Positions 1-64,000 of a stretch of 64,000 nt of DNA are shown here, one piece after another (position 1 is the stretch's first letter; each line of letters begins with the position of its first letter). The stretch spans positions 299,001 through 363,000 of the forward strand of contig NZ_CP061080.1 of NCBI RefSeq assembly GCF_014495845.1. The letters are read 5' to 3'. The notes under the pieces are model-generated. The model had not been told where the DNA came from. It saw only the letters and a list, made by a program, of their open reading frames with translations, and searched no databases. The translations under genes were made by a program, and so were the position numbers. The DNA comes from Aquibium microcysteis (GTDB lineage Bacteria > Pseudomonadota > Alphaproteobacteria > Rhizobiales > Rhizobiaceae).

Positions 1-1038
1 GTCACCTACTTCGTCCTTTTCCTTCGCACCATCGCGCGCCGCCGCGAGCCGCATATCTACGTGGCGAATTGGTACTTCATGGCCTTCATCGTGGTCGTCG
101 CGATCCTCCACATCGTCAACAACCTCGCCCTTCCCGTATCGTGGGGGCATGCCAAGAGCTACACGATCTGGCCAGGCGTCCAGGACGCGATGGTACAGTG
201 GTGGTACGGGCACAACGCGGTCGCGTTCTTCCTCACGGCAGGCTTCCTCGGCATGCTCTACTACTATCTTCCCGTGCGGGCGCAGCGGCCGATCTTCTCC
301 TATCGCCTCTCGATCCTCAGCTTCTGGGGCATCACCTTCTTCTATATGTGGGCAGGTTCCCACCACCTCCACTACACGGCGCTTCCGCACTGGGTACAGA
401 CGCTCGGCATGACCTTTTCGGTCATGCTGCTGGTGCCGTCATGGGCTTCGGCAGGCAACGCGCTGCTGACGCTCAACGGCGCCTGGCATCGGGTCCGCGA
501 CGACGCGACGTTACGCTTCATGATGGCCGCGGCTGTCTTCTACGGCCTGTCGACCTTCGAGGGTTCCTTCATGGCGATCCGCCCGGTGAACGCGCTCAGC
601 CACTACACGGACTGGACGGTGGGCCACGTGCATGCGGGGGCGCTCGGGTGGGTGGCGCTGATCACCTTCGGCTCGTTCTACACGCTGGTGCCGACCCTGT
701 GGAACCGGGAACGCATGTATTCCGCCAGGCTCGTCGAGGTCCACTTCTGGCTCGCGATCGCCGGAACGCTGATCTACGTGTTCGCGATGTGGAATTCGGG
801 CATCATCCAGGGGTTGATGTGGCGGACCTACACGGAAGACGGTGCGCTCGCCTACTCCTTCGTCGACTCCCTCGTCGCGATGTATCCCTACTACATCGCC
901 CGTGCCTTCGGCGGCCTCCTGTTCCTGATCGGCGCGGTCGTCTGCTGCTACAACATCTGGATGACGGTACGGTCGGTGCCGCTGGCGGAGCGGCGCGAGA
1001 GCGACGTGCCCGCGGCCGTCGCCGTACCGGGAGAATGA
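1..1038 (+). CDS. ccoN: cbb3-type cytochrome c oxidase subunit I, 5' truncated by window edge
   Basis: This is the catalytic heme-copper subunit of the high-affinity cbb3 terminal oxidase, which reduces O2 to water and pumps protons in the inner membrane. The frame is open from base 1, so the true start lies outside the window; about 345 C-terminal residues are present. Multiple hydrophobic helices carry the CuB-ligand region WWYGHNAV, the histidine cluster GSHHLHY and the heme-ligand segment TVGHVHAGALGW. The stop is 3 nt before ccoO, so the genes are one operon. The family assignment is secure. Confidence 0.96.
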   Translation, partial: VTYFVLFLRTIARRREPHIYVANWYFMAFIVVVAILHIVNNLALPVSWGHAKSYTIWPGVQDAMVQWWYGHNAVAFFLTAGFLGMLYYYLPVRAQRPIFSYRLSILSFWGITFFYMWAGSHHLHYTALPHWVQTLGMTFSVMLLVPSWASAGNALLTLNGAWHRVRDDATLRFMMAAAVFYGLSTFEGSFMAIRPVNALSHYTDWTVGHVHAGALGWVALITFGSFYTLVPTLWNRERMYSARLVEVHFWLAIAGTLIYVFAMWNSGIIQGLMWRTYTEDGALAYSFVDSLVAMYPYYIARAFGGLLFLIGAVVCCYNIWMTVRSVPLAERRESDVPAAVAVPGE

Positions 1039-1041
1039 GCG

Positions 1042-1794
1042 ATGCCTGAACTCTTCCACCGGAAGCTGGAGCGCTCGGCGATCGGGTTCGTGCTGGCGAT
1101 CATCGCCGCCGCGAGCGTCGGCGGCATCGTCGAGATCGCGCCCCTCTTCACAATCGACGAGACTGTCGAGGAAGCGCCCGACATGCGGGTCTATACGCCA
1201 CTAGAGCTGGCGGGGCGCAACATCTACGTGCGCGAAGGCTGCTATGCCTGCCACAGCCAGATGATCCGCACGCTGCGCGACGAGGTCGAACGCTACGGTC
1301 CGTATTCTCTGGCCGTCGAATCCCAGTACGACCGTCCGATGCTGTGGGGGTCGAAGCGCACCGGTCCCGATCTCGCGCGGGTTGGCGGCAAGTATTCCGA
1401 TTTCTGGCACGTCGCGCACCTAATCAATCCGCGCGACGTCGTGCCGGAATCCAACATGCCAGCCTACGCCTTCCTGGTGCGGACCGAGCTTCGGACGAGC
1501 GACCTCGGGCAGCATCTCGCGGCCCAGCAGGCCTTGGGCGTGCCCTACACCGACGAGATGGTCGCAAATGCGGCCCGGGACGCCTATGGCCAGGCCTTCC
1601 CCGACAGCGAGGCGGCTTCAGGAGTGAGCGAGCGCTATGGCGAAGCCACCTCGGTGAGCGCCTTCGACGGGGTTGCCACGCGGCTGACCGAGATGGACGC
1701 GCTGGTGGCCTATCTGCAGGTCCTTGGCAGGCTGACCGACGCCGCGTTCCGCGACACGGCCGCGACTGAACAAGCTGCCGATGCGGAGGACTGA
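1042..1794 (+). CDS. ccoO: cbb3-type cytochrome c oxidase subunit II (membrane-anchored mono-heme cytochrome c)
   Basis: CcoO passes electrons to CcoN. The 250-aa protein starts with one N-terminal anchor helix (about residues 12-34). It has a single heme c attachment motif CYACH (about residue 66) and an SNMPAY segment with the likely axial methionine (about residue 138). Length and layout are normal for the family. It sits between ccoN and ccoQ with 3-nt gaps. Confidence 0.96.
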   Translation: MPELFHRKLERSAIGFVLAIIAAASVGGIVEIAPLFTIDETVEEAPDMRVYTPLELAGRNIYVREGCYACHSQMIRTLRDEVERYGPYSLAVESQYDRPMLWGSKRTGPDLARVGGKYSDFWHVAHLINPRDVVPESNMPAYAFLVRTELRTSDLGQHLAAQQALGVPYTDEMVANAARDAYGQAFPDSEAASGVSERYGEATSVSAFDGVATRLTEMDALVAYLQVLGRLTDAAFRDTAATEQAADAED

Positions 1795-1797
1795 GCC

Positions 1798-1971
1798 ATG
1801 TTCGAGATCAGCCACGAAACCCTTGTCGCCTTCTCCAAGAGCTGGGGGCTGTTCTACCTGATGGGCTTCTTCCTTTGCGTCGTCGCCTACGCCTTCTGGC
1901 CCTCGAACCGGAAGCGCTTCGACCGGGCGAAGACCAGCATCCTCGACAGGGAGGACAAGCCATGGAAGTGA
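1798..1971 (+). CDS. ccoQ: cbb3-type oxidase small subunit CcoQ
   Basis: This 57-aa protein begins at ATG 1798, 3 nt after the ccoO stop. It has one transmembrane helix (about residues 18-34) followed by a WPSNRKRFDRA segment, the usual CcoQ/FixQ layout. CcoQ stabilises the assembled oxidase in other bacteria. Its last codons overlap the ccoP start by 10 nt, which suggests translational coupling. Confidence 0.9.
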   Translation: MFEISHETLVAFSKSWGLFYLMGFFLCVVAYAFWPSNRKRFDRAKTSILDREDKPWK

Positions 1972-2843
1972 ACGAGCGCGATCCCGTCACCGGAAGGGAA
2001 ACGACAGGGCACGAGTGGAACGGCATCAAGGAACTGGATACGCCCGTTCCCCGCGGCGTGCTGATGTTCCTGATCGCGACCCATATCTGGGCTATCGCCT
2101 GGTGGTTCTTCGTGCCCGCCTGGCCGCTCGGCACGACCTACACGAAGGGCCTTCTCGGCGTCGACCAGCGCACGACGGTCGAAGAGCGGGTCGTCGAAGG
2201 CCAGCAGGAGCGGTCTGTCTGGATGACCCGCCTGGGGTCCGAACCCTACGACGCCATCCTCGCCGACGAGGCGCTGATGGCGTCCGTTCGCGGCACCGGG
2301 CGGCAGCTCTTCGGCGACAACTGCGCGGCGTGTCACGGGCGCGACGGCCGCGGACGCGCCGGCTACCCGGACCTGACCGACGATGACTGGCTCTGGGGCG
2401 GCGGTCCCGAACTGATCGAGCAGACCCTGCGCTACGGCATCAACACCGCCCATCCGGACGCGCGGATCGCGCAGATGCCCGCCTTCGGGCGCGACGGAAT
2501 GCTGGAGAGGGACCAGGTCCGCAGCGTCGCGGCCTATGTCTATTCGCTGAGCAATCCCGATTACTCGACCGAGGAGAACCTGGAGCGGATCGAAGCCGGA
2601 CGCGAGGTCTTCGCCACTACATGCGCGGCATGTCACGGCGAGAACGCCGAAGGCAACCGCGAGGTAGGCGCTCCGAACCTGACGGACACGCGCTGGGTCT
2701 ACGGCGGCGACCTTCAGACGATCATCGCCTCCGTCCATGGAGGCAGGCAGGGCCACATGCCGACCTGGGACGAACGCATGACCGACGCCGAGATCCGGAC
2801 CCTATCGCTTTACGTCCACGATCTCGGGACGGGGCAGCCATGA
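1962..2843 (+). CDS. ccoP: cbb3-type cytochrome c oxidase subunit III (di-heme cytochrome c)
   Basis: CcoP is the membrane-anchored di-heme electron entry subunit. I place the start at ATG 1962 (MEVNERDPVTG), inside ccoQ, giving 293 aa; upstream in-frame ATGs would extend far into ccoQ. An N-terminal helix (about residues 30-52) is followed by two heme c domains, each with a CAACH motif (about residues 122 and 221). The gene overlaps the next small membrane protein by 4 nt (ATGA). Confidence 0.95.
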   Translation: MEVNERDPVTGRETTGHEWNGIKELDTPVPRGVLMFLIATHIWAIAWWFFVPAWPLGTTYTKGLLGVDQRTTVEERVVEGQQERSVWMTRLGSEPYDAILADEALMASVRGTGRQLFGDNCAACHGRDGRGRAGYPDLTDDDWLWGGGPELIEQTLRYGINTAHPDARIAQMPAFGRDGMLERDQVRSVAAYVYSLSNPDYSTEENLERIEAGREVFATTCAACHGENAEGNREVGAPNLTDTRWVYGGDLQTIIASVHGGRQGHMPTWDERMTDAEIRTLSLYVHDLGTGQP

Positions 2844-3034
2844 CGGCCCGGACCGTAGGCGGACGCAAACGCTGGACTTCCGCATGGCTGCTGGTTCCGG
2901 CCGGGCTGCTGCTCGTGGCGGCGGCAAACGCCCATCTCGTCTATGTGGCCGTCACGTCGCAGCCGGACTGCGTGCCCCATCTCAAGGAGGCGGGTACGGG
3001 CGGCAGCTACCGGGCCGCCAAGTCGGCGTGCTGA
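2840..3034 (+). CDS. small membrane protein of the cco operon
   Basis: This 64-aa protein starts inside the ccoP stop (ATGA overlap). One transmembrane helix near residues 13-30 is followed by a short tail with two cysteines (PDCVPHL and the C-terminal AKSAC). Its place between ccoP and the copper-pump genes, and the tail cysteines, suggest an oxidase assembly accessory. I see no FixG or FixH similarity. Function is inferred from position only. Confidence 0.7.
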   Translation: MTARTVGGRKRWTSAWLLVPAGLLLVAAANAHLVYVAVTSQPDCVPHLKEAGTGGSYRAAKSAC

Positions 3035-3047
3035 GGGAGGAGTTTCG

Positions 3048-3866
3048 ATGAACGAGACCGACAAGTCCTACTGGCTGCTGAGCGAGACCTCGGGGATCGG
3101 CGAGACGCGCGACCCCGCTCTGCAGCGCGGCCTCCCGGCGACGGCCGGACTGCGGTGGCTGGCGCTGGGTTGGCGGGATTTCTGGCGCGGGCCTTTGACC
3201 AGCATCGCCTATGGGGTCGGCGTGTTCCTGCTATCGGCAGCCTTCGTCTGGACGCTGTTCGAGTTCGGCCGGGACTACATCCTGTTCCCGTCGTTGGCGG
3301 GCTTCCTGATCGTCGCCCCGTTCCTTGCGATCGGCCTTTACGCGAAGAGCCGCGCCCTCGGCGAGGGCCGGACGGTCGGGCTCGTTTCCATGCTCAGAAC
3401 GCGCCCGAAGGCCGGAGCGCAGGTGTTCTTCGCCGGGCTGCTGCTCAGCATGCTCATGCTCCTGTGGACCCGAGCTGCCGTCATCGTCTGGGCGCTGTTC
3501 TTCGGGGTCACCGCCTTCCCGGGCCTGGACAACGTCATCGGCGTGCTGATCGGCTCGCCCTATGGCTGGACGATGATCGCGGTCGGGACGGCCATAGGTG
3601 GCATGTTCGCCGCCTTCGCATTTTCAATCGGCGTCTTTGCGGTGCCGATGATGCTCGACCGCAGGGTCGACGCGCTGACGGCCATGGGGACCAGCATGAA
3701 GCTGGTGTGGAACAACCTTCCGGCGATGATCGGATGGGGAGCGATGGTGATCGTGCTTTTCGCGCTCTGCGTCGCGACCGGACTGCTGGGCATGATCGTG
3801 ATCTTCCCGCTGCTCGGACATGCGACCTGGCATGCCTATCTCGCCGTGGCGCGGCCGGAGGCCTGA
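3048..3866 (+). CDS. DUF2189-type multi-spanning membrane protein
   Basis: This 272-aa protein begins at ATG 3048 behind a strong GGGAGGAG site. It has about six hydrophobic helices and a central region typical of the DUF2189 family ([13 protein letters not shown]). It is sandwiched between ccoP and ccoI, where rhizobial oxidase clusters often carry such a gene. The molecular role of the family is not established. The stop is 4 nt before ccoI. Confidence 0.75.
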
Positions 3867-3870
3867 CGCG

Positions 3871-6114
3871 ATGAGCTGCTGCGCGCCCGGAGCGGAGGCC
3901 GCCCTGATGGCCGGGCCGGGCCGGGACGTGCCGTCCGAGGAAATCCGGCTGGCCAGCCGGGGCCTCGGTGACGGCATCATGCAGACCGACCTGAGCGTTC
4001 CCGGCGCGCACTGCGGCGCGTGCATCGGCGCGATCGAAGGCGCGTTGGGAACGCTTCCGGGCGTGACCGCCGCACGCGTGAACCTGACTGCGAGGAGGGC
4101 AGCCGTTAGGTGGCGGACGGACGGTCCGGTGCCGCCAATGATCGATGCCGTTCGCCGGGTCGGCTACGCGGCGACGCTGGCCGAGGCCGATCCGATCGGC
4201 GACCCGGAGATGGGCAAGCTGCTGCGGGCGACGGCCGTCGCGGGCTTCGCCGCGATGAACATCATGCTCCTGTCCGTTTCGATCTGGTCCGGGGCCGAGG
4301 AGGGCACCCGCCATGCCTTCCATCTGGTCTCCGCGGTCCTGGCCTTGCCCGCGGTGGCCTATTCGGGCCGCATCTTCTTCGCGTCCGCCTGGAGCGCGCT
4401 GCGCGTCGGGCGTACCAACATGGACGTGCCCATCAGCGTGGGCATCCTGCTCGCCTTCGTTCTCAGCACGTACGACGCGCTGTCCGGAGGAGAGCACGCC
4501 TACTTCGACGCGGTGACGTCGCTCCTGTTCTTCCTGCTGGCCGGGCGCGCGCTCGATCACTCCATGCGTGGGAAGGCGCGCGACGCGGTGCGGTCATTGG
4601 CGCGCATGATGCCGCGCGGGGCGACCGTGCTGGACAGGAACGGCGTCCGCGATTTCCGGGACGTTCAGGCGCTGCGCGAGGGAGACACCGTGTTTGTGGC
4701 CGTCGGCGAGCGAATCCCGGCCGATGGCACCGTGCTGAAGGGCGTTGGAACGCTGGACCTATCCATCGTTACCGGGGAGACCTCCCCGGAGAGCATCGCG
4801 CCGGGGTCGCGGGTGCTCTCGGGGGCGCTGAACCTCAGCGGCCCGATCGAGCTGCGCATCGACCGTCGACCTGGCGACTCGTTCCTGGCCGACATGGTCA
4901 GGCTGATGGAGGCCGCCGAAGGCAGCCGCGCACGCTACCGCAGAATCGCCGACCGCGCCGCTGCCCTTTACTCGCCCGTCGTCCATGCGGTCGCGCTGGC
5001 GACGTTCGCGAGCTGGCTCGTGACGACGGGCGACTGGCACCGTTCTCTGACGCTGGCGATCGCCGTCCTCATCATCACCTGTCCCTGCGCGCTCGGCCTC
5101 GCCGTCCCCATGGTCCAGGCCGCCGCCGCGCGCCGCCTGTTCGGAATCGGGGTCACCATGAAGGACGGCAGCGCGCTGGAGCGGCTTGCGGAGATCGACC
5201 ACGTCGTCCTCGACAAGACCGGAACGCTGACGACCGGACGGATGCGGGTCTCCTCGCATGACGTTCCCCAGACAGAACTGCCTGTCGCTGCTGGCCTGGC
5301 GCGGCTGTCACGCCATCCGGCGGCCAATGCGGTCGCGGCACTTGGCGGCGGCGAAGGGGTCGAGGTATCCGAGGCGCGTGAGATTCCCGGCAACGGGGTC
5401 GAAGCCCGTATCGGAGCCTGCATCTGGCGGCTTGGCAGGCCCGGCTGGGCGGTCGAAGGAGACCGCGTTCTGGGCGGCTCAGGGCCGTGGCTTTCCCGCG
5501 ACGGCATCTTCGTCGGCGGTTTCGCCGTGTCGGATACGGTGCGCGAGGGAGCGGCCGCGGCGGTGACGGCCCTGAAGGATTCCGGGCTGTCGGTGGAACT
5601 GCTGTCGGGGGACGCCGAGGAAGAGACCCGGCGGGTCGCGAAGCTGACGGGCATCGGACAGCTGTCGGGAACGCAGCGTCCGGAAGACAAGGTCAGTCGC
5701 CTGGAAACGCTCCGCCGGGAGGGGAGACGGGTATTTATGGTCGGCGACGGCATCAACGACGCGCCTGCCCTTGGAGCGGCGCACGTCTCGATGGCACCAT
5801 CGACGGCAGCCGATGTCGGACGCAGCGCGGCCGATCTCGTCTTCCTGGGCTCCAGCCTGCGCAGCGTGCCGGAGGCGATATCCGTGGCGCGTAAGTCGAT
5901 GCGCCTCGTCCGGCAGAACATCGCGATCTCGATCGCCTACAACGCGCTCGCGCTGCCGCTCGCCGTGGCGGGCTACGTTACGCCGCTCGTCGCTGCCGTG
6001 GCGATGTCGACGTCATCCATCCTGGTCGTGGCCAACTCGCTGCGGGTGCTTTCCGACAGACGCGAGCCAGCGCCAGAATCGGGGGCGGACGTCCTGCGTC
6101 CGGCGACGGCATGA
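3871..6114 (+). CDS. ccoI: copper-translocating P-type ATPase for cbb3 oxidase maturation
   Basis: CcoI/FixI exports copper across the inner membrane for CcoN assembly. The 747-aa protein starts at ATG 3871 (MSCCAPG). An N-terminal HMA domain carries the metal site HCGAC (about residue 50). The P1B signature TCPCALGL in the membrane, VTGE, the phosphorylation motif DKTGTLT and the hinge GDGINDAP are all present. The adjoining ccoS confirms the ccoI assignment over a general CopA. The gene overlaps ccoS by 4 nt. Confidence 0.94.
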
Positions 6115-6299
6115 CCGGGCTCCTGGCGTGGCTGGTTCCCGTGGCCCTGGGCATGGGCCTGGCGGGCCTGCTTGCCTTCCTCTGGTCGATGAAGAGCGGA
6201 CAGCTCGAGGATCTCGACGGAGCGGCGGAGCGCGTTCTTCACCAAGGCAGTGATGCGCCGCTGCCCGGGCCGGAATGTCGTCCCGGAAGCAGGCGTTGA
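6111..6299 (+). CDS. ccoS: cbb3-type oxidase assembly protein CcoS
   Basis: CcoS/FixS is a small membrane protein needed for cofactor insertion into cbb3 oxidase. This 62-aa protein has a single N-terminal helix followed by the family pattern [19 protein letters not shown]. It starts inside the ccoI stop codon (ATGA). The C-terminal tail is longer than usual and proline rich. Confidence 0.92.
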
Positions 6300-6317
6300 G
6301 GACGAAAAGGAACGATC

Positions 6318-6449
6318 ATGGGAATGACGGCCGACAGGAAGTTCGACTGGATCGCGGCGCTCTCCGTCGCCGCTGGAGCGGCGGTGATTGTTCCGAGCAT
6401 CGCAGCTGTGGCGGTCAGCCTGATCGCTGTAGCGGTTCGGATGTTCTAG
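6318..6449 (+). CDS. small single-helix membrane protein
   Basis: This 43-aa ORF follows ccoS by 18 nt behind an AAAGGAA site. It is almost entirely one long alanine/valine-rich hydrophobic helix (about residues 12-42). I do not recognise a family. Its position makes it a possible last gene of the cco operon. Confidence 0.5.
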   Translation: MGMTADRKFDWIAALSVAAGAAVIVPSIAAVAVSLIAVAVRMF

Positions 6450-6664
6450 CGGATCGACGTTGCTCGCTCATCCGATGAAGATACCGACCGTTTCGACATG
6501 TTTCATTGCGCGGCCGCAGGGGGTGGCGAAACGTTCATGTCACTGGCGTTGAGCTTGATCAGTCAAATGAAAATTTGAGACGTTATATAGCGAAAAAATT
6601 CTATTGAGTTGCCATCGGGCAGGGGTCATCGGTGACGATGAATTCTCGCTTCCGGAGTGAAACG
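6450..6664. other. AT-richer intergenic region upstream of the carbonic anhydrase gene
   Basis: The stretch around 6555-6605 is clearly AT-richer than its surroundings (includes ACGTTATATAGCGAAAAAATT) and probably holds the carbonic anhydrase promoter. No coding ORF was recognised. A TTGA/TCAA pair at 6554-6565 has the wrong spacing for an FNR/FixK box. Confidence 0.35.
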
Positions 6665-7264
6665 ATGCTGTCCGATCTGCTCGAGAACAACCGCGTGTGG
6701 GCTGCGGCGCAGGTCGAGAATGATCCTGGCTATTTCGAGAGACTGGCGACCTTGCAGCGGCCCGAATATTTATGGATCGGGTGCTCCGACAGCCGGGTGC
6801 CCGCCAACGTGATTGCGGGATTGCAACCCGGTGAAGTTTTCGTTCATCGAAACGTAGCCAACCTTGTTCATCCCGGCGACCTGAACCTGCTTTCCGTGCT
6901 CGAGTACGCGATCGAGGTTCTGCACATACGCCACGTGATCGTGTGCGGGCACTACGGCTGTGGCGGCATACGGGCAGCGATGGAGGACCAGCCCCACGGT
7001 CTTGTCGATCATTGGCTGCAGCCCGTCCGCGAACTAGCGGAACTGCACGCGGCCGACCTCGATCGTGTCCAGGATCCGTTGACGCGGGCAGATCTGCTCT
7101 GCCGCCTTTCGGTGAAATCGCAGGTGGATCGACTCTGCAACTCGACGATCATGCGATCCGCATGGAAACGGGGAAGCCGCATCAGGGTTCACGGATGGAT
7201 ATACGGGCTGCGCGACGGCCGGTTAGCCGACCTTGGTTGCAGCAGGCCGCCGCTACTTCCGTAG
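6665..7264 (+). CDS. can: beta-class carbonic anhydrase
   Basis: This enzyme interconverts CO2 and bicarbonate in the cytoplasm. I chose ATG 6665 (MLSDLLENNRVWA), which has a CCGGAGTG site and matches the usual N-terminus; ATG 6638 is also in frame. The 199-aa product has the zinc ligands in CSDSRVP and HYGCGG, the FVHRNVANLV segment and a SAWKRG motif, very close to Escherichia coli Can. The C-terminus after LRDGRLADL is about 15 residues shorter than usual. Confidence 0.92.
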   Translation: MLSDLLENNRVWAAAQVENDPGYFERLATLQRPEYLWIGCSDSRVPANVIAGLQPGEVFVHRNVANLVHPGDLNLLSVLEYAIEVLHIRHVIVCGHYGCGGIRAAMEDQPHGLVDHWLQPVRELAELHAADLDRVQDPLTRADLLCRLSVKSQVDRLCNSTIMRSAWKRGSRIRVHGWIYGLRDGRLADLGCSRPPLLP

Positions 7265-7413
7265 ACACGCGTGCAGTGGCCTGGGTCCGCGCCCTGCATG
7301 TCGACGGTGCAAGAAAGCTGTCGGCTAGCCCATGATCTTTTCGTTTGTCAGGCATTCCAGTGACGCAAAATAGTGAGTTCTGACAAATTTCGACGGACGC
7401 GAAAGGCATTCAC

Positions 7414-8502
7414 ATGGACTGGCCGAACAAAGGAATTCTCGAGATGATCGGCATGGAACTGCCGATCATTCAGGCACCCATGGCAGGTCCTGTATTCGCC
7501 GATATGGTAGTGGCGGTCTCGGAGGCCGGCGGCCTTGGGTCGCTGCCATGCGCCACGATGACGGCCGAGGTTGCGCGATCGGAGCTTGCGCGAATACGCG
7601 AAAGGACCTCGCGGCCGATCAACGTCAACTTCTTCTGCCACGATCAGCCCTCCGACGACGCCGGGAAGGATATCGCCTGGAGGCGAGCCCTGGAACCCTA
7701 CTACCGCGAATTCGGCCTCGATCCGGAGGCGCCTTACGCGTCGTCGAGCCGGAATCCTTTCGACGATGAATTCTGCGGGTTGGTCGAAGAGTTCCGCCCG
7801 GAAGTGGTGAGCTTTCATTTCGGCCTTCCTTCAAGGGCCCTGCTCGAGCGGGTGAAGTCCACCGGCGCCAAGGTGCTGTCGTCCGCCACGACGGTCCGGG
7901 AAGCGCGTTGGCTGGAACTGAATGGCTGCGATGCCATCATCGCGCAAGGATTCGAAGCAGGAGGACATAGGGGCAGCTTCCTCACGGCAGACATGGCGAC
8001 CCAGCTCGGCACCTTTGCCCTCGTTCCACAGGTGGTAGACGCCGTTCGGGTGCCAGTCATCGCCGCGGGAGGCATCGCCGACGCTCGCGGGATCTTGGCG
8101 GCGCTGGCGCTAGGAGCGTCCGCCGTGCAGATCGGCACGGCCTATCTGTTCACACCCGAAGCACGTCTCGCGACGCCGCATCGACAGGCGTTGCAAAACG
8201 AACGTGCCGAAGAGACTGCGCTGACCAACGTGTTCACCGGACGGCCCGCACGAGGCATCCTCAATCGCGTCATGCGTGAACTCGGTCCAATGAGCTCGGT
8301 GGCTCCTTCCTTTCCGTTGGCGGGCGGAGCGCTAGCCCCCATCAGGGCCGCGGCAGAGGAGACGGGGTCCGGCGAGTTCATGTCGCTATGGTCCGGTCAG
8401 GCGGCAAGGCTCTGCCGCGAGCTTCCTGCAGGCGAACTCACACGGCAGCTTGCCGCTGACGCTCAGGGAATGCTCGCCCGGATGGGAGAGAGGCGGGGAT
8501 GA
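7414..8502 (+). CDS. nitronate monooxygenase family FMN oxidoreductase
   Basis: This 362-aa TIM-barrel flavoprotein probably oxidises nitronates or a related substrate using FMN. The N-terminus ELPIIQAPMAGP, the central GFEAGGHRGS with the candidate catalytic histidine, the phosphate-binding VIAAGGIADARG and the LGASAVQIGTAYLFTPEA segment are typical of 2-nitropropane dioxygenase-like proteins. It overlaps the following 99-aa ORF by 4 nt. The actual substrate cannot be told from sequence. Confidence 0.88.
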   Translation: MDWPNKGILEMIGMELPIIQAPMAGPVFADMVVAVSEAGGLGSLPCATMTAEVARSELARIRERTSRPINVNFFCHDQPSDDAGKDIAWRRALEPYYREFGLDPEAPYASSSRNPFDDEFCGLVEEFRPEVVSFHFGLPSRALLERVKSTGAKVLSSATTVREARWLELNGCDAIIAQGFEAGGHRGSFLTADMATQLGTFALVPQVVDAVRVPVIAAGGIADARGILAALALGASAVQIGTAYLFTPEARLATPHRQALQNERAEETALTNVFTGRPARGILNRVMRELGPMSSVAPSFPLAGGALAPIRAAAEETGSGEFMSLWSGQAARLCRELPAGELTRQLAADAQGMLARMGERRG

Positions 8503-8798
8503 CCCGACGCGGCCGCGGTGAAGTCCTTCGGGAACGAACGCCGCTCACGCTCCGGCCGGACGGAGACGGCCCCGAGGCAGCCGTCGCTTGGGATCAGCTC
8601 GACCGAGCCGAACAGGCCGCGCTCATGCGTCTCAACCGAGGCCGTTGCCTCGCGATCGATCAGGTGACCGTCGCTCGATTGCTCTGTCTGGGTCTCGCGA
8701 CAAGACTCCCGTCGGGCTTGGGCATCAGCAGGAAAGGACGCGAGCTTGCGATTTCAGCGCTTCTTTCCTCCGGGACCGTCACCGGACCACCTGCTTGA
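8499..8798 (+). CDS. hypothetical protein coupled to the flavin oxidoreductase
   Basis: This 99-aa ORF starts inside the stop of the preceding flavoenzyme gene (ATGA). It lacks membrane segments; a leucine/alanine-rich segment (residues 28-70) may be helical. Its 3' end overlaps the convergent LysR gene by 20 nt. I do not recognise a family. Confidence 0.55.
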   Translation: MTRRGRGEVLRERTPLTLRPDGDGPEAAVAWDQLDRAEQAALMRLNRGRCLAIDQVTVARLLCLGLATRLPSGLGISRKGRELAISALLSSGTVTGPPA

Positions 8799-9621
8799 GA
8801 CCTTCAATCGCCGCCTGGAGATCCGCGCGCACCTCGCTACCGTCCGGATAGATCGCGTACGCCGGATAGGTGTAGCGCGGCGCATCCGCAACGAGCTTGA
8901 GTTCTGCCTTTTCAAGATGCCGTTTCACCGCCCCTCTGCGAAAATAGCCCATGCCGCCGGCACGAAGGATATAGCTCAGGCCCAATGGCCCAAGTCCTAC
9001 CGCAAGACCCGGAGCCTCGGCGGTTGCGCTCGCGAAACCGTGCGCCGCGGCAAACTGCGGACCCCAATCCACGTGTACGTAATCAGGCTGGTGTCCATCC
9101 TCATGGTGTTCCGGCGTACGCACGAGCACCAGTTCTTCCTCTTCGACGAGTTCAATCCTGAAGCCGGGCAGCAGCGGCGGCGCGTATAGAACCGCGATGT
9201 CGAGAACGCCCGTACGGAGCTGTTCGATTAGCTGGTCGGGCACGCCAACGTTGGCACGGATGCCTATCTCAGGATGCCGTTTCTTCATCCAGACCAGCCA
9301 GTCGAGCAGAACGGGATTCCAGAGACTGAGTTCTCCACCCAGAGCGACGACGCTGGTGCGCCCCGGCGGGACGGAAAGCTGTTGTCTCGCACGCTCCCAC
9401 ACCTGGACGAAAGACTGCGCGTAACGCTCGAACTCTCGGCCTGCGGCAGTCAGGGTCACGCCGTTGCGGCTGCGCACGAAAAGCCGATTCCCGAGGCTTT
9501 CTTCCAACGTGCGAATACGGGCGCTTACGGTCGTCTGGGTGACGTGGAGGCGATCGGCAGCCTTGAGAAAGCTCCCGGTATGAATGATCTCGAGGAACGT
9601 GCGTGCGCGATCGACATCCAC
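8779..9621 (-). CDS. LysR-family transcriptional regulator
   Basis: I favour the GTG start at 9621 (VDVDRARTFLEII) because it lies 5 nt after GGGGAGG; an ATG at 9654 gives a longer version. The 280-aa product has the LysR winged helix-turn-helix (GSFLKAADRLHVTQTTVSARI, shown here in part: AADRLHVTQTTVSARI) and a periplasmic-binding-like effector domain. It is transcribed away from the 5-formyl-THF cyclo-ligase gene; the 9622-9735 gap is the likely shared control region. The target is unknown. Confidence 0.9.
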   Translation of the reverse strand: MDVDRARTFLEIIHTGSFLKAADRLHVTQTTVSARIRTLEESLGNRLFVRSRNGVTLTAAGREFERYAQSFVQVWERARQQLSVPPGRTSVVALGGELSLWNPVLLDWLVWMKKRHPEIGIRANVGVPDQLIEQLRTGVLDIAVLYAPPLLPGFRIELVEEEELVLVRTPEHHEDGHQPDYVHVDWGPQFAAAHGFASATAEAPGLAVGLGPLGLSYILRAGGMGYFRRGAVKRHLEKAELKLVADAPRYTYPAYAIYPDGSEVRADLQAAIEGLKQVVR

Positions 9622-9735
9622 GTCGGCCTCCCCTTCGAAGCAACAATTTTGCATTGATAGCGCATTTAATTCCGTTTGCCTTCATGTTTCCTCGGGCGCA
9701 GTTTCAAGCCGCACCTCACGACGAAACGGTCTCCG

Positions 9736-10389
9736 ATGTCAGACGAAGACGAAACCGACCTGCCTCAATACGCTTCTCCTCCGTGCTTCATGCACGAGCT
9801 GTCACGGGGAGCGCCGCTCGCGCCCAAGCGCAGCGATGCCTGGGACGATGTCTCACGGTGGAGGAAAGCGGAGCGCAGGCGGCTGATCGACGAGCGGTTG
9901 GCGCTGGTATCGGCGGACCGTATCGCTCGGTCCGAGCGTCTCGCGGAAAAGCTTGACCAGGCAATCGGCCGGGTCTCGGGGCGCATCGTCTCAAGCTACT
10001 GGCCGTTTCGTGGCGAACCGGACCTTCGCAACTGGGCCATAAAGGTGATCGAACGAGGCGGGCGGATCGCGCTGCCCGTCGTGCTTCGGAAGTCAGAACC
10101 GCTGGAATTCCGGGTCTGGCAACCGGGAGATCCGCTGGAGCGAGGCGTCTGGAACATCCTGGTGCCCTCCCGCGGACCAGCCGTCCTTCCGGACGTGGTG
10201 ATCGCGCCGGTCGTCGGTTTCGACACGGCAAACTATCGCCTGGGGCACGGCGGCGGGTATTTCGATCGAACGCTGGCGGCTATGCCCCGAATGCCTCTCA
10301 GGATCGGTATCGGCTTCGCCACCGCGAAGATTGCGACCATCTACCCGCAGCCGCACGACATTCCCATGGATACGATCGTCACCGACTGA
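9736..10389 (+). CDS. 5-formyltetrahydrofolate cyclo-ligase family protein
   Basis: The family converts 5-formyl-THF to 5,10-methenyl-THF with ATP. The 217-aa protein starts at ATG 9736 (MSDEDET). The N-terminal part has RKAERRRLIDERL and the C-terminal part has the nucleotide/substrate motif GHGGGYFDRTLA. About 35 residues precede the usual family start. It lies 90 nt upstream of ctaD on the same strand. Confidence 0.9.
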   Translation: MSDEDETDLPQYASPPCFMHELSRGAPLAPKRSDAWDDVSRWRKAERRRLIDERLALVSADRIARSERLAEKLDQAIGRVSGRIVSSYWPFRGEPDLRNWAIKVIERGGRIALPVVLRKSEPLEFRVWQPGDPLERGVWNILVPSRGPAVLPDVVIAPVVGFDTANYRLGHGGGYFDRTLAAMPRMPLRIGIGFATAKIATIYPQPHDIPMDTIVTD

Positions 10390-12074
<1,685 letters not shown>

Positions 12075-12084
12075 GGACACGGCC

Positions 12085-12696
12085 ATGAACGAATCCAGCG
12101 AACTTGTCGCCAACCTTCCAGCGATAATCCTTCTGTCGTTCTGGTGGGCGGTGATTTCCGCATTCGATCGACACCTGTCGCGTGAGAAATCGGAACAGGC
12201 GCGGCAGCAGGTTCCGGCGTCTGGGGTTCCGCCGGACCGACAGAACCAGCCCGATCCCCGCCTCGAAGCCCTGTGTGCGGTCGATCCCGGGTTCGACTTG
12301 GACACGTTCCTTGCGGGTGCGGCACGAGCTTACGAAGAGATCCTGAACCTGTACGCAAACGCCGATCTGGAAGCCCTCAGACCGCTGATCTCGGCGGAGG
12401 TCCATGCGGCCTTTTCCGACGTCAGGAAAGCTCAGGATGAACGAGGTGAAGCGGTCGTCTTCGCCTACGTGGGCCTCACGTCCGCCGAAATCGAGTTCGT
12501 GGCGGTGAACGGCGATCAAGCCGAGATAGGCGTGCGCTTTCGGGCCGAAATCGTGAGCGCGGTTCTATCGGCGACGGGCGCCGTGGTGAGCGGGGAATCC
12601 ACCGCCGTGACGGGGACGGACGAGGTATGGACCTTCGCGCGCCAGTTGGAGAGCGGTGACGTCAACTGGATCCTTGTGGCAACTTGCCAGGATTGA
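12085..12696 (+). CDS. Tim44-like domain protein
   Basis: This 203-aa protein has an N-terminal hydrophobic helix (about residues 11-27), then a charged linker and a Tim44/TimA-like C-terminal domain. That domain contains the family pattern FDLDTFLAGAARAYEEILNL followed by ADLEALRPLISAEVHAAF. Alphaproteobacterial TimA proteins are membrane-associated; their client is not well defined. It starts 10 nt after the corrected ctaD stop, so it may be cotranscribed with ctaD. Confidence 0.85.
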   Translation: MNESSELVANLPAIILLSFWWAVISAFDRHLSREKSEQARQQVPASGVPPDRQNQPDPRLEALCAVDPGFDLDTFLAGAARAYEEILNLYANADLEALRPLISAEVHAAFSDVRKAQDERGEAVVFAYVGLTSAEIEFVAVNGDQAEIGVRFRAEIVSAVLSATGAVVSGESTAVTGTDEVWTFARQLESGDVNWILVATCQD

Positions 12697-12954
12697 TGAG
12701 AGCGTAGGCACAATGCCACGGCAGTGCAAAGAGCCTGCCTTCGCCTCCTAGCCGACACCACAGCGGCCTCTAAAGCCAGGCGCATACTGTGCTCGGACCA
12801 TGACACCTGTCGCAAAAGCTTGATGCGGACAGTGCAAGGAATGCGGATTCAGGCTGCATTTCTATTCGTTTGATTGACGACGACCGAGGCGCGACGATGC
12901 GAGCGAGGGTCGAGGCCCGTGCACGTGGTCGCCCTCAATCAAGGAGGCGTCGAC

Positions 12955-13650
12955 ATGCTGCACGCGCAAGACATCATGACCCGCAAGGTCGTCACCGTTC
13001 GATCGGAAAGCACGATTTCAGAGGCTGCGGCCCAGATGGTCCGTCACCGCATCAGCGCCGTCCCGGTGGTCGACGACGGTCTGCTCGTGGGGATTATCAG
13101 CGAAGGGGATCTCGTTCACCGCGCCGAAATCGGAACCGCGGAACGAAGCCGCTCCTGGTGGCTCACACTTTTCCGGGACCCGTCGACTATGGCCAAGGAA
13201 TACGCCCGGTCCCACTCCAGGCACGTCGCAGACCTGATGACCCGGACCGTCCGATCGGTGGAGGAGAAGGCGTCGGTTGAACAGATAGCGGAACTCATGG
13301 ACCGCGCCCGGATCAAGCGGGTTCCTGTGACTAGGGGCGGCGCTGTGGTCGGCATCGTCAGCAGGGCGGACCTCGTCAAGGCGATCGCGGGCGCGAAACC
13401 GGAGGATACGGATGCGCATCCGAGCGACGAGGGAATACGAACACGGCTGCTGGAGGAGCTCGGGCTTCAGCCTTGGGCAAGCGCGACACAGATCGGCGTC
13501 GAAGTGCGCGACGGATTCGTCTCTTTCTGGGGGACCGTGAACTCGGAAGAGGAACGGCGCGCTTCTCGAATCCTGGCGGAGAACCTCGCCGGCGTCCGTG
13601 GCGTCGAAGATCATCGGCTAGTGATCGATTTCCCCGCCTACGCCCTCTAG
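12955..13650 (+). CDS. tandem CBS domain protein with C-terminal BON domain
   Basis: I chose ATG 12955 (MLHAQDIMTRKVV) because AGGAGG lies 8 nt upstream. The 231-aa product has a CBS pair (about residues 5-60 and 95-150) and a BON domain (about 165-228, with VRDGFVSFWGTV and GVRGVEDHRLVI). CBS pairs bind adenosyl nucleotides and often sense energy state; BON domains often bind membranes or phospholipid. The effector is unknown. It stands alone, with 258 nt of non-coding sequence upstream. Confidence 0.9.
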   Translation: MLHAQDIMTRKVVTVRSESTISEAAAQMVRHRISAVPVVDDGLLVGIISEGDLVHRAEIGTAERSRSWWLTLFRDPSTMAKEYARSHSRHVADLMTRTVRSVEEKASVEQIAELMDRARIKRVPVTRGGAVVGIVSRADLVKAIAGAKPEDTDAHPSDEGIRTRLLEELGLQPWASATQIGVEVRDGFVSFWGTVNSEEERRASRILAENLAGVRGVEDHRLVIDFPAYAL

Positions 13651-14024
13651 CCACGTCGCGCATTCCCTCCGCGATCCCCGACGGCTGCACGCTGGGCAAA
13701 GCCGTGCGACTTTGCAAACTGCCCCGGAACGGTTATCAACGTCGTATAGAACAGAGCGTCTCCAATTGCTGTCGCATCCTGAAGGCCACATTGTCGAAAG
13801 TTTCCGCGGGCGGTTCTTCAACCACGCCGGCTGCCTCATCGCATGCATCTAGCCCTGGCGCGGCCGCGAGGCCGTCGACCGGGGGCCGGAAATCCAACCA
13901 AGCCTAAAATTCGGTTCTGATTTCCGGGTCCGCCACCGCTGGCCCGGTGGAGATGCATCATGACAGACGAAATCCATGGTCGCCCAGGCGTGGCATTCAT
14001 CTTCGTTGTCCGCGGGAGGCGGAT
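13651..14024. other. intergenic region, no gene recognised
   Basis: These 374 nt separate the CBS-BON gene from dadA. Short ORFs occur here but none has a convincing start site or family resemblance. A GGGAGGCGG site at 14015-14023 serves dadA. I saw no clear operator. Confidence 0.4.
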
Positions 14025-15278
14025 ATGAGGGTGGTCATCGTAGGAAGCGGGGTCATCGGCGTGACCTCGGCGTGGTACCTGGCTCGCGAGGGCCATGAGG
14101 TCACCGTGCTGGACCGCCAGCCCGGTCCGGCGCTCGAAACAAGCTTCGCCAACGCGGGGGAAGTATCCCCCGGCTACTCGTCTCCCTGGGCAGGCCCCGG
14201 GGTGCCGCTGAAGGCGATCAAGTGGCTCCTGATGAAACACGGGCCGCTGGCGATCCGCCCACGTCTGGATCCCGCGATGTGGTCTTGGATCCTGAAGATG
14301 CTGTCGAACTGCACCTCGCAGCGATACGCGGTAAACAAGGCACGCATGGTGCCCATCGCGGAATACAGCCGCGACTGCCTTCGCGAGCTGAGAACGACGA
14401 CCGGCATCGAATACGACGAACGGTCACATGGCACCCTGCAGCTCTTTCGCACGCAAAAGCAGCTCGACGGGATCGTCAGCGACATCGAGGTCCTGAAGCA
14501 GTTCGGGGTTGAATACACGGTCCTTGCCGCCGCGGGCTGCGTCGCCGCGGAACCCGCGCTCGAGCGCGTGAGCCACAAGTTCGTGGGGGGCCTCCGGCTT
14601 CCTGACGACGAGACAGGAGACTGTCGAGTTTTCACGGAAAAGCTTGCGGCGCTCGCGTCCGCAGCTGTCGACTTCCGCTACGGTGTCGCCGTCGACGGTC
14701 TCGTTCAGGAACGCGGCAAGGTTTCGGCTGTCCGCACGGCGAAAGATGTGTTCCCCGCCGATGCCGTTGTCATCGCGGCGGGGAGCTATTCGCCACGCTT
14801 GCTGAAGCCCATGGGCGTCCGCATTCCGGTCTACCCGGTCAAGGGCTACTCGCTGACGTTCCCGATCGCGGACGAGGCTGCCGCGCCTGTGTCCACGGTG
14901 ATGGACGAGACCTACAAGATCGCCATCACGCGGCTTGGGGACCGGATCCGGGTGGGCGGCACGGCCGAGATTTCCGGCTTCGATCTCTCCTTGCCACGCT
15001 CGCGCCGCGCACCGCTCGAACATTCGGTCGCGGACCTGTTTCCAGGAGCCGGACTCGCCAGCGAAGCCTCCTTCTGGTGCGGCCTCAGGCCGATGACCCC
15101 GGATGGCCCCCCGATCGTGGGCGCCACGTCCGTGCCGGGCGTTTTCGTCAATACAGGGCATGGCACCCTCGGGTGGACGATGGCCTGTGGTTCCGGACGT
15201 ATACTCGCCGACATCGTGTCCGGAAAGATTCCAGAGATCGACGTGACCGACCTCGGTCCTGGGCGGTACCGATCATGA
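14025..15278 (+). CDS. dadA: D-amino acid dehydrogenase
   Basis: DadA is an FAD enzyme that deaminates D-alanine and other D-amino acids to keto acids and feeds electrons to the respiratory chain. The 417-aa protein starts at ATG 14025 with the dinucleotide-binding motif [17 protein letters not shown]. The [12 protein letters not shown] segment and the C-terminal [16 protein letters not shown] are hallmarks of DadA. It overlaps alr by 4 nt, forming the classic dadA-dadX arrangement. Confidence 0.93.
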
Positions 15279-16390
15279 GCGCCGCGGCCCTGCGCGCGGG
15301 TGCGATCCTGACGGTGGACCTCGATGCGGTCGTTGCGAACTGGCGGCTGCTGTCGAAGCTGGCGGAGGGCGCCGAATGCGCCGCCGTGGTCAAGGCGGAC
15401 GCCTACGGCCTCGGCGCGGGGCGGGTCGGCGTCGCCCTTCAGGCGGCGGGTTGCAGGACCTTCTTCGTCGCCCATCTCGAGGAAGGACTCGAACTCCGGA
15501 AGGCGATCGGCTTCAGTTCGCGTGTCTTCGTCCTGAACGGCACTCCTGCGGGTACCGAAAGCGAGTTCCTCAACTCGGTCCTGATCCCGGTCGTCAACAC
15601 GGCGGGAGAACTCGCCGCCTGGCGCGATCATGCCCGGGAGAAGGGACGCAGCATGCCTGTCGCCCTCCAACTCGACACTGGCATGTCGCGCCTCGGGCTG
15701 TCGCACGGCGACGTGGCCGAGCTGGCGGGGGAGCCGATGGGCCTTAGCGGCCTCTCCGTCGAGCTGGTCATGAGCCATCTCGCCTGTGCCGACGCGCCGG
15801 CGCACCCTGCCAACGGACGGCAGCGGCGCGCGTTCGCCAAGCTCCGGACTGTTCTGCCCAGGCGGGCGGCATCTTCGCTCGCGAACTCCGCCGGAATTCT
15901 CCTGGGGCCGGAATTCCGCTTCGACCTGGTTCGGCCGGGAGCGGCGCTCTACGGGATCAACCCGGTCCCAGATGGTTCGAACCCCTTCAGGCAGGCCGTT
16001 ACGCTATCGACGCGTGTGATTCAGATCCGCGAGGTCCCAGCCGGGACAAGCGTCGGCTATGGCCACGCGCGGACTGTGGAAAGGCAAAGCCGTCTCGCGA
16101 CGCTTTCGCTCGGCTACGCGGACGGCTGGCCACGCGCCGCGAACATGTCCGCCTTCTACAAGGGTCAGGCACTGCTCTTCGCGGGGCGCGTATCGATGGA
16201 CAGCATCGTCGTCGATGCGACCGACTGCGCCAAGGCCCCTCGCGAAGGCGAGTTCGTAAGTCTCATGTGTCGAGAACAGACCGTGGACGATGTCGCCCGT
16301 GCCGCCGGCACGATCGGCTATGAGATCCTCACCCGGCTCGGCCGACGCTTCGCTCGAGACTACGGTCGCCACGCAGCGCTCGCTGCCTGA
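15275..16390 (+). CDS. alr: alanine racemase (catabolic DadX-like by context)
   Basis: The enzyme interconverts L- and D-alanine with PLP. The 371-aa protein starts inside the dadA stop codon. The PLP lysine lies in [10 protein letters not shown] (about residue 36) and the second catalytic tyrosine in SVGYGHA (about residue 264); [11 protein letters not shown] is the usual C-terminal motif. Coupling to dadA points to a catabolic role, turning L-alanine into the DadA substrate. Confidence 0.93.
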
Positions 16391-16441
16391 TCCGCGCCAT
16401 CGCGGCAACACTCACGACCAAGCAATATCAATGAAGGAAAC

Positions 16442-17710
16442 ATGATGGCTGAACACACCCTGCTCGATGACGCGCTGATCCGCCTCGACGAAGCCGCGGC
16501 TCACCTGAGCATCGATCCCGACGTGATCGAGAAGCTGAAATACGCCCGCGAGACCACCAAGGTCAGGCTGATGATCCGCATGGACGACGGATCGCGGAAA
16601 TCGTTTTTGGCGTGGCGCTGCCGCTACGACGACACACGCGGACCGACGAAGGGCGGCATCCGCTTCCACCCGGCTTCGACCGCAGAGGAAGTCGAGACGC
16701 TCGCTTTCTGGATGACGTTCAAGTGCGCGGTGATGAACCTGCCCTATGGTGGCGGCAAGGGGGCCGTCCAGGTGGATCCGCGAACTCTGTCCAAGGCGGA
16801 GCTCGAGAGGCTTTCCCGCGCGTACATCCAGGCGTTCGCACGCATCATCGGACCCGACCGGGACATACCCGCGCCGGACGTCTACACGAACTCCATGATC
16901 ATGGGCTGGATGGCCGATGAGTACGCGCAGATCGTCGGCCAGCACCAGCCTGCGGTTATCACCGGGAAGCCGATCGCGCTCGGCGGCTCCCTGGGACGCA
17001 GCGACGCCACCGCGCGAGGCGGCTACTATCTCGTGAGACATCTGACATCGGACCTGCAACTCGACGAGACGATGCGGGTGGCGATCCAGGGCTTCGGCAA
17101 CGCAGGGCAGCATATCGCGCGGCTGCTTGCCGCGGACGGCCACAAGATCGTCGCCGTATCGGACTCCGAGGGAGCGGTCTTCTCCGCAGCGGGCCTGCAT
17201 GTCGACCTGCTCATCGACGCAAAGGCCAACGGAAGATCCGTTTCCAGCACCGCCGGAACCGGCGGCCACGAGCGGGCGGGGCCGGACGAGCTTCTTGCGG
17301 CCGAGTGTGACCTGCTCGTTCCCGCGGCATTGGAGAACATGATCCACGAGGGAAACGCCGGAACGGTCAAGGCGAAGCTCGTGCTTGAACTCGCCAACGG
17401 CCCCCTCACGGCGGAAGCGGACGAAATCCTGCAGGCAAACGGAACCGTCGTGCTTCCCGACATCCTGGCGAACGCAGGAGGGGTCACCGTCTCCTACTTC
17501 GAATGGGTCCAGAACCGACAGGGCTTCTACTGGCCAGTCGAGGAAATCCACGAGCGGCTGCGGACGATCATGGAACGCGAAGGACGCGAGGTCTGGAACG
17601 TCAGCAGGAGCAAACAGGTTACGATGCGCACCGCGGCCTATGTCCACGCGCTCGGCCGTCTCGCCGAGGCGATCGAGGCTCACGGCACCCAGAGCTTCTT
17701 CACCAGCTGA
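16442..17710 (+). CDS. gdhA: Glu/Leu/Phe/Val dehydrogenase (glutamate dehydrogenase type)
   Basis: This 422-aa enzyme reversibly deaminates an amino acid, most likely glutamate, with NAD(P). It contains PTKGGIRFHP, the catalytic lysine region YGGGKGAV, PAPDVYTN and the Rossmann-fold start VAIQGFGNAGQHIA. The NAD/NADP preference is not clear. It follows alr by 51 nt, so D-/L-alanine and glutamate breakdown may be coregulated. ATG 16442 and ATG 16445 are both possible starts. Confidence 0.9.
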   Translation: MMAEHTLLDDALIRLDEAAAHLSIDPDVIEKLKYARETTKVRLMIRMDDGSRKSFLAWRCRYDDTRGPTKGGIRFHPASTAEEVETLAFWMTFKCAVMNLPYGGGKGAVQVDPRTLSKAELERLSRAYIQAFARIIGPDRDIPAPDVYTNSMIMGWMADEYAQIVGQHQPAVITGKPIALGGSLGRSDATARGGYYLVRHLTSDLQLDETMRVAIQGFGNAGQHIARLLAADGHKIVAVSDSEGAVFSAAGLHVDLLIDAKANGRSVSSTAGTGGHERAGPDELLAAECDLLVPAALENMIHEGNAGTVKAKLVLELANGPLTAEADEILQANGTVVLPDILANAGGVTVSYFEWVQNRQGFYWPVEEIHERLRTIMEREGREVWNVSRSKQVTMRTAAYVHALGRLAEAIEAHGTQSFFTS

Positions 17711-17741
17711 TGCTGCGGCATGACCTTCATCGGAGATCGCG

Positions 17742-18485
17742 TTGAACCTGCTGCTCACCCGTCCCAAGGCGCAGGCTGCCGCCATGTCGGAGGTTCTGGA
17801 GCGAAGAGGGCACAGTGTCCATCTCGCGCCTCTGCTGCAGGTGGATCCCCTGCCATTCGACGGCAGGACCCTCGGGACAGCCTCGGCGATCATCCTCACC
17901 TCCGCCAACGCGGTGCCTGCGCTCGAGGGTCTGGATCCGGGGATCCGGGTTTTCGCGGTAGGTCCCGACACGGCATCGGCCGCGAGGGCTGCGGGCCTGT
18001 CGAACATCGTGGCCGCTTCCGGCACGGCTGGAAGCCTGCTCGAAATGGTCAGGCACCACTGGCGGCCGGAGTATGGGCCGTTGGCATATCCCAGCGGCCG
18101 CCATGTCTCGGTGGATGTCGCGGGAGCGCTTGCGGCGCAGGGCTACAGCTGCGGGCGGGTGGAAGTCTACGCTACCTCCCAGGCCCGGCAGCTGCCCGAG
18201 GAAGCGAAGAACCTCCTGCGACGCGGACAGATCGACGCCGTGCTGTTCATGTCGGTGCGGACAGCGGATGCATTCTGCGGACTGGTCGCGTCGACGGGCA
18301 ATTCCGAAGTCTGCAGGAGGGCGAGGTCCCTGTCGCTGTCGGACAAGATCGCCACTCGGCTGGGGCAGCTGCCGTGGATCGAGTCCCTCACGGCCGCCTC
18401 GCCGACAAGGGAAGGAATCCTTCGCGCGGTCGACGGGCTGGAGACGGGTCACGGCGCAGAAGGATTCCGGCCTTTACCCCGCTGA
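17742..18485 (+). CDS. hemD: uroporphyrinogen-III synthase family protein
   Basis: HemD closes and isomerises the tetrapyrrole ring. This 247-aa protein has the family pattern: LLLTRPKAQAAAMSEVLERRG at the start, ILTSANAVPAL and FAVGPDTASAARAAG in the first domain, and an equivalent second half with VLFMSVRTADAF. It appears to use a TTG start at 17742, 7 nt after GGAG. It is not next to other heme genes, so it may be a second copy or a paralogue. Confidence 0.78.
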   Translation: MNLLLTRPKAQAAAMSEVLERRGHSVHLAPLLQVDPLPFDGRTLGTASAIILTSANAVPALEGLDPGIRVFAVGPDTASAARAAGLSNIVAASGTAGSLLEMVRHHWRPEYGPLAYPSGRHVSVDVAGALAAQGYSCGRVEVYATSQARQLPEEAKNLLRRGQIDAVLFMSVRTADAFCGLVASTGNSEVCRRARSLSLSDKIATRLGQLPWIESLTAASPTREGILRAVDGLETGHGAEGFRPLPR

Positions 18486-18533
18486 CGCCGCGGGCCGGAG
18501 GGCACCCGGACTGCCGGGCGCGCTCCGCAGAAA

Positions 18534-19775
18534 TCATGGGAACAGCAGGATCCGATCGTCGCATCCCTCGCTGAGATGCGTGGACAGTCCGAGCTGGCCC
18601 AGCAGCCCGAGGAAGGGTCGCGGCGGCAGCTCTTCCACGTTCGCCATCCTGCCCACGTCCCAACGGCCAGTGGCGACCAGGATTGCCGCGGCCACGGCCG
18701 GCACACCTGCCGTGTACGAGATGCCCTGGCTCCCGACCTCTTCGCAGGCCTCCTCGTGATCGGCGACGTTGTAGATGAAAATCTCGCGCTCGCGGCCGTC
18801 CTTCACGCCTTTTGCAAGGGTGCCGATGCACGTCTTGCCCGTGTAGCCGTCAGCCAGTGACGACGGGTCCGGAAGCACCGCCTTCACCACCTTGAGCGGA
18901 ACGACATCGACGCCCTCCGCCGTGGTGACGGGCTTTTCGGACAGTAGACCCAGGTTCTTCAGGACATTGAAGACGTTGATGTAGTGATCGCCGAAGCCCA
19001 TCCAGAAGCGGACGTTCGGGATGTCAAGCAACTGCGACAGGGAATGCACTTCGTCATGCCCGGTCAGGTAAGCCTTCTGCCGCCCGACCACGGGAAGTTC
19101 CCACTCCTGCCCGACCTCGAACATCCGGTTGGAGGTCCACTTCTCCTCCTGCCATGACCAGACCTGCCCGGTGAACTCCCGGAAATTGATCTCCGGGTCG
19201 AAGTTCGTGGCGAAGTACCTCCCGTGGCTGCCGGCGTTGATGTCGATGATGTCGAGCGAGTCGATCAGGTCGAAATAGTCGTCCTTCGCGAGCCGCGCGT
19301 AGGCGTTCACGACACCTGGATCGAAACCTGCACCGAGGACGGCGGTCACGTTGGCTGCGGCGCATTCCTCGCGGCGCTTCCACTCGTAGTTCTCGTACCA
19401 GGGCGGGGCCTCGCACACCTTGGCGGGGTCTTCGTGGATCGCGGTATCGATGTAGGCGGCGCCTGTCGCGATGCAGGCCGAGAGCACGGACATGTTCACG
19501 AATGCCGAGCCGACATTGATGACGATCTGCGCGCCTGTTCGCCGGATCAGGTCTTCGGTGGCTGCGGTATCGAGCGCGTCCAGCTGGTGGGCCTCCAGTT
19601 TGCCCTCGGCGTTCAGCACGTTCTTTTCGCGGATCGACGCGATGATCGCCTCGCACTTTTCCAAGGTCCGGGAGGCGATGTGGATGTCGCCGAGGATGTG
19701 GTTGTTCTGCGCGCATTTGTGCGCGACGACCTTCGCTACGCCGCCCGCGCCGATAATCAGGGCATGCTTTTTCAT
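18534..19775 (-). CDS. carboxynorspermidine/carboxyspermidine dehydrogenase (saccharopine dehydrogenase family)
   Basis: The enzyme condenses aspartate semialdehyde with a diamine and reduces the product to a carboxylated triamine. ATG 19775 (MKKHALIIGAGG) gives 413 aa; the Rossmann motif IIGAGGVAKVVAHKCA starts the protein. LGAGFDPGVVNAYARLA and DIIDINAGSHGRYFATNFD match this subfamily rather than lysine-forming enzymes. It lies 38 nt downstream of the cognate decarboxylase gene, which fixes the assignment. With putrescine as substrate the pathway yields spermidine. Confidence 0.9.
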   Translation of the reverse strand: MKKHALIIGAGGVAKVVAHKCAQNNHILGDIHIASRTLEKCEAIIASIREKNVLNAEGKLEAHQLDALDTAATEDLIRRTGAQIVINVGSAFVNMSVLSACIATGAAYIDTAIHEDPAKVCEAPPWYENYEWKRREECAAANVTAVLGAGFDPGVVNAYARLAKDDYFDLIDSLDIIDINAGSHGRYFATNFDPEINFREFTGQVWSWQEEKWTSNRMFEVGQEWELPVVGRQKAYLTGHDEVHSLSQLLDIPNVRFWMGFGDHYINVFNVLKNLGLLSEKPVTTAEGVDVVPLKVVKAVLPDPSSLADGYTGKTCIGTLAKGVKDGREREIFIYNVADHEEACEEVGSQGISYTAGVPAVAAAILVATGRWDVGRMANVEELPPRPFLGLLGQLGLSTHLSEGCDDRILLFP

Positions 19776-19813
19776 TTCGGGGAGGGTGCTCCTTCCTTGC
19801 TTGGATGAGGATT

Positions 19814-20911
19814 TCACGAGAGGCTGGATTCGTAGTCGGCGTAGCCGAACTCGCGGACGGTTCGGATGGACCCGTCGAGTTCGCGCACGGCAATGGAGGG
19901 CATCGCCACGCCGTTGAACCAGTTCTTCTTCACCATGGTGTAGCCAGCCGCGTCCTGGACCGAGACGCGGTCGCCGACTTCGAGCGGGGCCTGAAAGCGG
20001 AAGCTGCCGAAGATGTCTCCCGCCAGGCAGGACTTGCCGCAGACCATGTATTCGAAGGGTCCGGTGTCAGGCGCGATCCTGGCATCCTGCCTGTAGATCA
20101 GCAGATCCAGCATGTGCGCTTCGACCGAGGCGTCGACGATCGCCAGCTTCCGGCCGTTGTCGAACGTGTCGAGCACCGTCACTTCGAGCGTCGCGCTGTC
20201 GGTGATCGCGGCCTCGCCTGGCTCGAGGTAGACTTGGGCGCCGAATTTCTCGGAGAAGCGCCGCAGGCGTTCGCACAGCGCGTCCAGCGGATAGCCGTCT
20301 GCTGCAAAGTGGATGCCGCCGCCCAGGCTTATCCAGTCGGCGTAGTGCAGCAGGTCGCCGTACCTCGCTTCGATCCGGTCGAGCATCTGGGAAAACAGCG
20401 CGAAGTCGCCGTTCTCGCAGTTGTTGTGGATCATGAAGCCGTTGATCCGGTCGAGGACGGCTTCGATCCTGCCCGGGTCGGTTTCGCCGAGGCGACTGAA
20501 CGGACGCGACGGATCGGCAAGATCGAAGTGCGACGCGCTGATGCCCGGGTTGAGCCGAAGCCCGCAGGCGAGGCCGCCCACGCGCGCGCCGAAGCGATCA
20601 AGCTGGCCGATCGAGTTGAAGATGATCTTGTCGGCAAGCATCGCCGCTTCGTCGATCTCGTGGTCAGCCCAGGCGACGCTGTACGCGTGGGTTTCGCCTC
20701 CGAAGCGGGTTCGCCCAAGCCTGACCTCGTTAAGCGAGGAGGAGGTCGTGCCGTCCATGTAGGGGCGCATGAAGTCGAACACGCCCCAGGCCGCGAAACA
20801 CTTCAGTGCAAGCAGCGCCTTCGCACCGGACTTCTCGCGCAGGTAGGCGATCCGCTCGAGGTTGCGGAGCAGCCTGGACTTGTCGATGAGATAGTGCGGG
20901 GTCTTCGTCAT
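19814..20911 (-). CDS. nspC: carboxynorspermidine/carboxyspermidine decarboxylase
   Basis: NspC removes the carboxyl group to yield norspermidine or spermidine. It is a 365-aa alanine-racemase-fold PLP enzyme. The PLP lysine is in LLALKCFAAWGVF (about residue 36); the C-terminal GKSCLAGDIFG carries the active-site cysteine. ATG 20911 overlaps the stop of the upstream gene by 4 nt, so translation is probably coupled to the unknown 282-aa protein. Confidence 0.93.
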   Translation of the reverse strand: MTKTPHYLIDKSRLLRNLERIAYLREKSGAKALLALKCFAAWGVFDFMRPYMDGTTSSSLNEVRLGRTRFGGETHAYSVAWADHEIDEAAMLADKIIFNSIGQLDRFGARVGGLACGLRLNPGISASHFDLADPSRPFSRLGETDPGRIEAVLDRINGFMIHNNCENGDFALFSQMLDRIEARYGDLLHYADWISLGGGIHFAADGYPLDALCERLRRFSEKFGAQVYLEPGEAAITDSATLEVTVLDTFDNGRKLAIVDASVEAHMLDLLIYRQDARIAPDTGPFEYMVCGKSCLAGDIFGSFRFQAPLEVGDRVSVQDAAGYTMVKKNWFNGVAMPSIAVRELDGSIRTVREFGYADYESSLS

Positions 20912-21756
20912 GGCTGGCCCTTGCCTTTCCGGATTGCCGACATCTTCAGCGGATCGACCACGGCGAGGCCGAGCGCCCGCCTCTTCATCGCGCGCGCCGC
21001 CAGAGACACGTTGACCGAAACCTTCGCCGCGTAGGATTCGGCGAAGGACCGGAGCGGGATGTCGGACGGTCCCTGCCTCATCCCAGGGGAGCGCTCGGAG
21101 AACCTGTCGGGAGCAGGGTGGAAGCGACCGTCGGCGACAGTCCCGATCCACTCGCAGACGTGGTCCTCCGGCTCTCGCAGCCGGGCGAGCAGTTCCAGAT
21201 ACCCTTCCTGGAGCGCAGGCGTGTCTTCCCGCCTGCTTGCGCATGACAGACGGTGGAGCTCGCAGGCGAGCGCGTGGGCGTCGCGCCGCGGCTTCCGCCA
21301 GTAGACGCGCCTGCCATCAGCTACATCCAGGTACTCGTCGGCCGCGGCGATCGGGATTGCTTCCGCCGCATGCGCGGCGAACAGCATCAGCGGATCCGCG
21401 CAGCCGCCGTCCGGAAGATCATCTTCGCCCGGTCGGAGGCCGCGAGGACGGAACTCAAGGAGCTTCGTCAGAGACGCGGAAACCTGCCGGCTTCCCGCCG
21501 ACACGGCAGCCGCGTCGGTGAGGCCAAGTCCAGCCACCTTGTGGAGTGCGTGCGCGATCGCCAGCCTGATGCCGGCTTCCGTCCCGTGACATCGTTCGAC
21601 GGGTGCGAATCCAGCCGTCGAACGCGCGCGGAACAAGGCGTCGACAATCTCCCGAGCCATGGCTACGTCGCATTCCAGCGCATCCGCGATTCCGAGATCG
21701 GTCTTCATCTTTTCATGCCAGGCAATCTCGCGGCAGGCATCGACCTTCGCCATCAT
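20908..21756 (-). CDS. unknown protein between a PtsN-like gene and nspC
   Basis: This 282-aa protein starts at ATG 21756, overlapping the ptsN stop by 4 nt, and ends overlapping nspC by 4 nt. I recognise no family. There is no signal peptide or membrane helix. The N-terminal 110 residues are helix-rich and alanine-rich; the middle has AADEYLDVADGRRVYWRKPRRDAH; the C-terminal end is basic (ARAMKRRALGLAVVDPLKMSAIRKGKG). Its tight coupling suggests a role in polyamine synthesis or its control, possibly as a partner of the EIIA protein. This is inference from context. Confidence 0.75.
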   Translation of the reverse strand: MMAKVDACREIAWHEKMKTDLGIADALECDVAMAREIVDALFRARSTAGFAPVERCHGTEAGIRLAIAHALHKVAGLGLTDAAAVSAGSRQVSASLTKLLEFRPRGLRPGEDDLPDGGCADPLMLFAAHAAEAIPIAAADEYLDVADGRRVYWRKPRRDAHALACELHRLSCASRREDTPALQEGYLELLARLREPEDHVCEWIGTVADGRFHPAPDRFSERSPGMRQGPSDIPLRSFAESYAAKVSVNVSLAARAMKRRALGLAVVDPLKMSAIRKGKGQP

Positions 21757-22280
21757 CTGAACCCCGCCCGTCTTGGTGCTTCCGCCCCCGTCGAAGGAGG
21801 CGGGATTGCAGTTGGTGATTGCTGGGCGACGCCGTCTGAAGCCCCAAGGCATGTGAGGACCCCGTCAGACGAAAGAGCGCTTCGGATTCGTTTGAGGACG
21901 TCCGGATTCGACAGCTTGCGACAGAAGCGCGCCACCGCGGGCGAGAATTCACCGCCACGTTCCCGGGGCCAGATAACCGCAAGCACCACGTCGACAGGCT
22001 GTTCATCGGGAGCCCGGAACCAGACCGGGCGGTCAAGGATCGCAAGCGTCGCAGCAGGCGCCCGGAGCCCGGTCAGAAGGGCGTGAGGAACGGCTATGCC
22101 ATGTCCGATACCAGTAGAACCGAGGCTTTCCCGGTTCAGAAGCGCCGCCAGGACCGTCTCCTCAGGTGCGCCGGCCCGGGCAGCCAGGCGGCCGGATAAC
22201 GTCCTGAGCAGTGGCCGTCTTGCCTGTGCCGGCTCTCGGACGTGAATGTCCCGCAGATGCAAAAGATCGAGAATATCCAT
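21753..22280 (-). CDS. ptsN: PtsN-like EIIA domain protein (nitrogen-type PTS)
   Basis: EIIA(Ntr) proteins are phosphorylated on a histidine by NPr and regulate target proteins by binding. This 175-aa protein starts at ATG 22280 behind GAGGAGG. The phosphorylation site region is GIGHGIAVPHAL (His about residue 66). The C-terminal tail after TCLGASDG is an extra 25 residues with no clear structure. It is the first gene of a four-gene polyamine operon instead of following rpoN-hpf, so it is probably a second, specialised copy. Confidence 0.85.
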   Translation of the reverse strand: MDILDLLHLRDIHVREPAQARRPLLRTLSGRLAARAGAPEETVLAALLNRESLGSTGIGHGIAVPHALLTGLRAPAATLAILDRPVWFRAPDEQPVDVVLAVIWPRERGGEFSPAVARFCRKLSNPDVLKRIRSALSSDGVLTCLGASDGVAQQSPTAIPPPSTGAEAPRRAGFR

Positions 22281-22462
22281 GATGGCCTCCTCGCGCCGGC
22301 CCAACTGCCGAGGCGGTCGCGCCCGGGCGATGGGCGCGAAGTGGATGTCTGTTGTTTGAAGCCTGGCTGACCCGGACGCTGAGCCAGGGGTCAGATCGCG
22401 TCCGGGTCAGGATCCCGATTTGAGGAGCCGTGCTCCACTGGGGGAAACGAACTGCGGCAGGA

Positions 22463-23020
22463 TCAGCATGGGCCGATCCCGGCCGTTCCGGCCAGCGGCG
22501 CGGACCCTGACAGGCGGCGGTCGTCCCGAGCTGGGATGACGCGTAGCGGCTCGTCCGGGTCTTGAACTGTCGCGCCCGACATGACGGAAGCGAGCAGCTC
22601 TGCAAGTCCGGAATCGGCTGCCAAAGCCCGTGCCTCGCTCAAGGGCATCCACCGCCTCAGGACCTTCGTTTCGTCTGGCCAGTTGACCAAGGTGCCCCAC
22701 ACGTGCAGTCCGAATACGGTCACCTCGCAGGAGTCCTTCCGGCCGTCGGCAAGGGTGAGGGTGGTGAGGAAGCGCCCGACCGGTGCCGGTGCAAGCCGTC
22801 CGGTGACGCCTGCATGCTGGAATGCAGCCCGCTCGGCCGCCCGAAACTCCGTTCTCGTTCCGGAACGGGGGCCGCTGGGGACGGTCCACCGCTTCTCCTG
22901 CCGTTGCCGAATCAGCAGGACCTCCATCGTTCCCTCGCCACTCATGCGCCACGGAAGCGCCGCGTACTCGGCTCGGTACGATGCCTCGGCGACGGTCTGA
23001 CTTGCCAGCCCGGCGGTCAT
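22463..23020 (-). CDS. Nudix-fold protein with a degenerate Nudix box
   Basis: The 185-aa protein resembles the rhizobial Nudix proteins related to diphosphoinositol-polyphosphate phosphohydrolases (start YAALPWR, then MEVLLIRQRQEKRWTVP). In the Nudix box the REXXEE core reads RAAFQH (within AERAAFQHAGVTG), and the usual PKGW loop reads PSGP. The metal-binding glutamates are therefore missing and hydrolase activity is unlikely. The 3' half (EVTVFGLHVWGTLVNWPDE) is intact, which argues for a retained binding role. ATG 23020 was chosen because it starts the conserved region. Confidence 0.75.
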   Translation of the reverse strand: MTAGLASQTVAEASYRAEYAALPWRMSGEGTMEVLLIRQRQEKRWTVPSGPRSGTRTEFRAAERAAFQHAGVTGRLAPAPVGRFLTTLTLADGRKDSCEVTVFGLHVWGTLVNWPDETKVLRRWMPLSEARALAADSGLAELLASVMSGATVQDPDEPLRVIPARDDRRLSGSAPLAGTAGIGPC

Positions 23021-23199
23021 TGCCGCACCACCTGCGCGGCCGTCGAGCCTAAAGTGCGGGCGAAGGAATGGAAGAGGTTCCGAGATGGCTCGACCATCGT
23101 CGACAGGCACCAAGGACACCTGTTTGCTGCTCTCGGCAGCGAGCGGTTACATGGAAGGCATATCAGCCGGACATGGGAGGTTCTCATCATACGCTCCAT
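23017..23199 (-). CDS. small zinc-ribbon protein, copy A
   Basis: This 60-aa protein starts MERMMRTSHVR and contains CLPCNRSLPRAANRCPWC, a CxxC-x10-CxxC zinc ribbon. It overlaps the Nudix-fold gene start by 4 nt, so the two are probably cotranslated. A close paralogue of nearly the same length lies at 24336-24521. The 5' flanks of both copies also align (about 23265-23365 and 24590-24690). No known family; a nucleic-acid or protein-binding role is possible. Confidence 0.65.
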   Translation of the reverse strand: MERMMRTSHVRLICLPCNRSLPRAANRCPWCLSTMVEPSRNLFHSFARTLGSTAAQVVRQ

Positions 23200-23519
23200 C
23201 GATGCGGCGCATCAGGCCGCAGGAGTAGACCGCAATGTATTCGATAATTCCCGGAGCAGGCTTAGGTGCGGGATTCAGGGTGAGGCAACATGCTCCGGGA
23301 AGGGATGCGCCCGTTCCCGGTAAGCCTCGACACCCTGATGAAATTCTCCATGCACATGTCGCATATGTAAGCTCACGCTGTGGGCTTTCCGAGGTGACAT
23401 TATGCCGCCCGTGCTACGGTTGCTATCGCACAACACGTTGGATGTGTTCGCTTGGGTCGCGACCCGGGCGGACCAAGCAACCTCACATCCGGCGTTGCCC
23501 TGTGAAAACGGGCAAGGCA
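23200..23519. other. intergenic region with a duplicated flank
   Basis: About 100 nt at 23265-23365 resemble 24590-24690 (shared blocks include AAGCCTCGA, CCTGATGAAA and TGCACATG). As both lie upstream of the two zinc-ribbon genes on the minus strand, they may hold a shared promoter or regulatory RNA leader. No longer ORF was recognised. Confidence 0.45.
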
Positions 23520-23645
23520 ATGCCGCGGCGATCGCCACGACGAAAACATCCGGTCGCGTTCGACGCGATTGACGACGGATACGTCGAGCTGCTGCTCGAC
23601 CTCCTGTGGCCGAGCAGCTTGGGAGCGCTCCTTCACTTCCTGTAA
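23520..23645 (+). CDS. possible 41-aa small protein
   Basis: This short ORF encodes an arginine-rich start (MPRRSPRRKHP) followed by an acidic-to-hydrophobic helix (VAFDAIDDGYVELLLDLLWP). There is no strong ribosome site. It resembles no family I know. It could be a real small gene in this run of small stress-type genes or chance. Confidence 0.25.
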   Translation: MPRRSPRRKHPVAFDAIDDGYVELLLDLLWPSSLGALLHFL

Positions 23646-23827
23646 TAATGGACCGAGTGACCCGTCGGCAAAGCCACCGGAATGTCTCCGCAGGCGGCCT
23701 CGCGGGCCGAAGCCCGCCCGGGTTACTCGCCCTCGCGCCGATCGGAGCAGGCCATTTGGACTGATCCGGCATCGGGACGTGGTGAGAGCGGAGCGCTCTT
23801 TCCTAGCCGATCTTCAGTACTGAAGGA

Positions 23828-24127
23828 TCACGGCACCCGGTCGTTCGCGACGATTCCTCCTTCGCCCTCCAGGCGAGCGATCCGCTTCGCCTCCGATTCC
23901 GTGAACTTCAGCCGAACGCCAATTCCGCCGCCGTTCTCGTCGATGAACACCGCGCCGAGCTCTTCCAGCGCCGTCTTGAGCGCGTCGATGGTTCTGTCGT
24001 CCGGCTTGTCAAGCTTGCGTTCGAAGTCTTGGATGACGGTCTCATCGATGCCGGAACGGATACAGAGTTTCCCGCGGGTGATCTCTACGAGCGCTCTTGC
24101 CGCTCGACACTGTGACCCGGTTATCAT
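23828..24127 (-). CDS. XRE-family helix-turn-helix regulator
   Basis: This 99-aa protein starts at ATG 24127 behind AAGGAGGACAGC. The helix-turn-helix begins ITGSQCRAARALVEITRGKL, and the C-terminal end has FIDENGGGIGVRLK, a pattern common in small alphaproteobacterial XRE regulators. It is a single-domain protein with no ligand domain. Neighbours on both sides are small stress-type genes; the target is unknown. Confidence 0.85.
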   Translation of the reverse strand: MITGSQCRAARALVEITRGKLCIRSGIDETVIQDFERKLDKPDDRTIDALKTALEELGAVFIDENGGGIGVRLKFTESEAKRIARLEGEGGIVANDRVP

Positions 24128-24335
24128 GCTGTCCTCCTTCGTTTCCTTGTGGCCGGCAGTCTTCTCCCCGCGCTCTCTAGTTGCAATGGAGACGCGGGAT
24201 CGGCTGGTGACGGTGGCGAGCCATCGGAGGGCTCGCGGTAACGTATCTGCGAGCAATTCCGATGCAGCGTCGAACGCTTTCCTTTGGTCGTGCGCCTAGC
24301 AAGAGGTCGCTTGTCCCCAAGCAGGTCGCCGCGCT

Positions 24336-24521
24336 TCATGACAGCCTCGGTGCCATGTTGCGCCCGCGCGGATCGCGGTGCGGGATCGGTCGGTCCAGCA
24401 GCGCCGCCGGCACGACGATTGAATCGATGCACCACGGGCAACGGGACGCCGCTCTCGGAAGGGATCGGTTGCAGGAAAGGCAGACGCGCTTCGACCGGAA
24501 TATTCTCATGTCACGCTCCAT
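24336..24521 (-). CDS. small zinc-ribbon protein, copy B
   Basis: This 61-aa protein starts MERDMRIFRSKR and contains CLSCNRSLPRAASRCPWC. It is a paralogue of the 60-aa protein at 23017-23199: the MER start, the NRSLPRAA core and the total length match, while the C-terminal third has diverged. Conservation limited to the cysteine core argues that both copies are expressed proteins and not chance ORFs. Confidence 0.65.
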   Translation of the reverse strand: MERDMRIFRSKRVCLSCNRSLPRAASRCPWCIDSIVVPAALLDRPIPHRDPRGRNMAPRLS

Positions 24522-24740
24522 CGTGCGGCGAGATGGCGCCGCGGGAATGAACCGCATTGTCGGGGGTAGTGCCGGAGCAGGGCGTTGCATGCGGGATTGA
24601 GGGTTGGACTGCCCGCTCCGGCGAAGGATTCGGCCTGTCCCGACAAGCCTCGAAATCCTGATGAAAGTTTCAGTGCACATGGCGATATTTTACCTGCCTG
24701 CCTCTCGAGACTGCGTGCCTTCGCCGGAGGCTTGTTTCGT

Positions 24741-24815
24741 TCAGATCACCAAGAACGCGATGATCATCATGCTGAGAAGCCCTACGGCCACGATCGTCCT
24801 GGTCGTCATATCCAT
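24741..24815 (-). CDS. 24-aa single-helix membrane peptide
   Basis: This very short ORF has a strong AAGGAGG site 5 nt before ATG 24815. The product MDMTTRTIVAVGLLSMMIIA... is one hydrophobic helix with a short charged N-terminus. It lies 12 nt after the DUF1127 gene on the same strand and is probably cotranscribed with it. The strong ribosome site and helix pattern are the only evidence. Confidence 0.55.
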   Translation of the reverse strand: MDMTTRTIVAVGLLSMMIIAFLVI

Positions 24816-24826
24816 CTCTGCCTCCT

Positions 24827-25117
24827 TCACTGGTATCGGGCTGCCCTCAGGAGCCTGGCGGCATGCGCCGAGATCCGGGCGTCCTGCGTCGAGGTCTCGA
24901 TGTTCGAAGGGACGAGGCCTGCGACGACGCGGGGGATGTCGTTTCGCGAGATCCCGATGTCTTCCAGCTGCCGGTCGTCGAGGCGATGGAGCGCCGCGGC
25001 CGCCTGGCCGCGATGCCAACGCTGCGCCGCGCGGGAGATGAGATCCGCTACTGTCGCGCGAAAACCCGCGCGAGGGGATGATGCTGGATGGGTTCCTGAT
25101 CGCTTGAATTCGGACAT
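24827..25117 (-). CDS. DUF1127 domain protein
   Basis: This 96-aa protein starts at ATG 25117. The C-terminal half has the DUF1127 signature WHRGQAAAALHRLDDRQLEDIG followed by ISRNDIPRVV (quoted in two parts). Small DUF1127 proteins in other alphaproteobacteria act in phosphate/carbon metabolism and RNA turnover; some have the YjiS-type motif only. Here the N-terminal 45 residues are a longer extension with no recognised domain. Confidence 0.85.
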   Translation of the reverse strand: MSEFKRSGTHPASSPRAGFRATVADLISRAAQRWHRGQAAAALHRLDDRQLEDIGISRNDIPRVVAGLVPSNIETSTQDARISAHAARLLRAARYQ

Positions 25118-25243
25118 GATTGCCGCTCCGTTCACAAAGTTGATCGAGCCGCGCGCGCAAGAATGCGAAGGCGGCGTGCATGGCAACGGGTGCGTTCGCG
25201 TGAGGAGCGCGCCGTCGCGATATGCTCTGATTGTCTTCTTGGA

Positions 25244-25286
25244 AGCCCCGAGGCGGCGAACGCGTGCGTTCGAGCCGCTCGGGGCT
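25244..25286. repeat. 43-nt inverted repeat (hairpin)
   Basis: The arms 25244-25257 (AGCCCCGAGGCGGC) and 25274-25286 (GCCGCTCGGGGCT) pair with one bulge; the inner part is the palindrome GAACGCGTGCGTTC. It lies 127 nt upstream of the DUF1127 start. There is no T-run on either side, so an RNA structure, operator or processing site is as likely as a terminator. Confidence 0.6.
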
Positions 25287-25533
25287 AGGAGCGGGTCAGG
25301 GATGGCGCTAGGAAAGCAAACCAGTTGTTTTCTTGGATGAAGTTCAACATAGCAAATATATAATCAATTCAGAGAGATATTTCAACAGACAAAGGTCGAG
25401 TGCGGCCTTGCGTCGCTGCTTGTCTTCGCCTAATTATGTTTGACTTTATTTTTAACTTCGTCATGATGTGGGCCATGACTAGAATTCCTTCATACGGACT
25501 TTCCTTCCGTAGGCGGCCCAAAGCAGGCTTGTA
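25287..25533. other. AT-rich intergenic region
   Basis: 25335-25385 and 25430-25460 are markedly AT-rich (for example CAAATATATAATCAATTCAG). This is a likely promoter region for one or both flanking transcripts. No gene was recognised. Confidence 0.35.
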
Positions 25534-25567
25534 GCCCTGGTCCGCGGCGAGCGCCCAGGACCAGGGC
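25534..25567. repeat. perfect 10-bp inverted repeat
   Basis: GCCCTGGTCC (25534-25543) and GGACCAGGGC (25558-25567) form a stem with a 14-nt loop. It sits 94 nt upstream of the 40-aa lysine-rich protein gene. No T-run follows, so it may be an RNA leader structure or a protein-binding site. Confidence 0.5.
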
Positions 25568-25660
25568 TATCCTTTCCATAGATCGAAACATTCCCACCGA
25601 CGGGGCTCGAGCGTTCAGACGCGGCCCGGGCGGTGGGACATTGGAAGAAGGAATGCCGAA

Positions 25661-25783
25661 ATGGCGACAAGAAGAGGCAACCGCGAGGTCCGCAAGCCGA
25701 AGCAACCCAAGGAGAAAAAGGCTCAGGCTGCGTCGACAGTGTCGGCGATCGCCGCGCCGGGACCTGGAGCAAAGCGGCGTTAG
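25661..25783 (+). CDS. small lysine/arginine-rich protein
   Basis: This 40-aa protein begins at ATG 25661, 8 nt after AAGGA. It starts MATRRGNREVRKPKQPKEKK, followed by an alanine-rich tail. Similar short basic proteins are common in rhizobia, from memory of the general pattern. No function is known; the basic N-terminus suggests nucleic-acid contact. Confidence 0.6.
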   Translation: MATRRGNREVRKPKQPKEKKAQAASTVSAIAAPGPGAKRR

Positions 25784-25873
25784 CGTTCCGGAACGGGCAG
25801 GGCCGCGCGAATGCTGCCCTGCCGCCCCGCCGATGTCTCCGGATCGTGATCCGGGGACATGCCGTCAGTCCGT

Positions 25874-26623
25874 TCACGCCACGAGCCTCCAGAAGAACGC
25901 CGCGCTCATCGCGACGCCGACCGCGATGACTCCCGCTCTCACCATCCACGCAGGTAGGGCCCTTGCGACAGGTGCGCCGAGGTAGCCGCCAAGCGTAGCG
26001 GCCGCCATCATCACCACCGCTTGCGGCCAGGCCACGAGGCCAGCTGCCGCGAACGTCGCGACGGAGATCGCCGACACGATGAAGGACAGGCCGTTCTTCA
26101 GCCCGTTCATCTGGTTGAGGTCGCGCATTCCCCAGAGCGAAAACAGCGCAAGCAGCATGATCCCGAGACCACCGTTGAAGTAACCGCCGTAGATTGCGAC
26201 GGCGATGGTTCCGACGTGTCCGGCAGCACCGGCTCCGACGGCATGCTTCTCCATCACGTTCTTGAGGCGGTCGCCGAACGCGAAGACGAACGTGGCCAGC
26301 GCCAGAAGGAACGGAACCACGGCCGCAAAGGCTTCGTTGGAAGACACCAGAAGCAGCAGCGATCCGACAAGACCGCCCAAGGCAGTGGCTGCGGTGGCCT
26401 TCAACAGGCGGCTCCGGTCGAATGCCCGGATTTCCCTACGAAAGCCCGCCGCCCCGCCAAGATACCCCGGAAAGACGGCGACGGCGCTGGTCGCAGTGGC
26501 GGCCACCAGCGGCACGCCCGTGTAGACGAGGGCGGGGAAGGTCAGGAACGTGCCTCCGCCCGCCACCGTGTTCAGCATGCCTGCGAGGAAGGCCGCAACG
26601 GCCAGCAGCAGATACTCAGTCAT
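25874..26623 (-). CDS. TSUP (TauE/SafE) family membrane permease
   Basis: TSUP proteins move sulfite, sulfonates or other organic anions. The 249-aa protein has about eight hydrophobic helices and the family repeat starting FLAGMLNTVAGGGTFLTFPAL, with the related second repeat YGGYFNGGLGIMLLALFSLWG. A second TSUP gene lies at 54247-54987. The substrate is unknown. Confidence 0.88.
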   Translation of the reverse strand: MTEYLLLAVAAFLAGMLNTVAGGGTFLTFPALVYTGVPLVAATATSAVAVFPGYLGGAAGFRREIRAFDRSRLLKATAATALGGLVGSLLLLVSSNEAFAAVVPFLLALATFVFAFGDRLKNVMEKHAVGAGAAGHVGTIAVAIYGGYFNGGLGIMLLALFSLWGMRDLNQMNGLKNGLSFIVSAISVATFAAAGLVAWPQAVVMMAAATLGGYLGAPVARALPAWMVRAGVIAVGVAMSAAFFWRLVA

Positions 26624-26653
26624 CGTGTGCTTCTCGAGTTCACGACGCTGCCG

Positions 26654-27196
26654 TCATGCAGCCGAAGGGCCGGGATCGTCGAACCCGTCCGGGGAGACGG
26701 CGACGAGCGGTTCACGATCGTAGAACGCGCCGCGGATCAGTCTCAGCGAAGGTTTGCCGGGAGCTTGTCCAATCGAGTGTCTCTCCAGGGCTTCCTTTTC
26801 CCGTCGTGCCGCTTCCGGCTGGTAGTGGACCTTCTCGAGCAGAATCCGCTCTTCGATACCGTCGCTGTTCGTGAACACGAAGTGCTCGCCCTCGGCGAGA
26901 CCGAGAAGCGCCAGCCCGCGCAAGGTGGTGACGGGCAGGAACATCCCGACCGGAGACGTCATCCGGTCGTGCGAGATGATCCTGGTATCGGGATCGCGCC
27001 CGTTCACACTGAACGTGACGCGGCTGCTCATGGTGGCGACATCGTCCGGAACGTCGTCGCGGAACATGACGATGGCGGATTCGAGCTTCCGCTTGAGTAT
27101 CGGCGCGAGCGGATCGTCCTTGCCGAGGCAGCGGTCGCGCATGACCTCGACGATCGTGAAGTCCTTCGTGGTGAGGATGCAGGTTTCTTTTGACAT
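26654..27196 (-). CDS. Rnk/GreA-GreB C-terminal domain protein, copy 1
   Basis: This 180-aa protein starts at ATG 27196 (MSKETCILTTKDF). After a short helical region it has the FKBP-like GreA/B domain (VTFSVNGRDPDTRIISH, then GMFLPVTTLRGLALLGLAEG). That is the architecture of the nucleoside diphosphate kinase regulator Rnk, which binds RNA polymerase. The C-terminal 50 residues are an extension not seen in Rnk. Confidence 0.82.
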   Translation of the reverse strand: MSKETCILTTKDFTIVEVMRDRCLGKDDPLAPILKRKLESAIVMFRDDVPDDVATMSSRVTFSVNGRDPDTRIISHDRMTSPVGMFLPVTTLRGLALLGLAEGEHFVFTNSDGIEERILLEKVHYQPEAARREKEALERHSIGQAPGKPSLRLIRGAFYDREPLVAVSPDGFDDPGPSAA

Positions 27197-27342
27197 CGTA
27201 GTTCTCCATTGCTCCGCCTGGGAGCGGGAAAGTCGGGACGAAGTGGAGAACCCCTGGCCGCGCGGGTGCGGCACAGGGGGCTACGAGCCTGCGATGAGAC
27301 ATCCTCCGTAAAGCGAGAGGCGGCTGAGGGGCACCGACATGG

Positions 27343-27786
27343 TCATGCCGTCCGAAGTTCCGGCTGCGGCCGTGGCGGTCGTGCGACATCGTTCTGTCCA
27401 ACGTGCTCGACGGTCAGCCTGTGGACGCGGCCGTCGCGCGACGTCCAGTCGATCGACTGCGAGGCGGACAGGCCGATCAGGGCCGCGCCGATAGGCGTCA
27501 GGACCGAGACCTTGCCCATGGCGATATCTGCCTCCCCAGGGAACACAAGCGTGACGGTCCGGTCTTCGCCCGTGTCGGTGGTGAACCGCAGCGTCGAGCC
27601 CATGCGGACGACGTCGGCTGCGATGCGCCTGTCCTCAACCACGCGGGCGCGGTCGAGTTCGGCGAGGAGCTGATCGGACATATCCGGATCCCTGGCAGCG
27701 CGGGATTCCGCAAGACGCGACAGGCTCAAATGGTCGGAGCGAGTCATCGTGATGGCAGGCTTGCGCCCGCCCGTGGTGGTGGCCAT
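27343..27786 (-). CDS. rnk: Rnk/GreA-GreB C-terminal domain protein, copy 2
   Basis: This 147-aa protein has a short N-terminal helical hairpin (LSRLAESRAARDPDMSDQLLAELDRA) and the GreA/B domain with VRMGSTLRFTTDTGEDRTVTL and VSVLTPIGAALIGLSASQSI (shown as separate fragments). It is a better Rnk match than the adjacent copy. The pair lie 146 nt apart on the same strand; both may tune transcription under stress. It starts at the ATG of MATTTGG or at the internal MTRSDHL. Confidence 0.8.
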   Translation of the reverse strand: MATTTGGRKPAITMTRSDHLSLSRLAESRAARDPDMSDQLLAELDRARVVEDRRIAADVVRMGSTLRFTTDTGEDRTVTLVFPGEADIAMGKVSVLTPIGAALIGLSASQSIDWTSRDGRVHRLTVEHVGQNDVARPPRPQPELRTA

Positions 27787-28498
27787 TTCAAAACTCTTTC
27801 AAGATTATCCAACCGCGCCGCAACAGGCGGCGAACGGCTGAAGGATTGTATGTGTGGATTGGTTTGTCGCTGTTCCTACATCGCCGCGTTTCGCAGCGCG
27901 TGTAGCCCTATGCCCCGCGGCCGGGGCGCGACGCGACCGAGCCGGGGGTTAGGTGCCCGCGATAGGGAATGCCCGTTCAAGCGGGAGGAGGCAACGATCA
28001 GTCAACATGCGGGAGAACGTGGGACACCCTAGACATAAAGTCAAGCTGGGCGAATTCCTGCATCGCACAGGACCTGTCAGATGCCCGCCGCTGCCGCGAC
28101 GGATGCTTGACAAGCATGGCGAGAACGCCCACCTCATCAGGTATGACCAGCGTCTTCCCCATCGGCGGAATTCTCTTCAGGGTGTGCCCCATCGCGGGCA
28201 ACTAGCCCCCGGTCGGGACGCGTTGCGCCCGGCTGTGGGGCGCAACGCTGGTGGCGGCCGATCGACGCCGCGCAGGCAATCTCTTTTTCTCAAATGATGA
28301 TCAGGACCGTCGACACGCCTTGGGCGCGGGGCGGTTATCGCACGACGTAGGCCGGAAACGGATCCGTCCCGACAAGCGGCTCAAGCCGCTGATCGCGCCG
28401 ACGCGCGACAAACCGGACGCGCATCCGCGTCCAGCGATCTCCCCGCGCACTCAGAACAGCGCGCCGAACAGGCGCAGAATTGAAGATTGGACAGTCTC
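27787..28498. other. 712-nt intergenic region
   Basis: Between rnk and homospermidine synthase no convincing gene was seen. A minus-strand ORF around 27998-28174 (MGKTLVIPDEVGVLAMLVKH) is possible but lacks a ribosome site. The region must hold divergent promoters for rnk and hss. Confidence 0.35.
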
Positions 28499-29938
28499 AT
28501 GAACAACAACGAATGGCCGATCCACGGCAGGATTACGGGACCCCTCGTCATGATCGGGTTCGGCTCGATCGGAAAAGGCATGCTGCACCTGCTGGAGCGC
28601 CATTTCGAGTTCGACCGCTCGCGCTTCGTCGTCATCGATCCGAACGACGCGGACCGGGCGCTCCTCGACGCGAATGGCATTCGCTTCGTCCATGCGGCTG
28701 TCACCCGCGACGGCTATCGTGACCTCCTGACGCCGCTGCTCACCGAAGGCGGCGGGCAGGGATTCTGCGTGAATGTGTCGGTCGATGTCTCGTCGCGCGC
28801 CGTGATGGAGCTCTGTCGCGAGGTCGGGGCGCTCTACATCGATACCGTCGCCGAGCCCTGGGCGGGCTTCTACCTTGACGAAAGCGCCGGGCCGGAAGCA
28901 CGCACAAACTATGCCCTGCGCGAGATCATCCTCGAGGCGCAGGCGGAAAACCCCGGTGGCCCGACAGCCGTTAACTGCTGCGGCGCAAATCCGGGCCTGG
29001 TCTCATGGCTGGTCAAGCAGGCGCTGCTGAACCTCGCGACGGACACGGGCATAGAAGCTCCGGAGCCGAAGACGCGGGATGAGTGGGCCGCGCTTATGCA
29101 GCGTGTGGGCGTCAAGGGCATCCATATCGCCGAGCGCGACACCCAGCGTTCCCTTTCCCCGAAGCCGATCGGAACATTCGTCAACACCTGGTCCGTAGAA
29201 GGATTCGTCGCCGAAGGCCTGCAGCCGGCCGAACTCGGCTGGGGCACGCACGAGACATGGATGCCGGAGAACGGCCGCAGGCATGAGAAGGGCGCGCGGT
29301 CCGCGATCTACCTTTTGCAGCCCGGCGCCGACACGCGCGTCCGTTCCTGGACCCCGACCGCCGGCGCCCAGCACGCTTTTCTCGTCACCCACAACGAGGC
29401 GATCACGCTGTCGGACTATTTCACGGTGCGCGACAAGCACGGAACGGCTGCCTATCGCCCGACCTGCCACTACGCCTACCATCCGTGCGACGACGCGGTG
29501 CTCTCCCTGCATGAGATGTTCGGCAAGGCCGGAACGCCGCAGAAGACCTTCCACATCCTCGGCGAGGACGAGATCGCCGATGGCGTCGACGAACTTGGCG
29601 TGCTGCTCTACGGCCACGGCAAGAACGCCTACTGGTATGGCTCGACGCTTTCCATTGAAGAGGCGCGCGCGCTCGTTCCTCACCACAATGCGACGGGGCT
29701 TCAGGTGACTTCCGCGATACTCGCCGGAATGGTGTGGGCGCTCGAAAACCCGTCGGAGGGCATCGTCGAGGTCGAGGAGCTGGACTTCCGTCGCTGCCTG
29801 GAGATCCAGACGCCCTACCTCGGGAAAGTCTCGGGGACGTACACCGACTGGACGCCGCTCGAAGGTCGGCCCGGATTCTTCCCGGAAAACATCGACACAG
29901 CGGATCCGTGGCAGTTCCGCAACGTGCTCGTCGGCTAA
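28499..29938 (+). CDS. hss: homospermidine synthase
   Basis: HSS makes sym-homospermidine from putrescine (two molecules) using NAD. ATG 28499 (MNNNEWPIHGRI) gives 479 aa; the ribosome site is weak. The Rossmann motif VMIGFGSIGKGMLHLLERHF, the segment VAEPWAGFYLD and NCCGANPGLVSWLVKQAL are characteristic. Family and length are normal for alphaproteobacteria. It lies 7 kb from the spermidine operon, giving the organism two triamine routes. Confidence 0.95.
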   Translation: MNNNEWPIHGRITGPLVMIGFGSIGKGMLHLLERHFEFDRSRFVVIDPNDADRALLDANGIRFVHAAVTRDGYRDLLTPLLTEGGGQGFCVNVSVDVSSRAVMELCREVGALYIDTVAEPWAGFYLDESAGPEARTNYALREIILEAQAENPGGPTAVNCCGANPGLVSWLVKQALLNLATDTGIEAPEPKTRDEWAALMQRVGVKGIHIAERDTQRSLSPKPIGTFVNTWSVEGFVAEGLQPAELGWGTHETWMPENGRRHEKGARSAIYLLQPGADTRVRSWTPTAGAQHAFLVTHNEAITLSDYFTVRDKHGTAAYRPTCHYAYHPCDDAVLSLHEMFGKAGTPQKTFHILGEDEIADGVDELGVLLYGHGKNAYWYGSTLSIEEARALVPHHNATGLQVTSAILAGMVWALENPSEGIVEVEELDFRRCLEIQTPYLGKVSGTYTDWTPLEGRPGFFPENIDTADPWQFRNVLVG

Positions 29939-30018
29939 CCCGAACTGTGCATCCCGGCCGCTGTTGTCAGAGGGCCGGAGCTGGGTCACTGGCGGCCCGG
30001 CGTAACGACTCAGGCGAG

Positions 30019-30558
30019 ATGAGATTGGACAACCCCATCTTCACGGTCGGGCATTCGAACCGAACCATCGACGAATTCATCGACTTGCTGCGCGTCCCCC
30101 GCATCGACCTGATCGTGGATGTCCGAAGGCTGCCTGGGTCCCGCACGCATCCTCAGTTCGACAGCGAACGTCTTGCGCAGTCATTGGTCGGAGCCCAGAT
30201 CGGATACGAGCTCGTCGTTCCGCTGGGCGGAAGACGCGGGAAGGTCGATGTCATTCCCGCCGAAACGAACGGCGTGTGGCGCAATCGCATCTTTCACAAC
30301 TACGCGGATTACGCGCTCGCCGACGAGTTTACGGCTGGCCTTCATCAGCTCATCACCTTGGGAACGGAGCGCCGATGCGGCATCATGTGCTCAGAGGCTG
30401 TCTGGTGGCGATGCCATCGACGCATCATCGCGGACCATCTGCTGACGCATGGCATTGAGGTCCGCCACCTGATCGGCAAGGGCAGGATCGAGCCAGCCAC
30501 GCCGACTGACGGGGCCGTCATGCACGAAGATGGGTCGGCCACATATCCGGCGAGCTAG
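30019..30558 (+). CDS. DUF488 family protein
   Basis: This 179-aa protein starts at ATG 30019, 80 nt after hss. The DUF488 signature is complete: FTVGHSNRTIDEFIDLL, DVRRLPGSRTHPQF, and the cysteine/histidine-rich end IMCSEAVWWRCHRRIIADHL (given as fragments). The enzymatic role of the family is not established. It may be cotranscribed with hss. Confidence 0.88.
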   Translation: MRLDNPIFTVGHSNRTIDEFIDLLRVPRIDLIVDVRRLPGSRTHPQFDSERLAQSLVGAQIGYELVVPLGGRRGKVDVIPAETNGVWRNRIFHNYADYALADEFTAGLHQLITLGTERRCGIMCSEAVWWRCHRRIIADHLLTHGIEVRHLIGKGRIEPATPTDGAVMHEDGSATYPAS

Positions 30559-30737
30559 TTACGGGGATCGTTTGCCGACCTGCTGCCGAGTTCTAAGAGT
30601 CGGACTAGGCGATACAACGCCTTTCCAGCCGCTACCGCATCTATCGTAGCTCCGACTCCTTATCGGCGAGCATTTCGTGGGTCACAACGTCGCCTTAGCG
30701 TCTATGGCATGCGATCACCACTTGGCAGTTCGGGATC
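30559..30737. other. AT-richer intergenic region before the hypothetical gene
   Basis: The GC content drops here relative to the metabolic block, and no ORF was recognised. It may be the left flank of the mobile island. Confidence 0.25.
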
Positions 30738-31220
30738 ATGAGCCGATTAGCGACACCTACAAACATCTTTAACCGGATCGGAGTTACCGAATTCGCTATG
30801 ATCATCATACAAGAATTCTTCGCAGCTTCGATTGAAGCGACTGAACGGCCGACGCTCCCCGGACATTATGTGATCGAAGTGAACCACGGCCGTTGGACCG
30901 CTTCCCTGGCTATCCCTTCGACGGAAGGGTTCACCGCGCGTCTGTTATTCGTTCCGGATGAGGGCGAGAAAGAGCGCACCATGGTTCCTTGGGAACGAGT
31001 TGCTGCTGAAGCTGGTGATGTGGAGGCAGCGCAAAAAGCGCATGATGCAATGTTGCCGCTTCTAACCGCGTATCAAAGCTGGTTTGACAGAACTCGTATG
31101 CGCTGGGAAGTTTTGCGCCTCCAGCGAGAGCAGCAACGAATCCGGGCGAAAAGAGAAGGCCGACAGCCGCCGCCGCCGCTTCGGAAGAGGCCGCCGAAGA
31201 CCGGCAACGGTCCACTCTGA
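30738..31220 (+). CDS. hypothetical protein near the island boundary
   Basis: This 160-aa protein has a compact N-terminal part (HYVIEVNHGRWTASLAIPST) and an arginine-rich helix (residues 118-160: LRLQREQQRIRAKREGRQ) ending in proline-rich residues. The start is uncertain: ATG 30738 or ATG 30798 (MIIIQEFFAAS). Base composition is lower in GC than the neighbours, suggesting transfer. I do not recognise a family. Confidence 0.6.
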   Translation: MSRLATPTNIFNRIGVTEFAMIIIQEFFAASIEATERPTLPGHYVIEVNHGRWTASLAIPSTEGFTARLLFVPDEGEKERTMVPWERVAAEAGDVEAAQKAHDAMLPLLTAYQSWFDRTRMRWEVLRLQREQQRIRAKREGRQPPPPLRKRPPKTGNGPL

Positions 31221-31342
31221 ACCGCGTCTTCGCCATCAATCTCCAATATGGCAGGAGCCGGCGGGAGTGGCGGGAGGACGAAGAATCGCTGATAGATGTG
31301 CTGGTCCAACACGGCTGGAGCGATCTCTAACTGAAGGCTCTC

Positions 31343-31503
31343 TGGAGTGCGCCCCCTGCGGGCGGACAGGATCAGGCGGCGGTTTTGACAGAGTGCCGGG
31401 TGTATTGATCCTCGAACTGCTGCGGGCTCAGATATCCTAGCGCCGTGTGTAGCCGGCGCTCGTTGTAGACATCATCAATGAAGCGCGGAAGGTCCGCAGC
31501 GAT
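31343..31503 (-). mobile_element. IS3-family insertion sequence remnant
   Basis: The minus strand reads [20 protein letters not shown] followed by [16 protein letters not shown] and a stop at 31372-31374. This is the C-terminus of an IS3-family OrfB transposase. The terminal inverted repeat lies just beyond the stop, starting TGGAGTGCGCCCCCTGC at 31343. The transposase is cut off at 31503, where the frame meets a stop. Only one end of the element remains. Confidence 0.85.
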
Positions 31504-31687
31504 TCAGATCCGACGGCAATCACAACCTAATGCGCGTCGTGTGTCGCGCGAAGGCGAGCGATGGGGCGACACCGTCTACTGTTAGATCTCTGCCAGGCAT
31601 GCCGGCGAGTTCTCCGGACCTCTGGGTTGTCCTAGGAATAAGATCCTGCCATCTACCTGCAGTGTTCTGAGTTCCGGAGGCCGCATT
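31504..31687. other. intergenic region after the IS remnant
   Basis: No gene, repeat or clear control signal was recognised in these 184 nt. The junction at 31503 shows that DNA was lost or replaced here. Confidence 0.3.
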
Positions 31688-32008
31688 ATGGCACATCATC
31701 ATCGTTCCGTTCCGTGTCCCGCGCAGGGCGTGGGGAATACTTTCTTGGCTCTCGGGATGGCTGGTGTCGCTGTAGCCGCATCCGCCCATCAAGCAGGCGT
31801 GCAGGCGGTCCGCGAGCGCCGTGAGGCGCAGGTCTCGAGCCTCTGGCACGCCAGGCTGATCCGCGCCCGTTCCTCGGCTGCCGAGGCGCTGGCGGTTGCG
31901 CGGTCGGCGGTCCACCGGGTACACGATCTCGAAGAGGAAGTGGCCGCATTGCGCAAGGCCGTCGCCAGCCGCGACACGCTCATCAGGAGCCTGTCCGGAC
32001 ATGCGTGA
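31688..32008 (+). CDS. hypothetical membrane-anchored coiled-coil protein
   Basis: This 106-aa protein has a hydrophobic alanine-rich helix (residues 16-35) and a following helix with heptad character (RVHDLEEEVAALRKAVASRD). Its stop overlaps the next gene by 8 nt. Proteins of this type are common in phage and plasmid islands. No family assigned. Confidence 0.55.
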   Translation: MAHHHRSVPCPAQGVGNTFLALGMAGVAVAASAHQAGVQAVRERREAQVSSLWHARLIRARSSAAEALAVARSAVHRVHDLEEEVAALRKAVASRDTLIRSLSGHA

Positions 32009-32231
32009 CGAAGACGTGGCCGCAGCATTCCTCGTAGCTGGAGACATGGACCACGAGATGCTCGAGATTGTCGACGCAATAGCGAAGCAGCGCCGCGAGG
32101 CAGCCCGCCGGAGGGCCATGCGCGAGGCATGGAAGCGCTACCGTGACGGCCGCCTAGCGGAACAGCTCTGCGGCTACTTCCCGGACGGGATCGACCCGTC
32201 GACCGGGCAGCCAGTGGAAAAGAAGGAGTGA
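32001..32231 (+). CDS. hypothetical 76-aa protein
   Basis: It starts at ATG 32001 inside the previous gene. The protein is rich in arginine and glutamate (IAKQRREAARRRAMREAWKRY) and ends GYFPDGIDPSTGQPVEKKE. It is probably cotranslated with the upstream coiled-coil protein. Function unknown. Confidence 0.55.
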   Translation: MRDEDVAAAFLVAGDMDHEMLEIVDAIAKQRREAARRRAMREAWKRYRDGRLAEQLCGYFPDGIDPSTGQPVEKKE

Positions 32232-32305
32232 AGGCTCGCCGCCTCGTGTGACCGGCTTCCGCGTCGTAAACTGCGCGGTCTCATAACGAGCTGTGGGGTG
32301 ATTCG

Positions 32306-33235
32306 ATGTACCTCCTCTACTGCGACGAAAGCAACATCGACGAAAATGCCGGGGACTTCCTGGTCTACGCCGCGGTGATGATCTCTTCAGATGCCGCGCC
32401 GAGCCTTTCAGCGGCAATCGAGAAGATCAGGGACGACGCTGGCATCCCGCGTGACTTTCGGCTGAAGTTCAATCCGCGCCCCGACAACCTGACGCACGAG
32501 CAGTTCCGGAACCTGAAGCAGGCGATCATTCAGGCTGCCGTGGCGCATAACGTAGGGCTTCTATCCTATCTGATCCTGCACAATATCTGCAGCAGCATGG
32601 ACGAGGCGCGCCGGAACGGTATCAACACGGTCTGCTTCCACTTCGACTGCTGCCTCGTGCGCATGAAGTCGCAGGGGCTGGTGCTGCTGGACCGCTTCAA
32701 CGACCAGAATAACCTCATTGACGGGCACCTGACCGAAAAGTTCTCGGTCGGCCTCAAGGACATGCCCTATTCGAAAGAGTACAGGCTGAAGCATATCCTC
32801 GGCCCGCACTACACCGCGGTCGGGCAGTCGCGCTTCACTTCCCTGATCGACATCGTCGTCAGCTCCATGCGCTACGCCATGAACGTCCACACCCGAGGCA
32901 ACGATGCCCAGCGCGAAAGCGCACTTGCTCTTCTCGCGCTCCTCTCGCCGCTGTTCGTGCGGAACAACGGCAAGGATGAGGTCTCCGAGTTCGGCCTTCT
33001 GTTCTCGCCGAAGGTGATCAAGTCCGCCCGCTACCGGGATACATACCAAGGCCTCAAGGACTTCCTCGCCGAAGCCGGATCGCCGTCGCCCAAGAGATCA
33101 CGGGGGAGCGCACCTACTGACCGGCCGGCCACCGTCAGGCGAACAATTCGTTGGTCCCATGCATCGGCGGCCCGAACCCTCACCCTATCGCAACGGGGAA
33201 GAGCGGCGATGGGGAGAAGACACCGGGCGACATAG
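32306..33235 (+). CDS. DUF3800 domain protein
   Basis: This 309-aa protein begins MYLLYCDESNIDENAG, the DUF3800 start with a conserved aspartate. The central SRFTSLIDIVVSSMRYAMN is also typical. DUF3800 proteins are often found in mobile islands and beside defence genes, and may be nucleases of the RNase H-like fold. The last 60 residues (after FLAEAGSPSPKR) are arginine-rich and overlap the start of the AbiEii remnant in another frame, so the original stop was probably lost. Confidence 0.82.
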   Translation: MYLLYCDESNIDENAGDFLVYAAVMISSDAAPSLSAAIEKIRDDAGIPRDFRLKFNPRPDNLTHEQFRNLKQAIIQAAVAHNVGLLSYLILHNICSSMDEARRNGINTVCFHFDCCLVRMKSQGLVLLDRFNDQNNLIDGHLTEKFSVGLKDMPYSKEYRLKHILGPHYTAVGQSRFTSLIDIVVSSMRYAMNVHTRGNDAQRESALALLALLSPLFVRNNGKDEVSEFGLLFSPKVIKSARYRDTYQGLKDFLAEAGSPSPKRSRGSAPTDRPATVRRTIRWSHASAARTLTLSQRGRAAMGRRHRAT

Positions 33236-34060
33236 TCGCCGAGCGCATCAAGCAGCGCGCGAAGCTGCTGAGCATCCACAACGACCATCTTCTTGAGTGC
33301 TACGTGCTTGAGCGGGCCGTCTACAGACTCAACGAGGCGTTCGGCGCATCGATGATGCTCGAGGGATCGCTGGTGGCCTTCGTCGCCGATCCCGCGCATG
33401 CCCTGTAAGCTCCGGACACGGACACGCATCTGAGGGACCGGTCGAGGACCTGGACCTCGTCATCCCCGATCTGCTGACCCGGACCTACTACGATTCCATG
33501 TCGCCGACCGGGCTGCTGGAGGACCACGTCCGGTTCGCCGCCTTCCGCGCCTACGCGTCGTCCCACTCGGGCGGTGGGGTAAAATCAAGCTGCAGGCGAT
33601 GCTGGGCGCGACGCGGATCAACACGTCAATCGACATCGGCTTCGGCCACGGGACCGTCGAGAACTACTAAGTCCGGACGGTGCCGGCATCTTCAAAGGGC
33701 TGCCAGAGGCCAACGGGCTTGTCGACAAGATCAGAGCCGCGCTCGAATTCGGTGCCGACAACACGCGGGTCATGGACCTGTTCGAAATTGAGGCTGCGGT
33801 CCATGCCGGCCGCTTCGATGCGGAGGCCGTGCGCCGCGCGCGGGGTGGAGATCGATGAGACCCCGAACTGCTTCACGGCTTCATATACCGTTCGACATCA
33901 AGCTACCTGGGAGACTTGGGCGGCGAAGTCCGGGCTCAAGGAGAACCGGACCCGCGCCGAGGTAGCTGCCGCGATCAGGCAGCCCGTCGAGCAGGCCTAT
34001 AGGCAGGCGCTTCGTCCTGCTCGTTGGGAGCAGAGCCGTCCTTTGCAGCGGTTGGTCGCC
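33190..34060 (+). pseudogene. broken AbiEii/AbiGii-type nucleotidyltransferase toxin gene
   Basis: Pieces of the family appear in order but in different frames: LECYVLERAVYRLNEAF (33289-33339), EDLDLVIPDLL after a frame change (33448), IKLQAMLGATRINTSIDIG after another (33588), NTRVMDLFEIEAAV and a C-terminal WETWAAKSGLKENRT. A stop follows GTVENY at 33668. At least three frame breaks make it non-functional. No AbiEi antitoxin gene was recognised beside it. The coordinates are approximate. Confidence 0.72.
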
Positions 34061-34502
34061 TGAGCCAATCCCGATCCGGGAGCGGCACCCCGACGACACC
34101 CTTGCATCCCTCGGCCCACCTACCGCAGGCTTCCGGACCCGCAAGCGCGAGGCGCGCAAGCTGGCTCGGGTGCATGGTCAGCAATGCCACAGCGACGTGC
34201 TCCTCGAGTTTCGACGCGTCGAAACTGTCGCGCGTCGCGCGGTGGCCCGTGGCGTAGGCGTGGACGATGTGCCCGGCGCTCGCCTTCGGGAACTCCGGAA
34301 CGACGGAGGGAGCGGCCGCGAGTTGCTGGCGCAGTTCGGTGGCCTGCCTGTCGATCACGTCCTCAGCGATGGCCGGCGGCGGCATCGGAGTCCCGGGCGA
34401 GCCGAGGCCGATCATGCGCGCGATGTCGGCGAGCACGTCGAACGGCAGCTTTACCCCGGCCAGCAAAGCCCCGGCGATGCCCGCGAGTATTCGTCTGATC
34501 AT
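33975..34502 (-). CDS. hypothetical membrane-anchored island protein
   Basis: ATG 34502 (MIRRILAGIAGALLAGVKLP) gives 175 aa with an N-terminal amphipathic or hydrophobic helix, followed by a soluble region of about 120 residues (TRDSFDASKLEEHVAVALLT). It overlaps the AbiEii remnant at its 3' end. The pattern is common in phage and plasmid islands; no function is known. Confidence 0.6.
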   Translation of the reverse strand: MIRRILAGIAGALLAGVKLPFDVLADIARMIGLGSPGTPMPPPAIAEDVIDRQATELRQQLAAAPSVVPEFPKASAGHIVHAYATGHRATRDSFDASKLEEHVAVALLTMHPSQLARLALAGPEACGRWAEGCKGVVGVPLPDRDWLRRPTAAKDGSAPNEQDEAPAYRPARRAA

Positions 34503-34744
34503 GGTGTCCTTCTCCACATTTCGGAAGACATGGTCCAGCCGGCGGCGGCATTGGACAACGGACTTGAAATTAACGTTAAGACTTTTCCAGCGTCTCAAGC
34601 GATAATAACCCGGTCCGTCCCAGAAATAGGGTAAACGACTGATCCGGCTCTGAAAAACCTGAACGAAAGGTGTTGCAAAAATCCGCTGACAGACTCACCC
34701 TTTTCTCATGCCCGGCCACGAGGAGCCGGAGAGAAGGGGGATCG
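34503..34744. other. divergent intergenic region
   Basis: This 242-nt gap lies between a minus-strand and a plus-strand gene. It contains the short palindrome TTAACGTTAA at about 34570 and AT-rich stretches near 34615. It is a probable divergent promoter region with an unknown regulator. Confidence 0.35.
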
Positions 34745-35014
34745 ATGAGTTCCAGGTACCTACCTGCAGACGGCAAAGAGAGGCGCGCCGCTTGGCGCAA
34801 GGCACGGGCGGTGTGCAGCCTGACGGACGCGAAAATCGCAGACCTGATGGAGAGATCGGAAGCGCTGATCCGGCATTACAGGTGCGCGTCGGGTACGTGC
34901 CCGCCGTGGAAGGCGATCAGCATCCTCGATGAGTACAACCTGCAGGTCGCGATGAAGACGATCGCCGACAGGTTCGGCGAGGAGGCGGTTGTTCGCGTGA
35001 AGGAGGCCGCATGA
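34745..35014 (+). CDS. small helix-turn-helix protein upstream of the methyltransferase
   Basis: This 89-aa protein starts at ATG 34745 (MSSRYLPADGKERRAAW). The segment LTDAKIADLMERSEALIRHY resembles a helix-turn-helix. It ends overlapping the cytosine methyltransferase start by 4 nt (ATGA). It may regulate or pair with that gene. The fold is inferred. Confidence 0.6.
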   Translation: MSSRYLPADGKERRAAWRKARAVCSLTDAKIADLMERSEALIRHYRCASGTCPPWKAISILDEYNLQVAMKTIADRFGEEAVVRVKEAA

Positions 35015-36345
35015 CCTTGCGCGTCTTCTCCACATTCTCCGGGATCTCCGCGGCCTCGGTGGCGTGGAAGCCCTTCGGCTTCGACTTCGTCGGCTACTGC
35101 GAGCCGGAGCCGCTGCCCTGCCACGTGCTGAACGCCCGGTGCGATGCGACGGCTCCCGTGTACCTGCCGGAAGGCTACCGGGCGGCGAACTACAAGCACA
35201 TCAAGGGCGGCTCTGTCCCTAACTGGGGCGACGTGACCCAGATCACCGACAAGGACCTGCTCTCGATGGGTCAGGTCGACGTGCTGGAGGGTGGCAGCCC
35301 GTGCCAGGATTTCAGCATCGCCGGGCTTCGCAAGGGGCTCAACGGCGACCGCGGGAACCTGACGCTGGCATTCGTACAGCTCGCGTTGCGCATGAAGAAA
35401 CTGAACGGACTGCGGTTCGTCGTTTGGGAGAATGTCTACCATGTCCTCACTGACAGAACGAACGCCTTCGGCAAATTCCTGGCAGCGCTTGTCGGAGGAC
35501 CCGAGTGTGGTCTGGTCTCTTCAGGGGACGGCTGGCGAGGAGGGTGGACAGGTGCAGGTCATGTTATTGGACCTGCAGGACAAGCAGCGTGGCGCGTACT
35601 GGACGCGCAGGGTTGGGGAGTTCCACAGCGCCGCCGTCGCATCTTCGCTGTCTGCCGTTTTGGAGACGAGCCCGTCTGTCCAGGCGAGGTACTCTTTGAG
35701 CCGGACCGCCAAGGATGGGGTGCTGCGGCGGGCGGAGAACCGAAACAAGAAGCTCCCGGCGCTTCTGGAGGAAGCGCTCAGGGAGTAGCTCCGATCGCGT
35801 TCTGCGACGATTACGATCCGAAGGCATCTTTCAATCTTGCGTACACTCTGCTGGCCGGGTCGCCCACCGGAGGTGGCCATAAGCAGTGCGTCGCGTACTA
35901 CGACAGGCAGAAAAGCGACCAGTACGGCGAGGCCGGCATCGCCTCGACCTTGCGGGCGTGCGGAAGCGCCGCATACGAAACTGACCTCGTGGTTTATCCG
36001 GCGGTGACCGGCACCCTGTGTGCGTCCGGTGCCGGCCTTGCGCGGGCAGCCGGCCAGGGCAACGAGACGGATCTCTGCATCGTCCTGAGGTCTGCGGCAA
36101 ACTCGAACCGAAAATGGATCGTCCGCCGGCTCACGCCTCTGGAATGCGAGAGATTACAAGGGTTCCCCGACGGCTGGAGCGATGTGCCGTACAAGGGCAA
36201 GGAATCCCCTGAGGACGGCCCCCGCTACAAGGCGCTTGGGAACAGCATGGCGGTGCCCTGCATGGCCTACATCGGCCGAGAGTTGCAGCAGCGGGTGACG
36301 CAGGCGCAATGGGATTGGGAAGAGAGCTGGAGGGAAGCAGCGTGA
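35011..36345 (+). CDS. dcm: C5-cytosine DNA methyltransferase, phage type
   Basis: The 444-aa protein has motif I LRVFSTFSGISAASVAW, the catalytic motif IV GGSPCQDFS (Cys about residue 95), motif VI VWENVYHVL, motif VIII VPQRRRRIF, the C-terminal TPLECERLQGFPDGW and YKALGNSMAVP. All catalytic motifs are intact. The target-recognition region between motifs VIII and IX is long (about 160 residues). No cognate restriction enzyme is adjacent. It is coupled at both ends to regulators. Confidence 0.9.
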   Translation: MTLRVFSTFSGISAASVAWKPFGFDFVGYCEPEPLPCHVLNARCDATAPVYLPEGYRAANYKHIKGGSVPNWGDVTQITDKDLLSMGQVDVLEGGSPCQDFSIAGLRKGLNGDRGNLTLAFVQLALRMKKLNGLRFVVWENVYHVLTDRTNAFGKFLAALVGGPECGLVSSGDGWRGGWTGAGHVIGPAGQAAWRVLDAQGWGVPQRRRRIFAVCRFGDEPVCPGEVLFEPDRQGWGAAAGGEPKQEAPGASGGSAQGVAPIAFCDDYDPKASFNLAYTLLAGSPTGGGHKQCVAYYDRQKSDQYGEAGIASTLRACGSAAYETDLVVYPAVTGTLCASGAGLARAAGQGNETDLCIVLRSAANSNRKWIVRRLTPLECERLQGFPDGWSDVPYKGKESPEDGPRYKALGNSMAVPCMAYIGRELQQRVTQAQWDWEESWREAA

Positions 36346-36986
36346 TGGAAACCACAACGCTCAGAAACGTCGCCCTTGCGCCCACCCCTTGGACCAAGGG
36401 GCAAGGTGCCTTTTCACTGGCGATGCGCCAGTGCGCCGACTACCGGGTGCACAGGGAGGCTGTCATCAAGTCAGGAGCAAAGCGGAGCCCGGCACTCCCC
36501 ATGTCGCTGCTCACGGCGGCGCGCGCGAGCGGCATGCGGCCCGACCAAATTGCGCATGCTACCGGGGTGGGTCCGCAGACTGTGCGGCTCGCGCTCCAGC
36601 GCAACGGACTCGACGGCCCCGTGCCGGCACAGGCGCGGCTTGCTTCGGACACGCCGGCGCTTCCCATCGCGATCACGGCAGCGCCCCGGACGATCCAGCC
36701 ACGTCGGCGCGACCAGGTCCGCTCCAACGTACCTGCGGAGGAGCGCCAGCGTCTGCGGGACGAGTACTACGCCGTGTCTGAGAAGCTTCGCGCGTACGGC
36801 ATGTCTTTCACGCAGATCGCCGCGCTGTCAGGCCGCGCCGTTCAGTCGGTCCACCAATGGCGGGTGCGCAAGCCCGGGCCGTATCCGGCGCCGACGCAGG
36901 AGATCGTCGACGATCTGTGGGTGGCTGCCCGGGAGCACGAGGAGGTGCTCGCCAAAGTAGAGTCTCTACTGGAAAAGCTTAGATAG
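36345..36986 (+). CDS. protein with two helix-turn-helix-like segments
   Basis: This 213-aa protein starts inside the methyltransferase stop (36343-36347). Residues 45-80 (RASGMRPDQIAHATGVGPQT) and 140-165 (YGMSFTQIAALSGRAVQSVH) each look like DNA-binding helix-turn-helix units joined by a flexible proline-rich linker. It may be a regulator of the methyltransferase gene. Family not recognised. Confidence 0.6.
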   Translation: METTTLRNVALAPTPWTKGQGAFSLAMRQCADYRVHREAVIKSGAKRSPALPMSLLTAARASGMRPDQIAHATGVGPQTVRLALQRNGLDGPVPAQARLASDTPALPIAITAAPRTIQPRRRDQVRSNVPAEERQRLRDEYYAVSEKLRAYGMSFTQIAALSGRAVQSVHQWRVRKPGPYPAPTQEIVDDLWVAAREHEEVLAKVESLLEKLR

Positions 36987-37646
36987 ACCCCATGGCCCAG
37001 GAGATCGCGAAAGAAGTCCGCGCGCGAATGATGTCAGCTGTCCGCGGCAAGGACACGAAACCCGAACTTGCCGTGAGGCGGGGCCTTCATGCCCTCGGCT
37101 TCCGATACTCCCTGGCCGCATGACCAGACGGTAGTGCAGGCCAGTCGGTTTGCCCCGCAGGTGGTACTTCTCGAGGCGGCCGAGATGGTCTTCCCATTCT
37201 TCGTCTTTCTTGGCGACGAGTTCGGGATAGGTCAGCTGCAGGCGGACGTATTCGAGGTAGCTGGCGAACGTGCTCCGTGTGAGACCCTTCACGTTCTCGA
37301 ACATGAAGGCCTTCGGCCGTAGCTCGCGGACGGCGCGAACGGCTTCCGGAAACATGTCTCGAGCGTCGTCCTTGCCGCGATGCTTGCCGCCGAGGCTGAA
37401 GGGTTGGCAAGGCGGGCCGCCTGAGACGAGATCCACGCCATCGGAAATCTGGGAGTAGTCGAAATCCCGCACGTCGCCGTGCGTCAGGGGCCAGTGAGCG
37501 ACGTGCTCGAGGTCTCGGGTCGCGTTCTCACGGATCGTATCGGCGCACCAGCGGTCCCACTCGACCACCGCCTCGGGCTTGAATCCAGCCCGTGACGCGC
37601 CAATTCCCAGCCCGCCGGCCCCAGCGAACAACTCCACAGAACGCAT
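36966..37646 (-). pseudogene. C-terminally truncated C5-cytosine methyltransferase
   Basis: ATG 37646 starts MRSVELFAGAGGLGIGAS (motif I). Motif IV GGPPCQPFS and motif VI MFENVKG are present. At about 37112, after GLHYRLVMRP, the family sequence ends and the remainder is antisense to vsr. The target-recognition domain and motifs VIII-X are missing, so it should not methylate DNA. It converges with the vsr fragment; one deletion appears to have removed the ends of both genes. Confidence 0.78.
36992..37123 (+). pseudogene. vsr: truncated very-short-patch repair endonuclease (vsr) 5' fragment
   Basis: The plus strand encodes MAQEIAKEVRARMMSAVRG then KDTKPELAVRRGLHALGF, the N-terminus of Vsr, and stops at 37123 after about 43 residues of the usual 140. 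The catalytic core is absent. The break lies exactly where the opposite-strand methyltransferase gene is also cut. Confidence 0.75.
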
Positions 37647-37948
37647 TGCCTCTCCCCTGGCGCAACGAATCCTTTTCGAATCCTTTGCGGCTCGCGAGAG
37701 TCAGAACATTCCGTGATCAGACAGTCAAGAAAAACGGGAGCGAATCCTTGCGGCGGGCTGACGCTACAAGGATTCGAGTGGGCCGGCGCGACTCCGACTT
37801 CCTCAGGTCCAGCTTCCGGGCCTCGAGCCACAGGCGCATGTTATCCCGGCGGCCGATGTCGCCGTCCGGAACTTCGAGCGTCGCGTCGAAGCAGGACTTG
37901 TCCGAGGCTGTCAGTTCCAGCGCCTCGCGAGGGGCCGGGTCGCGGAAG
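37647..37948. other. region upstream of the truncated methyltransferase, with repeated CGAATCCTT motifs
   Basis: CGAATCCTT occurs at about 37666, 37677 and 37741, with the inverse AAGGATTCG at 37768. A minus-strand coding remnant (ending DNMRLWLEARKLDLRKSESRR and stopping at 37717) may be the C-terminus of a lost phage protein. I cannot name it. Confidence 0.4.
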
Positions 37949-38164
37949 CTACCTCCAGAGCTCGCGCAGCCCGTCCGCGTCAGGACCGATAATGCACTCG
38001 CCGTCAGCCATCCCAGCGATGTAATCCTCATGTTCCTTGAACCCCCTGCCGGGCATGATGTCTTTGGTTTCACCGTAACTGGCCGTCCACACGCCGATGA
38101 TATCTTGATAGGCCACGAGGCGCAGGCCTTCCCCGCCAGCGATGGCGGCGAGGAAATTGGTCAT
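37949..38164 (-). pseudogene. phage endolysin (lysozyme, GH24 type), shortened
   Basis: This 71-aa ORF starts MTNFLAAIAGGEGLRLVAYQ and continues DIIGVWTASYGETKDI, the N-terminus of a T4-like lysozyme with the catalytic glutamate in EGLRLVAYQD. The usual protein has about 150-170 residues; here the last 25 residues (IAGMADGECIIGPDADG) do not fit. It overlaps the holin gene by 4 nt. It is likely a truncated remnant. Confidence 0.65.
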
Positions 38165-38385
38165 TCCGACAGCCCCCGCTGGGCGACGATGCGCGCGATG
38201 AAAGCGCCTGCTGTCGTCACGCACGACAGCGCGGCGAACGTCCCGGTGCCGACAGACAGGAGCCCGTCGAGGAATGGCAGCGCGACTTCGAGACCCGACA
38301 AGACGGCGGCGAGCGCCATCAGGCGGATCGACCAGGCTTTCCAGAGGATGTCGCGCCACTGCTGATGCAAGCGCATGGCGGCCAC
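38161..38385 (-). CDS. holin-like small membrane protein
   Basis: This 74-aa protein has a basic start (MAAMRLHQQWRDILWKAW) and two transmembrane helices (about residues 20-41 and 49-68). It is translationally coupled (ATGA) to the endolysin remnant. A class II-type holin is the best reading. Lysis genes without structural genes mark a decayed prophage. Confidence 0.7.
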   Translation of the reverse strand: MAAMRLHQQWRDILWKAWSIRLMALAAVLSGLEVALPFLDGLLSVGTGTFAALSCVTTAGAFIARIVAQRGLSE

Positions 38386-38409
38386 GGCGGCTCTCCGTTA
38401 GAAGGCCTC

Positions 38410-39123
38410 ATGGTCGAGCGCCGGCTCGAAAGGGAAAAGGATCCGGGGATGGAGGTGAACGAGTTTCTGAAGCTGCGAACCGCCTTCATCCGGCGGCACT
38501 ACGACGTGGGAGCGTCACCGTTCTGGGAGATCATCCGTAAGATTGAGGCGGAGGAGGAACCTTACGAGCCTCCCTACAGCGAAGACGGCGGCGAGCCTGC
38601 CTTCATGTCGGAATGGACGGATGCCAGAACGTCGCTCGATGTACTCGGCGCGACCTGCGTCTCCATACTCTCTGACACGCTCAAGCTCTACTTCATGACG
38701 TGGGAGCGACAGCTGGGGATCGAGTGCCAGAAGCATCTGCCCAAGGAATTCAAGAAGGGCTTCGTCAACGGCTACAAGGCCTGCTACGGGCAGCTTCTGA
38801 AGACCGACTGGTCCGACTGCCCGGCGGACTGGGATATCATCGAACAGGTCGTGCTGGCACGGAACGACGCGAACCATGCCAAGAGCATCGACGACATGCG
38901 GCTGGAGCACAGCTCGAACGTCCGGGAGAAGCATCCGCTTCCGCTTTTCCTGAGCGAAGACGAGCGGCGGGTTCTCGAGACGGATCAAGCGGAGGACTAT
39001 GCCTGGTTCAGCCTGTCTCTCGTCGTTACGCGCGACAACCTCTTGGCAGCCATCGAGCAGGTCGAGGGGCTGGCCGCCTGGATGGAAGACCAGATGTTCG
39101 AGGTGAAGTACGGGCACCGCTGA
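38410..39123 (+). CDS. HEPN-like protein, possible toxin RNase
   Basis: This 237-aa, largely helical protein has the motif LARNDANHAKSIDD; RNDANH fits the R-x4-H motif of HEPN ribonucleases. Preceding helices (ASILSDTLKLYFMTWERQLG, nearly so) also fit. HEPN proteins occur as toxins in islands. Start options are ATG 38410 and ATG 38449 (MEVNEFLKLR). No paired nucleotidyltransferase is adjacent, except for the broken AbiEii-type gene 4 kb away. Confidence 0.5.
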   Translation: MVERRLEREKDPGMEVNEFLKLRTAFIRRHYDVGASPFWEIIRKIEAEEEPYEPPYSEDGGEPAFMSEWTDARTSLDVLGATCVSILSDTLKLYFMTWERQLGIECQKHLPKEFKKGFVNGYKACYGQLLKTDWSDCPADWDIIEQVVLARNDANHAKSIDDMRLEHSSNVREKHPLPLFLSEDERRVLETDQAEDYAWFSLSLVVTRDNLLAAIEQVEGLAAWMEDQMFEVKYGHR

Positions 39124-39252
39124 TCAGGCGGCCAGCGCTTCCGCGTAGAGCGGGTCGTCACCCACGGCGCGATGCCGACCGTCCGCCACGAGGCAGACCA
39201 GCGTCCGGTGATCGTTGTGATGCTGGATGACGTGGCCGTGCGCCGCCGTCAT
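39124..39252 (-). CDS. possible 42-aa small protein
   Basis: The ORF begins MTAAHGHVIQHHNDHRTLVC and ends GDDPLYAEALAA. It converges on the HEPN-like gene with no spacing. No ribosome site stands out. Its histidine content may indicate a metal site. Weakly supported. Confidence 0.3.
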   Translation of the reverse strand: MTAAHGHVIQHHNDHRTLVCLVADGRHRAVGDDPLYAEALAA

Positions 39253-39587
39253 CGGGCCAGCGCAGGGTTTAGTCCAGGGCGCAGCGTTGATGCCAGACCC
39301 GATGCGAGGCAGCCGTCCGGAAGGCGGGCCGAGGCCGCGCCAGGCGCCCCGCAAGGGCTGCCCATGCCTGCCTGCATGCCACGGTGATGGGTGTGCCGGC
39401 GGCGGGCGCGCTATGGGCGCAGCCGAGCTGAGGAGGCTATGGCCGCCGGCTTGGCAGGGTCCGGGGGACGGGTGCCTGCGAAAGAAAAGTCCGGGTCATC
39501 GCTGGCCCGGGCGCAATTGCTGATCGTGATGAAGAAGATCGCTTCGTGGTTCGCAGGGGACAAGCCCCCCGCAATCCGCCGGCAGGC
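39253..39587. other. intergenic region, possible short plus-strand ORF
   Basis: A plus-strand ORF ending at 39591 (from ATG 39439, MAAGLAGSGGRVPAKEKSG) is the only candidate and is weak. Nothing else was recognised in this stretch. Confidence 0.25.
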
Positions 39588-39824
39588 CTAACCGTCGACG
39601 AGGGCGCGGTCCGCACGGCTGAGGCGGTTCACATGCCGAACGCTGTACTGCGGCCGGCTGCTCTCGTTGTGCGCGATCCGGCATTCGCCGTCGTCCAGCT
39701 CCTGGATGCGGGTGTCGGCTGCGGATCGGGTCTCATAGACTTCGGGCTTGCCGCAGGGGTCAAGCATCAGGCCCGTCGCCGACGACGGACCGAAGAACTC
39801 GCGCTGCTCGATGATCGTAAACAT
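39588..39824 (-). CDS. hypothetical 78-aa island protein
   Basis: It starts at ATG 39824 behind AAAGGAGCAGGAC. The start MFTIIEQREFFGPSSATGLM and the acidic middle do not match a family I know. It lies just after the small helix-turn-helix ORF, in the same minus-strand run as the next two genes. Confidence 0.6.
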   Translation of the reverse strand: MFTIIEQREFFGPSSATGLMLDPCGKPEVYETRSAADTRIQELDDGECRIAHNESSRPQYSVRHVNRLSRADRALVDG

Positions 39825-39836
39825 GTCCTGCTCCTT

Positions 39837-40070
39837 TCAGGCCGCCTTGCGGCGGATTACGTCGAACCCGGTTTTCCGGATGCGGTCTATTGCCTGCCCG
39901 ACCAATTCGGCCTCCATCGCCTCCAGGACTTCCTGAGGGGGCTGGAGCCGGCTGGCGGGCGATGCGTAGGCGCGCATCGTGCCGTGGCCCCTGCCGAGCA
40001 GGCGGGCGAGGTCGTCGAGGGGAAGCCGCAGCTCCCCCCTGAGTTCGTTGAAGCGCGCTTTCGCGTCCAT
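39837..40070 (-). CDS. small helix-turn-helix-like protein
   Basis: This 77-aa protein (MDAKARFNELRGELRLPLDD) has a possible helix-turn-helix (DDLARLLGRGHGTMRAYASP) and a C-terminal helix. It is separated from the next gene upstream by 1 nt. Such proteins are usual in phage regulatory runs. Function inferred only. Confidence 0.55.
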   Translation of the reverse strand: MDAKARFNELRGELRLPLDDLARLLGRGHGTMRAYASPASRLQPPQEVLEAMEAELVGQAIDRIRKTGFDVIRRKAA

Positions 40071-40071
40071 G

Positions 40072-40650
40072 TCAGGCTGCCCGCCTGATGACGGTGTCTC
40101 GGGCCAGCCAGTAGCCCACGGTCGTCCCCAGAGCGGCGACGCGTTCGCCGTCGCCGGCTTCCCAGTCGAGCAAGCCGATCTCGACCGCGCGATAGATTGC
40201 GCCTTCCGGATGCGGGCTGACCGAGGCCACGCGACTGCTGGATTCCGACCACGACAGCGGCTGCCCGTTGACGCGGTCGAGGAAGGCCTTCGCCTCGTCG
40301 AGTGTGGGCTCTGCGGCATGAACGAGGCCGTCGTTGCCATTAACAAGGACGATGCCCTTGGGAGCCGTTGCGAGGTGCTGCAGCATGTCGATCGCGGTCT
40401 GTACGGCCTCGGTGACCTCCGGCTCGGTTTCCGCATCGAGTTCACTTACGTCGACCGCATGGGTTCCCATCTCGATGGCACCGGCGACGTTCCAGCCAGC
40501 ATGCGTTTCACTGCCGTCCTCGAGCATCGCATCGACGGCGGCCGCGGTCAGCTGCCAGGAGAGGCCGAACATGTCGGTGCGGCCGATCAAGGCCTCGATC
40601 TGGGCGTTGCGGCCTGCGCCGCGGATGATGGTCTCGTTGTAGCTGAACAT
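40072..40650 (-). CDS. hypothetical 192-aa island protein
   Basis: ATG 40650 (MFSYNETIIRGAGRNAQIEA) lies 7 nt after GAGGAGG. The middle is acidic (DVSELDAETEPEVTEAVQTA); no membrane helices. The whole transcript likely starts at the palindrome region near 40753. No family recognised. Confidence 0.6.
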   Translation of the reverse strand: MFSYNETIIRGAGRNAQIEALIGRTDMFGLSWQLTAAAVDAMLEDGSETHAGWNVAGAIEMGTHAVDVSELDAETEPEVTEAVQTAIDMLQHLATAPKGIVLVNGNDGLVHAAEPTLDEAKAFLDRVNGQPLSWSESSSRVASVSPHPEGAIYRAVEIGLLDWEAGDGERVAALGTTVGYWLARDTVIRRAA

Positions 40651-40752
40651 GGGATGCCTCCTCAGTGATCCCGTGTCCCCGGTCCCCCCGGGGGCTTCCG
40701 GCGCGCCGTGCGCCATCCACACAACAAAGGTGGATGCTTTCGTCTATCGGCG

Positions 40753-40769
40753 CAACAACTAAGTTGTTG
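40753..40769. promoter_or_regulatory. 17-bp perfect palindrome, probable operator
   Basis: CAACAACTAAGTTGTTG is a perfect palindrome with a 1-nt centre, 103 nt upstream of the 192-aa gene. The surrounding sequence is AT-rich (a TATATAG at 40801-40807 and TTGAC boxes nearby), as expected for a promoter. It fits binding by a dimeric repressor, perhaps one of the helix-turn-helix proteins encoded here. Confidence 0.6.
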
Positions 40770-40896
40770 ACGGCGTTCGCGGAATTGACTTTTCGAACGC
40801 TATATAGTGACTAGCGCAAGTCATTCCCTGCTAGCGTTAATATTATGGTTGCAGCATTTTTTCGTAGCGGGTCCTCGATCGGTCGGCGGGAGCGCT

Positions 40897-42585
40897 TCAG
40901 TCGAAGACACTGCCGGAGCCGCTCGGCGGTGGGCTGGGTGGTTGAGGCCCAGGCTGCTGACCCGGATGGTCAGGCAGCTTCTTCTTTACCGCGTCGAGGA
41001 TGTCTTTGACGAACTTCGGGGTGTGTCCGCGCTGGACGAGGGCCTCGGCAATGAAACGCGCCACCAAGGGTTTGTTGCGGTCTCCGGAAATGCCAAGTTC
41101 CGAGCGCGCCTGTGCCTCGAGCTGGTCGAAGAGGCCTGTCTCGATAACCTCCACGTGCGTTTTGCACTGGTCTTCCCAGTTGCCCTGCAGGATGGCGTAG
41201 TCAGCCTTCACGCACGCCGCCGGCTCGTCGGCCTCGGGCATTCCAAGCAGCCTGCATAGGGTGCGGTTGGCCGCTCGTTCGGATAGCTTGCCGCCATCGT
41301 TGTCAAACACGGTGTAGGTGCGGATGCCATGCACATCATAAAGCTGCGACAGCGTGTCGATTGTGGCCTTGCCGCCCGCCGACACGATGGAGATGCCGTG
41401 CGTGTCGAAGTCCATACCATATGCCCGGGCAAAGATCGGGATGGCCTCGCGCTCCGACGGCCCCTCAACCACGATGACAACGCGGGCAAAGAAGGCTTCG
41501 GTCATCTCAGAGGTGCGCACGTTCCGGACGAAGGCACGGACGGAGTCTACGGTCATCTGGTCGCGCGCCGGATGCAGCTGCTTGCGGGCCTTCAGCAGGT
41601 CCCCGCTGGAGGCTGTCTTCACCTGCGTGCAGACCTCGTCGTCTTCATCCTCGCAGCGGTCGACGAGCACGATGCGGTCGCTTCGCGCCACGTCGAGGAA
41701 ATGGGCGCTATGGGTCGAGATGAAGATCTGGTTCCCGGCCGCCGCCAGCTCCTCGAATTGCTTCATCAGGCTGCGCTGGGCATGCGGGTGCAGATACAGC
41801 TCAGGCTCTTCGATGCCCAGCACCGCATCGCCGCGGAACGACTTGGCGAAGGCCTGGAAGAGTGCCAGCACTAGCACGTTGCGCACGCCCGAGCCGACCT
41901 CCAAGGGATTGCGGGCCACGCCACGCTCGACCAACGTCGGATAGAGGCTGCGGTACAAGTTGGTCTCTTCCAGTGTGCGGAATTCGAACGATACGTCATA
42001 GCGGGCCGTCTTCAGCTGAGCAGAGAAGGCATCCTTCAGCTCCTGCTCGAACTTCTTGTACTGCTCGGTCTGCAACAGGCCGTGAGCCGTGTTGAGGGCA
42101 TCGCGGAGCTGGGCCAGCTGGTCACCGCTGTTCTTCAGGGTCTGATGAAGGTGGCGCAGCGCCTGACCGAAAATTGACCAGCGGGACGTGCTGAATTGCC
42201 TCTCGTAATTCCGGCTTGCGTCGACGTAGGCGAAGGCCAGCTCCTCCCGGTGAGCGTTGGTGAAGGGGCGCACGCCGCGTCCATGTTTGTCCAACGCGTT
42301 CAGGGCGTATTGCGGCTTCGACGTGTCGAACTCGATCTCCGAAACATACGGATGATCGAGCGTCAGCTTGATGTAGACGCTGTTGTCCCGGTTGCGGGCG
42401 TAGAAGTCGGAGTCATCCAGATTCGCGGGCATCGGCCAGCGCTCGCCGAGTATGAAATTGACCGCCGACAAGATGTTTGTTTTGCCAGCGTTATTTGCTC
42501 CGACGAGGATGCAGATATCCTCCGGAAAGAAGTCGACGTATTTGATCGACCGCCAATTGGCGATCTGGACACGGGTAATCTTCAA
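40897..42585 (-). CDS. OLD-family ATP-dependent nuclease (ABC ATPase plus Toprim)
   Basis: OLD nucleases act in phage defence or DNA processing. The 562-aa protein appears to use a TTG start at 42585. The ATPase part has Walker A GANNAGKTN (about residue 30), signature VGSGVRNVLVLALF and Walker B VLGIEEPELYLHP, then the H-motif STHSAHFLD. The Toprim part follows with VIVVEGPSEREAIP, SAGGKATIDT and TVFDNDGG. The C-terminal end is proline-rich. No gajB-like UvrD helicase lies beside it, so it resembles a single-gene OLD protein. Confidence 0.88.
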   Translation of the reverse strand: MKITRVQIANWRSIKYVDFFPEDICILVGANNAGKTNILSAVNFILGERWPMPANLDDSDFYARNRDNSVYIKLTLDHPYVSEIEFDTSKPQYALNALDKHGRGVRPFTNAHREELAFAYVDASRNYERQFSTSRWSIFGQALRHLHQTLKNSGDQLAQLRDALNTAHGLLQTEQYKKFEQELKDAFSAQLKTARYDVSFEFRTLEETNLYRSLYPTLVERGVARNPLEVGSGVRNVLVLALFQAFAKSFRGDAVLGIEEPELYLHPHAQRSLMKQFEELAAAGNQIFISTHSAHFLDVARSDRIVLVDRCEDEDDEVCTQVKTASSGDLLKARKQLHPARDQMTVDSVRAFVRNVRTSEMTEAFFARVVIVVEGPSEREAIPIFARAYGMDFDTHGISIVSAGGKATIDTLSQLYDVHGIRTYTVFDNDGGKLSERAANRTLCRLLGMPEADEPAACVKADYAILQGNWEDQCKTHVEVIETGLFDQLEAQARSELGISGDRNKPLVARFIAEALVQRGHTPKFVKDILDAVKKKLPDHPGQQPGPQPPSPPPSGSGSVFD

Positions 42586-42588
42586 CGA

Positions 42589-42632
42589 GGAATCCCCCCA
42601 TCCGTGTAGACTACACGGATGGGGGGGATTCC
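42589..42632. repeat. 44-nt near-perfect palindrome at the OLD gene start
   Basis: The arms 42589-42609 and 42611-42632 are complementary except for one extra G, with a 1-nt loop. It ends 4 nt before the TTG start. On the OLD mRNA the G-run that could serve as ribosome site lies inside the 3' arm. The hairpin could block translation or be a protein/DNA target. Confidence 0.75.
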
Positions 42633-42711
42633 GCGACGCTCAGCGGCGGTTATTCATCGGCGGATTGTTTGCCTCCATCCCCGCTTTCATCGCCTCTAGC
42701 TCCGGAACCGA

Positions 42712-42921
42712 CTAACGGTCCATCCGGCTCCACGCAATCGCCTGGAGGTCGTCGTCGCTAACCCCTGCAGCCGCCGCGGCATCGGGCCACGACACCTCTC
42801 CGTCGCGCAGGAAGTCGCTGATTGCGATGGAGAGGTCTGCCTTCTGGGTGCGCGACTGCCAGTCGGCGAAGCCGAGCTGACGGAAGATGTTGTACTGCTC
42901 GAAGTCGAAGTCGTCGTTCAT
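42712..42921 (-). CDS. small island protein with possible helix-turn-helix
   Basis: This 69-aa protein (MNDDFDFEQYNIFRQLGFAD) has a C-terminal segment WPDAAAAAGVSDDDLQAIA resembling a helix-turn-helix. It overlaps the upstream XRE-like gene by 4 nt. The pair may act together as a repressor pair. Confidence 0.6.
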   Translation of the reverse strand: MNDDFDFEQYNIFRQLGFADWQSRTQKADLSIAISDFLRDGEVSWPDAAAAAGVSDDDLQAIAWSRMDR

Positions 42922-43142
42922 CCGCCGTACCTCGGACCATGCGCATCGATCGCCTGCAGCACATCGTCGAGAGCTTCAAGCGTGAACCCCTTGTTGTCGC
43001 GCCGTTCGACCAACGTCCGCATGTCTTCCGGATGGACCCCGGCGATGGCCGCGGCCTCTTCGGTGCTCAGCCCGCGTTGGCGGATGCTGTCGAGGATGGA
43101 GAGCGTGATGGTGGCGCGGAGTTCGCGTTCTAGTCCGAGCAT
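42918..43142 (-). CDS. small XRE-like regulator
   Basis: This 74-aa protein has a helix-turn-helix QRGLSTEEAAAIAGVHPEDM and a helix LEALDDVLQAIDAHG typical of phage and antitoxin regulators. It is coupled by a 4-nt overlap to the 69-aa protein. It may bind the nearby palindromes. Confidence 0.65.
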   Translation of the reverse strand: MLGLERELRATITLSILDSIRQRGLSTEEAAAIAGVHPEDMRTLVERRDNKGFTLEALDDVLQAIDAHGPRYGG

Positions 43143-43264
43143 GGCAGCCTCCCTGCGTCGCCCCGCCAGATCAGGCCGCTCACGTCTTCATTCATGCGGT
43201 CGAGCGTGTCAGCGGGATCGAGAAGCCAACGCGCTAGCCGGAGTCGGTCCGCACGGCCCCAGAC

Positions 43265-43502
43265 TCAACATGACCAATCCCTGCGATCGCGCTCCCATCC
43301 ATTGGCGCGTCGCCATCCGGAGCTCTCGATCACGACCTCTGTCCCGTCCTCGGGCATGTATCCTCCGAGCGTGTGCCCGAACGTGTGACAGGGAGAGAGA
43401 TCGGCCACGTAGTAATCTCGCCCATATCTGCCGAGGTGGCGACTCCGTGAAGATCGTGCCTGCGGGCAGTTCAATAAATTCGTTCCAAGTAACCCGGCGC
43501 AT
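43265..43502 (-). pseudogene. hypothetical gene with a probable frameshift
   Basis: ATG 43502 overlaps the stop of the upstream gene. The product begins MRRVTWNEFIELPAGTIFTE; a better continuation (HLGRYGRDYYVADLSPCHTF and MPEDGTEVVIESSG) lies in another frame that begins near 43440 and stops at 43265. The literal frame becomes arginine-rich. This looks like one gene with a frameshift near 43440. A sequencing error or programmed shift is also possible. Confidence 0.45.
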
Positions 43503-43834
43503 CAGTGCCACCCTCCCATGTCCGGCCGCGCAACCGCGAGCGCCAGTTCCTCCGCCGAAATCCATTTGCCCAAGTAGGCGACCGCCCCGAACATCGTGAC
43601 GGCGATCAGCCGCGCGGTCTCATGGTCCTGTTCGCCGACAAGGCGGTAAGTCCGCCCGCTCTCGGTCACAGCAGTCATCGTGTTCACGTCGAAGGATTCG
43701 ACAGGCGAGGAGCGGCGTGCGCGGGTGGTGCCGGAAGGCGAGCCGACGACGTGCAGGGTGTCCCACGGGCTGGCGTAGATGCCCCAGGATTCGAGCGTGA
43801 TGTCAGGCTCGTCTTCGACCGATCTGACTGGCAT
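43502..43834 (-). CDS. hypothetical 110-aa island protein
   Basis: The protein (MPVRSVEDEPDITLESWGIY) ends with an alanine-rich helix (KWISAEELALAVARPDMGGWH). No membrane segments or known motif. Its stop overlaps the next frame by the ATGA pattern. No family assigned. Confidence 0.5.
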   Translation of the reverse strand: MPVRSVEDEPDITLESWGIYASPWDTLHVVGSPSGTTRARRSSPVESFDVNTMTAVTESGRTYRLVGEQDHETARLIAVTMFGAVAYLGKWISAEELALAVARPDMGGWH

Positions 43835-43921
43835 GGTCCCCCTCCGAGAGGCCGTTCCTCAACGGCGTTCTCAAGAAGGGTGTGTCCGCCGGCGGAAATG
43901 ACCAACCGCCGGCCGGAATGA

Positions 43922-44281
43922 TCACATCGACAGCGCCCATCGCCGCGGATCGGGCTCGGGCAGGTCCACCTTGATGCGCCGGACCAGGTCCTCGTAGCGG
44001 TCCATCTCGAGTTTGAGCCGCTCGGCATGCAGCCGGAAAACGGACTTGCCGTATTGCATGTCGTAGTAGTCGGACCTCCATTTGTCGCACTCGCGCCAGG
44101 CATCCACGAGCATCTGCTGAAGGATGGCCGGGTTGTCCGGAAGGGTGGGCCGCTCCTTGCGCCGCTTGCGCTCCCAGTCGACCATTTCAAGGGCGGCCTC
44201 GAGCATCGCCTGGGCGTGCTCGACCTTGCGCTGGGACGGGATCTCGTCGGTCGGTGGAGGGGGTGGCGTATCGTCGATCAT
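43922..44281 (-). CDS. hypothetical 119-aa helical island protein
   Basis: ATG 44281 (MIDDTPPPPPTDEIPSQRKV) starts a proline-rich tail followed by a long helical region (LEAALEMVDWERKRRKERPT; DKWRSDYYDMQYGKSVFRLH). It lies upstream of the 110-aa gene on the same strand. Function unknown. Confidence 0.55.
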   Translation of the reverse strand: MIDDTPPPPPTDEIPSQRKVEHAQAMLEAALEMVDWERKRRKERPTLPDNPAILQQMLVDAWRECDKWRSDYYDMQYGKSVFRLHAERLKLEMDRYEDLVRRIKVDLPEPDPRRWALSM

Positions 44282-44564
44282 AGGGAGGCTCCGGTTTGTG
44301 GGGGCCTTCCTATGGCATGGCGGGTCAGTCGATGCCGGACTCGGGTGTCCCGAGATCTGTCGCGATCCGTACCTGCTGCTTGCGTTTCCCCGGCGCGCCA
44401 TGTTCCCCTCGAAGGCGTGTCGCTGGAGTTGACTGCCGAGACGAAAGGGAATGGGGGTGCAGCCGATAAATCGGCCCGCTCAAAAGTAGTTGACGTTATA
44501 CCGTGACGATAAACGGGGCCTAAACTATCTACAGATTATCGCCATAGTATATGAGATTTATCCC
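44282..44564. promoter_or_regulatory. divergent promoter region
   Basis: Between the 119-aa gene and the 177-aa gene lies AT-rich sequence. TTGACG at 44488 and TATACC at 44495 are too close to form a standard -35/-10 pair; TAGTAT near 44545 may be a -10 box. The exact promoter is uncertain. Confidence 0.3.
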
Positions 44565-45098
44565 ATGCCCCGCGCCGCCATCGCCGTTCTGACCTTCAAG
44601 TCTCGGGAACATATCCTGAGCGTTGGAGGCACCTGTTCCTGGGCGCTGAACCGCGCCAACGCCCGCAAGTTCGAGTTCGCCGTCTGCACCCGTAACGCCA
44701 ACACGCGCGAAGCCGAAGGACCCGAGCGGCACGCCACCGCGTTCCTTGTCGGCCGCATCTCCGACGTGGTGCCGTCTCCGGAGCGTCCTGAGCGCTGGCT
44801 GATCCAGTTCTCAGAATATGCCATCGCCGACATCCCCAACGTCTGGGGGAAGGGCTGGCGTAACCCAGTCCGCTACACGTGCATGGAAGATCTCGGTATG
44901 GACCCGGACACGCTCGACTGGCAGCCGATGCCCGAGCCCGATGCCATCGTGCCGGCCGCCAAGGATGAGGGAGATGATATTGATGCCGACGATGATGAAC
45001 CCGCGCCGCGCCCGCTGACTATCGCCGAAGCGAAGGCTGGGCTGGCCGAAACATTTGGCGTGTCGCCCGACGCGATCGAGATCACGATCCGGGGCTGA
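44565..45098 (+). CDS. hypothetical 177-aa island protein
   Basis: The protein begins MPRAAIAVLTFKSREHILSV; the middle has WLIQFSEYAIADIPNVWGKG and the C-terminal part an acidic linker (KDEGDDIDADDDEPAPR) before a helix (LTIAEAKAGLAETFGVSPDA). The composition is like phage or plasmid accessory proteins. No family assigned. Confidence 0.6.
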   Translation: MPRAAIAVLTFKSREHILSVGGTCSWALNRANARKFEFAVCTRNANTREAEGPERHATAFLVGRISDVVPSPERPERWLIQFSEYAIADIPNVWGKGWRNPVRYTCMEDLGMDPDTLDWQPMPEPDAIVPAAKDEGDDIDADDDEPAPRPLTIAEAKAGLAETFGVSPDAIEITIRG

Positions 45099-45269
45099 TC
45101 AGCCGAGGACCATCCATGCCACGAAAGCGGCGCTTGCCGTCCCGGCCAGAAACGGCCGTTTGTGCCGGACGTGCATATCGATCCACTCCCGCCAGCTCAG
45201 CGACGCGACGAAAGCCCGGTAGTCCTCCTGCCGGGCCTTTTCGTAGTTGTGATCCGTTTTCCAGCCCAT
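45099..45269 (-). CDS. small membrane protein
   Basis: This 56-aa ORF starts MGWKTDHNYEKARQEDYRAF at ATG 45269, overlapping no other frame except the preceding gene's end (3 nt apart). The C-terminus has one hydrophobic helix (RPFLAGTASAAFVAWMVLG). It can also be read as an in-frame continuation of the upstream ORF if the frameshift there is ignored. Confidence 0.5.
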   Translation of the reverse strand: MGWKTDHNYEKARQEDYRAFVASLSWREWIDMHVRHKRPFLAGTASAAFVAWMVLG

Positions 45270-45271
45270 TT

Positions 45272-45737
45272 CTACGCGTCGAAAAAATCGAGTTGATCCG
45301 AAATGCCTTGCCTGAACCTCGATCCGGCGGAGACCTGACGACGATACCGCGCCGCCAGCCGCATGACGAGGGCCGCGAAAGCGCCGCCGGGATAGGTCGC
45401 CGAGGGGAGCGGAGGCAAGGGCGTGACCGAGCGTTACGTCGCCCTTGGCGAAGCCCAGTCCGTTCGCTTCCTCGGCGTGGTCCGGGTCGTAGCCGGCGAC
45501 CGTGCGCAGCGCGGCGTGAGCGGCTTCGAGGGCAGCTGCGGAAGGCCGGGTTTCGCGGTCGAGTTCTGGAAGAGACATGCCGCACAGCGACGGGCTGGCA
45601 CGGGCTGCGATGCGCTCCAGTCCGCCGCGCCGGCGGGTCGTGGTCTGCCCGCGCAGCTGTCGCGCGTCGCCGCTGCCGTTGAACGCGTCGACGAAGGCGG
45701 CCGGGTCGTCGTCCCAGAGGCTCACGGTCTCCGTCAT
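45272..45737 (-). pseudogene. hypothetical gene with a probable 1-nt frameshift
   Basis: ATG 45737 begins MTETVSLWDDDPAAFVDAFN and continues to GFAKGDVTLGHALASAPLGDL. After about 45379 the better coding sequence lies in another frame: YPGGAFAALVMRLAARYRRQ followed by VSAGSRFRQGISDQLDFFDA and a stop at 45272-45274. The literal frame instead fuses with the 56-aa protein. The shift is a single base. The part before it resembles phage or island proteins with GLGFAKGD-type patterns. Confidence 0.55.
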
Positions 45738-45804
45738 CGAGCGTCACTCCGAACGAGGCCAAGAGAACGATTCCGAACGGTGGAGTAATGGGGGGATCCG
45801 TGGG

Positions 45805-46197
45805 TCATGGTGCGAGCCTCTTTTCGATGGCCTCGAGCCGTTCCGGAATGGCTGCCGTCTTCGCCAGGTCCAGGAGGTCGTCCCTCCGAAGTCGATGCCG
45901 AACCACGCGGACCGCTTCCTTCTGGTCGTAGCCACGCTCCACCAGCAGCGCGATCGTTGCCGCGATGAGGGCCGTGACGACTTTCCGGTGGCCGGGACCG
46001 CCGCCCTCGATTGCCGCGGAGTAGCGGTAGGCCGCGAAGGCCGCCGCCAGCGCCACGTCGACGTGGCAGGACTCGGGCGCGCCACGACCTTCAGGCTTCC
46101 CCGGCTCGGGCGGCGCGCCGCGCTTCCTCAGCCGCGCACGGTAGTCCCGTGTACGCTGCGCGTTGCTGGCGTTGGCAGGATGACCCACCCTCGGCAT
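45805..46197 (-). CDS. hypothetical 130-aa island protein
   Basis: ATG 46197 (MPRVGHPANASNAQRTRDYR) gives an arginine-rich start and a helical C-terminus (VTALIAATIALLVERGYDQK). The N-terminal region resembles basic DNA-binding segments of phage proteins. Nothing more specific can be said. Confidence 0.5.
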   Translation of the reverse strand: MPRVGHPANASNAQRTRDYRARLRKRGAPPEPGKPEGRGAPESCHVDVALAAAFAAYRYSAAIEGGGPGHRKVVTALIAATIALLVERGYDQKEAVRVVRHRLRRDDLLDLAKTAAIPERLEAIEKRLAP

Positions 46198-46269
46198 TTC
46201 CCCCGTCCTCCCGTCACTACGAGCGTCACTATGAACACATCTCGCCCGCCGCACGAAAGGGACAAAGCC

Positions 46270-46761
46270 TCAGTAGCCAGATCGGCGAAGGAAAGCCGGA
46301 GGCTCGAAGCCGTCCAGGTCGTCCAGCACGTCCGCTACTGGCGCGTCCGGAACGAGGTCGGGCGCGGACGGCAAGGCGGCCTTCGGCACAGGGGACCAGT
46401 CGACCGGGAGGAGTCGGGGCGGCAGCCGTCCGGTCCGCGCCATCCCCGTCACGGTCATGCCCATGGCCGGCGCCTGGAAGGCCTCGGCAAGCGCTGCGCG
46501 GATCACGTCGGCACCGTGACCGTCTGACCGCAGGAGCACCGCGGCGGCATCGGCAAGCACGTCACGGATGGCCGGCACGGTCGCCTTCGGCTTGCCTGCC
46601 TCGCCTGCGGCACGAAGGGCGGCGCGGCGTTGCCGTTGCTTCTCCGCCTTGTATGCCCGCTTCCCGGCATCGTCGAGCCGCAGGAACTTCGTCCGTGCCA
46701 GTCGCCTGGACCGGATTTCATCGTGGAGCCTCAGCAGCTCGTCGTCCGTCGCTTGTCTCAT
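46270..46761 (-). CDS. hypothetical 163-aa island protein
   Basis: ATG 46761 (MRQATDDELLRLHDEIRSRR) lies behind GAAGGACGGGG. The start is a charged helix, with a lysine/arginine-rich segment (KRAYKAEKQRQRRAALRAAG) that could bind DNA. The C-terminal half has proline-rich stretches. The strand and spacing match the preceding 130-aa gene, so they may form one transcript. Confidence 0.55.
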   Translation of the reverse strand: MRQATDDELLRLHDEIRSRRLARTKFLRLDDAGKRAYKAEKQRQRRAALRAAGEAGKPKATVPAIRDVLADAAAVLLRSDGHGADVIRAALAEAFQAPAMGMTVTGMARTGRLPPRLLPVDWSPVPKAALPSAPDLVPDAPVADVLDDLDGFEPPAFLRRSGY

Positions 46762-46824
46762 CCCCGTCCTTCTCAGAACCCGGCCTACGATCATGCTGAC
46801 CAGCGCCGGAGACAATCGCAACAT

Positions 46825-46842
46825 GTTTCTATGCGTAGAAAC
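46825..46842. promoter_or_regulatory. inverted repeat upstream of the 163-aa gene
   Basis: GTTTCTATGCGTAGAAAC has 7-bp arms and a 4-nt centre. It lies 64 nt upstream of the 163-aa gene start. Position and symmetry suggest an operator. Confidence 0.4.
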
Positions 46843-47289
46843 AAAAAATGGTTTTAGCCCAACGGAGGCCTGCGGCGCACCCGGCAAGATGACGAGCCTT
46901 CCGAAGGAGCCATCCATCCCGGGAGCGGGAGCCTCTGTCGCCGTCCCGGAACTGGGGGCGTGGCTGTGCGGCCGGCAGGGATCGAAGCCCGGTGGGTCAG
47001 GCTCGGCGAAGCAAATGCCACTGCCCTTGCAGGATAAAAACGGAGCAAGCCACTGGCACAACCTGAACAGACAAAACCGCGAAGCGGCACGGTCCTTCTT
47101 CAGGCCGGGATGACGGGGAAGCGTCGATCGGAGCCCCACGGTGGCGGCCCAGGAGCCTAAAGGCGACAGCTGCCCCGACCACGGATTCAAGGACGGAATC
47201 CGTCCCCGATTTCTTCCTGCTGGAATCAGGGGGGTCTGGCCGACCTCCGAAGCACCGGGAAAGGCAGGCCGGACCTGCATCGGTCAACT
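46843..47289. other. intergenic region upstream of the replication origin
   Basis: No convincing gene was found in these 447 nt. It may hold the promoter for the minus-strand gene and part of the origin. The GC content is mixed. Confidence 0.3.
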
Positions 47290-47560
47290 GGCTTTAAAAC
47301 CCGTATTCCGCTGTTTCGGCTTTTCACCGAAAACGTTCAAAACCCGTATTCCGCAAACTTATCCCATCCTCTGGGCCGGATGGGTTCAGAACGTCCGCTT
47401 CTCTTGAACCCATGGCGTGCGATGGGTGGGTCGAAACCTTGCAGATCAAGGGATTGAGATCAAAACTCATGCCTCGGGATGGATGGGTTTTGATCTTTCG
47501 AACCCACGGCTTCGGAAAGATGGCTTCGAGACCTTGTCCCACTGCGCCGGCCGGCCAATC
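47290..47560. other. iteron-like replication origin region
   Basis: Two direct copies of AAAACCCGTATTCCGC start 43 nt apart (47296-47311 and 47339-47354). A stem TTTCGG-CCGAAA lies at 47314-47332. ATGGGTTCA/TGAACCCAT form inverted copies at 47380-47388 and 47405-47413. AGATCAAAAC/GTTTTGATCT lie at 47457-47466 and 47487-47496, and TGGGTT/AACCCA recur at 47484-47506. This repeat density directly precedes a Rep_3-type initiator gene. The region fits a theta-replicating plasmid or phage origin. Confidence 0.65.
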
Positions 47561-47592
47561 CTCGATGGAGGCAGACGACGAGGAGGAGGACG

Positions 47593-49257
47593 ATGCCGAG
47601 CCAGATCAAGCCACCGAGGCCAAGGGCACCCACCGGGCACTTCCGTCCGGCCCCCCGGGGAACGGTCGCCAAGGCTCTCTCGACGCTTGGCGGGCTGGCG
47701 CAGGTATCGCCCGAGTCGCCGCGTCCGGCGGAGATGTTGGATAGCGTGGCACTGCACCAGCCGGCCGGGTTCAACCTGACCGTCGACGACGAGATCCTGC
47801 ACGACCTGCTCGCCAGCAAGGCGTACGAAGCCGACCAGTCGATGGCAGACCAGATGCACACTCTCCGGATCGCGGACGCGCAGCGCTACCTCAACTCGCG
47901 GGCCATCGAGCACAACGCCAAAGCCGAGAAGAATGACGACCGGGTTCCCCGCGGCCGGGTGGAACGCAGCGACGTTCTGGCTAGCCTGCGCCGTCTGAAG
48001 ATGGCGACCGTGACCTACGGCGCGGCCGGTGGCCGCAAGTTCGCGGATGTCTCCCTTCTGGAGTGGTGGTCGGAGACAACCGAGGACGAGGACGTAGTCC
48101 GCTACCGCCTCCCGGCTCCGATCCGAGAGCTGCTCGGCACCCAGCCGCGCTACGCCTACCTCGAACTGGCGGCGCTGCCGACCATGTCGAGCAAATACTC
48201 CTTGCGACTTTACAAGCGTCTCGCGCTGGAGGCCTCGAAGCGGAAGTGGGTCCCGGGCGAGGACAATACGATCCGGCTCTCCCCGACACCCGCGGAGTTG
48301 GCCGGCTGGGTCGGATTTCCGCTCGATGCCAGCGGTGGCGTGAAGGCGGGCAAGCTGCGGGAGCGCGTCCTCGATCACCTTCCGAAGGATTTCGCCGACG
48401 TGCGCGCGTTCCGGATCGCCGTCGCCCCGAGAAAGGGAGGCGGCAGGGGTGCTCCCGTTGAGGCAATTGACATCGAACTGACGCTATCTCCACCCGAACG
48501 CCGTGCGGTTCGCCTGTTCTTCCAGCCATCGCTCGATCCCGTCCGCGTTGGCCGCAAGGACCTCGAGGAATACATGCTGGATTCCAGGACGGTCCGCCGC
48601 GCCAACGCCACCTTCGGTCGCGCGATGGGGCTGATTCACGGCAGCGAGTTTTCCGCGCTCTGGCAGATCGCGCTTGAGGAAGCGCTTTCCGGCGATCCGA
48701 TCAGCGACGGCTACGCGACCCGGCCGACCCGAGGCGAACAGTTGCTGGCGGCGATAGCGTCCCGCGGCGCGGACCATGCCGCCTGGGACTTCTTCGGACA
48801 AGAGTGCGCGGAACCGGACATCCGGCTCATCCGTCATGAGGACTTCAGCGCATACCTCGCACGGGAGAAGGCGGCCGACGAGGCACGCTACGAACGCCTC
48901 GGCGACGAGGCTCCGCGAGGCACCCGTAAGCGGGCCCCGGCGTTCATCGCCGACGAGACCGCAGCCGCACCGGTAGCCGAGCCACAGGCAGTGCCGACGG
49001 ACCTGACGCTCGAGGACTGCAACGCGGTCGTCTTCCCCGTCGACCCGGCTTGCGGCAGCCTAGAAGTCGACGATGTCGGCACCTTCATCGCGAAGATGAC
49101 ATGGACGGGCAACCGCGCGGTCGATGTCATCCTGCGCTTCGGCGCGCACGGCCACGAGACATGGACGGTCGGACGCTACCCGGTGTCCGAGGACGACATC
49201 GACACTGTCCTGCGGCGTTTCAGGACAGCAATCAGTGACATCGAGGAGTTCGAGTGA
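47593..49257 (+). CDS. Rep_3-type replication initiator protein
   Basis: This 554-aa protein initiates replication by binding iterons. A winged-helix signature LAALPTMSSKYSLRLYKRLA lies in the centre, preceded by VALHQPAGFNLTVDDEILHD and YRLPAPIRELLG. It is longer than most Rep_3 proteins because of a C-terminal extension of about 180 residues (from about residue 370) with no recognised domain. It directly follows the iteron-like repeats. It shows that the island contains a plasmid- or phage-plasmid-like replicon. Confidence 0.8.
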   Translation: MPSQIKPPRPRAPTGHFRPAPRGTVAKALSTLGGLAQVSPESPRPAEMLDSVALHQPAGFNLTVDDEILHDLLASKAYEADQSMADQMHTLRIADAQRYLNSRAIEHNAKAEKNDDRVPRGRVERSDVLASLRRLKMATVTYGAAGGRKFADVSLLEWWSETTEDEDVVRYRLPAPIRELLGTQPRYAYLELAALPTMSSKYSLRLYKRLALEASKRKWVPGEDNTIRLSPTPAELAGWVGFPLDASGGVKAGKLRERVLDHLPKDFADVRAFRIAVAPRKGGGRGAPVEAIDIELTLSPPERRAVRLFFQPSLDPVRVGRKDLEEYMLDSRTVRRANATFGRAMGLIHGSEFSALWQIALEEALSGDPISDGYATRPTRGEQLLAAIASRGADHAAWDFFGQECAEPDIRLIRHEDFSAYLAREKAADEARYERLGDEAPRGTRKRAPAFIADETAAAPVAEPQAVPTDLTLEDCNAVVFPVDPACGSLEVDDVGTFIAKMTWTGNRAVDVILRFGAHGHETWTVGRYPVSEDDIDTVLRRFRTAISDIEEFE

Positions 49258-49862
49258 TGCAGCCCAATATCTACGCGCGCAAACGGATTGAGCCCAAGGC
49301 AGCCCCGGTCCTCCCGGTCGCGGCAACTTCCGTCCAGCCCGGCCTCCGTTTCCTACTCGATCCGGAGGCGATGGCCGAGGCCGGCCAGTTGTCCCGCCAT
49401 CTAGCCGGCCGCCAGCTGAGGAAAGGCTGGCTGGCATGGTACCTGCGCGAAGTCATGCCGCGGGAGCTTCCGAACCTGATGCGCGCCGACGAGGTCCTGC
49501 AGGGTCTCGTAAGCCGGGCAATCACGCACGTTTCCGATCATCCGGAGATGCCTGCGTGGTGGCATTCGATCCTGGTCTGCGTAGCGAACGGTCACCCGCA
49601 GCGCCTGCGCGAAATCTGCGAGCGGGTCCTTGATTGGCGGCCGGCAGGCGGCAGCACGGAAGTCGACGAAGAGGGAGGCGACCGCCTGTGGCACGAGAAG
49701 ATCGTCGTCAGGCAGACCGCGCGCGGGGCGCAAGGGCGTGGACGCTGGGCATCCGACTGGGACGTGTCCGACGACGAGGCAATGGAGGTGGAGAAGGCGA
49801 AGGACTTCGAATTCAGCCAGCTCAAGCCGAAAGGCGAGGTGTCGATGGAGATCCCGTTCTGA
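49257..49862 (+). CDS. hypothetical protein coupled to the initiator gene
   Basis: ATG 49257 overlaps the rep stop (TGATG). The 201-aa protein has a helical middle (LSRHLAGRQLRKGWLAWYLR; VLQGLVSRAITHVSDHPEM) and an acidic C-terminus ending VSMEIPF. The end VSMEIPF resembles the acidic tail of single-strand-binding proteins, but the fold is not evident. It may be a replication partner. Confidence 0.5.
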   Translation: MQPNIYARKRIEPKAAPVLPVAATSVQPGLRFLLDPEAMAEAGQLSRHLAGRQLRKGWLAWYLREVMPRELPNLMRADEVLQGLVSRAITHVSDHPEMPAWWHSILVCVANGHPQRLREICERVLDWRPAGGSTEVDEEGGDRLWHEKIVVRQTARGAQGRGRWASDWDVSDDEAMEVEKAKDFEFSQLKPKGEVSMEIPF

Positions 49863-50046
49863 TGCCGGGGCGTTGACGCGGCTGCTGGGAGCCCTGTATC
49901 CCGATCGCACCTTGTTAGATCCTGCCGGCTACGCTGCGGGCAGCATAAGGACACAGAAGACATGGCGAGGCTCTCGATACGCACAGCGCGCTGACCGCCG
50001 CCCCCTCAAGGGCCGATCCCGCATGCACGTATTCAGGAGCCTACCT

Positions 50047-50631
50047 ATGTCCTTCACCCAGAAATTCTACACCGCCGATCATCACTTCGGACACGCGTTG
50101 ATGCTGTCCGAGACCGCCTGCGCGCGACCCTTCGCGTCGACGAAGGAGATGGACGAGTGCCTGATCGACTGCTGGAACAGCGTCGTCCGGAAGGACGATT
50201 TGGTATTCCATCTCGGCGATTTCAGCATGGGCCTCGGCGATGCTGCCCGGGTTGAGTCGGTCTTCCGTCGCCTGAATGGCCGCAAGCGTCTCGTGCTTGG
50301 CAACCATGACTATGCCAAGGCCAACGTCATCCATCCGACCCTGGCCGGACTGGCTTGGGACGCACCGCCGGCGGCAGCGATGGAGACGATCGACGAGGGC
50401 GAGCGGGTCTATCTGAGCCACTACGCCGCACGGACGTGGCCCGGCCAGCATAAGGGCAGCTTCCACTTCTTCGGCCACTCGCACGGCCGGCTGGCTCCGT
50501 TCGGCCGTAGCCGCGATGTCGGGGTTGACTGTCCGGACACCGGATACGCGCCGCGAACTTTCAAGCAGCTCGTCTCGGGGATGGACCTCGAGCCTATCGT
50601 CGCCGAGGAGGCCGAAAGCTTCGCGCCGTGA
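50047..50631 (+). CDS. metallophosphoesterase family protein
   Basis: This 194-aa protein starts at ATG 50047, 7 nt after CAGGAG. The motifs are complete: YTADHHFGH (first metal-ligand histidines), LGDFSMG, LVLGNHDYAK and SHYAARTWPGQHKGSFHFFG with FGHSHG. This resembles phage and plasmid metallophosphoesterases. Substrate unknown; a nucleotide or RNA end is likely. Confidence 0.85.
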   Translation: MSFTQKFYTADHHFGHALMLSETACARPFASTKEMDECLIDCWNSVVRKDDLVFHLGDFSMGLGDAARVESVFRRLNGRKRLVLGNHDYAKANVIHPTLAGLAWDAPPAAAMETIDEGERVYLSHYAARTWPGQHKGSFHFFGHSHGRLAPFGRSRDVGVDCPDTGYAPRTFKQLVSGMDLEPIVAEEAESFAP

Positions 50632-50853
50632 CACCCGGCGGCGACATCTCGGACGCATGGGACCTAGCAGCCATCGCCCGCCGGCGCTGGCCCGACCTCG
50701 TCGACGACTGCTGACGCTCGAAGACATCGGCAGGGCGCTCGTCAGGCGGGCTTCAAGCGGCCCGCCGCACTGGGCCGGACTACGAATCCTGCGGGCGGTT
50801 GGCGTGCTGATCGGGCCGAAAAGCCAAGGATTTCAGGGCTGAAGGCGCGAAAG
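50632..50853. other. intergenic region before the tRNA-Val gene
   Basis: No gene was recognised in these 222 nt. It forms the right margin of the island. Confidence 0.3.
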
Positions 50854-50880
50854 CCGCCACGGGGTTTTCGTGGCGGTTTT
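50854..50880 (+). terminator. hairpin with T-run, possible terminator
   Basis: CCGCCACG (50854-50861) and CGTGGCGG (50869-50876) form an 8-bp stem, followed by TTTT. Directly after it a 12-nt unit GGTTTTCGTGGC occurs twice (50863-50886). It may end transcripts leaving the island or mark the attachment-site region beside tRNA-Val. Confidence 0.45.
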
Positions 50881-50924
50881 CGTGGCGGTTCCGGCAAGCA
50901 CGCTGGCTAAGTGCCTGAAATGAT

Positions 50925-51000
50925 TGGTGGGCGATGAGAGACTCGAACTCCCGACATCCTCGGTGTAAACGAAGCGCTCTACCAACTGAGCTAATCGCCC
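50925..51000 (-). tRNA. tRNA-Val (anticodon UAC)
   Basis: The minus strand reads GGGCGATTAGCTCAGTTGGT with a 7-bp acceptor stem (GGGCGAT/ATCGCCC), an anticodon loop TTTACAC (anticodon TAC), the T-loop GTTCGAGTC and encoded CCA. The 76 nt include CCA at 50925-50927. The 3' end faces the island, a common integration point for mobile elements. Confidence 0.95.
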
Positions 51001-51420
51001 GGACCGGCGCGATTTAAGCGCTTTGGCGCGTCCGCGCAAGTCGCGTGCGCGCCAAATCGCGTCCGGCACCGTCGGGCTGCAGGGCCTGCCCGGACGTCCG
51101 GCCGGCATTGCGCCGGTCCCGTGCTCCCCGTCAGGCCGACGGCCTCGGGCGCGCTCGTCCGTCCGCCCCGCCGACGTCTCTCGACAGCCTGCCCGCACTC
51201 TGATGCCGCATCTCCCGGACCCGTCCTCTTTGCCGCCCGCGGCCTCGTCGCCCACCCTCGGGCCTGGGCTTCCGCTGGGGCATCCGGCCCGCCGCATGAA
51301 GAACTTCCTGCCGGCCTCTTTTTCGTCGGCTGAACCCGCCTGAAGGCGCTTGACACTCCCGTCCGAACCCCGTAATCACCCGCCCACGACGACGGGCGCA
51401 GCGCCGCCCCAGTCCAATGC
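51001..51420. other. GC-rich spacer between two tRNA genes
   Basis: No gene was recognised in these 420 nt. Several long open frames occur because the GC content is very high, but none has a family resemblance. The promoters of both tRNA genes must lie here. Confidence 0.4.
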
Positions 51421-51497
51421 GCGGGTGTAGCTCAGTCGGTTAGAGTGCCGGCCTGTCACGCCGGAGGTCGCGGGTTCGAGCCCCGTCACTCGCGCCA
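51421..51497 (+). tRNA. tRNA-Asp (anticodon GUC)
   Basis: The 77-nt gene starts GCGGGTGTAGCTCAGTCGGT and ends with CCA at 51495-51497. The acceptor stem pairs GCGGGTG with CACTCGC, the anticodon loop is CTGTCAC (GTC) and the T-arm has GTTCGAG. It lies in the core chromosome, 420 nt from tRNA-Val. Confidence 0.95.
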
Positions 51498-51733
51498 TTT
51501 TCTCTTCAGCGAATGTCCTGTGTCGCCGGTACATCCTGGCCGGTGCGGCTGCGCCCGGGAATGCGCCATCTCCCGGTCTACCTCGGATGTTCTCCCGGGA
51601 ATCGGACCCGCCATCACGTCATCCGCCGTCACCCTTGACCCGCCCCAAGAAAACCCCGACCTTTCCAGGACGATCGGACACGAGGGCGGCGAAGGCTTTG
51701 GGCGGGAATTCCGAGACCACCGGGACGGGCGAG

Positions 51734-53308
51734 ATGCCGCTTCGCCGGGCGCTCGTGCCGGCTGCGCCCGCGCGCGAGGTCGAACTCAAGCTCGTGGCGC
51801 CGCCCGACGCGCTCGACGCGCTCGCCTCGGCTGACCTCGTGCAGGCCGTGGCCCGCAATGCCGGAACCGTGCGCAATCTCGCCTCCGCCTATTTCGACAC
51901 GCCCGGCCGCGACCTGACGAAGGCCGGATTTGCGCTGCGCGTGCGCAGCGTCGGCCGCAGGCGGGTCATGACCGTGAAGACCGCCGGGGGCGGTGCGGCC
52001 GACGGGCTCGTCGGCCGCGGCGAGTGGGAGGTCGACATCGCGGGCGAGACGCCCGATCTCGCCGCCGTGCCGGACGCGGTGCCGCAGGCCTTCCGCGATC
52101 TCCTTGCGGACGCCGTGCTCGAGCCCGTCGTCGCAACGAAGGTGCGTCGCCGGTCGCGCAAGCTCGACCTGCCGTCCGCCTGCATCGAACTCTGCATCGA
52201 CACCGGCACGGTGGAAGCGGGCGGCCGCACGGAGCCGCTGAGCGAGATCGAGCTCGAACTCGTTTCCGGCGAGGCGAGTGCGCTCTACGACGTGGCGCTG
52301 GCCATGCTGGAGCGTGGTCCCGCCGAAATGAGCCTCTACTCGAAGGCGGCGCGCGGCTTCGATCTCGCCTTCGACCGGCCGCCCGCCTGGCGCAAGCCGC
52401 GCCGGGCGGCGATCGCGCGCTCCGCCGCGCTCGACGATGCCTTCGCGGCCATGCTGTCGGAGGCGCTGCGGCATTTCCTGGACAACCGGCCGGCCGCGCT
52501 CGACGGCCGCGACGCCGAAGGTATCCACCAGACGCGGGTCGCGCTGCGGCGCCTGCGCACGATCCTCAAGGTCGTGGCCGGGGCGACGGGAAGCGCCGCC
52601 GCGCCGGATTTCGCCGCGACCGCGCAATGGCTCGCCGGCGAACAGGGGGATGCGCGCGGCTTCGACGTCTTCCTGGCCGAGACCGTCCCGCCGGTGGAGG
52701 CCGCCTGCGCCGATCCGTCCGGCTTCGATGCCGTCCGCGCGGCCGCAGACCCGCTGCGTGCGGAGGGCTATGCCCGCGCCCGTGCCGCCTTCCGCGATCC
52801 GGCCGCGCTGCGGCTGCCGCTGGCGCTCGCCCGCTGGATCGAGCTGCGCGGCTGGCGCGACGGCGCCGCGCCCGAGGCGCTGGCGCGTCTGGCCGAACCG
52901 GCGGCGGACCTCGCCCGCGATCTTCTCGACCGCCAGCACCGCAAGGTCCTGAAACGCGGCCGCCGCTTCGGCAAGCTCGATGCGGAGGGGCGGCACGAGG
53001 TGCGGCTCGCGCTGAAGAAGCTGCGCTACCTCAGCGACTTCCTGCTGCCGCTGTGCACGAAGGACAGGAAGGCTGCGGCCTTCGTCAAGGCGCTGTCGCG
53101 GCTGCAGGACGGGCTCGGCCGCTACAACGACGTCGCCACCACCGACCCGCTGCTGCACAGGCTCGCCGCGGGCGATGCGACGGCGGCGCTCCTCCGCGCC
53201 TGCGGCGAGATCCGCGGCTGGCAGGCGCGCGATCTCGAGGCGACCGAAGACCGGCTGCTGTCGGGCTGGAAGGCCTTCGCCTCAGTGAAGCCGCCCTGGA
53301 CCGACTGA
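51734..53308 (+). CDS. CYTH and CHAD domain protein (inorganic triphosphatase type)
   Basis: The 524-aa protein starts at ATG 51734 (MPLRRALVP). The CYTH domain (about residues 15-215) has EVELKLV near the start and TKVRRRSRKLDL, and YFDTPGRDL. The CHAD domain (about 240-520) has GIHQTRVALRRLRTILK with conserved histidine and HEVRLALKKLRYLSDF. CYTH enzymes hydrolyse triphosphate; CHAD domains bind polyphosphate. It converges with the BASS gene with a 27-nt overlap. Confidence 0.9.
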   Translation: MPLRRALVPAAPAREVELKLVAPPDALDALASADLVQAVARNAGTVRNLASAYFDTPGRDLTKAGFALRVRSVGRRRVMTVKTAGGGAADGLVGRGEWEVDIAGETPDLAAVPDAVPQAFRDLLADAVLEPVVATKVRRRSRKLDLPSACIELCIDTGTVEAGGRTEPLSEIELELVSGEASALYDVALAMLERGPAEMSLYSKAARGFDLAFDRPPAWRKPRRAAIARSAALDDAFAAMLSEALRHFLDNRPAALDGRDAEGIHQTRVALRRLRTILKVVAGATGSAAAPDFAATAQWLAGEQGDARGFDVFLAETVPPVEAACADPSGFDAVRAAADPLRAEGYARARAAFRDPAALRLPLALARWIELRGWRDGAAPEALARLAEPAADLARDLLDRQHRKVLKRGRRFGKLDAEGRHEVRLALKKLRYLSDFLLPLCTKDRKAAAFVKALSRLQDGLGRYNDVATTDPLLHRLAAGDATAALLRACGEIRGWQARDLEATEDRLLSGWKAFASVKPPWTD

Positions 53309-54250
53309 ATCAGCACGCTCCGGTGCCGGCGGCGGGTAGAGCCGGCCAAGCAGGATCGGCGTCAGGTACATCGGCACCTGGTAGCAGCCGATGAACAGCA
53401 GCAGCGGCTCGGTCACGGCCGCCGGCAGCGCGGTCAGGAACAGCGCGATGTTGCGGTTGCCGGCGATGATGCCGAGCGGCGCCACGAAGCGCTGCGGCGC
53501 CGTCCGCCTCAACACCGTCGCCGCCGCGATCTGCAGGCCGAAATTGCCGGCGAAGGCAGCGCCGAGCGCCAGCGCCAGGTCGGCCGGGCTTTCGCGGATC
53601 GCCGGCCCCACGGCCGACATCAGCCCCACCACCACGATCGCCATCGCGATCGCCGACACCCCGTCCAGCGCGGCGATCGCCGCGGGCGAGGGGTTGCGGA
53701 CGAGGAAGCCGCGAATCAGGAAGGCCGCGCCCGCCGCGCCGCCGATGATGCCGAGCAGCCGCCCGGCCGAAGCCACGACCGCGCCTGCCTCGCCCAGCAT
53801 CGGCGACAGCCAGAACACCGGAACCACCGTCAGCGGCAGGATGGCGGTGCCCAGAACCATCAGCCTGAGCGCCGGCGCCGGATCGTTGCCGGTCAGCACC
53901 GTCAGGTTCGGGCTGCCCGAGATCGGCGCCGCCGCCGCCATCAGCACCAGCCCGGTGGCCAGCGCGCCGTGCCAGCCGGCAAGGCCGAAGGCGGCGATGA
54001 AACCCACCGGCAGCGCCACCTGATAGACGAGGGCGACGCCCAGCGACGCGCGGATGTCGGACAGCGCGCCGAAGGCCTGGCGCGGCCCGACCCTGAGGGC
54101 GGCGATGAACAGAAGCCCGGCCACCAGTTCGGCGATCCAGTCGCGCATGGCGAGCGCCACGCCCGGCATCAGGATCCCCGCCACGAGTCCCGCCACCAGC
54201 ACGCCGCGGCCGTGGCGGGCGGGCCAGGCGAGCAGTGCGGCGGCGGTCAC
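53282..54250 (-). CDS. BASS-type (bile acid:sodium symporter family) membrane transporter
   Basis: The 322-aa protein has about ten hydrophobic helices. The segments VALVYQVALPVGFIAAF, AAAPISGSPNLTVLTGNDPA and VAPLGIIAGNRNIALFLTA resemble BASS/AEC-like carriers with crossing unwound helices. The substrate is unknown. Its start overlaps the upstream TSUP gene by 4 nt. Confidence 0.75.
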   Translation of the reverse strand: MTAAALLAWPARHGRGVLVAGLVAGILMPGVALAMRDWIAELVAGLLFIAALRVGPRQAFGALSDIRASLGVALVYQVALPVGFIAAFGLAGWHGALATGLVLMAAAAPISGSPNLTVLTGNDPAPALRLMVLGTAILPLTVVPVFWLSPMLGEAGAVVASAGRLLGIIGGAAGAAFLIRGFLVRNPSPAAIAALDGVSAIAMAIVVVGLMSAVGPAIRESPADLALALGAAFAGNFGLQIAAATVLRRTAPQRFVAPLGIIAGNRNIALFLTALPAAVTEPLLLFIGCYQVPMYLTPILLGRLYPPPAPERADSVGPGRLH

Positions 54251-54987
54251 GCGATGCCCCGCAGGACGAGCAGCACGGCCGCCATGCCGGCCATGGCGAG
54301 CAGGGCCGGGCGGTAGCGCCGGTCGAAGCGGCCGCGCAGCCGCCGCGCGATGAGGATGCCGGCCAGCATCGGCGGCAGCATCAATGCGGCCAGCGCCACC
54401 TCGCGCAGCCCGGCGCGGCCGGCCATGGCCAGGCCCGCGAGCGCGAGCAGGCAGCCGAGCGCGAAGAAGGCGGCGAGCGTCGGGCGCGCCTCCCCGGGCG
54501 GCCTGTCCTGGTAGATCAGCGCCAGCGGTGGCGCGCCGACCGAGGTGATGGTGGCCATCAGGCCCGACAGCGCCGATACGCCGATCAGGTTGGGCCGGTT
54601 GAACGGGATGCGCCTGCCGAACACCGACATCGCCACGGCCAGGCCGACCATCAGGCCGAAGGCGATGGAGAAGCCGCGCTCGTCGCTCAGGACGGCCAGC
54701 ACGCCGGTCGCCGCCGCCACCCCTGCCACGCGGCCGATCGCGCCGGTGGCGACCTCGTTCCAGGCGATCGCGTGGCGTTCGCCGAACGCGCCCCAGCCGG
54801 AGCTCAGCATGCCGAGAATCAGCGTCGGCACGGGCACCAGCTCCGGGTCGATCAGCGCCAGAAGCGGCGCGGCGGTCAGGCCGAAGCCCATGCCGAGCCC
54901 CAGCTGCACGATCGCCGCCGCGACGATGATCAGCCCGACGAGAGCGAGCCAGGGCACGGTGAGCCCCGTATAGGCGACGAGATCCAT
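54247..54987 (-). CDS. TSUP (TauE/SafE) family membrane permease
   Basis: This 246-aa protein starts at ATG 54987 (MDLVAYTGLTVPW), 15 nt after the TRAP large subunit stop. It has the TSUP repeat pattern VQLGLGMGFGLTAAPLLALID and the equivalent second repeat SALSGLMATITSVGAPPLAL. It probably belongs to the same operon as the TRAP genes and the BASS carrier. Substrate unknown. Confidence 0.82.
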   Translation of the reverse strand: MDLVAYTGLTVPWLALVGLIIVAAAIVQLGLGMGFGLTAAPLLALIDPELVPVPTLILGMLSSGWGAFGERHAIAWNEVATGAIGRVAGVAAATGVLAVLSDERGFSIAFGLMVGLAVAMSVFGRRIPFNRPNLIGVSALSGLMATITSVGAPPLALIYQDRPPGEARPTLAAFFALGCLLALAGLAMAGRAGLREVALAALMLPPMLAGILIARRLRGRFDRRYRPALLAMAGMAAVLLVLRGIA

Positions 54988-55001
54988 GCGCTGCGCGTCC
55001 G

Positions 55002-56315
55002 TCAGCCGGCCGCGGCCGGGCGCATGTTGTCGGGCAGCCAGGTCGCGAGCTGGGGGAAGGCGATCAGCACGAACACCATCGCCACCATGATCAGGAACAT
55101 CGGGAAGGCGGCCTTCGCGATGTAGTTCATCTCGTGCCGCGTCATGCCCTGCAGCACGAACAGGTTGAAGCCGATCGGCGGCGTGATCTGCGCCATCTCC
55201 ACGACGACGACGATGAAGATGCCGAACCAGATGATGTCGATCCCCGCCGCCCGCACCATCGGCTCCACCACGGCGATCGTCAGCACCACCGACGAGATGC
55301 CGTCGAGGAAGCAGCCGATGACGATGTAGAAGACGAGCAGCACCATCAGCAGTTCGAACCGCGACAGCTGCATGGAGCCGATCCATTCGGCCAGATGCCG
55401 CGGCAGGCCGGTGAAGCCCATCGACAGCGACAGGAAGGCCGCACCCGCCAGGATGAGCGCGATCATCGCCGAGGTGCGCGTCGCGCCGAGCAGGCTTTCG
55501 GTGAAGGTCGACCACGTCAGCGAGCCCTGCGCGGCGGCCAGCACCAGCGCCCCCACCACGCCGATCGCGGCGGCTTCGGTGGCGGTGGCGAAGCCGAGAT
55601 ACATCGAGCCGATGACGGCCATGATCAGGAGCAGCACCGGGATGAGGAAGCGCGAATTCGCCACCCGTTCGGCAAGGCGCATCGGCGGCTCCGGATCGGG
55701 CCGGTAGTCTGGCGAAAGTCGCGACACCGCAACGACATAGAGCATGAACATCGCCGCCAGCACGAGGCCGGGCACGACGCCGGCGATGAACAGCTTGGTG
55801 ATGGATTCGTTGATCGTCACGCCATAGACGATCAGCGTCAGCGAGGGCGGGATCATCAGGCCCAGCGTGGCGGCACCCGCCAGCGTGCCGATGATGTGCT
55901 TCTCGGGATAGTTGCGCTTGCGCAGTTCCGGGATCGACATCTTGCCGACCGTGGTCAGCGTCGCCGCCGACGAGCCGGAGACCGCGGCGAACACGGTGCA
56001 GCCGACGATGTTGGTGTGCAGCAGGCCGCCCGGCAGCTTCGCCATCCAGGGCGACAGGCCCTTGAACATGTCCTCCGACAGCCGCGTCCGGAACAGGATC
56101 TCGCCCATCCAGATGAACAGCGGCAGCGCCGTCAGCGTCCAGGACGAGGCCGAGCGCCAGATCACCGTCATCATCGCGTCGCCGGCCGGACGCGTCGTGA
56201 AGAGCTCCATGCCCACGAAGGCGACGCCGAGCAGGGCAAGCCCCACCCAGACCCCGGTGCCGAGCAGGAGGAACAGGACGAACAGGAAGATGCCGATCGG
56301 GAGAAGCTGTTCCAC
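55002..56315 (-). CDS. dctM: TRAP transporter large membrane subunit (DctM type)
   Basis: The 437-aa protein starts at GTG 56315, 6 nt from the DctQ stop. It has about 12 helices with the DctM pattern MFKGLSPWMAKLPGGLLHTN, AAVSGSSAATLTTVGKMSIPE and VEMAQITPPIGFNLFVLQG. It moves organic acids with Na+ together with the DctP binding protein. Confidence 0.92.
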   Translation of the reverse strand: MEQLLPIGIFLFVLFLLLGTGVWVGLALLGVAFVGMELFTTRPAGDAMMTVIWRSASSWTLTALPLFIWMGEILFRTRLSEDMFKGLSPWMAKLPGGLLHTNIVGCTVFAAVSGSSAATLTTVGKMSIPELRKRNYPEKHIIGTLAGAATLGLMIPPSLTLIVYGVTINESITKLFIAGVVPGLVLAAMFMLYVVAVSRLSPDYRPDPEPPMRLAERVANSRFLIPVLLLIMAVIGSMYLGFATATEAAAIGVVGALVLAAAQGSLTWSTFTESLLGATRTSAMIALILAGAAFLSLSMGFTGLPRHLAEWIGSMQLSRFELLMVLLVFYIVIGCFLDGISSVVLTIAVVEPMVRAAGIDIIWFGIFIVVVVEMAQITPPIGFNLFVLQGMTRHEMNYIAKAAFPMFLIMVAMVFVLIAFPQLATWLPDNMRPAAAG

Positions 56316-56320
56316 CGCGC

Positions 56321-56842
56321 CTACTCCGCCGCGTCTTCGATCGCCGAGGCGCGGATGTTGTCGCGGCCGCGGGCGATGAGGGTAACCAGATTGTCGGCGA
56401 AGCACACCGCCAGCAGGATCGCGCCGGCCGCCATCGGCAGCTGCGGGATCCAGATCGGCGTCGCGTCCTGGCCCTGGCTGATGTCGTTGAAGCGGATCGA
56501 CAGATGCACCGTGCGCACCGCGTACCAGGCGAGATAGGCGCTGGCCGCCGTGCCGACCGCCAGGCCCCAGAGCTCGCCCCAGCGGCGGTAGCGGCCGAGC
56601 GCGCCGAGCAGCAGGCTGACGCGGATGTGCGCGCCGTGGTTCAGCGCATGCGCGAAGGCGAGGAACGACGCCGCGGCCATCAGGTAGCCGGCATATTCGG
56701 AGGAGCCGTGAAACGGGATGCCCGTCCAGCGCGAGGCCATCTGGAGAACGATGACCGCCAGGATGAGCACCAGGCAAAGCGCCGCGAGCATGGCGGCAAG
56801 ATCGTAGACCGCGTCGAGCGCGCGGCGGATTGCGGAAGCCAT
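56321..56842 (-). CDS. dctQ: TRAP transporter small membrane subunit (DctQ type)
   Basis: ATG 56842 (MASAIRRALDAVYD) gives a 173-aa protein with four hydrophobic helices and the pattern EYAGYLMAAASFLAFAHALNHGAHIRV. It partners DctM. It lies between dctP and dctM, as usual. Confidence 0.9.
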   Translation of the reverse strand: MASAIRRALDAVYDLAAMLAALCLVLILAVIVLQMASRWTGIPFHGSSEYAGYLMAAASFLAFAHALNHGAHIRVSLLLGALGRYRRWGELWGLAVGTAASAYLAWYAVRTVHLSIRFNDISQGQDATPIWIPQLPMAAGAILLAVCFADNLVTLIARGRDNIRASAIEDAAE

Positions 56843-56923
56843 GTCGGTACCCCGGTTGATAAGGGGCGATCCGGCCAGCGCCCGCAAGCGGGGCCGGATC
56901 GCGTCATGGGAACCCGCGGGCGG

Positions 56924-57901
56924 TTACTTCGCCTTGTAGGCGTCGATGATGGCCTTGCCGTCGTCGCCGGCGGCCTTCACCCATTCGTCCGTCATGGTCG
57001 CGCCGAAGGCGGCGAGGTCGGAGCGCAGCTGGTCGCTCGGGCCGGCGACCTTCATGCCGTTGTCGGCCAGCGTCTTCAGGTAGCCGGCGGTCAGCTCCTC
57101 CGACTTCGTCGCGCCGCGCTCGGCTGCGGCTGCGCCGCAATCCATCACGGCCTTGCGGGTGGCCTCGTCCAGCGCCTCGAAGGCCTCCTTGTTGGCCACG
57201 ATCACGTTGCGCGGCAGCCAGGCCTGCACGTCGTAGAAATGCGTCAGGCTCTCCCAGACCTTGGAATCGACGCCGGTGGAGCCCGACGAGATGAAGGCCT
57301 CCGCCACGCCTGTGGCCAGTGCCTGGCTGAGCTCGGCCGCCTCGATCTGCACCGGCGCCATGCCGGCCAGTTCCGCGATGCGGGCGGTGGCGGCGTTGTA
57401 GGCGCGGAACTTGATGCCGGCCATGTCGGCCACCGAATTCAGGTCCTTCTTGGCGTAGATGCCCTGCGGCGGCCACGGCACCGAATAGACGTAGACCAGG
57501 TTCTGGTCGGCCAGCACCTTCTCCAGCTGCGGCAGTGCCGCCTCCCAGAGCTTCTTGGAGTCGGCGAAGGAGGTGGCGAGGAAGGGAATGGAATCGACCC
57601 CGAACAGCGGGTTCTCGTTGGCATGGGCCGACAGCAGCCGCTCGCCGATCGGCGCCTGGCCGGTCTGCACGGCCCGCTTGATGTCGGCGCCGGAGAACAG
57701 CGAGCCGCCCGGATGGGTGACGATGTCGAGCGCCCCGCCGGTGGCGTCTTTCACGCAGGCGGTGAAGGTGGTCGCGTTCTCCGAGTGGAAGTTGGTGGCC
57801 GGGTACGCCATCGGCATGTCCCAGGTTTCGGCCGTGGCGGCATTGGCGGCCATGCCGGAAAGGGCGGTGGCGGCAAGCAGCGTCCTGAAGCTCTTCATCA
57901 T
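56924..57901 (-). CDS. dctP: TRAP transporter periplasmic binding protein (DctP type)
   Basis: The 325-aa protein starts MMKSFRTLLAATALSGMAAN and has a signal peptide (cut near AATAETWDM). The DctP pattern MAGIKFRAYNAATARIAELA then GMAPVQIEAAELSQALATGV places it in the family; the arginine in KFRAYN should bind the substrate carboxylate. The substrate may be a keto or amino acid, given the DadA-type gene next door. Confidence 0.9.
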   Translation of the reverse strand: MMKSFRTLLAATALSGMAANAATAETWDMPMAYPATNFHSENATTFTACVKDATGGALDIVTHPGGSLFSGADIKRAVQTGQAPIGERLLSAHANENPLFGVDSIPFLATSFADSKKLWEAALPQLEKVLADQNLVYVYSVPWPPQGIYAKKDLNSVADMAGIKFRAYNAATARIAELAGMAPVQIEAAELSQALATGVAEAFISSGSTGVDSKVWESLTHFYDVQAWLPRNVIVANKEAFEALDEATRKAVMDCGAAAAERGATKSEELTAGYLKTLADNGMKVAGPSDQLRSDLAAFGATMTDEWVKAAGDDGKAIIDAYKAK

Positions 57902-57962
57902 GGTCTTGTCTCCCATTGTTGTGGTTGCTGGATGAAGTTCCCTGTGGTCGTCTGTCCCTGTC

Positions 57963-59231
57963 CTATTGGAAGCGCGAAGGCGCATAGGGTGCAAGGTCAA
58001 TGTTCGGGGTTCGCCCCGAAACGAGTTGCGCCAGGATGCGGCCGGTCTTCGGACCGCCGGTCAGCCCGACATGATGGTGGCCGAAGCCGAGATAGGCGCC
58101 GCGGGCGCCGGGCACCTCGCCGATGACCGGGATGGAATCCGCCGGCGCCGGCCGATGCCCCATCCACTCGCTCTTCTCCCTGAAGGTCAGGCCGGGCAGG
58201 GCAGCCTTCACGTTCTTCATCAGGAGGTCGAAGGGCGCGCGCGAGGCCGGCGCGTCCAGCCCGCCGAACTCCACGATGCCCGCCAGCCGCAGCCGCCCGT
58301 CCATCGGCGTCATCACGAATTTGCCGGAAGCGATCATCATCGGATTGCGCGGCGCCACCGACGGGCCGAAGAGCTCGACATGGTAGCCGCGCTCGCTTTC
58401 GAGCGGAACGTCGAGCCCGAGCGTCGCGCAGAGCCGCTTCGACCAGACGCCTGTGGCGATCACCGCGGCCGCGCAGGCGATCGTCTCGCCGCCCGCGCGC
58501 ACGCCGGTCACCGTCCCGTTCTCGCGCACGATGCCGGTGACCTCCGTCTTCACCAGCCGTCCGCCGGAGGCCACGACATGGGCGGCGAGGTCCTGGACGT
58601 AGCGGCCGGGATCGGTGATCGTGCCGTGGTTCGGGAACCTCGCCGCGAAGCCGAGCGATGGCGACAGCGCCGGATCGTAGGCGCGCAGCGCCTCGCCCTC
58701 GATCTCGTCCCAGGCGATGCCCCGCTCCCTGCGGATGCCCCAGCCGAAGGCGTCACCCTCGTAGTGGGCCCGGTCCCGGTAGATGTAGACATAGTCGGAG
58801 GGGCGCAGCCAGCGCTCCGCGCCGGTGCCGGCTGCCAGGGCCTGGTGGTCGGCCAGGCTGTCGCCGACGATCGGCAGCAGCGCGTCGGCGATGCGGTTCA
58901 CCGCCTCCGGCGTGCAATGCGCGAGATAGCGGCGCAGCCAGGGCAGGAGCCTGGGCAGGTAGGACCATTTCAGGAACAGCGGCTGGTCGGGGCTGAGAAG
59001 CATCCGCGGCGCCCGCGCAAGCAGGCCGGGCACGGTGACGGGCACGACGGAGGCGGAAGCCAGCACGCCGCCATTGCCGTAGCTGGTGCCCGATCCCGGT
59101 TCGCCGCGATCGATCAGGACGACCTCCTGGCCGTCGCGCTGCAGCCAGATGGCGGTCGAGACGCCGACGATGCCGGCGCCGATCACCACGATCGGCCGTT
59201 TCGTGCCGGTGCTCGATCCGATCGGATCCAT
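57963..59231 (-). CDS. DadA-type FAD-dependent D-amino acid oxidoreductase, second copy
   Basis: This 422-aa protein starts at ATG 59231 (MDPIGSSTGTKRPIV). The FAD motif IVVIGAGIVGVSTAIWLQRDG, the segment SYGNGGVLASASVVPV and the C-terminal YLGFGHHHVGLTGGPKTGRI are typical. It differs from the copy at 14025 ([12 protein letters not shown] versus SYGNGGVLASAS), so the substrate probably differs. It is upstream of the TRAP genes and may oxidise their cargo. A 13-nt palindrome lies 46 nt upstream. Confidence 0.86.
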   Translation of the reverse strand: MDPIGSSTGTKRPIVVIGAGIVGVSTAIWLQRDGQEVVLIDRGEPGSGTSYGNGGVLASASVVPVTVPGLLARAPRMLLSPDQPLFLKWSYLPRLLPWLRRYLAHCTPEAVNRIADALLPIVGDSLADHQALAAGTGAERWLRPSDYVYIYRDRAHYEGDAFGWGIRRERGIAWDEIEGEALRAYDPALSPSLGFAARFPNHGTITDPGRYVQDLAAHVVASGGRLVKTEVTGIVRENGTVTGVRAGGETIACAAAVIATGVWSKRLCATLGLDVPLESERGYHVELFGPSVAPRNPMMIASGKFVMTPMDGRLRLAGIVEFGGLDAPASRAPFDLLMKNVKAALPGLTFREKSEWMGHRPAPADSIPVIGEVPGARGAYLGFGHHHVGLTGGPKTGRILAQLVSGRTPNIDLAPYAPSRFQ

Positions 59232-59276
59232 GCGGTTCCCTGCGTCAGCCTTGCTGATCACGATCCTGTCACACGA

Positions 59277-59289
59277 TGACAAATTGTCA
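59277..59289. promoter_or_regulatory. palindrome upstream of the second dadA-type gene
   Basis: TGACAAATTGTCA has 6-bp arms around a single A and lies 46 nt upstream of the gene start. It fits an operator for a dimeric GntR-like repressor. No GntR gene is in the window. Confidence 0.45.
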
Positions 59290-59407
59290 ACGTTTTATCT
59301 GCGAAGTCTCGATATCGAGTGTCGACGCTGGCCGGAGAAGTCAATCCGACGCCTCCGGAATGGACGGAAGATGACGCGATGTCAGGGGCTTGCACGGCGA
59401 TGCGGAA

Positions 59408-62400
59408 TCACCGCCGCAACGCCCTCGGTTCGCTCGGCAGCATCCGCTCCATCTCGGCCCGCACCCGCACCGCGGCCTCTTCCTTCACGGGTCCGTAGCC
59501 GCGGATCTGCATCGGCAGGGCGAGCGCCTCCGCGAGGCGGGCGTGGTTGTCGCGCGTGAGCCGGTCCAGTGCCGCGTCGACCTTGGCCTCGTACCAGCCG
59601 ATCAGCTCCCGCTCCATGCGCCGCTCCGCCGTGTCGCCGAAGGGGTCGAACGGGGTGCCACGCAGCCGCTTCAATCGGGCGAGGGCCTTGAAGGGTATCC
59701 GGATCCACGGTCCGAAGGCGCGCTTCAGCGGCCGCCCGCGGGCATCGTGCCCGGTCGGCAGCAGCGGCGGAGCGAGGTGGTGGGCGATGCGGAACCCGTC
59801 CTCGAACTCCTGCGCAAGCCGCTCCGCAAAGCCCGCCTGCGTGTGCAGCCGCGCCACCTCGTACTCGTCCTTGTAGGCCATCAGCTTGAACAGCGACCGC
59901 GCCACCGCCTGCGTCAGCGCCTCGCCGCCGATCTCGCGCTCGAGCCGGCGCACGCGGTCGACCGTCCGGCGATAGCGCGCGGCGTAGCGGGCGTCCTGAT
60001 AGTCGGTCAGGAAGGCCTCGCGGCGAGCGACGATCTGCTCGAGCGTCTCCTTCGCACGCGTCTTCGGCGCCAGCACGTCCTCCAGCCGCTCCGGCATGGC
60101 CTGCGCGATGCGGCCGGCGAGGAAGGCGCGGTGGTTCGCCTCGGTCGCCACGCCGTTCAGTTCGATCGCCTGCCGCAGCGCTTCCAGCGACACCGGCACC
60201 AGCCCCTGCTGCCAGGCGAAGCCGAGCATCATCACATTGGCGAAGACGCTGTCGCCGAAGAGCTTTTCCGACAGATGGTTGGCGTCGACCGTCGTCAGCG
60301 CCTCCGGTCCGGTCACGCTGGCGATGGCGGCGATCCGGCGGTCGACGGCGAGGTCCGCGTCGCGCCGCCGCACGATGTCGCCGGTCGGCATCTTCGCCAG
60401 ATTGACCGCGGCCTTCATGCCCGGCCGGTAGGTGGCCGAGGCCTTGGGCGAGGACGACACGACGACGTCGCAGCCGATCAGCGCGTCGGCCGAGCAGGCG
60501 TCGATGCGCACCTGGTGCAGCGCGTCGGGACTGCGGGCGAGCCGCACGAAGGAGAGCACCGGCCCGAACTTCTGGGCAAAGCCCGTGAAGTCGAGCACCG
60601 TCGCGCCCTTCGCCTCCAGATGCGCCGCCATGGTGATCAGCTGCCCCACGGTGACGACGCCTGTGCCGCCGACGCCGGTGATCAGAAGGTCGAAGGGCTT
60701 TTCGAGCGACGGCAGGTCCGGCGCGGGCAGGGCTGCGGCTACCGCCGAAACGTCGATCCCGACGCCGGTCTGCTTCCGGCGCGTGGCGCCTCCCACAGTC
60801 ACGAAGCTCGGGCAGAAGCCGTTGAGGCAGGACATGTCCTTGTTGCAGGACGACTGGTTGATGCGCCGCTTGGTGCCGAATTCGGTCTCCACCGGCTCCA
60901 CCGACAGGCAGTTCGACTCCACCGAGCAGTCGCCGCAGCCCTCGCAGACGAGTTCGTTGATCACCGCGAAGGTCTTCGGGTCCTCCATTGTGCCGCGCTT
61001 GCGCCGCCGCCGCTTCTCGGTGGCGCAGGTCTGTTCGTAGATCAGCGCCGTGACGCCGGGGATCCCGCGCAGCTCGCGCTGCACGGCGTCGAGATCGCGG
61101 CGGTGGTGGATCGTGGTGGCCGCCGGGAAGTCGCCCGGCTGGAATTTCTCCGGTGCGTCGGAGACGAGCGCGATGCGCTCCACGCCCTCCGCCCGCACCG
61201 ACTGGGCGATCGCCTGCACCGACACCGGCCCGTCGACCGGCTGGCCGCCGGTCATCGCCACCGCGTCGTTGTAGAGGATCTTGTAGGTGATGTTGGCGCC
61301 CGCCGCGACCGCCTGTCGGATCGCCATCGAGCCCGAATGATACCAGGTGCCTTCGCCGAGGTTCTGGAACACGTGGCCCCTGCCGGTGAAGCGCGAGGAC
61401 GCGGCCCAGTTCACACCTTCGCCGCCCATCTGGATCAGCGACGTCGTCTCGCGGTCCATCCAGCTCGCCATGAAGTGGCAGCCGATGCCGGCCAGCGCCT
61501 TCGAGCCCTCGGGCACCTTGGTCGAGGTGTTGTGCGGGCAGCCCGAGCAGAAATAGGGCGTGCGAGTCGCGCCGGGCACGCTGATCGTCGGCGCCGTTTC
61601 GCGTGCGATGCGCGCCGCCCGTTCCGCGAAGCCGCGGCCGGGGAACAGGCCTTCGAGCCGTTTCGCCAGGATCGGCACGAGCAGCCGCGGCGACAGCTCG
61701 CCCGTCCACGGCACCAGCCGCTCGCCCGCTTCGTCGCGCTTGCCCACCATCACGCGCGGCTTGTGGCCGGGCCAGTCGTAGAAATATTCCTTCAGCTGGC
61801 TCTCGACGATGCCGCGCTTCTCCTCGACGACCAGCACCTCCTCCTTGCCCCGCACGAAGTCGAGCGCATCGCGCCGCGCCAGCGGCCACACCATGCCGAC
61901 CTTGTAGACGTCGATGCCGAAGCGACGGCATTCCGCCGCGCCGATTCCCAGAAGCCTGAGCGCCTCCATCAGGTCGAGATGGCCCTTGCCGGTGGTGACG
62001 ATGCCGAACCGGGCATCCGTCACGTCGTGGATGCGTCGGTCGATCGGATTGGCCTCGGCGAAGGCGAGGACGGCCTGCTTCTTGGCCTCCATGCGCTCCT
62101 CGATCTGCGGGCCGGGCAGGTCCGGCCAGCGATAGTGAAGCCCGCCCGGCGGCGGCGCAAAGTCTGGCGCGGCGAAGGCGCGGTCGGGCGACAGCTCGAC
62201 CGAGGCGGCGGATTCGACCGTCTCGGAAATCGTCTTGAAGCCGACCCACATGCCGGAGAAGCGCGACAGCGCGTAGCCCCATTCGCCGAAGGCGAGGTAT
62301 TCGGCCACGCTCGCCGGGTTCAGCGTCGGCATGAACCAGGCCATGAAGGCGACGTCGGACTGGTGCGGCATGGAGGACGAGACGCAGCCATGGTCGTCGC

Positions 62401-62854
62401 CCGCAACGACGAGCACGCCGCCCTGCGGCGAGGAGCCGTAGGCATTGCCGTGCTTCAGCGCGTCGCCGGCGCGGTCGACGCCGGGACCCTTGCCGTACCA
62501 CAGGGCGAACACGCCATCGACGGTGCGGTGCGGGTCGGTCTCGACCTGCTGGGAGCCGAGCACGGCGGTGGCCGCCAGATCCTCGTTGACGGCCGGCAGG
62601 AACTCGATCCGGTTCTCCTCCACCAGCGTCTTCGACCGCCAGAGCTCCAGGTCGAGCCCGCCGAGCGGCGAACCGCGATAGCCCGAGACGAAACCGGCCG
62701 TGTTCCGCCCGGCGGCGCGGTCGCGGCGCGCCTGGTCGAGAACGATGCGCACCAGCGCCTGCGTGCCCGTCATGAAGACGCGGCCCGCGGGCTGCGTGTA
62801 ACGGTCCTGCAGGCGATAGCGGGACAGGTCGCGGATGGGGTCGTGTGCCGTCAT
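59408..62854 (-). CDS. indolepyruvate ferredoxin oxidoreductase, fused subunits
   Basis: The enzyme oxidatively decarboxylates aryl pyruvates from aromatic amino acids, with TPP and 4Fe-4S clusters. ATG 62854 (MTAHDPIRDLSRYRL) gives 1148 aa, preceded by GGGAGG. The N-terminal part has SGYRGSPLGGLDLELW; the middle has the TPP region CSGCPHNTSTKVPEGS; residues about 645-700 form a ferredoxin region with CEGCGDCSVESNCLSV and SSCNKDMSCLNGFCP; the C-terminal part is the IorB-like domain VGGTGVVTVGQLITMAAHLE. The fused form is typical of alphaproteobacteria. Confidence 0.93.
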   Translation of the reverse strand: MTAHDPIRDLSRYRLQDRYTQPAGRVFMTGTQALVRIVLDQARRDRAAGRNTAGFVSGYRGSPLGGLDLELWRSKTLVEENRIEFLPAVNEDLAATAVLGSQQVETDPHRTVDGVFALWYGKGPGVDRAGDALKHGNAYGSSPQGGVLVVAGDDHGCVSSSMPHQSDVAFMAWFMPTLNPASVAEYLAFGEWGYALSRFSGMWVGFKTISETVESAASVELSPDRAFAAPDFAPPPGGLHYRWPDLPGPQIEERMEAKKQAVLAFAEANPIDRRIHDVTDARFGIVTTGKGHLDLMEALRLLGIGAAECRRFGIDVYKVGMVWPLARRDALDFVRGKEEVLVVEEKRGIVESQLKEYFYDWPGHKPRVMVGKRDEAGERLVPWTGELSPRLLVPILAKRLEGLFPGRGFAERAARIARETAPTISVPGATRTPYFCSGCPHNTSTKVPEGSKALAGIGCHFMASWMDRETTSLIQMGGEGVNWAASSRFTGRGHVFQNLGEGTWYHSGSMAIRQAVAAGANITYKILYNDAVAMTGGQPVDGPVSVQAIAQSVRAEGVERIALVSDAPEKFQPGDFPAATTIHHRRDLDAVQRELRGIPGVTALIYEQTCATEKRRRRKRGTMEDPKTFAVINELVCEGCGDCSVESNCLSVEPVETEFGTKRRINQSSCNKDMSCLNGFCPSFVTVGGATRRKQTGVGIDVSAVAAALPAPDLPSLEKPFDLLITGVGGTGVVTVGQLITMAAHLEAKGATVLDFTGFAQKFGPVLSFVRLARSPDALHQVRIDACSADALIGCDVVVSSSPKASATYRPGMKAAVNLAKMPTGDIVRRRDADLAVDRRIAAIASVTGPEALTTVDANHLSEKLFGDSVFANVMMLGFAWQQGLVPVSLEALRQAIELNGVATEANHRAFLAGRIAQAMPERLEDVLAPKTRAKETLEQIVARREAFLTDYQDARYAARYRRTVDRVRRLEREIGGEALTQAVARSLFKLMAYKDEYEVARLHTQAGFAERLAQEFEDGFRIAHHLAPPLLPTGHDARGRPLKRAFGPWIRIPFKALARLKRLRGTPFDPFGDTAERRMERELIGWYEAKVDAALDRLTRDNHARLAEALALPMQIRGYGPVKEEAAVRVRAEMERMLPSEPRALRR

Positions 62855-63000
62855 GGGACCTCCCATTGGGTATCCCGGACATTCTACCCGCCGAACGCCG
62901 GAAAAAGTCACCGCAATCGCCTCCGGACGGCTCCCCTCTGGAAAGTTCTGCCGCTACACCGTATCGAGACGGTAGGATCGTTCGGGAAAGGGCCTGCAGC

Positions 63001-63462
63001 ATGGACGGGATCGGCGACGCGGACCGGCGCATCCTCAACGCCCTGCAGGCGGACGGCCGCCTGTCGAACCAGCAGCTCGCCGACCTCGCCGGAATGTCGG
63101 CCTCGGCCTGCTGGCGGCGGGTGAAGGCGCTGGAGGAGGCCGGCATCATCCGCCGCTACTGCGCCATCGTCGATCCGGTGCGCGTCGGAATGACCTTCCA
63201 TGCCATCGTCCACGTCACCCTGACGCGCCACGACGAGCGCAACGTCGAGACCTTCATCGCCGAGGTGCGGCGCCGACCGGAGGTGCTCGGCTGCCAGGCC
63301 ACCACCGGCGAGGCGGACTATCACCTGCGCGTCGTCTGCGCCGACCTTTCCGCCTACAACGACTTCCTCGAGCGCTTCCTGTTCCGCCTGCCCGGGGTGG
63401 CCACCGTCCGCACCAACCTCGTCCTGAAGGAGATCAAGCAGGAGACGGCGATCGCGCTGTGA
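63001..63462 (+). CDS. Lrp/AsnC-family transcriptional regulator
   Basis: The 153-aa protein starts at ATG 63001 (MDGIGDADRRILNALQADGR). The helix-turn-helix SNQQLADLAGMSASACWRRV and the AsnC ligand domain (CQATTGEADYHLRVVCADL) are complete. It is divergent from the indolepyruvate oxidoreductase gene across 146 nt, so it probably controls that gene in response to an amino acid. Confidence 0.92.
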   Translation: MDGIGDADRRILNALQADGRLSNQQLADLAGMSASACWRRVKALEEAGIIRRYCAIVDPVRVGMTFHAIVHVTLTRHDERNVETFIAEVRRRPEVLGCQATTGEADYHLRVVCADLSAYNDFLERFLFRLPGVATVRTNLVLKEIKQETAIAL

Positions 63463-63487
63463 GGCTGCGTGCCCGGCGGGACCGCGC

Positions 63488-63520
63488 AAAAAAAGGGGCG
63501 GCCGCATCGCGGACCGCCCC
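63488..63520 (-). terminator. Rho-independent terminator of the metal-binding protein gene
   Basis: On the minus strand a 7-bp stem (GGGGCGG/CCGCCCC at 63514-63520 and 63495-63501) is followed by seven T (63488-63494). It is 18 nt after the stop codon of the ABC binding protein gene. It also marks the end of the Lrp gene region on the opposite strand. Confidence 0.8.
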
Positions 63521-63537
63521 GAGGTTGCGGAGGCCGT

Positions 63538-64000
63538 TCAGCTGCCGGCGATGGCGCCGGCGATGGTCTCGATGTTGTGGCGCATCATGCCGATATAGGT
63601 GCCGGCCGGGCCGTCCGGATCGGACAGCGCGTCGGAATAGAGCGTGCCGCCGATCTTCAGATTGGTCTCGCTGGCGATCTGCTCGATCAGGCGCGTGTTG
63701 GTGATGTTCTCGACGAAGACGGCCGAGGCCTTGTCCTCGCGGATCTGGCGGATCAGAGCGGCGACGTCGGTGGCCGAGGCTTCGGCCTCGGTGGAAATGC
63801 CTTCCGGCGCCAGGAAGGTGAGGCCGTAGGTGGCCGCGAGATAGCCGAAGGCGTCGTGCGAGGTGATCAGCGTGCGCTTGTCCTGAGGAATCGCGTCGAC
63901 GGCGGCGCGGATCTCGGCGTCGAGCGCGTCGAGCTTGGCCGTGTAGGCGGCGGCGTTCTGGCGGTAGCCGTCGCAGCCCGCCGCATCGTGGTCGCAGAAG
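63538..64000 (-). CDS. metal-binding periplasmic protein of an ABC transporter, partial (ZnuA/TroA family)
   Basis: Only the C-terminal 153 residues are in the window; the start lies past 64000. The reading includes RTLITSHDAFGYLAATYGLT, where the histidine is a metal ligand, then EGISTEAEASATDVAALI and AGTYIGMMRHNIETIAGAIA. The DPDGPAGTYIGMM segment and terminal helix resemble zinc/manganese-binding TroA-type proteins. It probably binds Zn or Mn for uptake. Confidence 0.85.
   Translation of the reverse strand, partial: FCDHDAAGCDGYRQNAAAYTAKLDALDAEIRAAVDAIPQDKRTLITSHDAFGYLAATYGLTFLAPEGISTEAEASATDVAALIRQIREDKASAVFVENITNTRLIEQIASETNLKIGGTLYSDALSDPDGPAGTYIGMMRHNIETIAGAIAGS

Follow-up and report, generated by a model that had tools for sequence, protein, structure and literature searches.

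What ties a PtsN-like EIIA protein and a protein of an orphan family (hereafter UNK) to carboxyspermidine synthesis in Aquibium microcysteis? Their genes form, with those of a decarboxylase (nspC) and a dehydrogenase (CASDH), a tight unit on the minus strand of the window, i.e., the whole stretch of 64,000 nucleotides analyzed here, and the present analysis bears out the coordinates and reading frames given by the initial annotation (Table 1). The EIIA and UNK genes overlap by 4 nt, as do the UNK and nspC genes, and 38 nt separate nspC from the CASDH gene. We consider, with a probability of about 60%, that these four genes are the window copy of a leader-controlled regulon of the family (Rhizobiaceae in the broad GTDB sense), which would subject triamine synthesis to a two-input control.

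Table 1. Location of the four-gene unit, its leader and neighboring genes in the window
Feature	Position	Strand	Description
Leader	22469..22362	-	ORF and hairpin ahead of the EIIA gene
Leader ORF (uORF)	22407..22469	-	20 codons, MLILPQFVSPSGARLLKSGS then stop
Conserved hairpin	22371..22406	-	Directly 3′ of the leader stop codon; CCCGGACGC, 18-nt loop, GCGTCCGGG
Likely pseudoknot	22362..22388	-	Loop CCTGGC (22388-22383) with GCCAGG (22367-22362)
EIIA	21753..22280	-	ptsN-like EIIA paralogue, 175 aa, phospho-His kept
UNK	20908..21756	-	Orphan family, 282 aa
nspC	19814..20911	-	Carboxy(nor)spermidine decarboxylase, 365 aa
CASDH	18534..19775	-	Carboxy(nor)spermidine dehydrogenase (saccharopine dehydrogenase-like), 413 aa
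NUDIX-like gene	22463..23119	-	Directly upstream of the unit; Nudix box degraded (by eye)
Gre-like protein	26654..27274	-	Conserved neighborhood; no Pfam match for this copy
Rnk-like protein	27343..27786	-	Rnk_N and GreA_GreB
Glu/Leu/Phe/Val dehydrogenase	16442..17710	+	Convergent flank

Composition and recurrence of the four-gene unit

The EIIA protein resembles PtsN (EIIA-Ntr) by its PF00359 domain (PTS EIIA_2; 70.3 bits for a gathering cut-off of 27, E 2.1e-19) and by its phospho-acceptor histidine, located in the motif GIAVPH. However, its score for the PtsN equivalog TIGR01419 is below the cut-off (84 bits versus 138.7) and it belongs to a different line: in a tree leaving out three EIIA sequences (c_L082, P_L013 and c_L089), 18 EIIAs whose genes are preceded by the leader described below separate with a support of 100/100 from 18 PtsN proteins, the latter being the best-scoring EIIAs of the same genomes, taken as canonical by score and not by an adjacent rpoN. 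The His motif is intact in all 18 leader-marked EIIAs tested. NspC scores below the cut-off of TIGR01047 (carboxynorspermidine decarboxylase; 385.3 bits versus 409.05, residues 3-362) and reaches 599 bits against PDB 3mt1; likewise, CASDH scores below the cut-off of NF043000 (carboxynorspermidine synthase; 448.9 bits versus 800) and matches PDB 8deb (“Carboxyspermidine dehydrogenase”) at 4.5e-89.

No family of Pfam, NCBIfam or PHROGs includes UNK, whose C-terminal motif is SVNxSLAARxMKRRALGLxV. An N-terminal helix-turn-helix may be present; Foldseek gave no significant match, and a second model did not retrieve CvkR, a MerR-type repressor (7xn2; PMC9938897). UNK was found in 14 of 394 genomes of the family. 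Four of 397 genomes of the order were matched, two of them (G000 and G067) belonging to the family of the window; the match in G523 looks like a distant relative and the one in G751 looks like a chance match. The G523 contig also bears an integrase-like frame and a SocA_Panacea gene. A putative EIIA-UNK fusion (P0055), in which PF00359 precedes UNK-like sequence, appears by eye to be frame-damaged and was therefore not counted as evidence of fusion. Pairwise dN/dS values of 0.16-0.49 for EIIA (6 pairs) and 0.19-0.35 for UNK (8 pairs), compared to 0.02-0.10 for nspC and CASDH, indicate that EIIA and UNK are under purifying selection that is laxer than for the two enzymes.

The order EIIA-UNK-nspC-CASDH is complete in seven of the 18 UNK loci compared, and two further UNK loci keep it with a shortened nspC or a fragmented CASDH gene. 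Chance, the reading that the initial annotation reserved for four genes conserved together nowhere else and devoid of a shared transcript, does not fit the recurrence of the full order in several genera. However, the four genes are not a strict unit: UNK and nspC occur without EIIA in L010 (where an EIIA remnant, seen by eye, directly precedes UNK), L011, L014, L032 and L108, and EIIA and UNK occur without nspC in L004, L005, L006 and L012, the last having a UNK gene broken across two frames. Neither EIIA nor UNK was found in the flanks of the best 30 nspC loci by score from a draw of 151 genomes, a control that does not include the six genomes of this draw with a UNK-adjacent nspC (G000, G105, G062, G067, G129 and G133) since they score lower. 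In Sinorhizobium meliloti, casdc-casdh (SMb21631-SMb21630), encoding the same two enzymes, is a predicted two-gene operon, and the part of that report available to us does not mention EIIA or UNK (PMC13293326).

The initial annotation proposed that EIIA directly contacts UNK or NspC and thereby controls triamine synthesis according to the nitrogen/carbon status. The phospho-acceptor histidine is present in all 13 UNK-linked EIIAs, the genome encodes one HPr and one EI-type protein, and both PtsN1 and PtsN2 are reported to interact with KdpD in Rhizobium leguminosarum (PMC3665714), all of which is consistent with such a contact. However, several UNK-nspC loci are devoid of EIIA and, conversely, six leader-marked loci encode EIIA but neither UNK nor nspC. 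We regard direct contact as rather unlikely to be what links these genes.

A short ORF and a hairpin ahead of EIIA

The initial annotation did not include the leader, made of a short ORF and a hairpin, that we found upstream of EIIA, and no publication on it was found in the open-licence PMC literature. Its ORF has 18-20 codons across loci and ends with REPxRLKAGx or GARLLKAGx followed by the stop; in the window, its start and the stop of the NUDIX-like gene upstream overlap. Start and stop are in place in 29 of the 36 further elements (30 of 37 with the window), counts that are biased because the set was partly chosen by a pattern requiring K/P-[ATS]-G; the start is lost in G308 and the in-place stop in G214, two pAt rows, G349, G209 and G245. 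Readthrough of this stop into EIIA was considered and rejected: in the window, no stop codon interrupts the EIIA frame between the leader stop and EIIA, but EIIA is in another frame in L003 and the frame is closed in L005, and the arrangement is therefore not conserved.

The differences summed at codon positions 1, 2 and 3 amount to 2.35, 2.24 and 4.36 for 11 rows and to 4.32, 3.49 and 5.94 for 24 rows in a codon table that leaves out G214 and pAt2; third positions are thus the most variable, and Gly, Arg and Pro codons show synonymous exchanges. In 35 of the 36 anchored elements, Lys is encoded by AAA (Lys itself being part of the anchor), and eight genes of the window have 12 AAA versus 71 AAG. 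As read from the sequences, the fixed AAA is a constraint at the nucleotide level, beyond a pure peptide model.

Over 38 elements, 97.4% of the hairpin pairs are kept, a value raised by the choice of the best 3′ arm for each element, compared to a mean of 90.2% and a maximum of 94.2% when arms are exchanged among elements. Pair 5 is G-C, A-T or G-T depending on the element, and most pairs are invariant in an 18-row alignment. A pseudoknot complement of at least 5 nt is found in 26 of the 38 elements (mean of 3.3 and maximum of 12 in shuffles). The fold of the window leader is modestly better than that of shuffled sequences (z -1.73; 12 of 200 shuffles as good). A search of positions 22200-23300 of the window revealed no promoter- or terminator-like site.

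These data also bear on the possibility that the leader corresponds to a structured RNA, whose hairpin and pseudoknot are bound by a protein or a ligand, with an incidental or secondary ORF. The almost invariant hairpin with compensated exchanges and the AAA codon would suit such an element, and the loss of start or in-place stop in seven of the 37 elements suggests that the hairpin may outweigh the peptide. However, most elements keep both codons just 5′ of the hairpin, and the synonymous changes and excess of third-position variation argue for a translated ORF; we consider this explanation unlikely.

Genes marked by the leader across the family

Searching the 394 genomes with a covariance model of the leader (R1) gave 30 matches at E < 1e-6, in 28 genomes. 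The first downstream genes are: (i) EIIA, either followed by UNK (n = 9) or alone (n = 5, four genera), (ii) UNK, either followed by nspC (n = 2) or alone (n = 1), (iii) nspC (n = 8 in six genera, three from the genus g108), and (iv) genes encoding a pseudouridine synthase (n = 4, three from the single genus g104) or a universal stress protein (n = 1). Therefore, 25 of the 30 matches precede EIIA, UNK or nspC, and among the 18 matches outside the model alignment, 13 precede EIIA, EIIA-UNK or nspC; since five of the 30 precede other genes, the signal is not necessarily a polyamine. R1 also matches before UNK in all three pAt stretches. Among 26 weaker matches (E 1e-6 to 0.01), two were examined. 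In L011 and L013, R1 did not detect a leader ahead of UNK, and the nspC genes of L126-L154 and L094-L097 are not preceded by any R1 match at E < 0.01. Among 224 genomes of the order outside the family, only two weak matches were obtained (25.0 and 26.6 bits).

The presence of the same leader at separate EIIA, UNK and nspC loci makes these genes look, from their sequences, like a leader-marked regulon, more than a neighborhood. The conserved region does extend far past the four genes (Rnk, Gre-like, TauE, NUDIX, GDH, Alr and DadA), and the relative of the Gre-like protein in L033 has a sub-cut-off match to GreA_GreB (E 0.016). A single clade for the UNK-linked NspC and CASDH (12 rows among 40, seven NspC rows being left out: L131, L134, L149, L144, L138, L146 and L151) is rejected with a p-AU of 0.0002, which implies at least two changes, the tree not distinguishing repeated joining, losses and enzyme replacement. 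That EIIA and UNK merely hitchhike by inheritance of this neighborhood, without regulatory tie to nspC, could account for the size of the conserved region and for the EIIA-UNK loci devoid of nspC, but is improbable given the leader shared by separate loci in other genera, the lack of a single clade and a decay that seems linked (split UNK without adjacent nspC in L012; leader Lys codon and stop lost and CASDH fragmented in L030). Gene order, tree and leader thus uphold the link between EIIA, UNK and carboxyspermidine synthesis claimed by the initial annotation.

A possible two-input control of triamine synthesis

In the leader-controlled regulon that we favor, a ribosome translating the leader would pause near the end of the ORF, its footprint covering the 5′ arm of the adjoining hairpin, which begins at the stop codon. 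We propose that pausing would decide whether hairpin and pseudoknot form and hence the level of downstream expression. The polyamine pool would be the most natural signal because spermidine or norspermidine is the product of nspC and CASDH. Through EIIA, the state of the PTS phosphorelay, for which the genome also encodes an EI, an HPr and a second EIIA, would be a further input, with UNK as the likeliest partner of EIIA, and the triamine level would be set by both the cis leader (ribosome/polyamine state) and EIIA (PEP/nitrogen state). More tentatively, the family-wide leader (REPxRLKAGx-stop and pseudoknot hairpin) might be a polyamine-sensing arrest peptide that responds to the polyamine/ribosome state and coordinates, in a single regulon, spermidine synthesis, a dedicated PTS-Ntr-type EIIA paralogue, UNK and an RNA pseudouridine synthase, which would link the phosphorelay with triamine homeostasis.

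SpeFL, TnaC and SecM are arrest peptides. The leader shares with these and with trpL/peTrpL of S. meliloti, a leaderless leader-peptide attenuator (PMC10117765), a conserved, very short 5′ ORF before a biosynthetic operon and an RNA hairpin adjoining the end of this ORF; in several loci, a promoter-like pair seen by eye also places its start codon near the 5′ end. However, its peptide is unrelated in sequence and, at separate loci, it stands ahead of genes from at least three families. The speF element of alpha-proteobacteria (RF00518; about 400 nt) also lies 5′ of a polyamine gene in bacteria of this class, but it precedes ornithine decarboxylase and differs in length (PMC1273637). Moreover, Rfam gave no match at E up to 1 in positions 18000-28000 of the window, and the three matches that it gave in ten other loci are sub-threshold and lie outside the leader.

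Little is known about the control of triamine levels in rhizobia and their relatives. A shared, searchable leader provides a map of the regulon and a sensor open to testing, as well as an entry point to the orphan UNK family. Polyamine-sensing uORFs exist in eukaryotes; should the leader read polyamines by way of the ribosome, bacteria would possess a counterpart to these uORFs in logic, with an additional phosphotransfer input.

The four genes and their spread

The operon encodes a PtsN-like EIIA, an orphan protein of 282 aa (UNK), NspC and CASDH, and the initial annotation placed these minus-strand genes correctly; their junctions are two 4-nt overlaps and then a 38-nt gap. EIIA carries the PF00359 domain and the phospho-acceptor His, its score being under the PtsN equivalog cut-off. 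The host genome, a single 6.1 Mb contig, also encodes one HPr, one EI-type protein and a second, higher-scoring EIIA, which we took as the canonical PtsN. NspC and CASDH match carboxyspermidine/carboxynorspermidine enzymes over nearly their full length, with scores below the NCBIfam cut-offs. UNK matched no family in Pfam, NCBIfam or PHROGs, and a sequence search against solved structures gave weak matches only (the top one, to 8vd6 at E 6e-4, covers 33 residues in the N-terminal region).

UNK has at least 54 relatives at E ≤ 1e-3 (first protein search) and at least 62 at E ≤ 0.1 (second search). It was matched in 14 of 394 genomes of the family (Rhizobiaceae in the broad GTDB sense); 12 loci are on named contigs, including Mesorhizobium, Aquamicrobium, Aliihoeflea, Tianweitania and Pseudaminobacter, and UNK also occurs on 21 plasmid records. 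Among the 18 UNK loci compared (the window, L003-L014 and L029-L033), the grouping first noticed in the window recurs: the order EIIA-UNK-nspC-CASDH is complete in the window, L003, L007, L008, L009, L013 and L031. CASDH is fragmented in L030 and missing from L029, where nspC is truncated. UNK-nspC-CASDH lacks EIIA in L011, L014 and L032, and L010 retains an EIIA remnant with UNK-nspC running to the contig end. nspC is missing beside EIIA-UNK in L004, L005, L006 and L012 (UNK being broken across two frames in the latter), and UNK is on its own in L033. One further UNK-nspC-CASDH locus is carried by pT173e of Ensifer canadensis. The genomes of L004, L006, L012 and L033 carry a complete nspC at another place, and that of L030 a second copy; no full copy was found in that of L005.

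In a partial control on the best-scoring 30 nspC loci from 151 family genomes, which exclude six drawn genomes with lower-scoring nspC beside UNK, CASDH flanks nspC in 30 of 30 cases and EIIA or UNK in none (flanks up to 1.5 kb). In S. meliloti, casdc-casdh is reported as a predicted two-gene operon (PMC13293326). In the NspC plus CASDH tree (40 rows, seven rows omitted), the 12 UNK-adjacent rows include groups of eight and three (each 100/100), L031 being near the former, and a single clade for these rows is rejected (log-likelihood 109 lower, p-AU 0.0002). As read from this phylogeny, UNK would have joined nspC-CASDH more than once, or there was repeated loss, or the enzymes were replaced under UNK.

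Past the truncated nspC of L029 (genome G105) are an integrase (PF00589) and phage-like frames, a pattern that looks like insertion of an element into the operon. L106 (genome G523) encodes a 323-aa protein very distantly related to UNK, close to an integrase-like frame and a SocA_Panacea gene, a setting that looks like a mobile island.

Coordinates of the features discussed
Feature	Location	Strand	Loci compared
EIIA-UNK-nspC-CASDH operon	window 18534-22280	-	
Leader	window 22469-22362	-	
NUDIX-like neighbour	window 22463-23119		L003-L008, L010-L012, L029, L031, L033, L109, L111
Small protein in conserved neighbourhood	window 24827-25186	-	
Weak leader-model match	window 25475-25583	+	
Truncated nspC, phage-like frames and integrase	L029 9503-17235		
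Very distant UNK relative	L106 1869-2840		

A leader with peptide and RNA signals

Between the NUDIX-like gene and EIIA, the window holds a leader absent from the initial annotation: an ORF of 20 codons, its start overlapping the stop of the NUDIX-like gene, and a hairpin directly after the leader stop codon. This leader also precedes UNK-nspC in L010, L014, L032 and L108, and the lone UNK of L033. Its peptide ends in GARLLKAGx in one group and mostly in REPxRLKAGx in others. In several loci, TTGAC and TAnnnT, identified by eye, stand about 16 nt apart, and the leader start codon follows 6-8 nt later; therefore, the message may begin at the start codon. A scan for such a site at the leader of the window came up empty.

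At the level of sequence, peptide and RNA signals are both present. Over eleven codons, summed differences at codon positions 1/2/3 are 2.35/2.24/4.36 in the group of the window (11 rows) and 4.32/3.49/5.94 in 24 other rows, and start and stop are both in place in 30 of 37 elements. Of 36 anchored elements, 35 encode the Lys as AAA, a codon that eight window genes use 12 times against 71 for AAG; the Lys codon and the stop are gone in L030, the locus with CASDH in pieces. Hairpin pairs are kept at 97.4%, versus a mean of 90.2% (highest 94.2%) with arms swapped. Across the 38 elements, one pair occurs as G-C (26), A-T (6) or G-T (6); in the 18-row alignment, most hairpin pairs do not vary. In 26 of 38 elements, a loop stretch of 5 nt or more is complementary to the bases that follow the hairpin; shuffles reached this in 3.3 elements on average and in 12 at most.

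Distribution of the leader

A covariance model of the leader (R1; 18 sequences, 116 positions), run on the 394 family genomes, matched 48 genomes at E ≤ 0.01 and gave 30 matches in 28 genomes at E < 1e-6. The first gene downstream of these 30 is EIIA followed by UNK (n = 9), EIIA alone (n = 5), UNK-nspC (n = 2), UNK alone (n = 1), nspC (n = 8, including L093 and L098), a pseudouridine synthase with an S4 domain (n = 4) or a universal stress protein (n = 1, about 360 nt away). Eighteen of the 30 are outside the R1 alignment, 13 of which precede EIIA (n = 5), nspC (n = 6) or EIIA-UNK (n = 2, close relatives of training rows). One lone leader-bearing EIIA (L100) had been seen before the R1 search; five more were found blind. 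R1 also matches before UNK in all three pAt-type plasmid stretches. In a set of 224 genomes of the order, matches outside the family were limited to two weak ones. The nspC loci L126-L154 and L094-L097 gave no R1 match at E < 0.01 ahead of nspC, and L011 and L013 gave none ahead of UNK. A further weak match in the window (18.9 bits, E 8e-4) is probably due to chance. No paper on this leader was found in the open-licence PMC literature; the speF element (PMC1273637) is a distinct RNA.

The leader-marked pseudouridine synthase loci are L177, L178, L181 and L183 (genomes G175, G234, G362 and G245). In G245, the leader and this gene occupy the position after gdhA where UNK is found on pAt plasmids.

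EIIA paralogues, gene neighbourhood and proposed regulation

Since a 100/100 branch separates the 18 leader-marked EIIAs (12 before UNK, 6 alone) from 18 taken as canonical PtsN (three long rows omitted), we consider the former as a paralogue line; the His motif is kept in all 36. EIIA-Ntr and (p)ppGpp are reportedly the subject of published work in Caulobacter (PMC4848567). R. leguminosarum has two EIIA-Ntr copies, each interacting with KdpD (PMC3665714).

Many of the loci compared share Rnk, a Gre-like protein, a TauE/SafE transporter and a NUDIX-like gene upstream, and HemD, GDH, Alr and DadA downstream. In the three pAt-type stretches, whose gene listings lack nspC, UNK has gdhA on one side and a NUDIX gene on the other, and two of the stretches also carry rnk and a GreA/GreB gene close by; the order in L033 is UNK, Gre-like, NUDIX. 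Because of these shared neighbourhoods, UNK is seen to keep company with transcription-stress and polyamine-synthesis genes. An rnk-like gene adjoins nspC in four UNK-free loci (L094, L152, L184, L186). By eye, the window copy of NUDIX and those of eight other loci have a degraded catalytic box (e.g., AERAAFQHAGV); the box is differently degraded in L033, L109 and L111, and intact (REAFEEAG) in L010, L011 and L031; this neighbour is possibly a pseudoenzyme line. The small protein of the conserved neighbourhood presumably resembles DUF1127 proteins.

The initial annotation proposed that EIIA controls triamine synthesis through protein contact; EIIA may contact UNK. Ribosomes would pause at the leader, with a polyamine as the putative signal. 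Overall, genome comparison shows that a conserved leader marks nspC, UNK and the EIIA paralogue, both together and apart.
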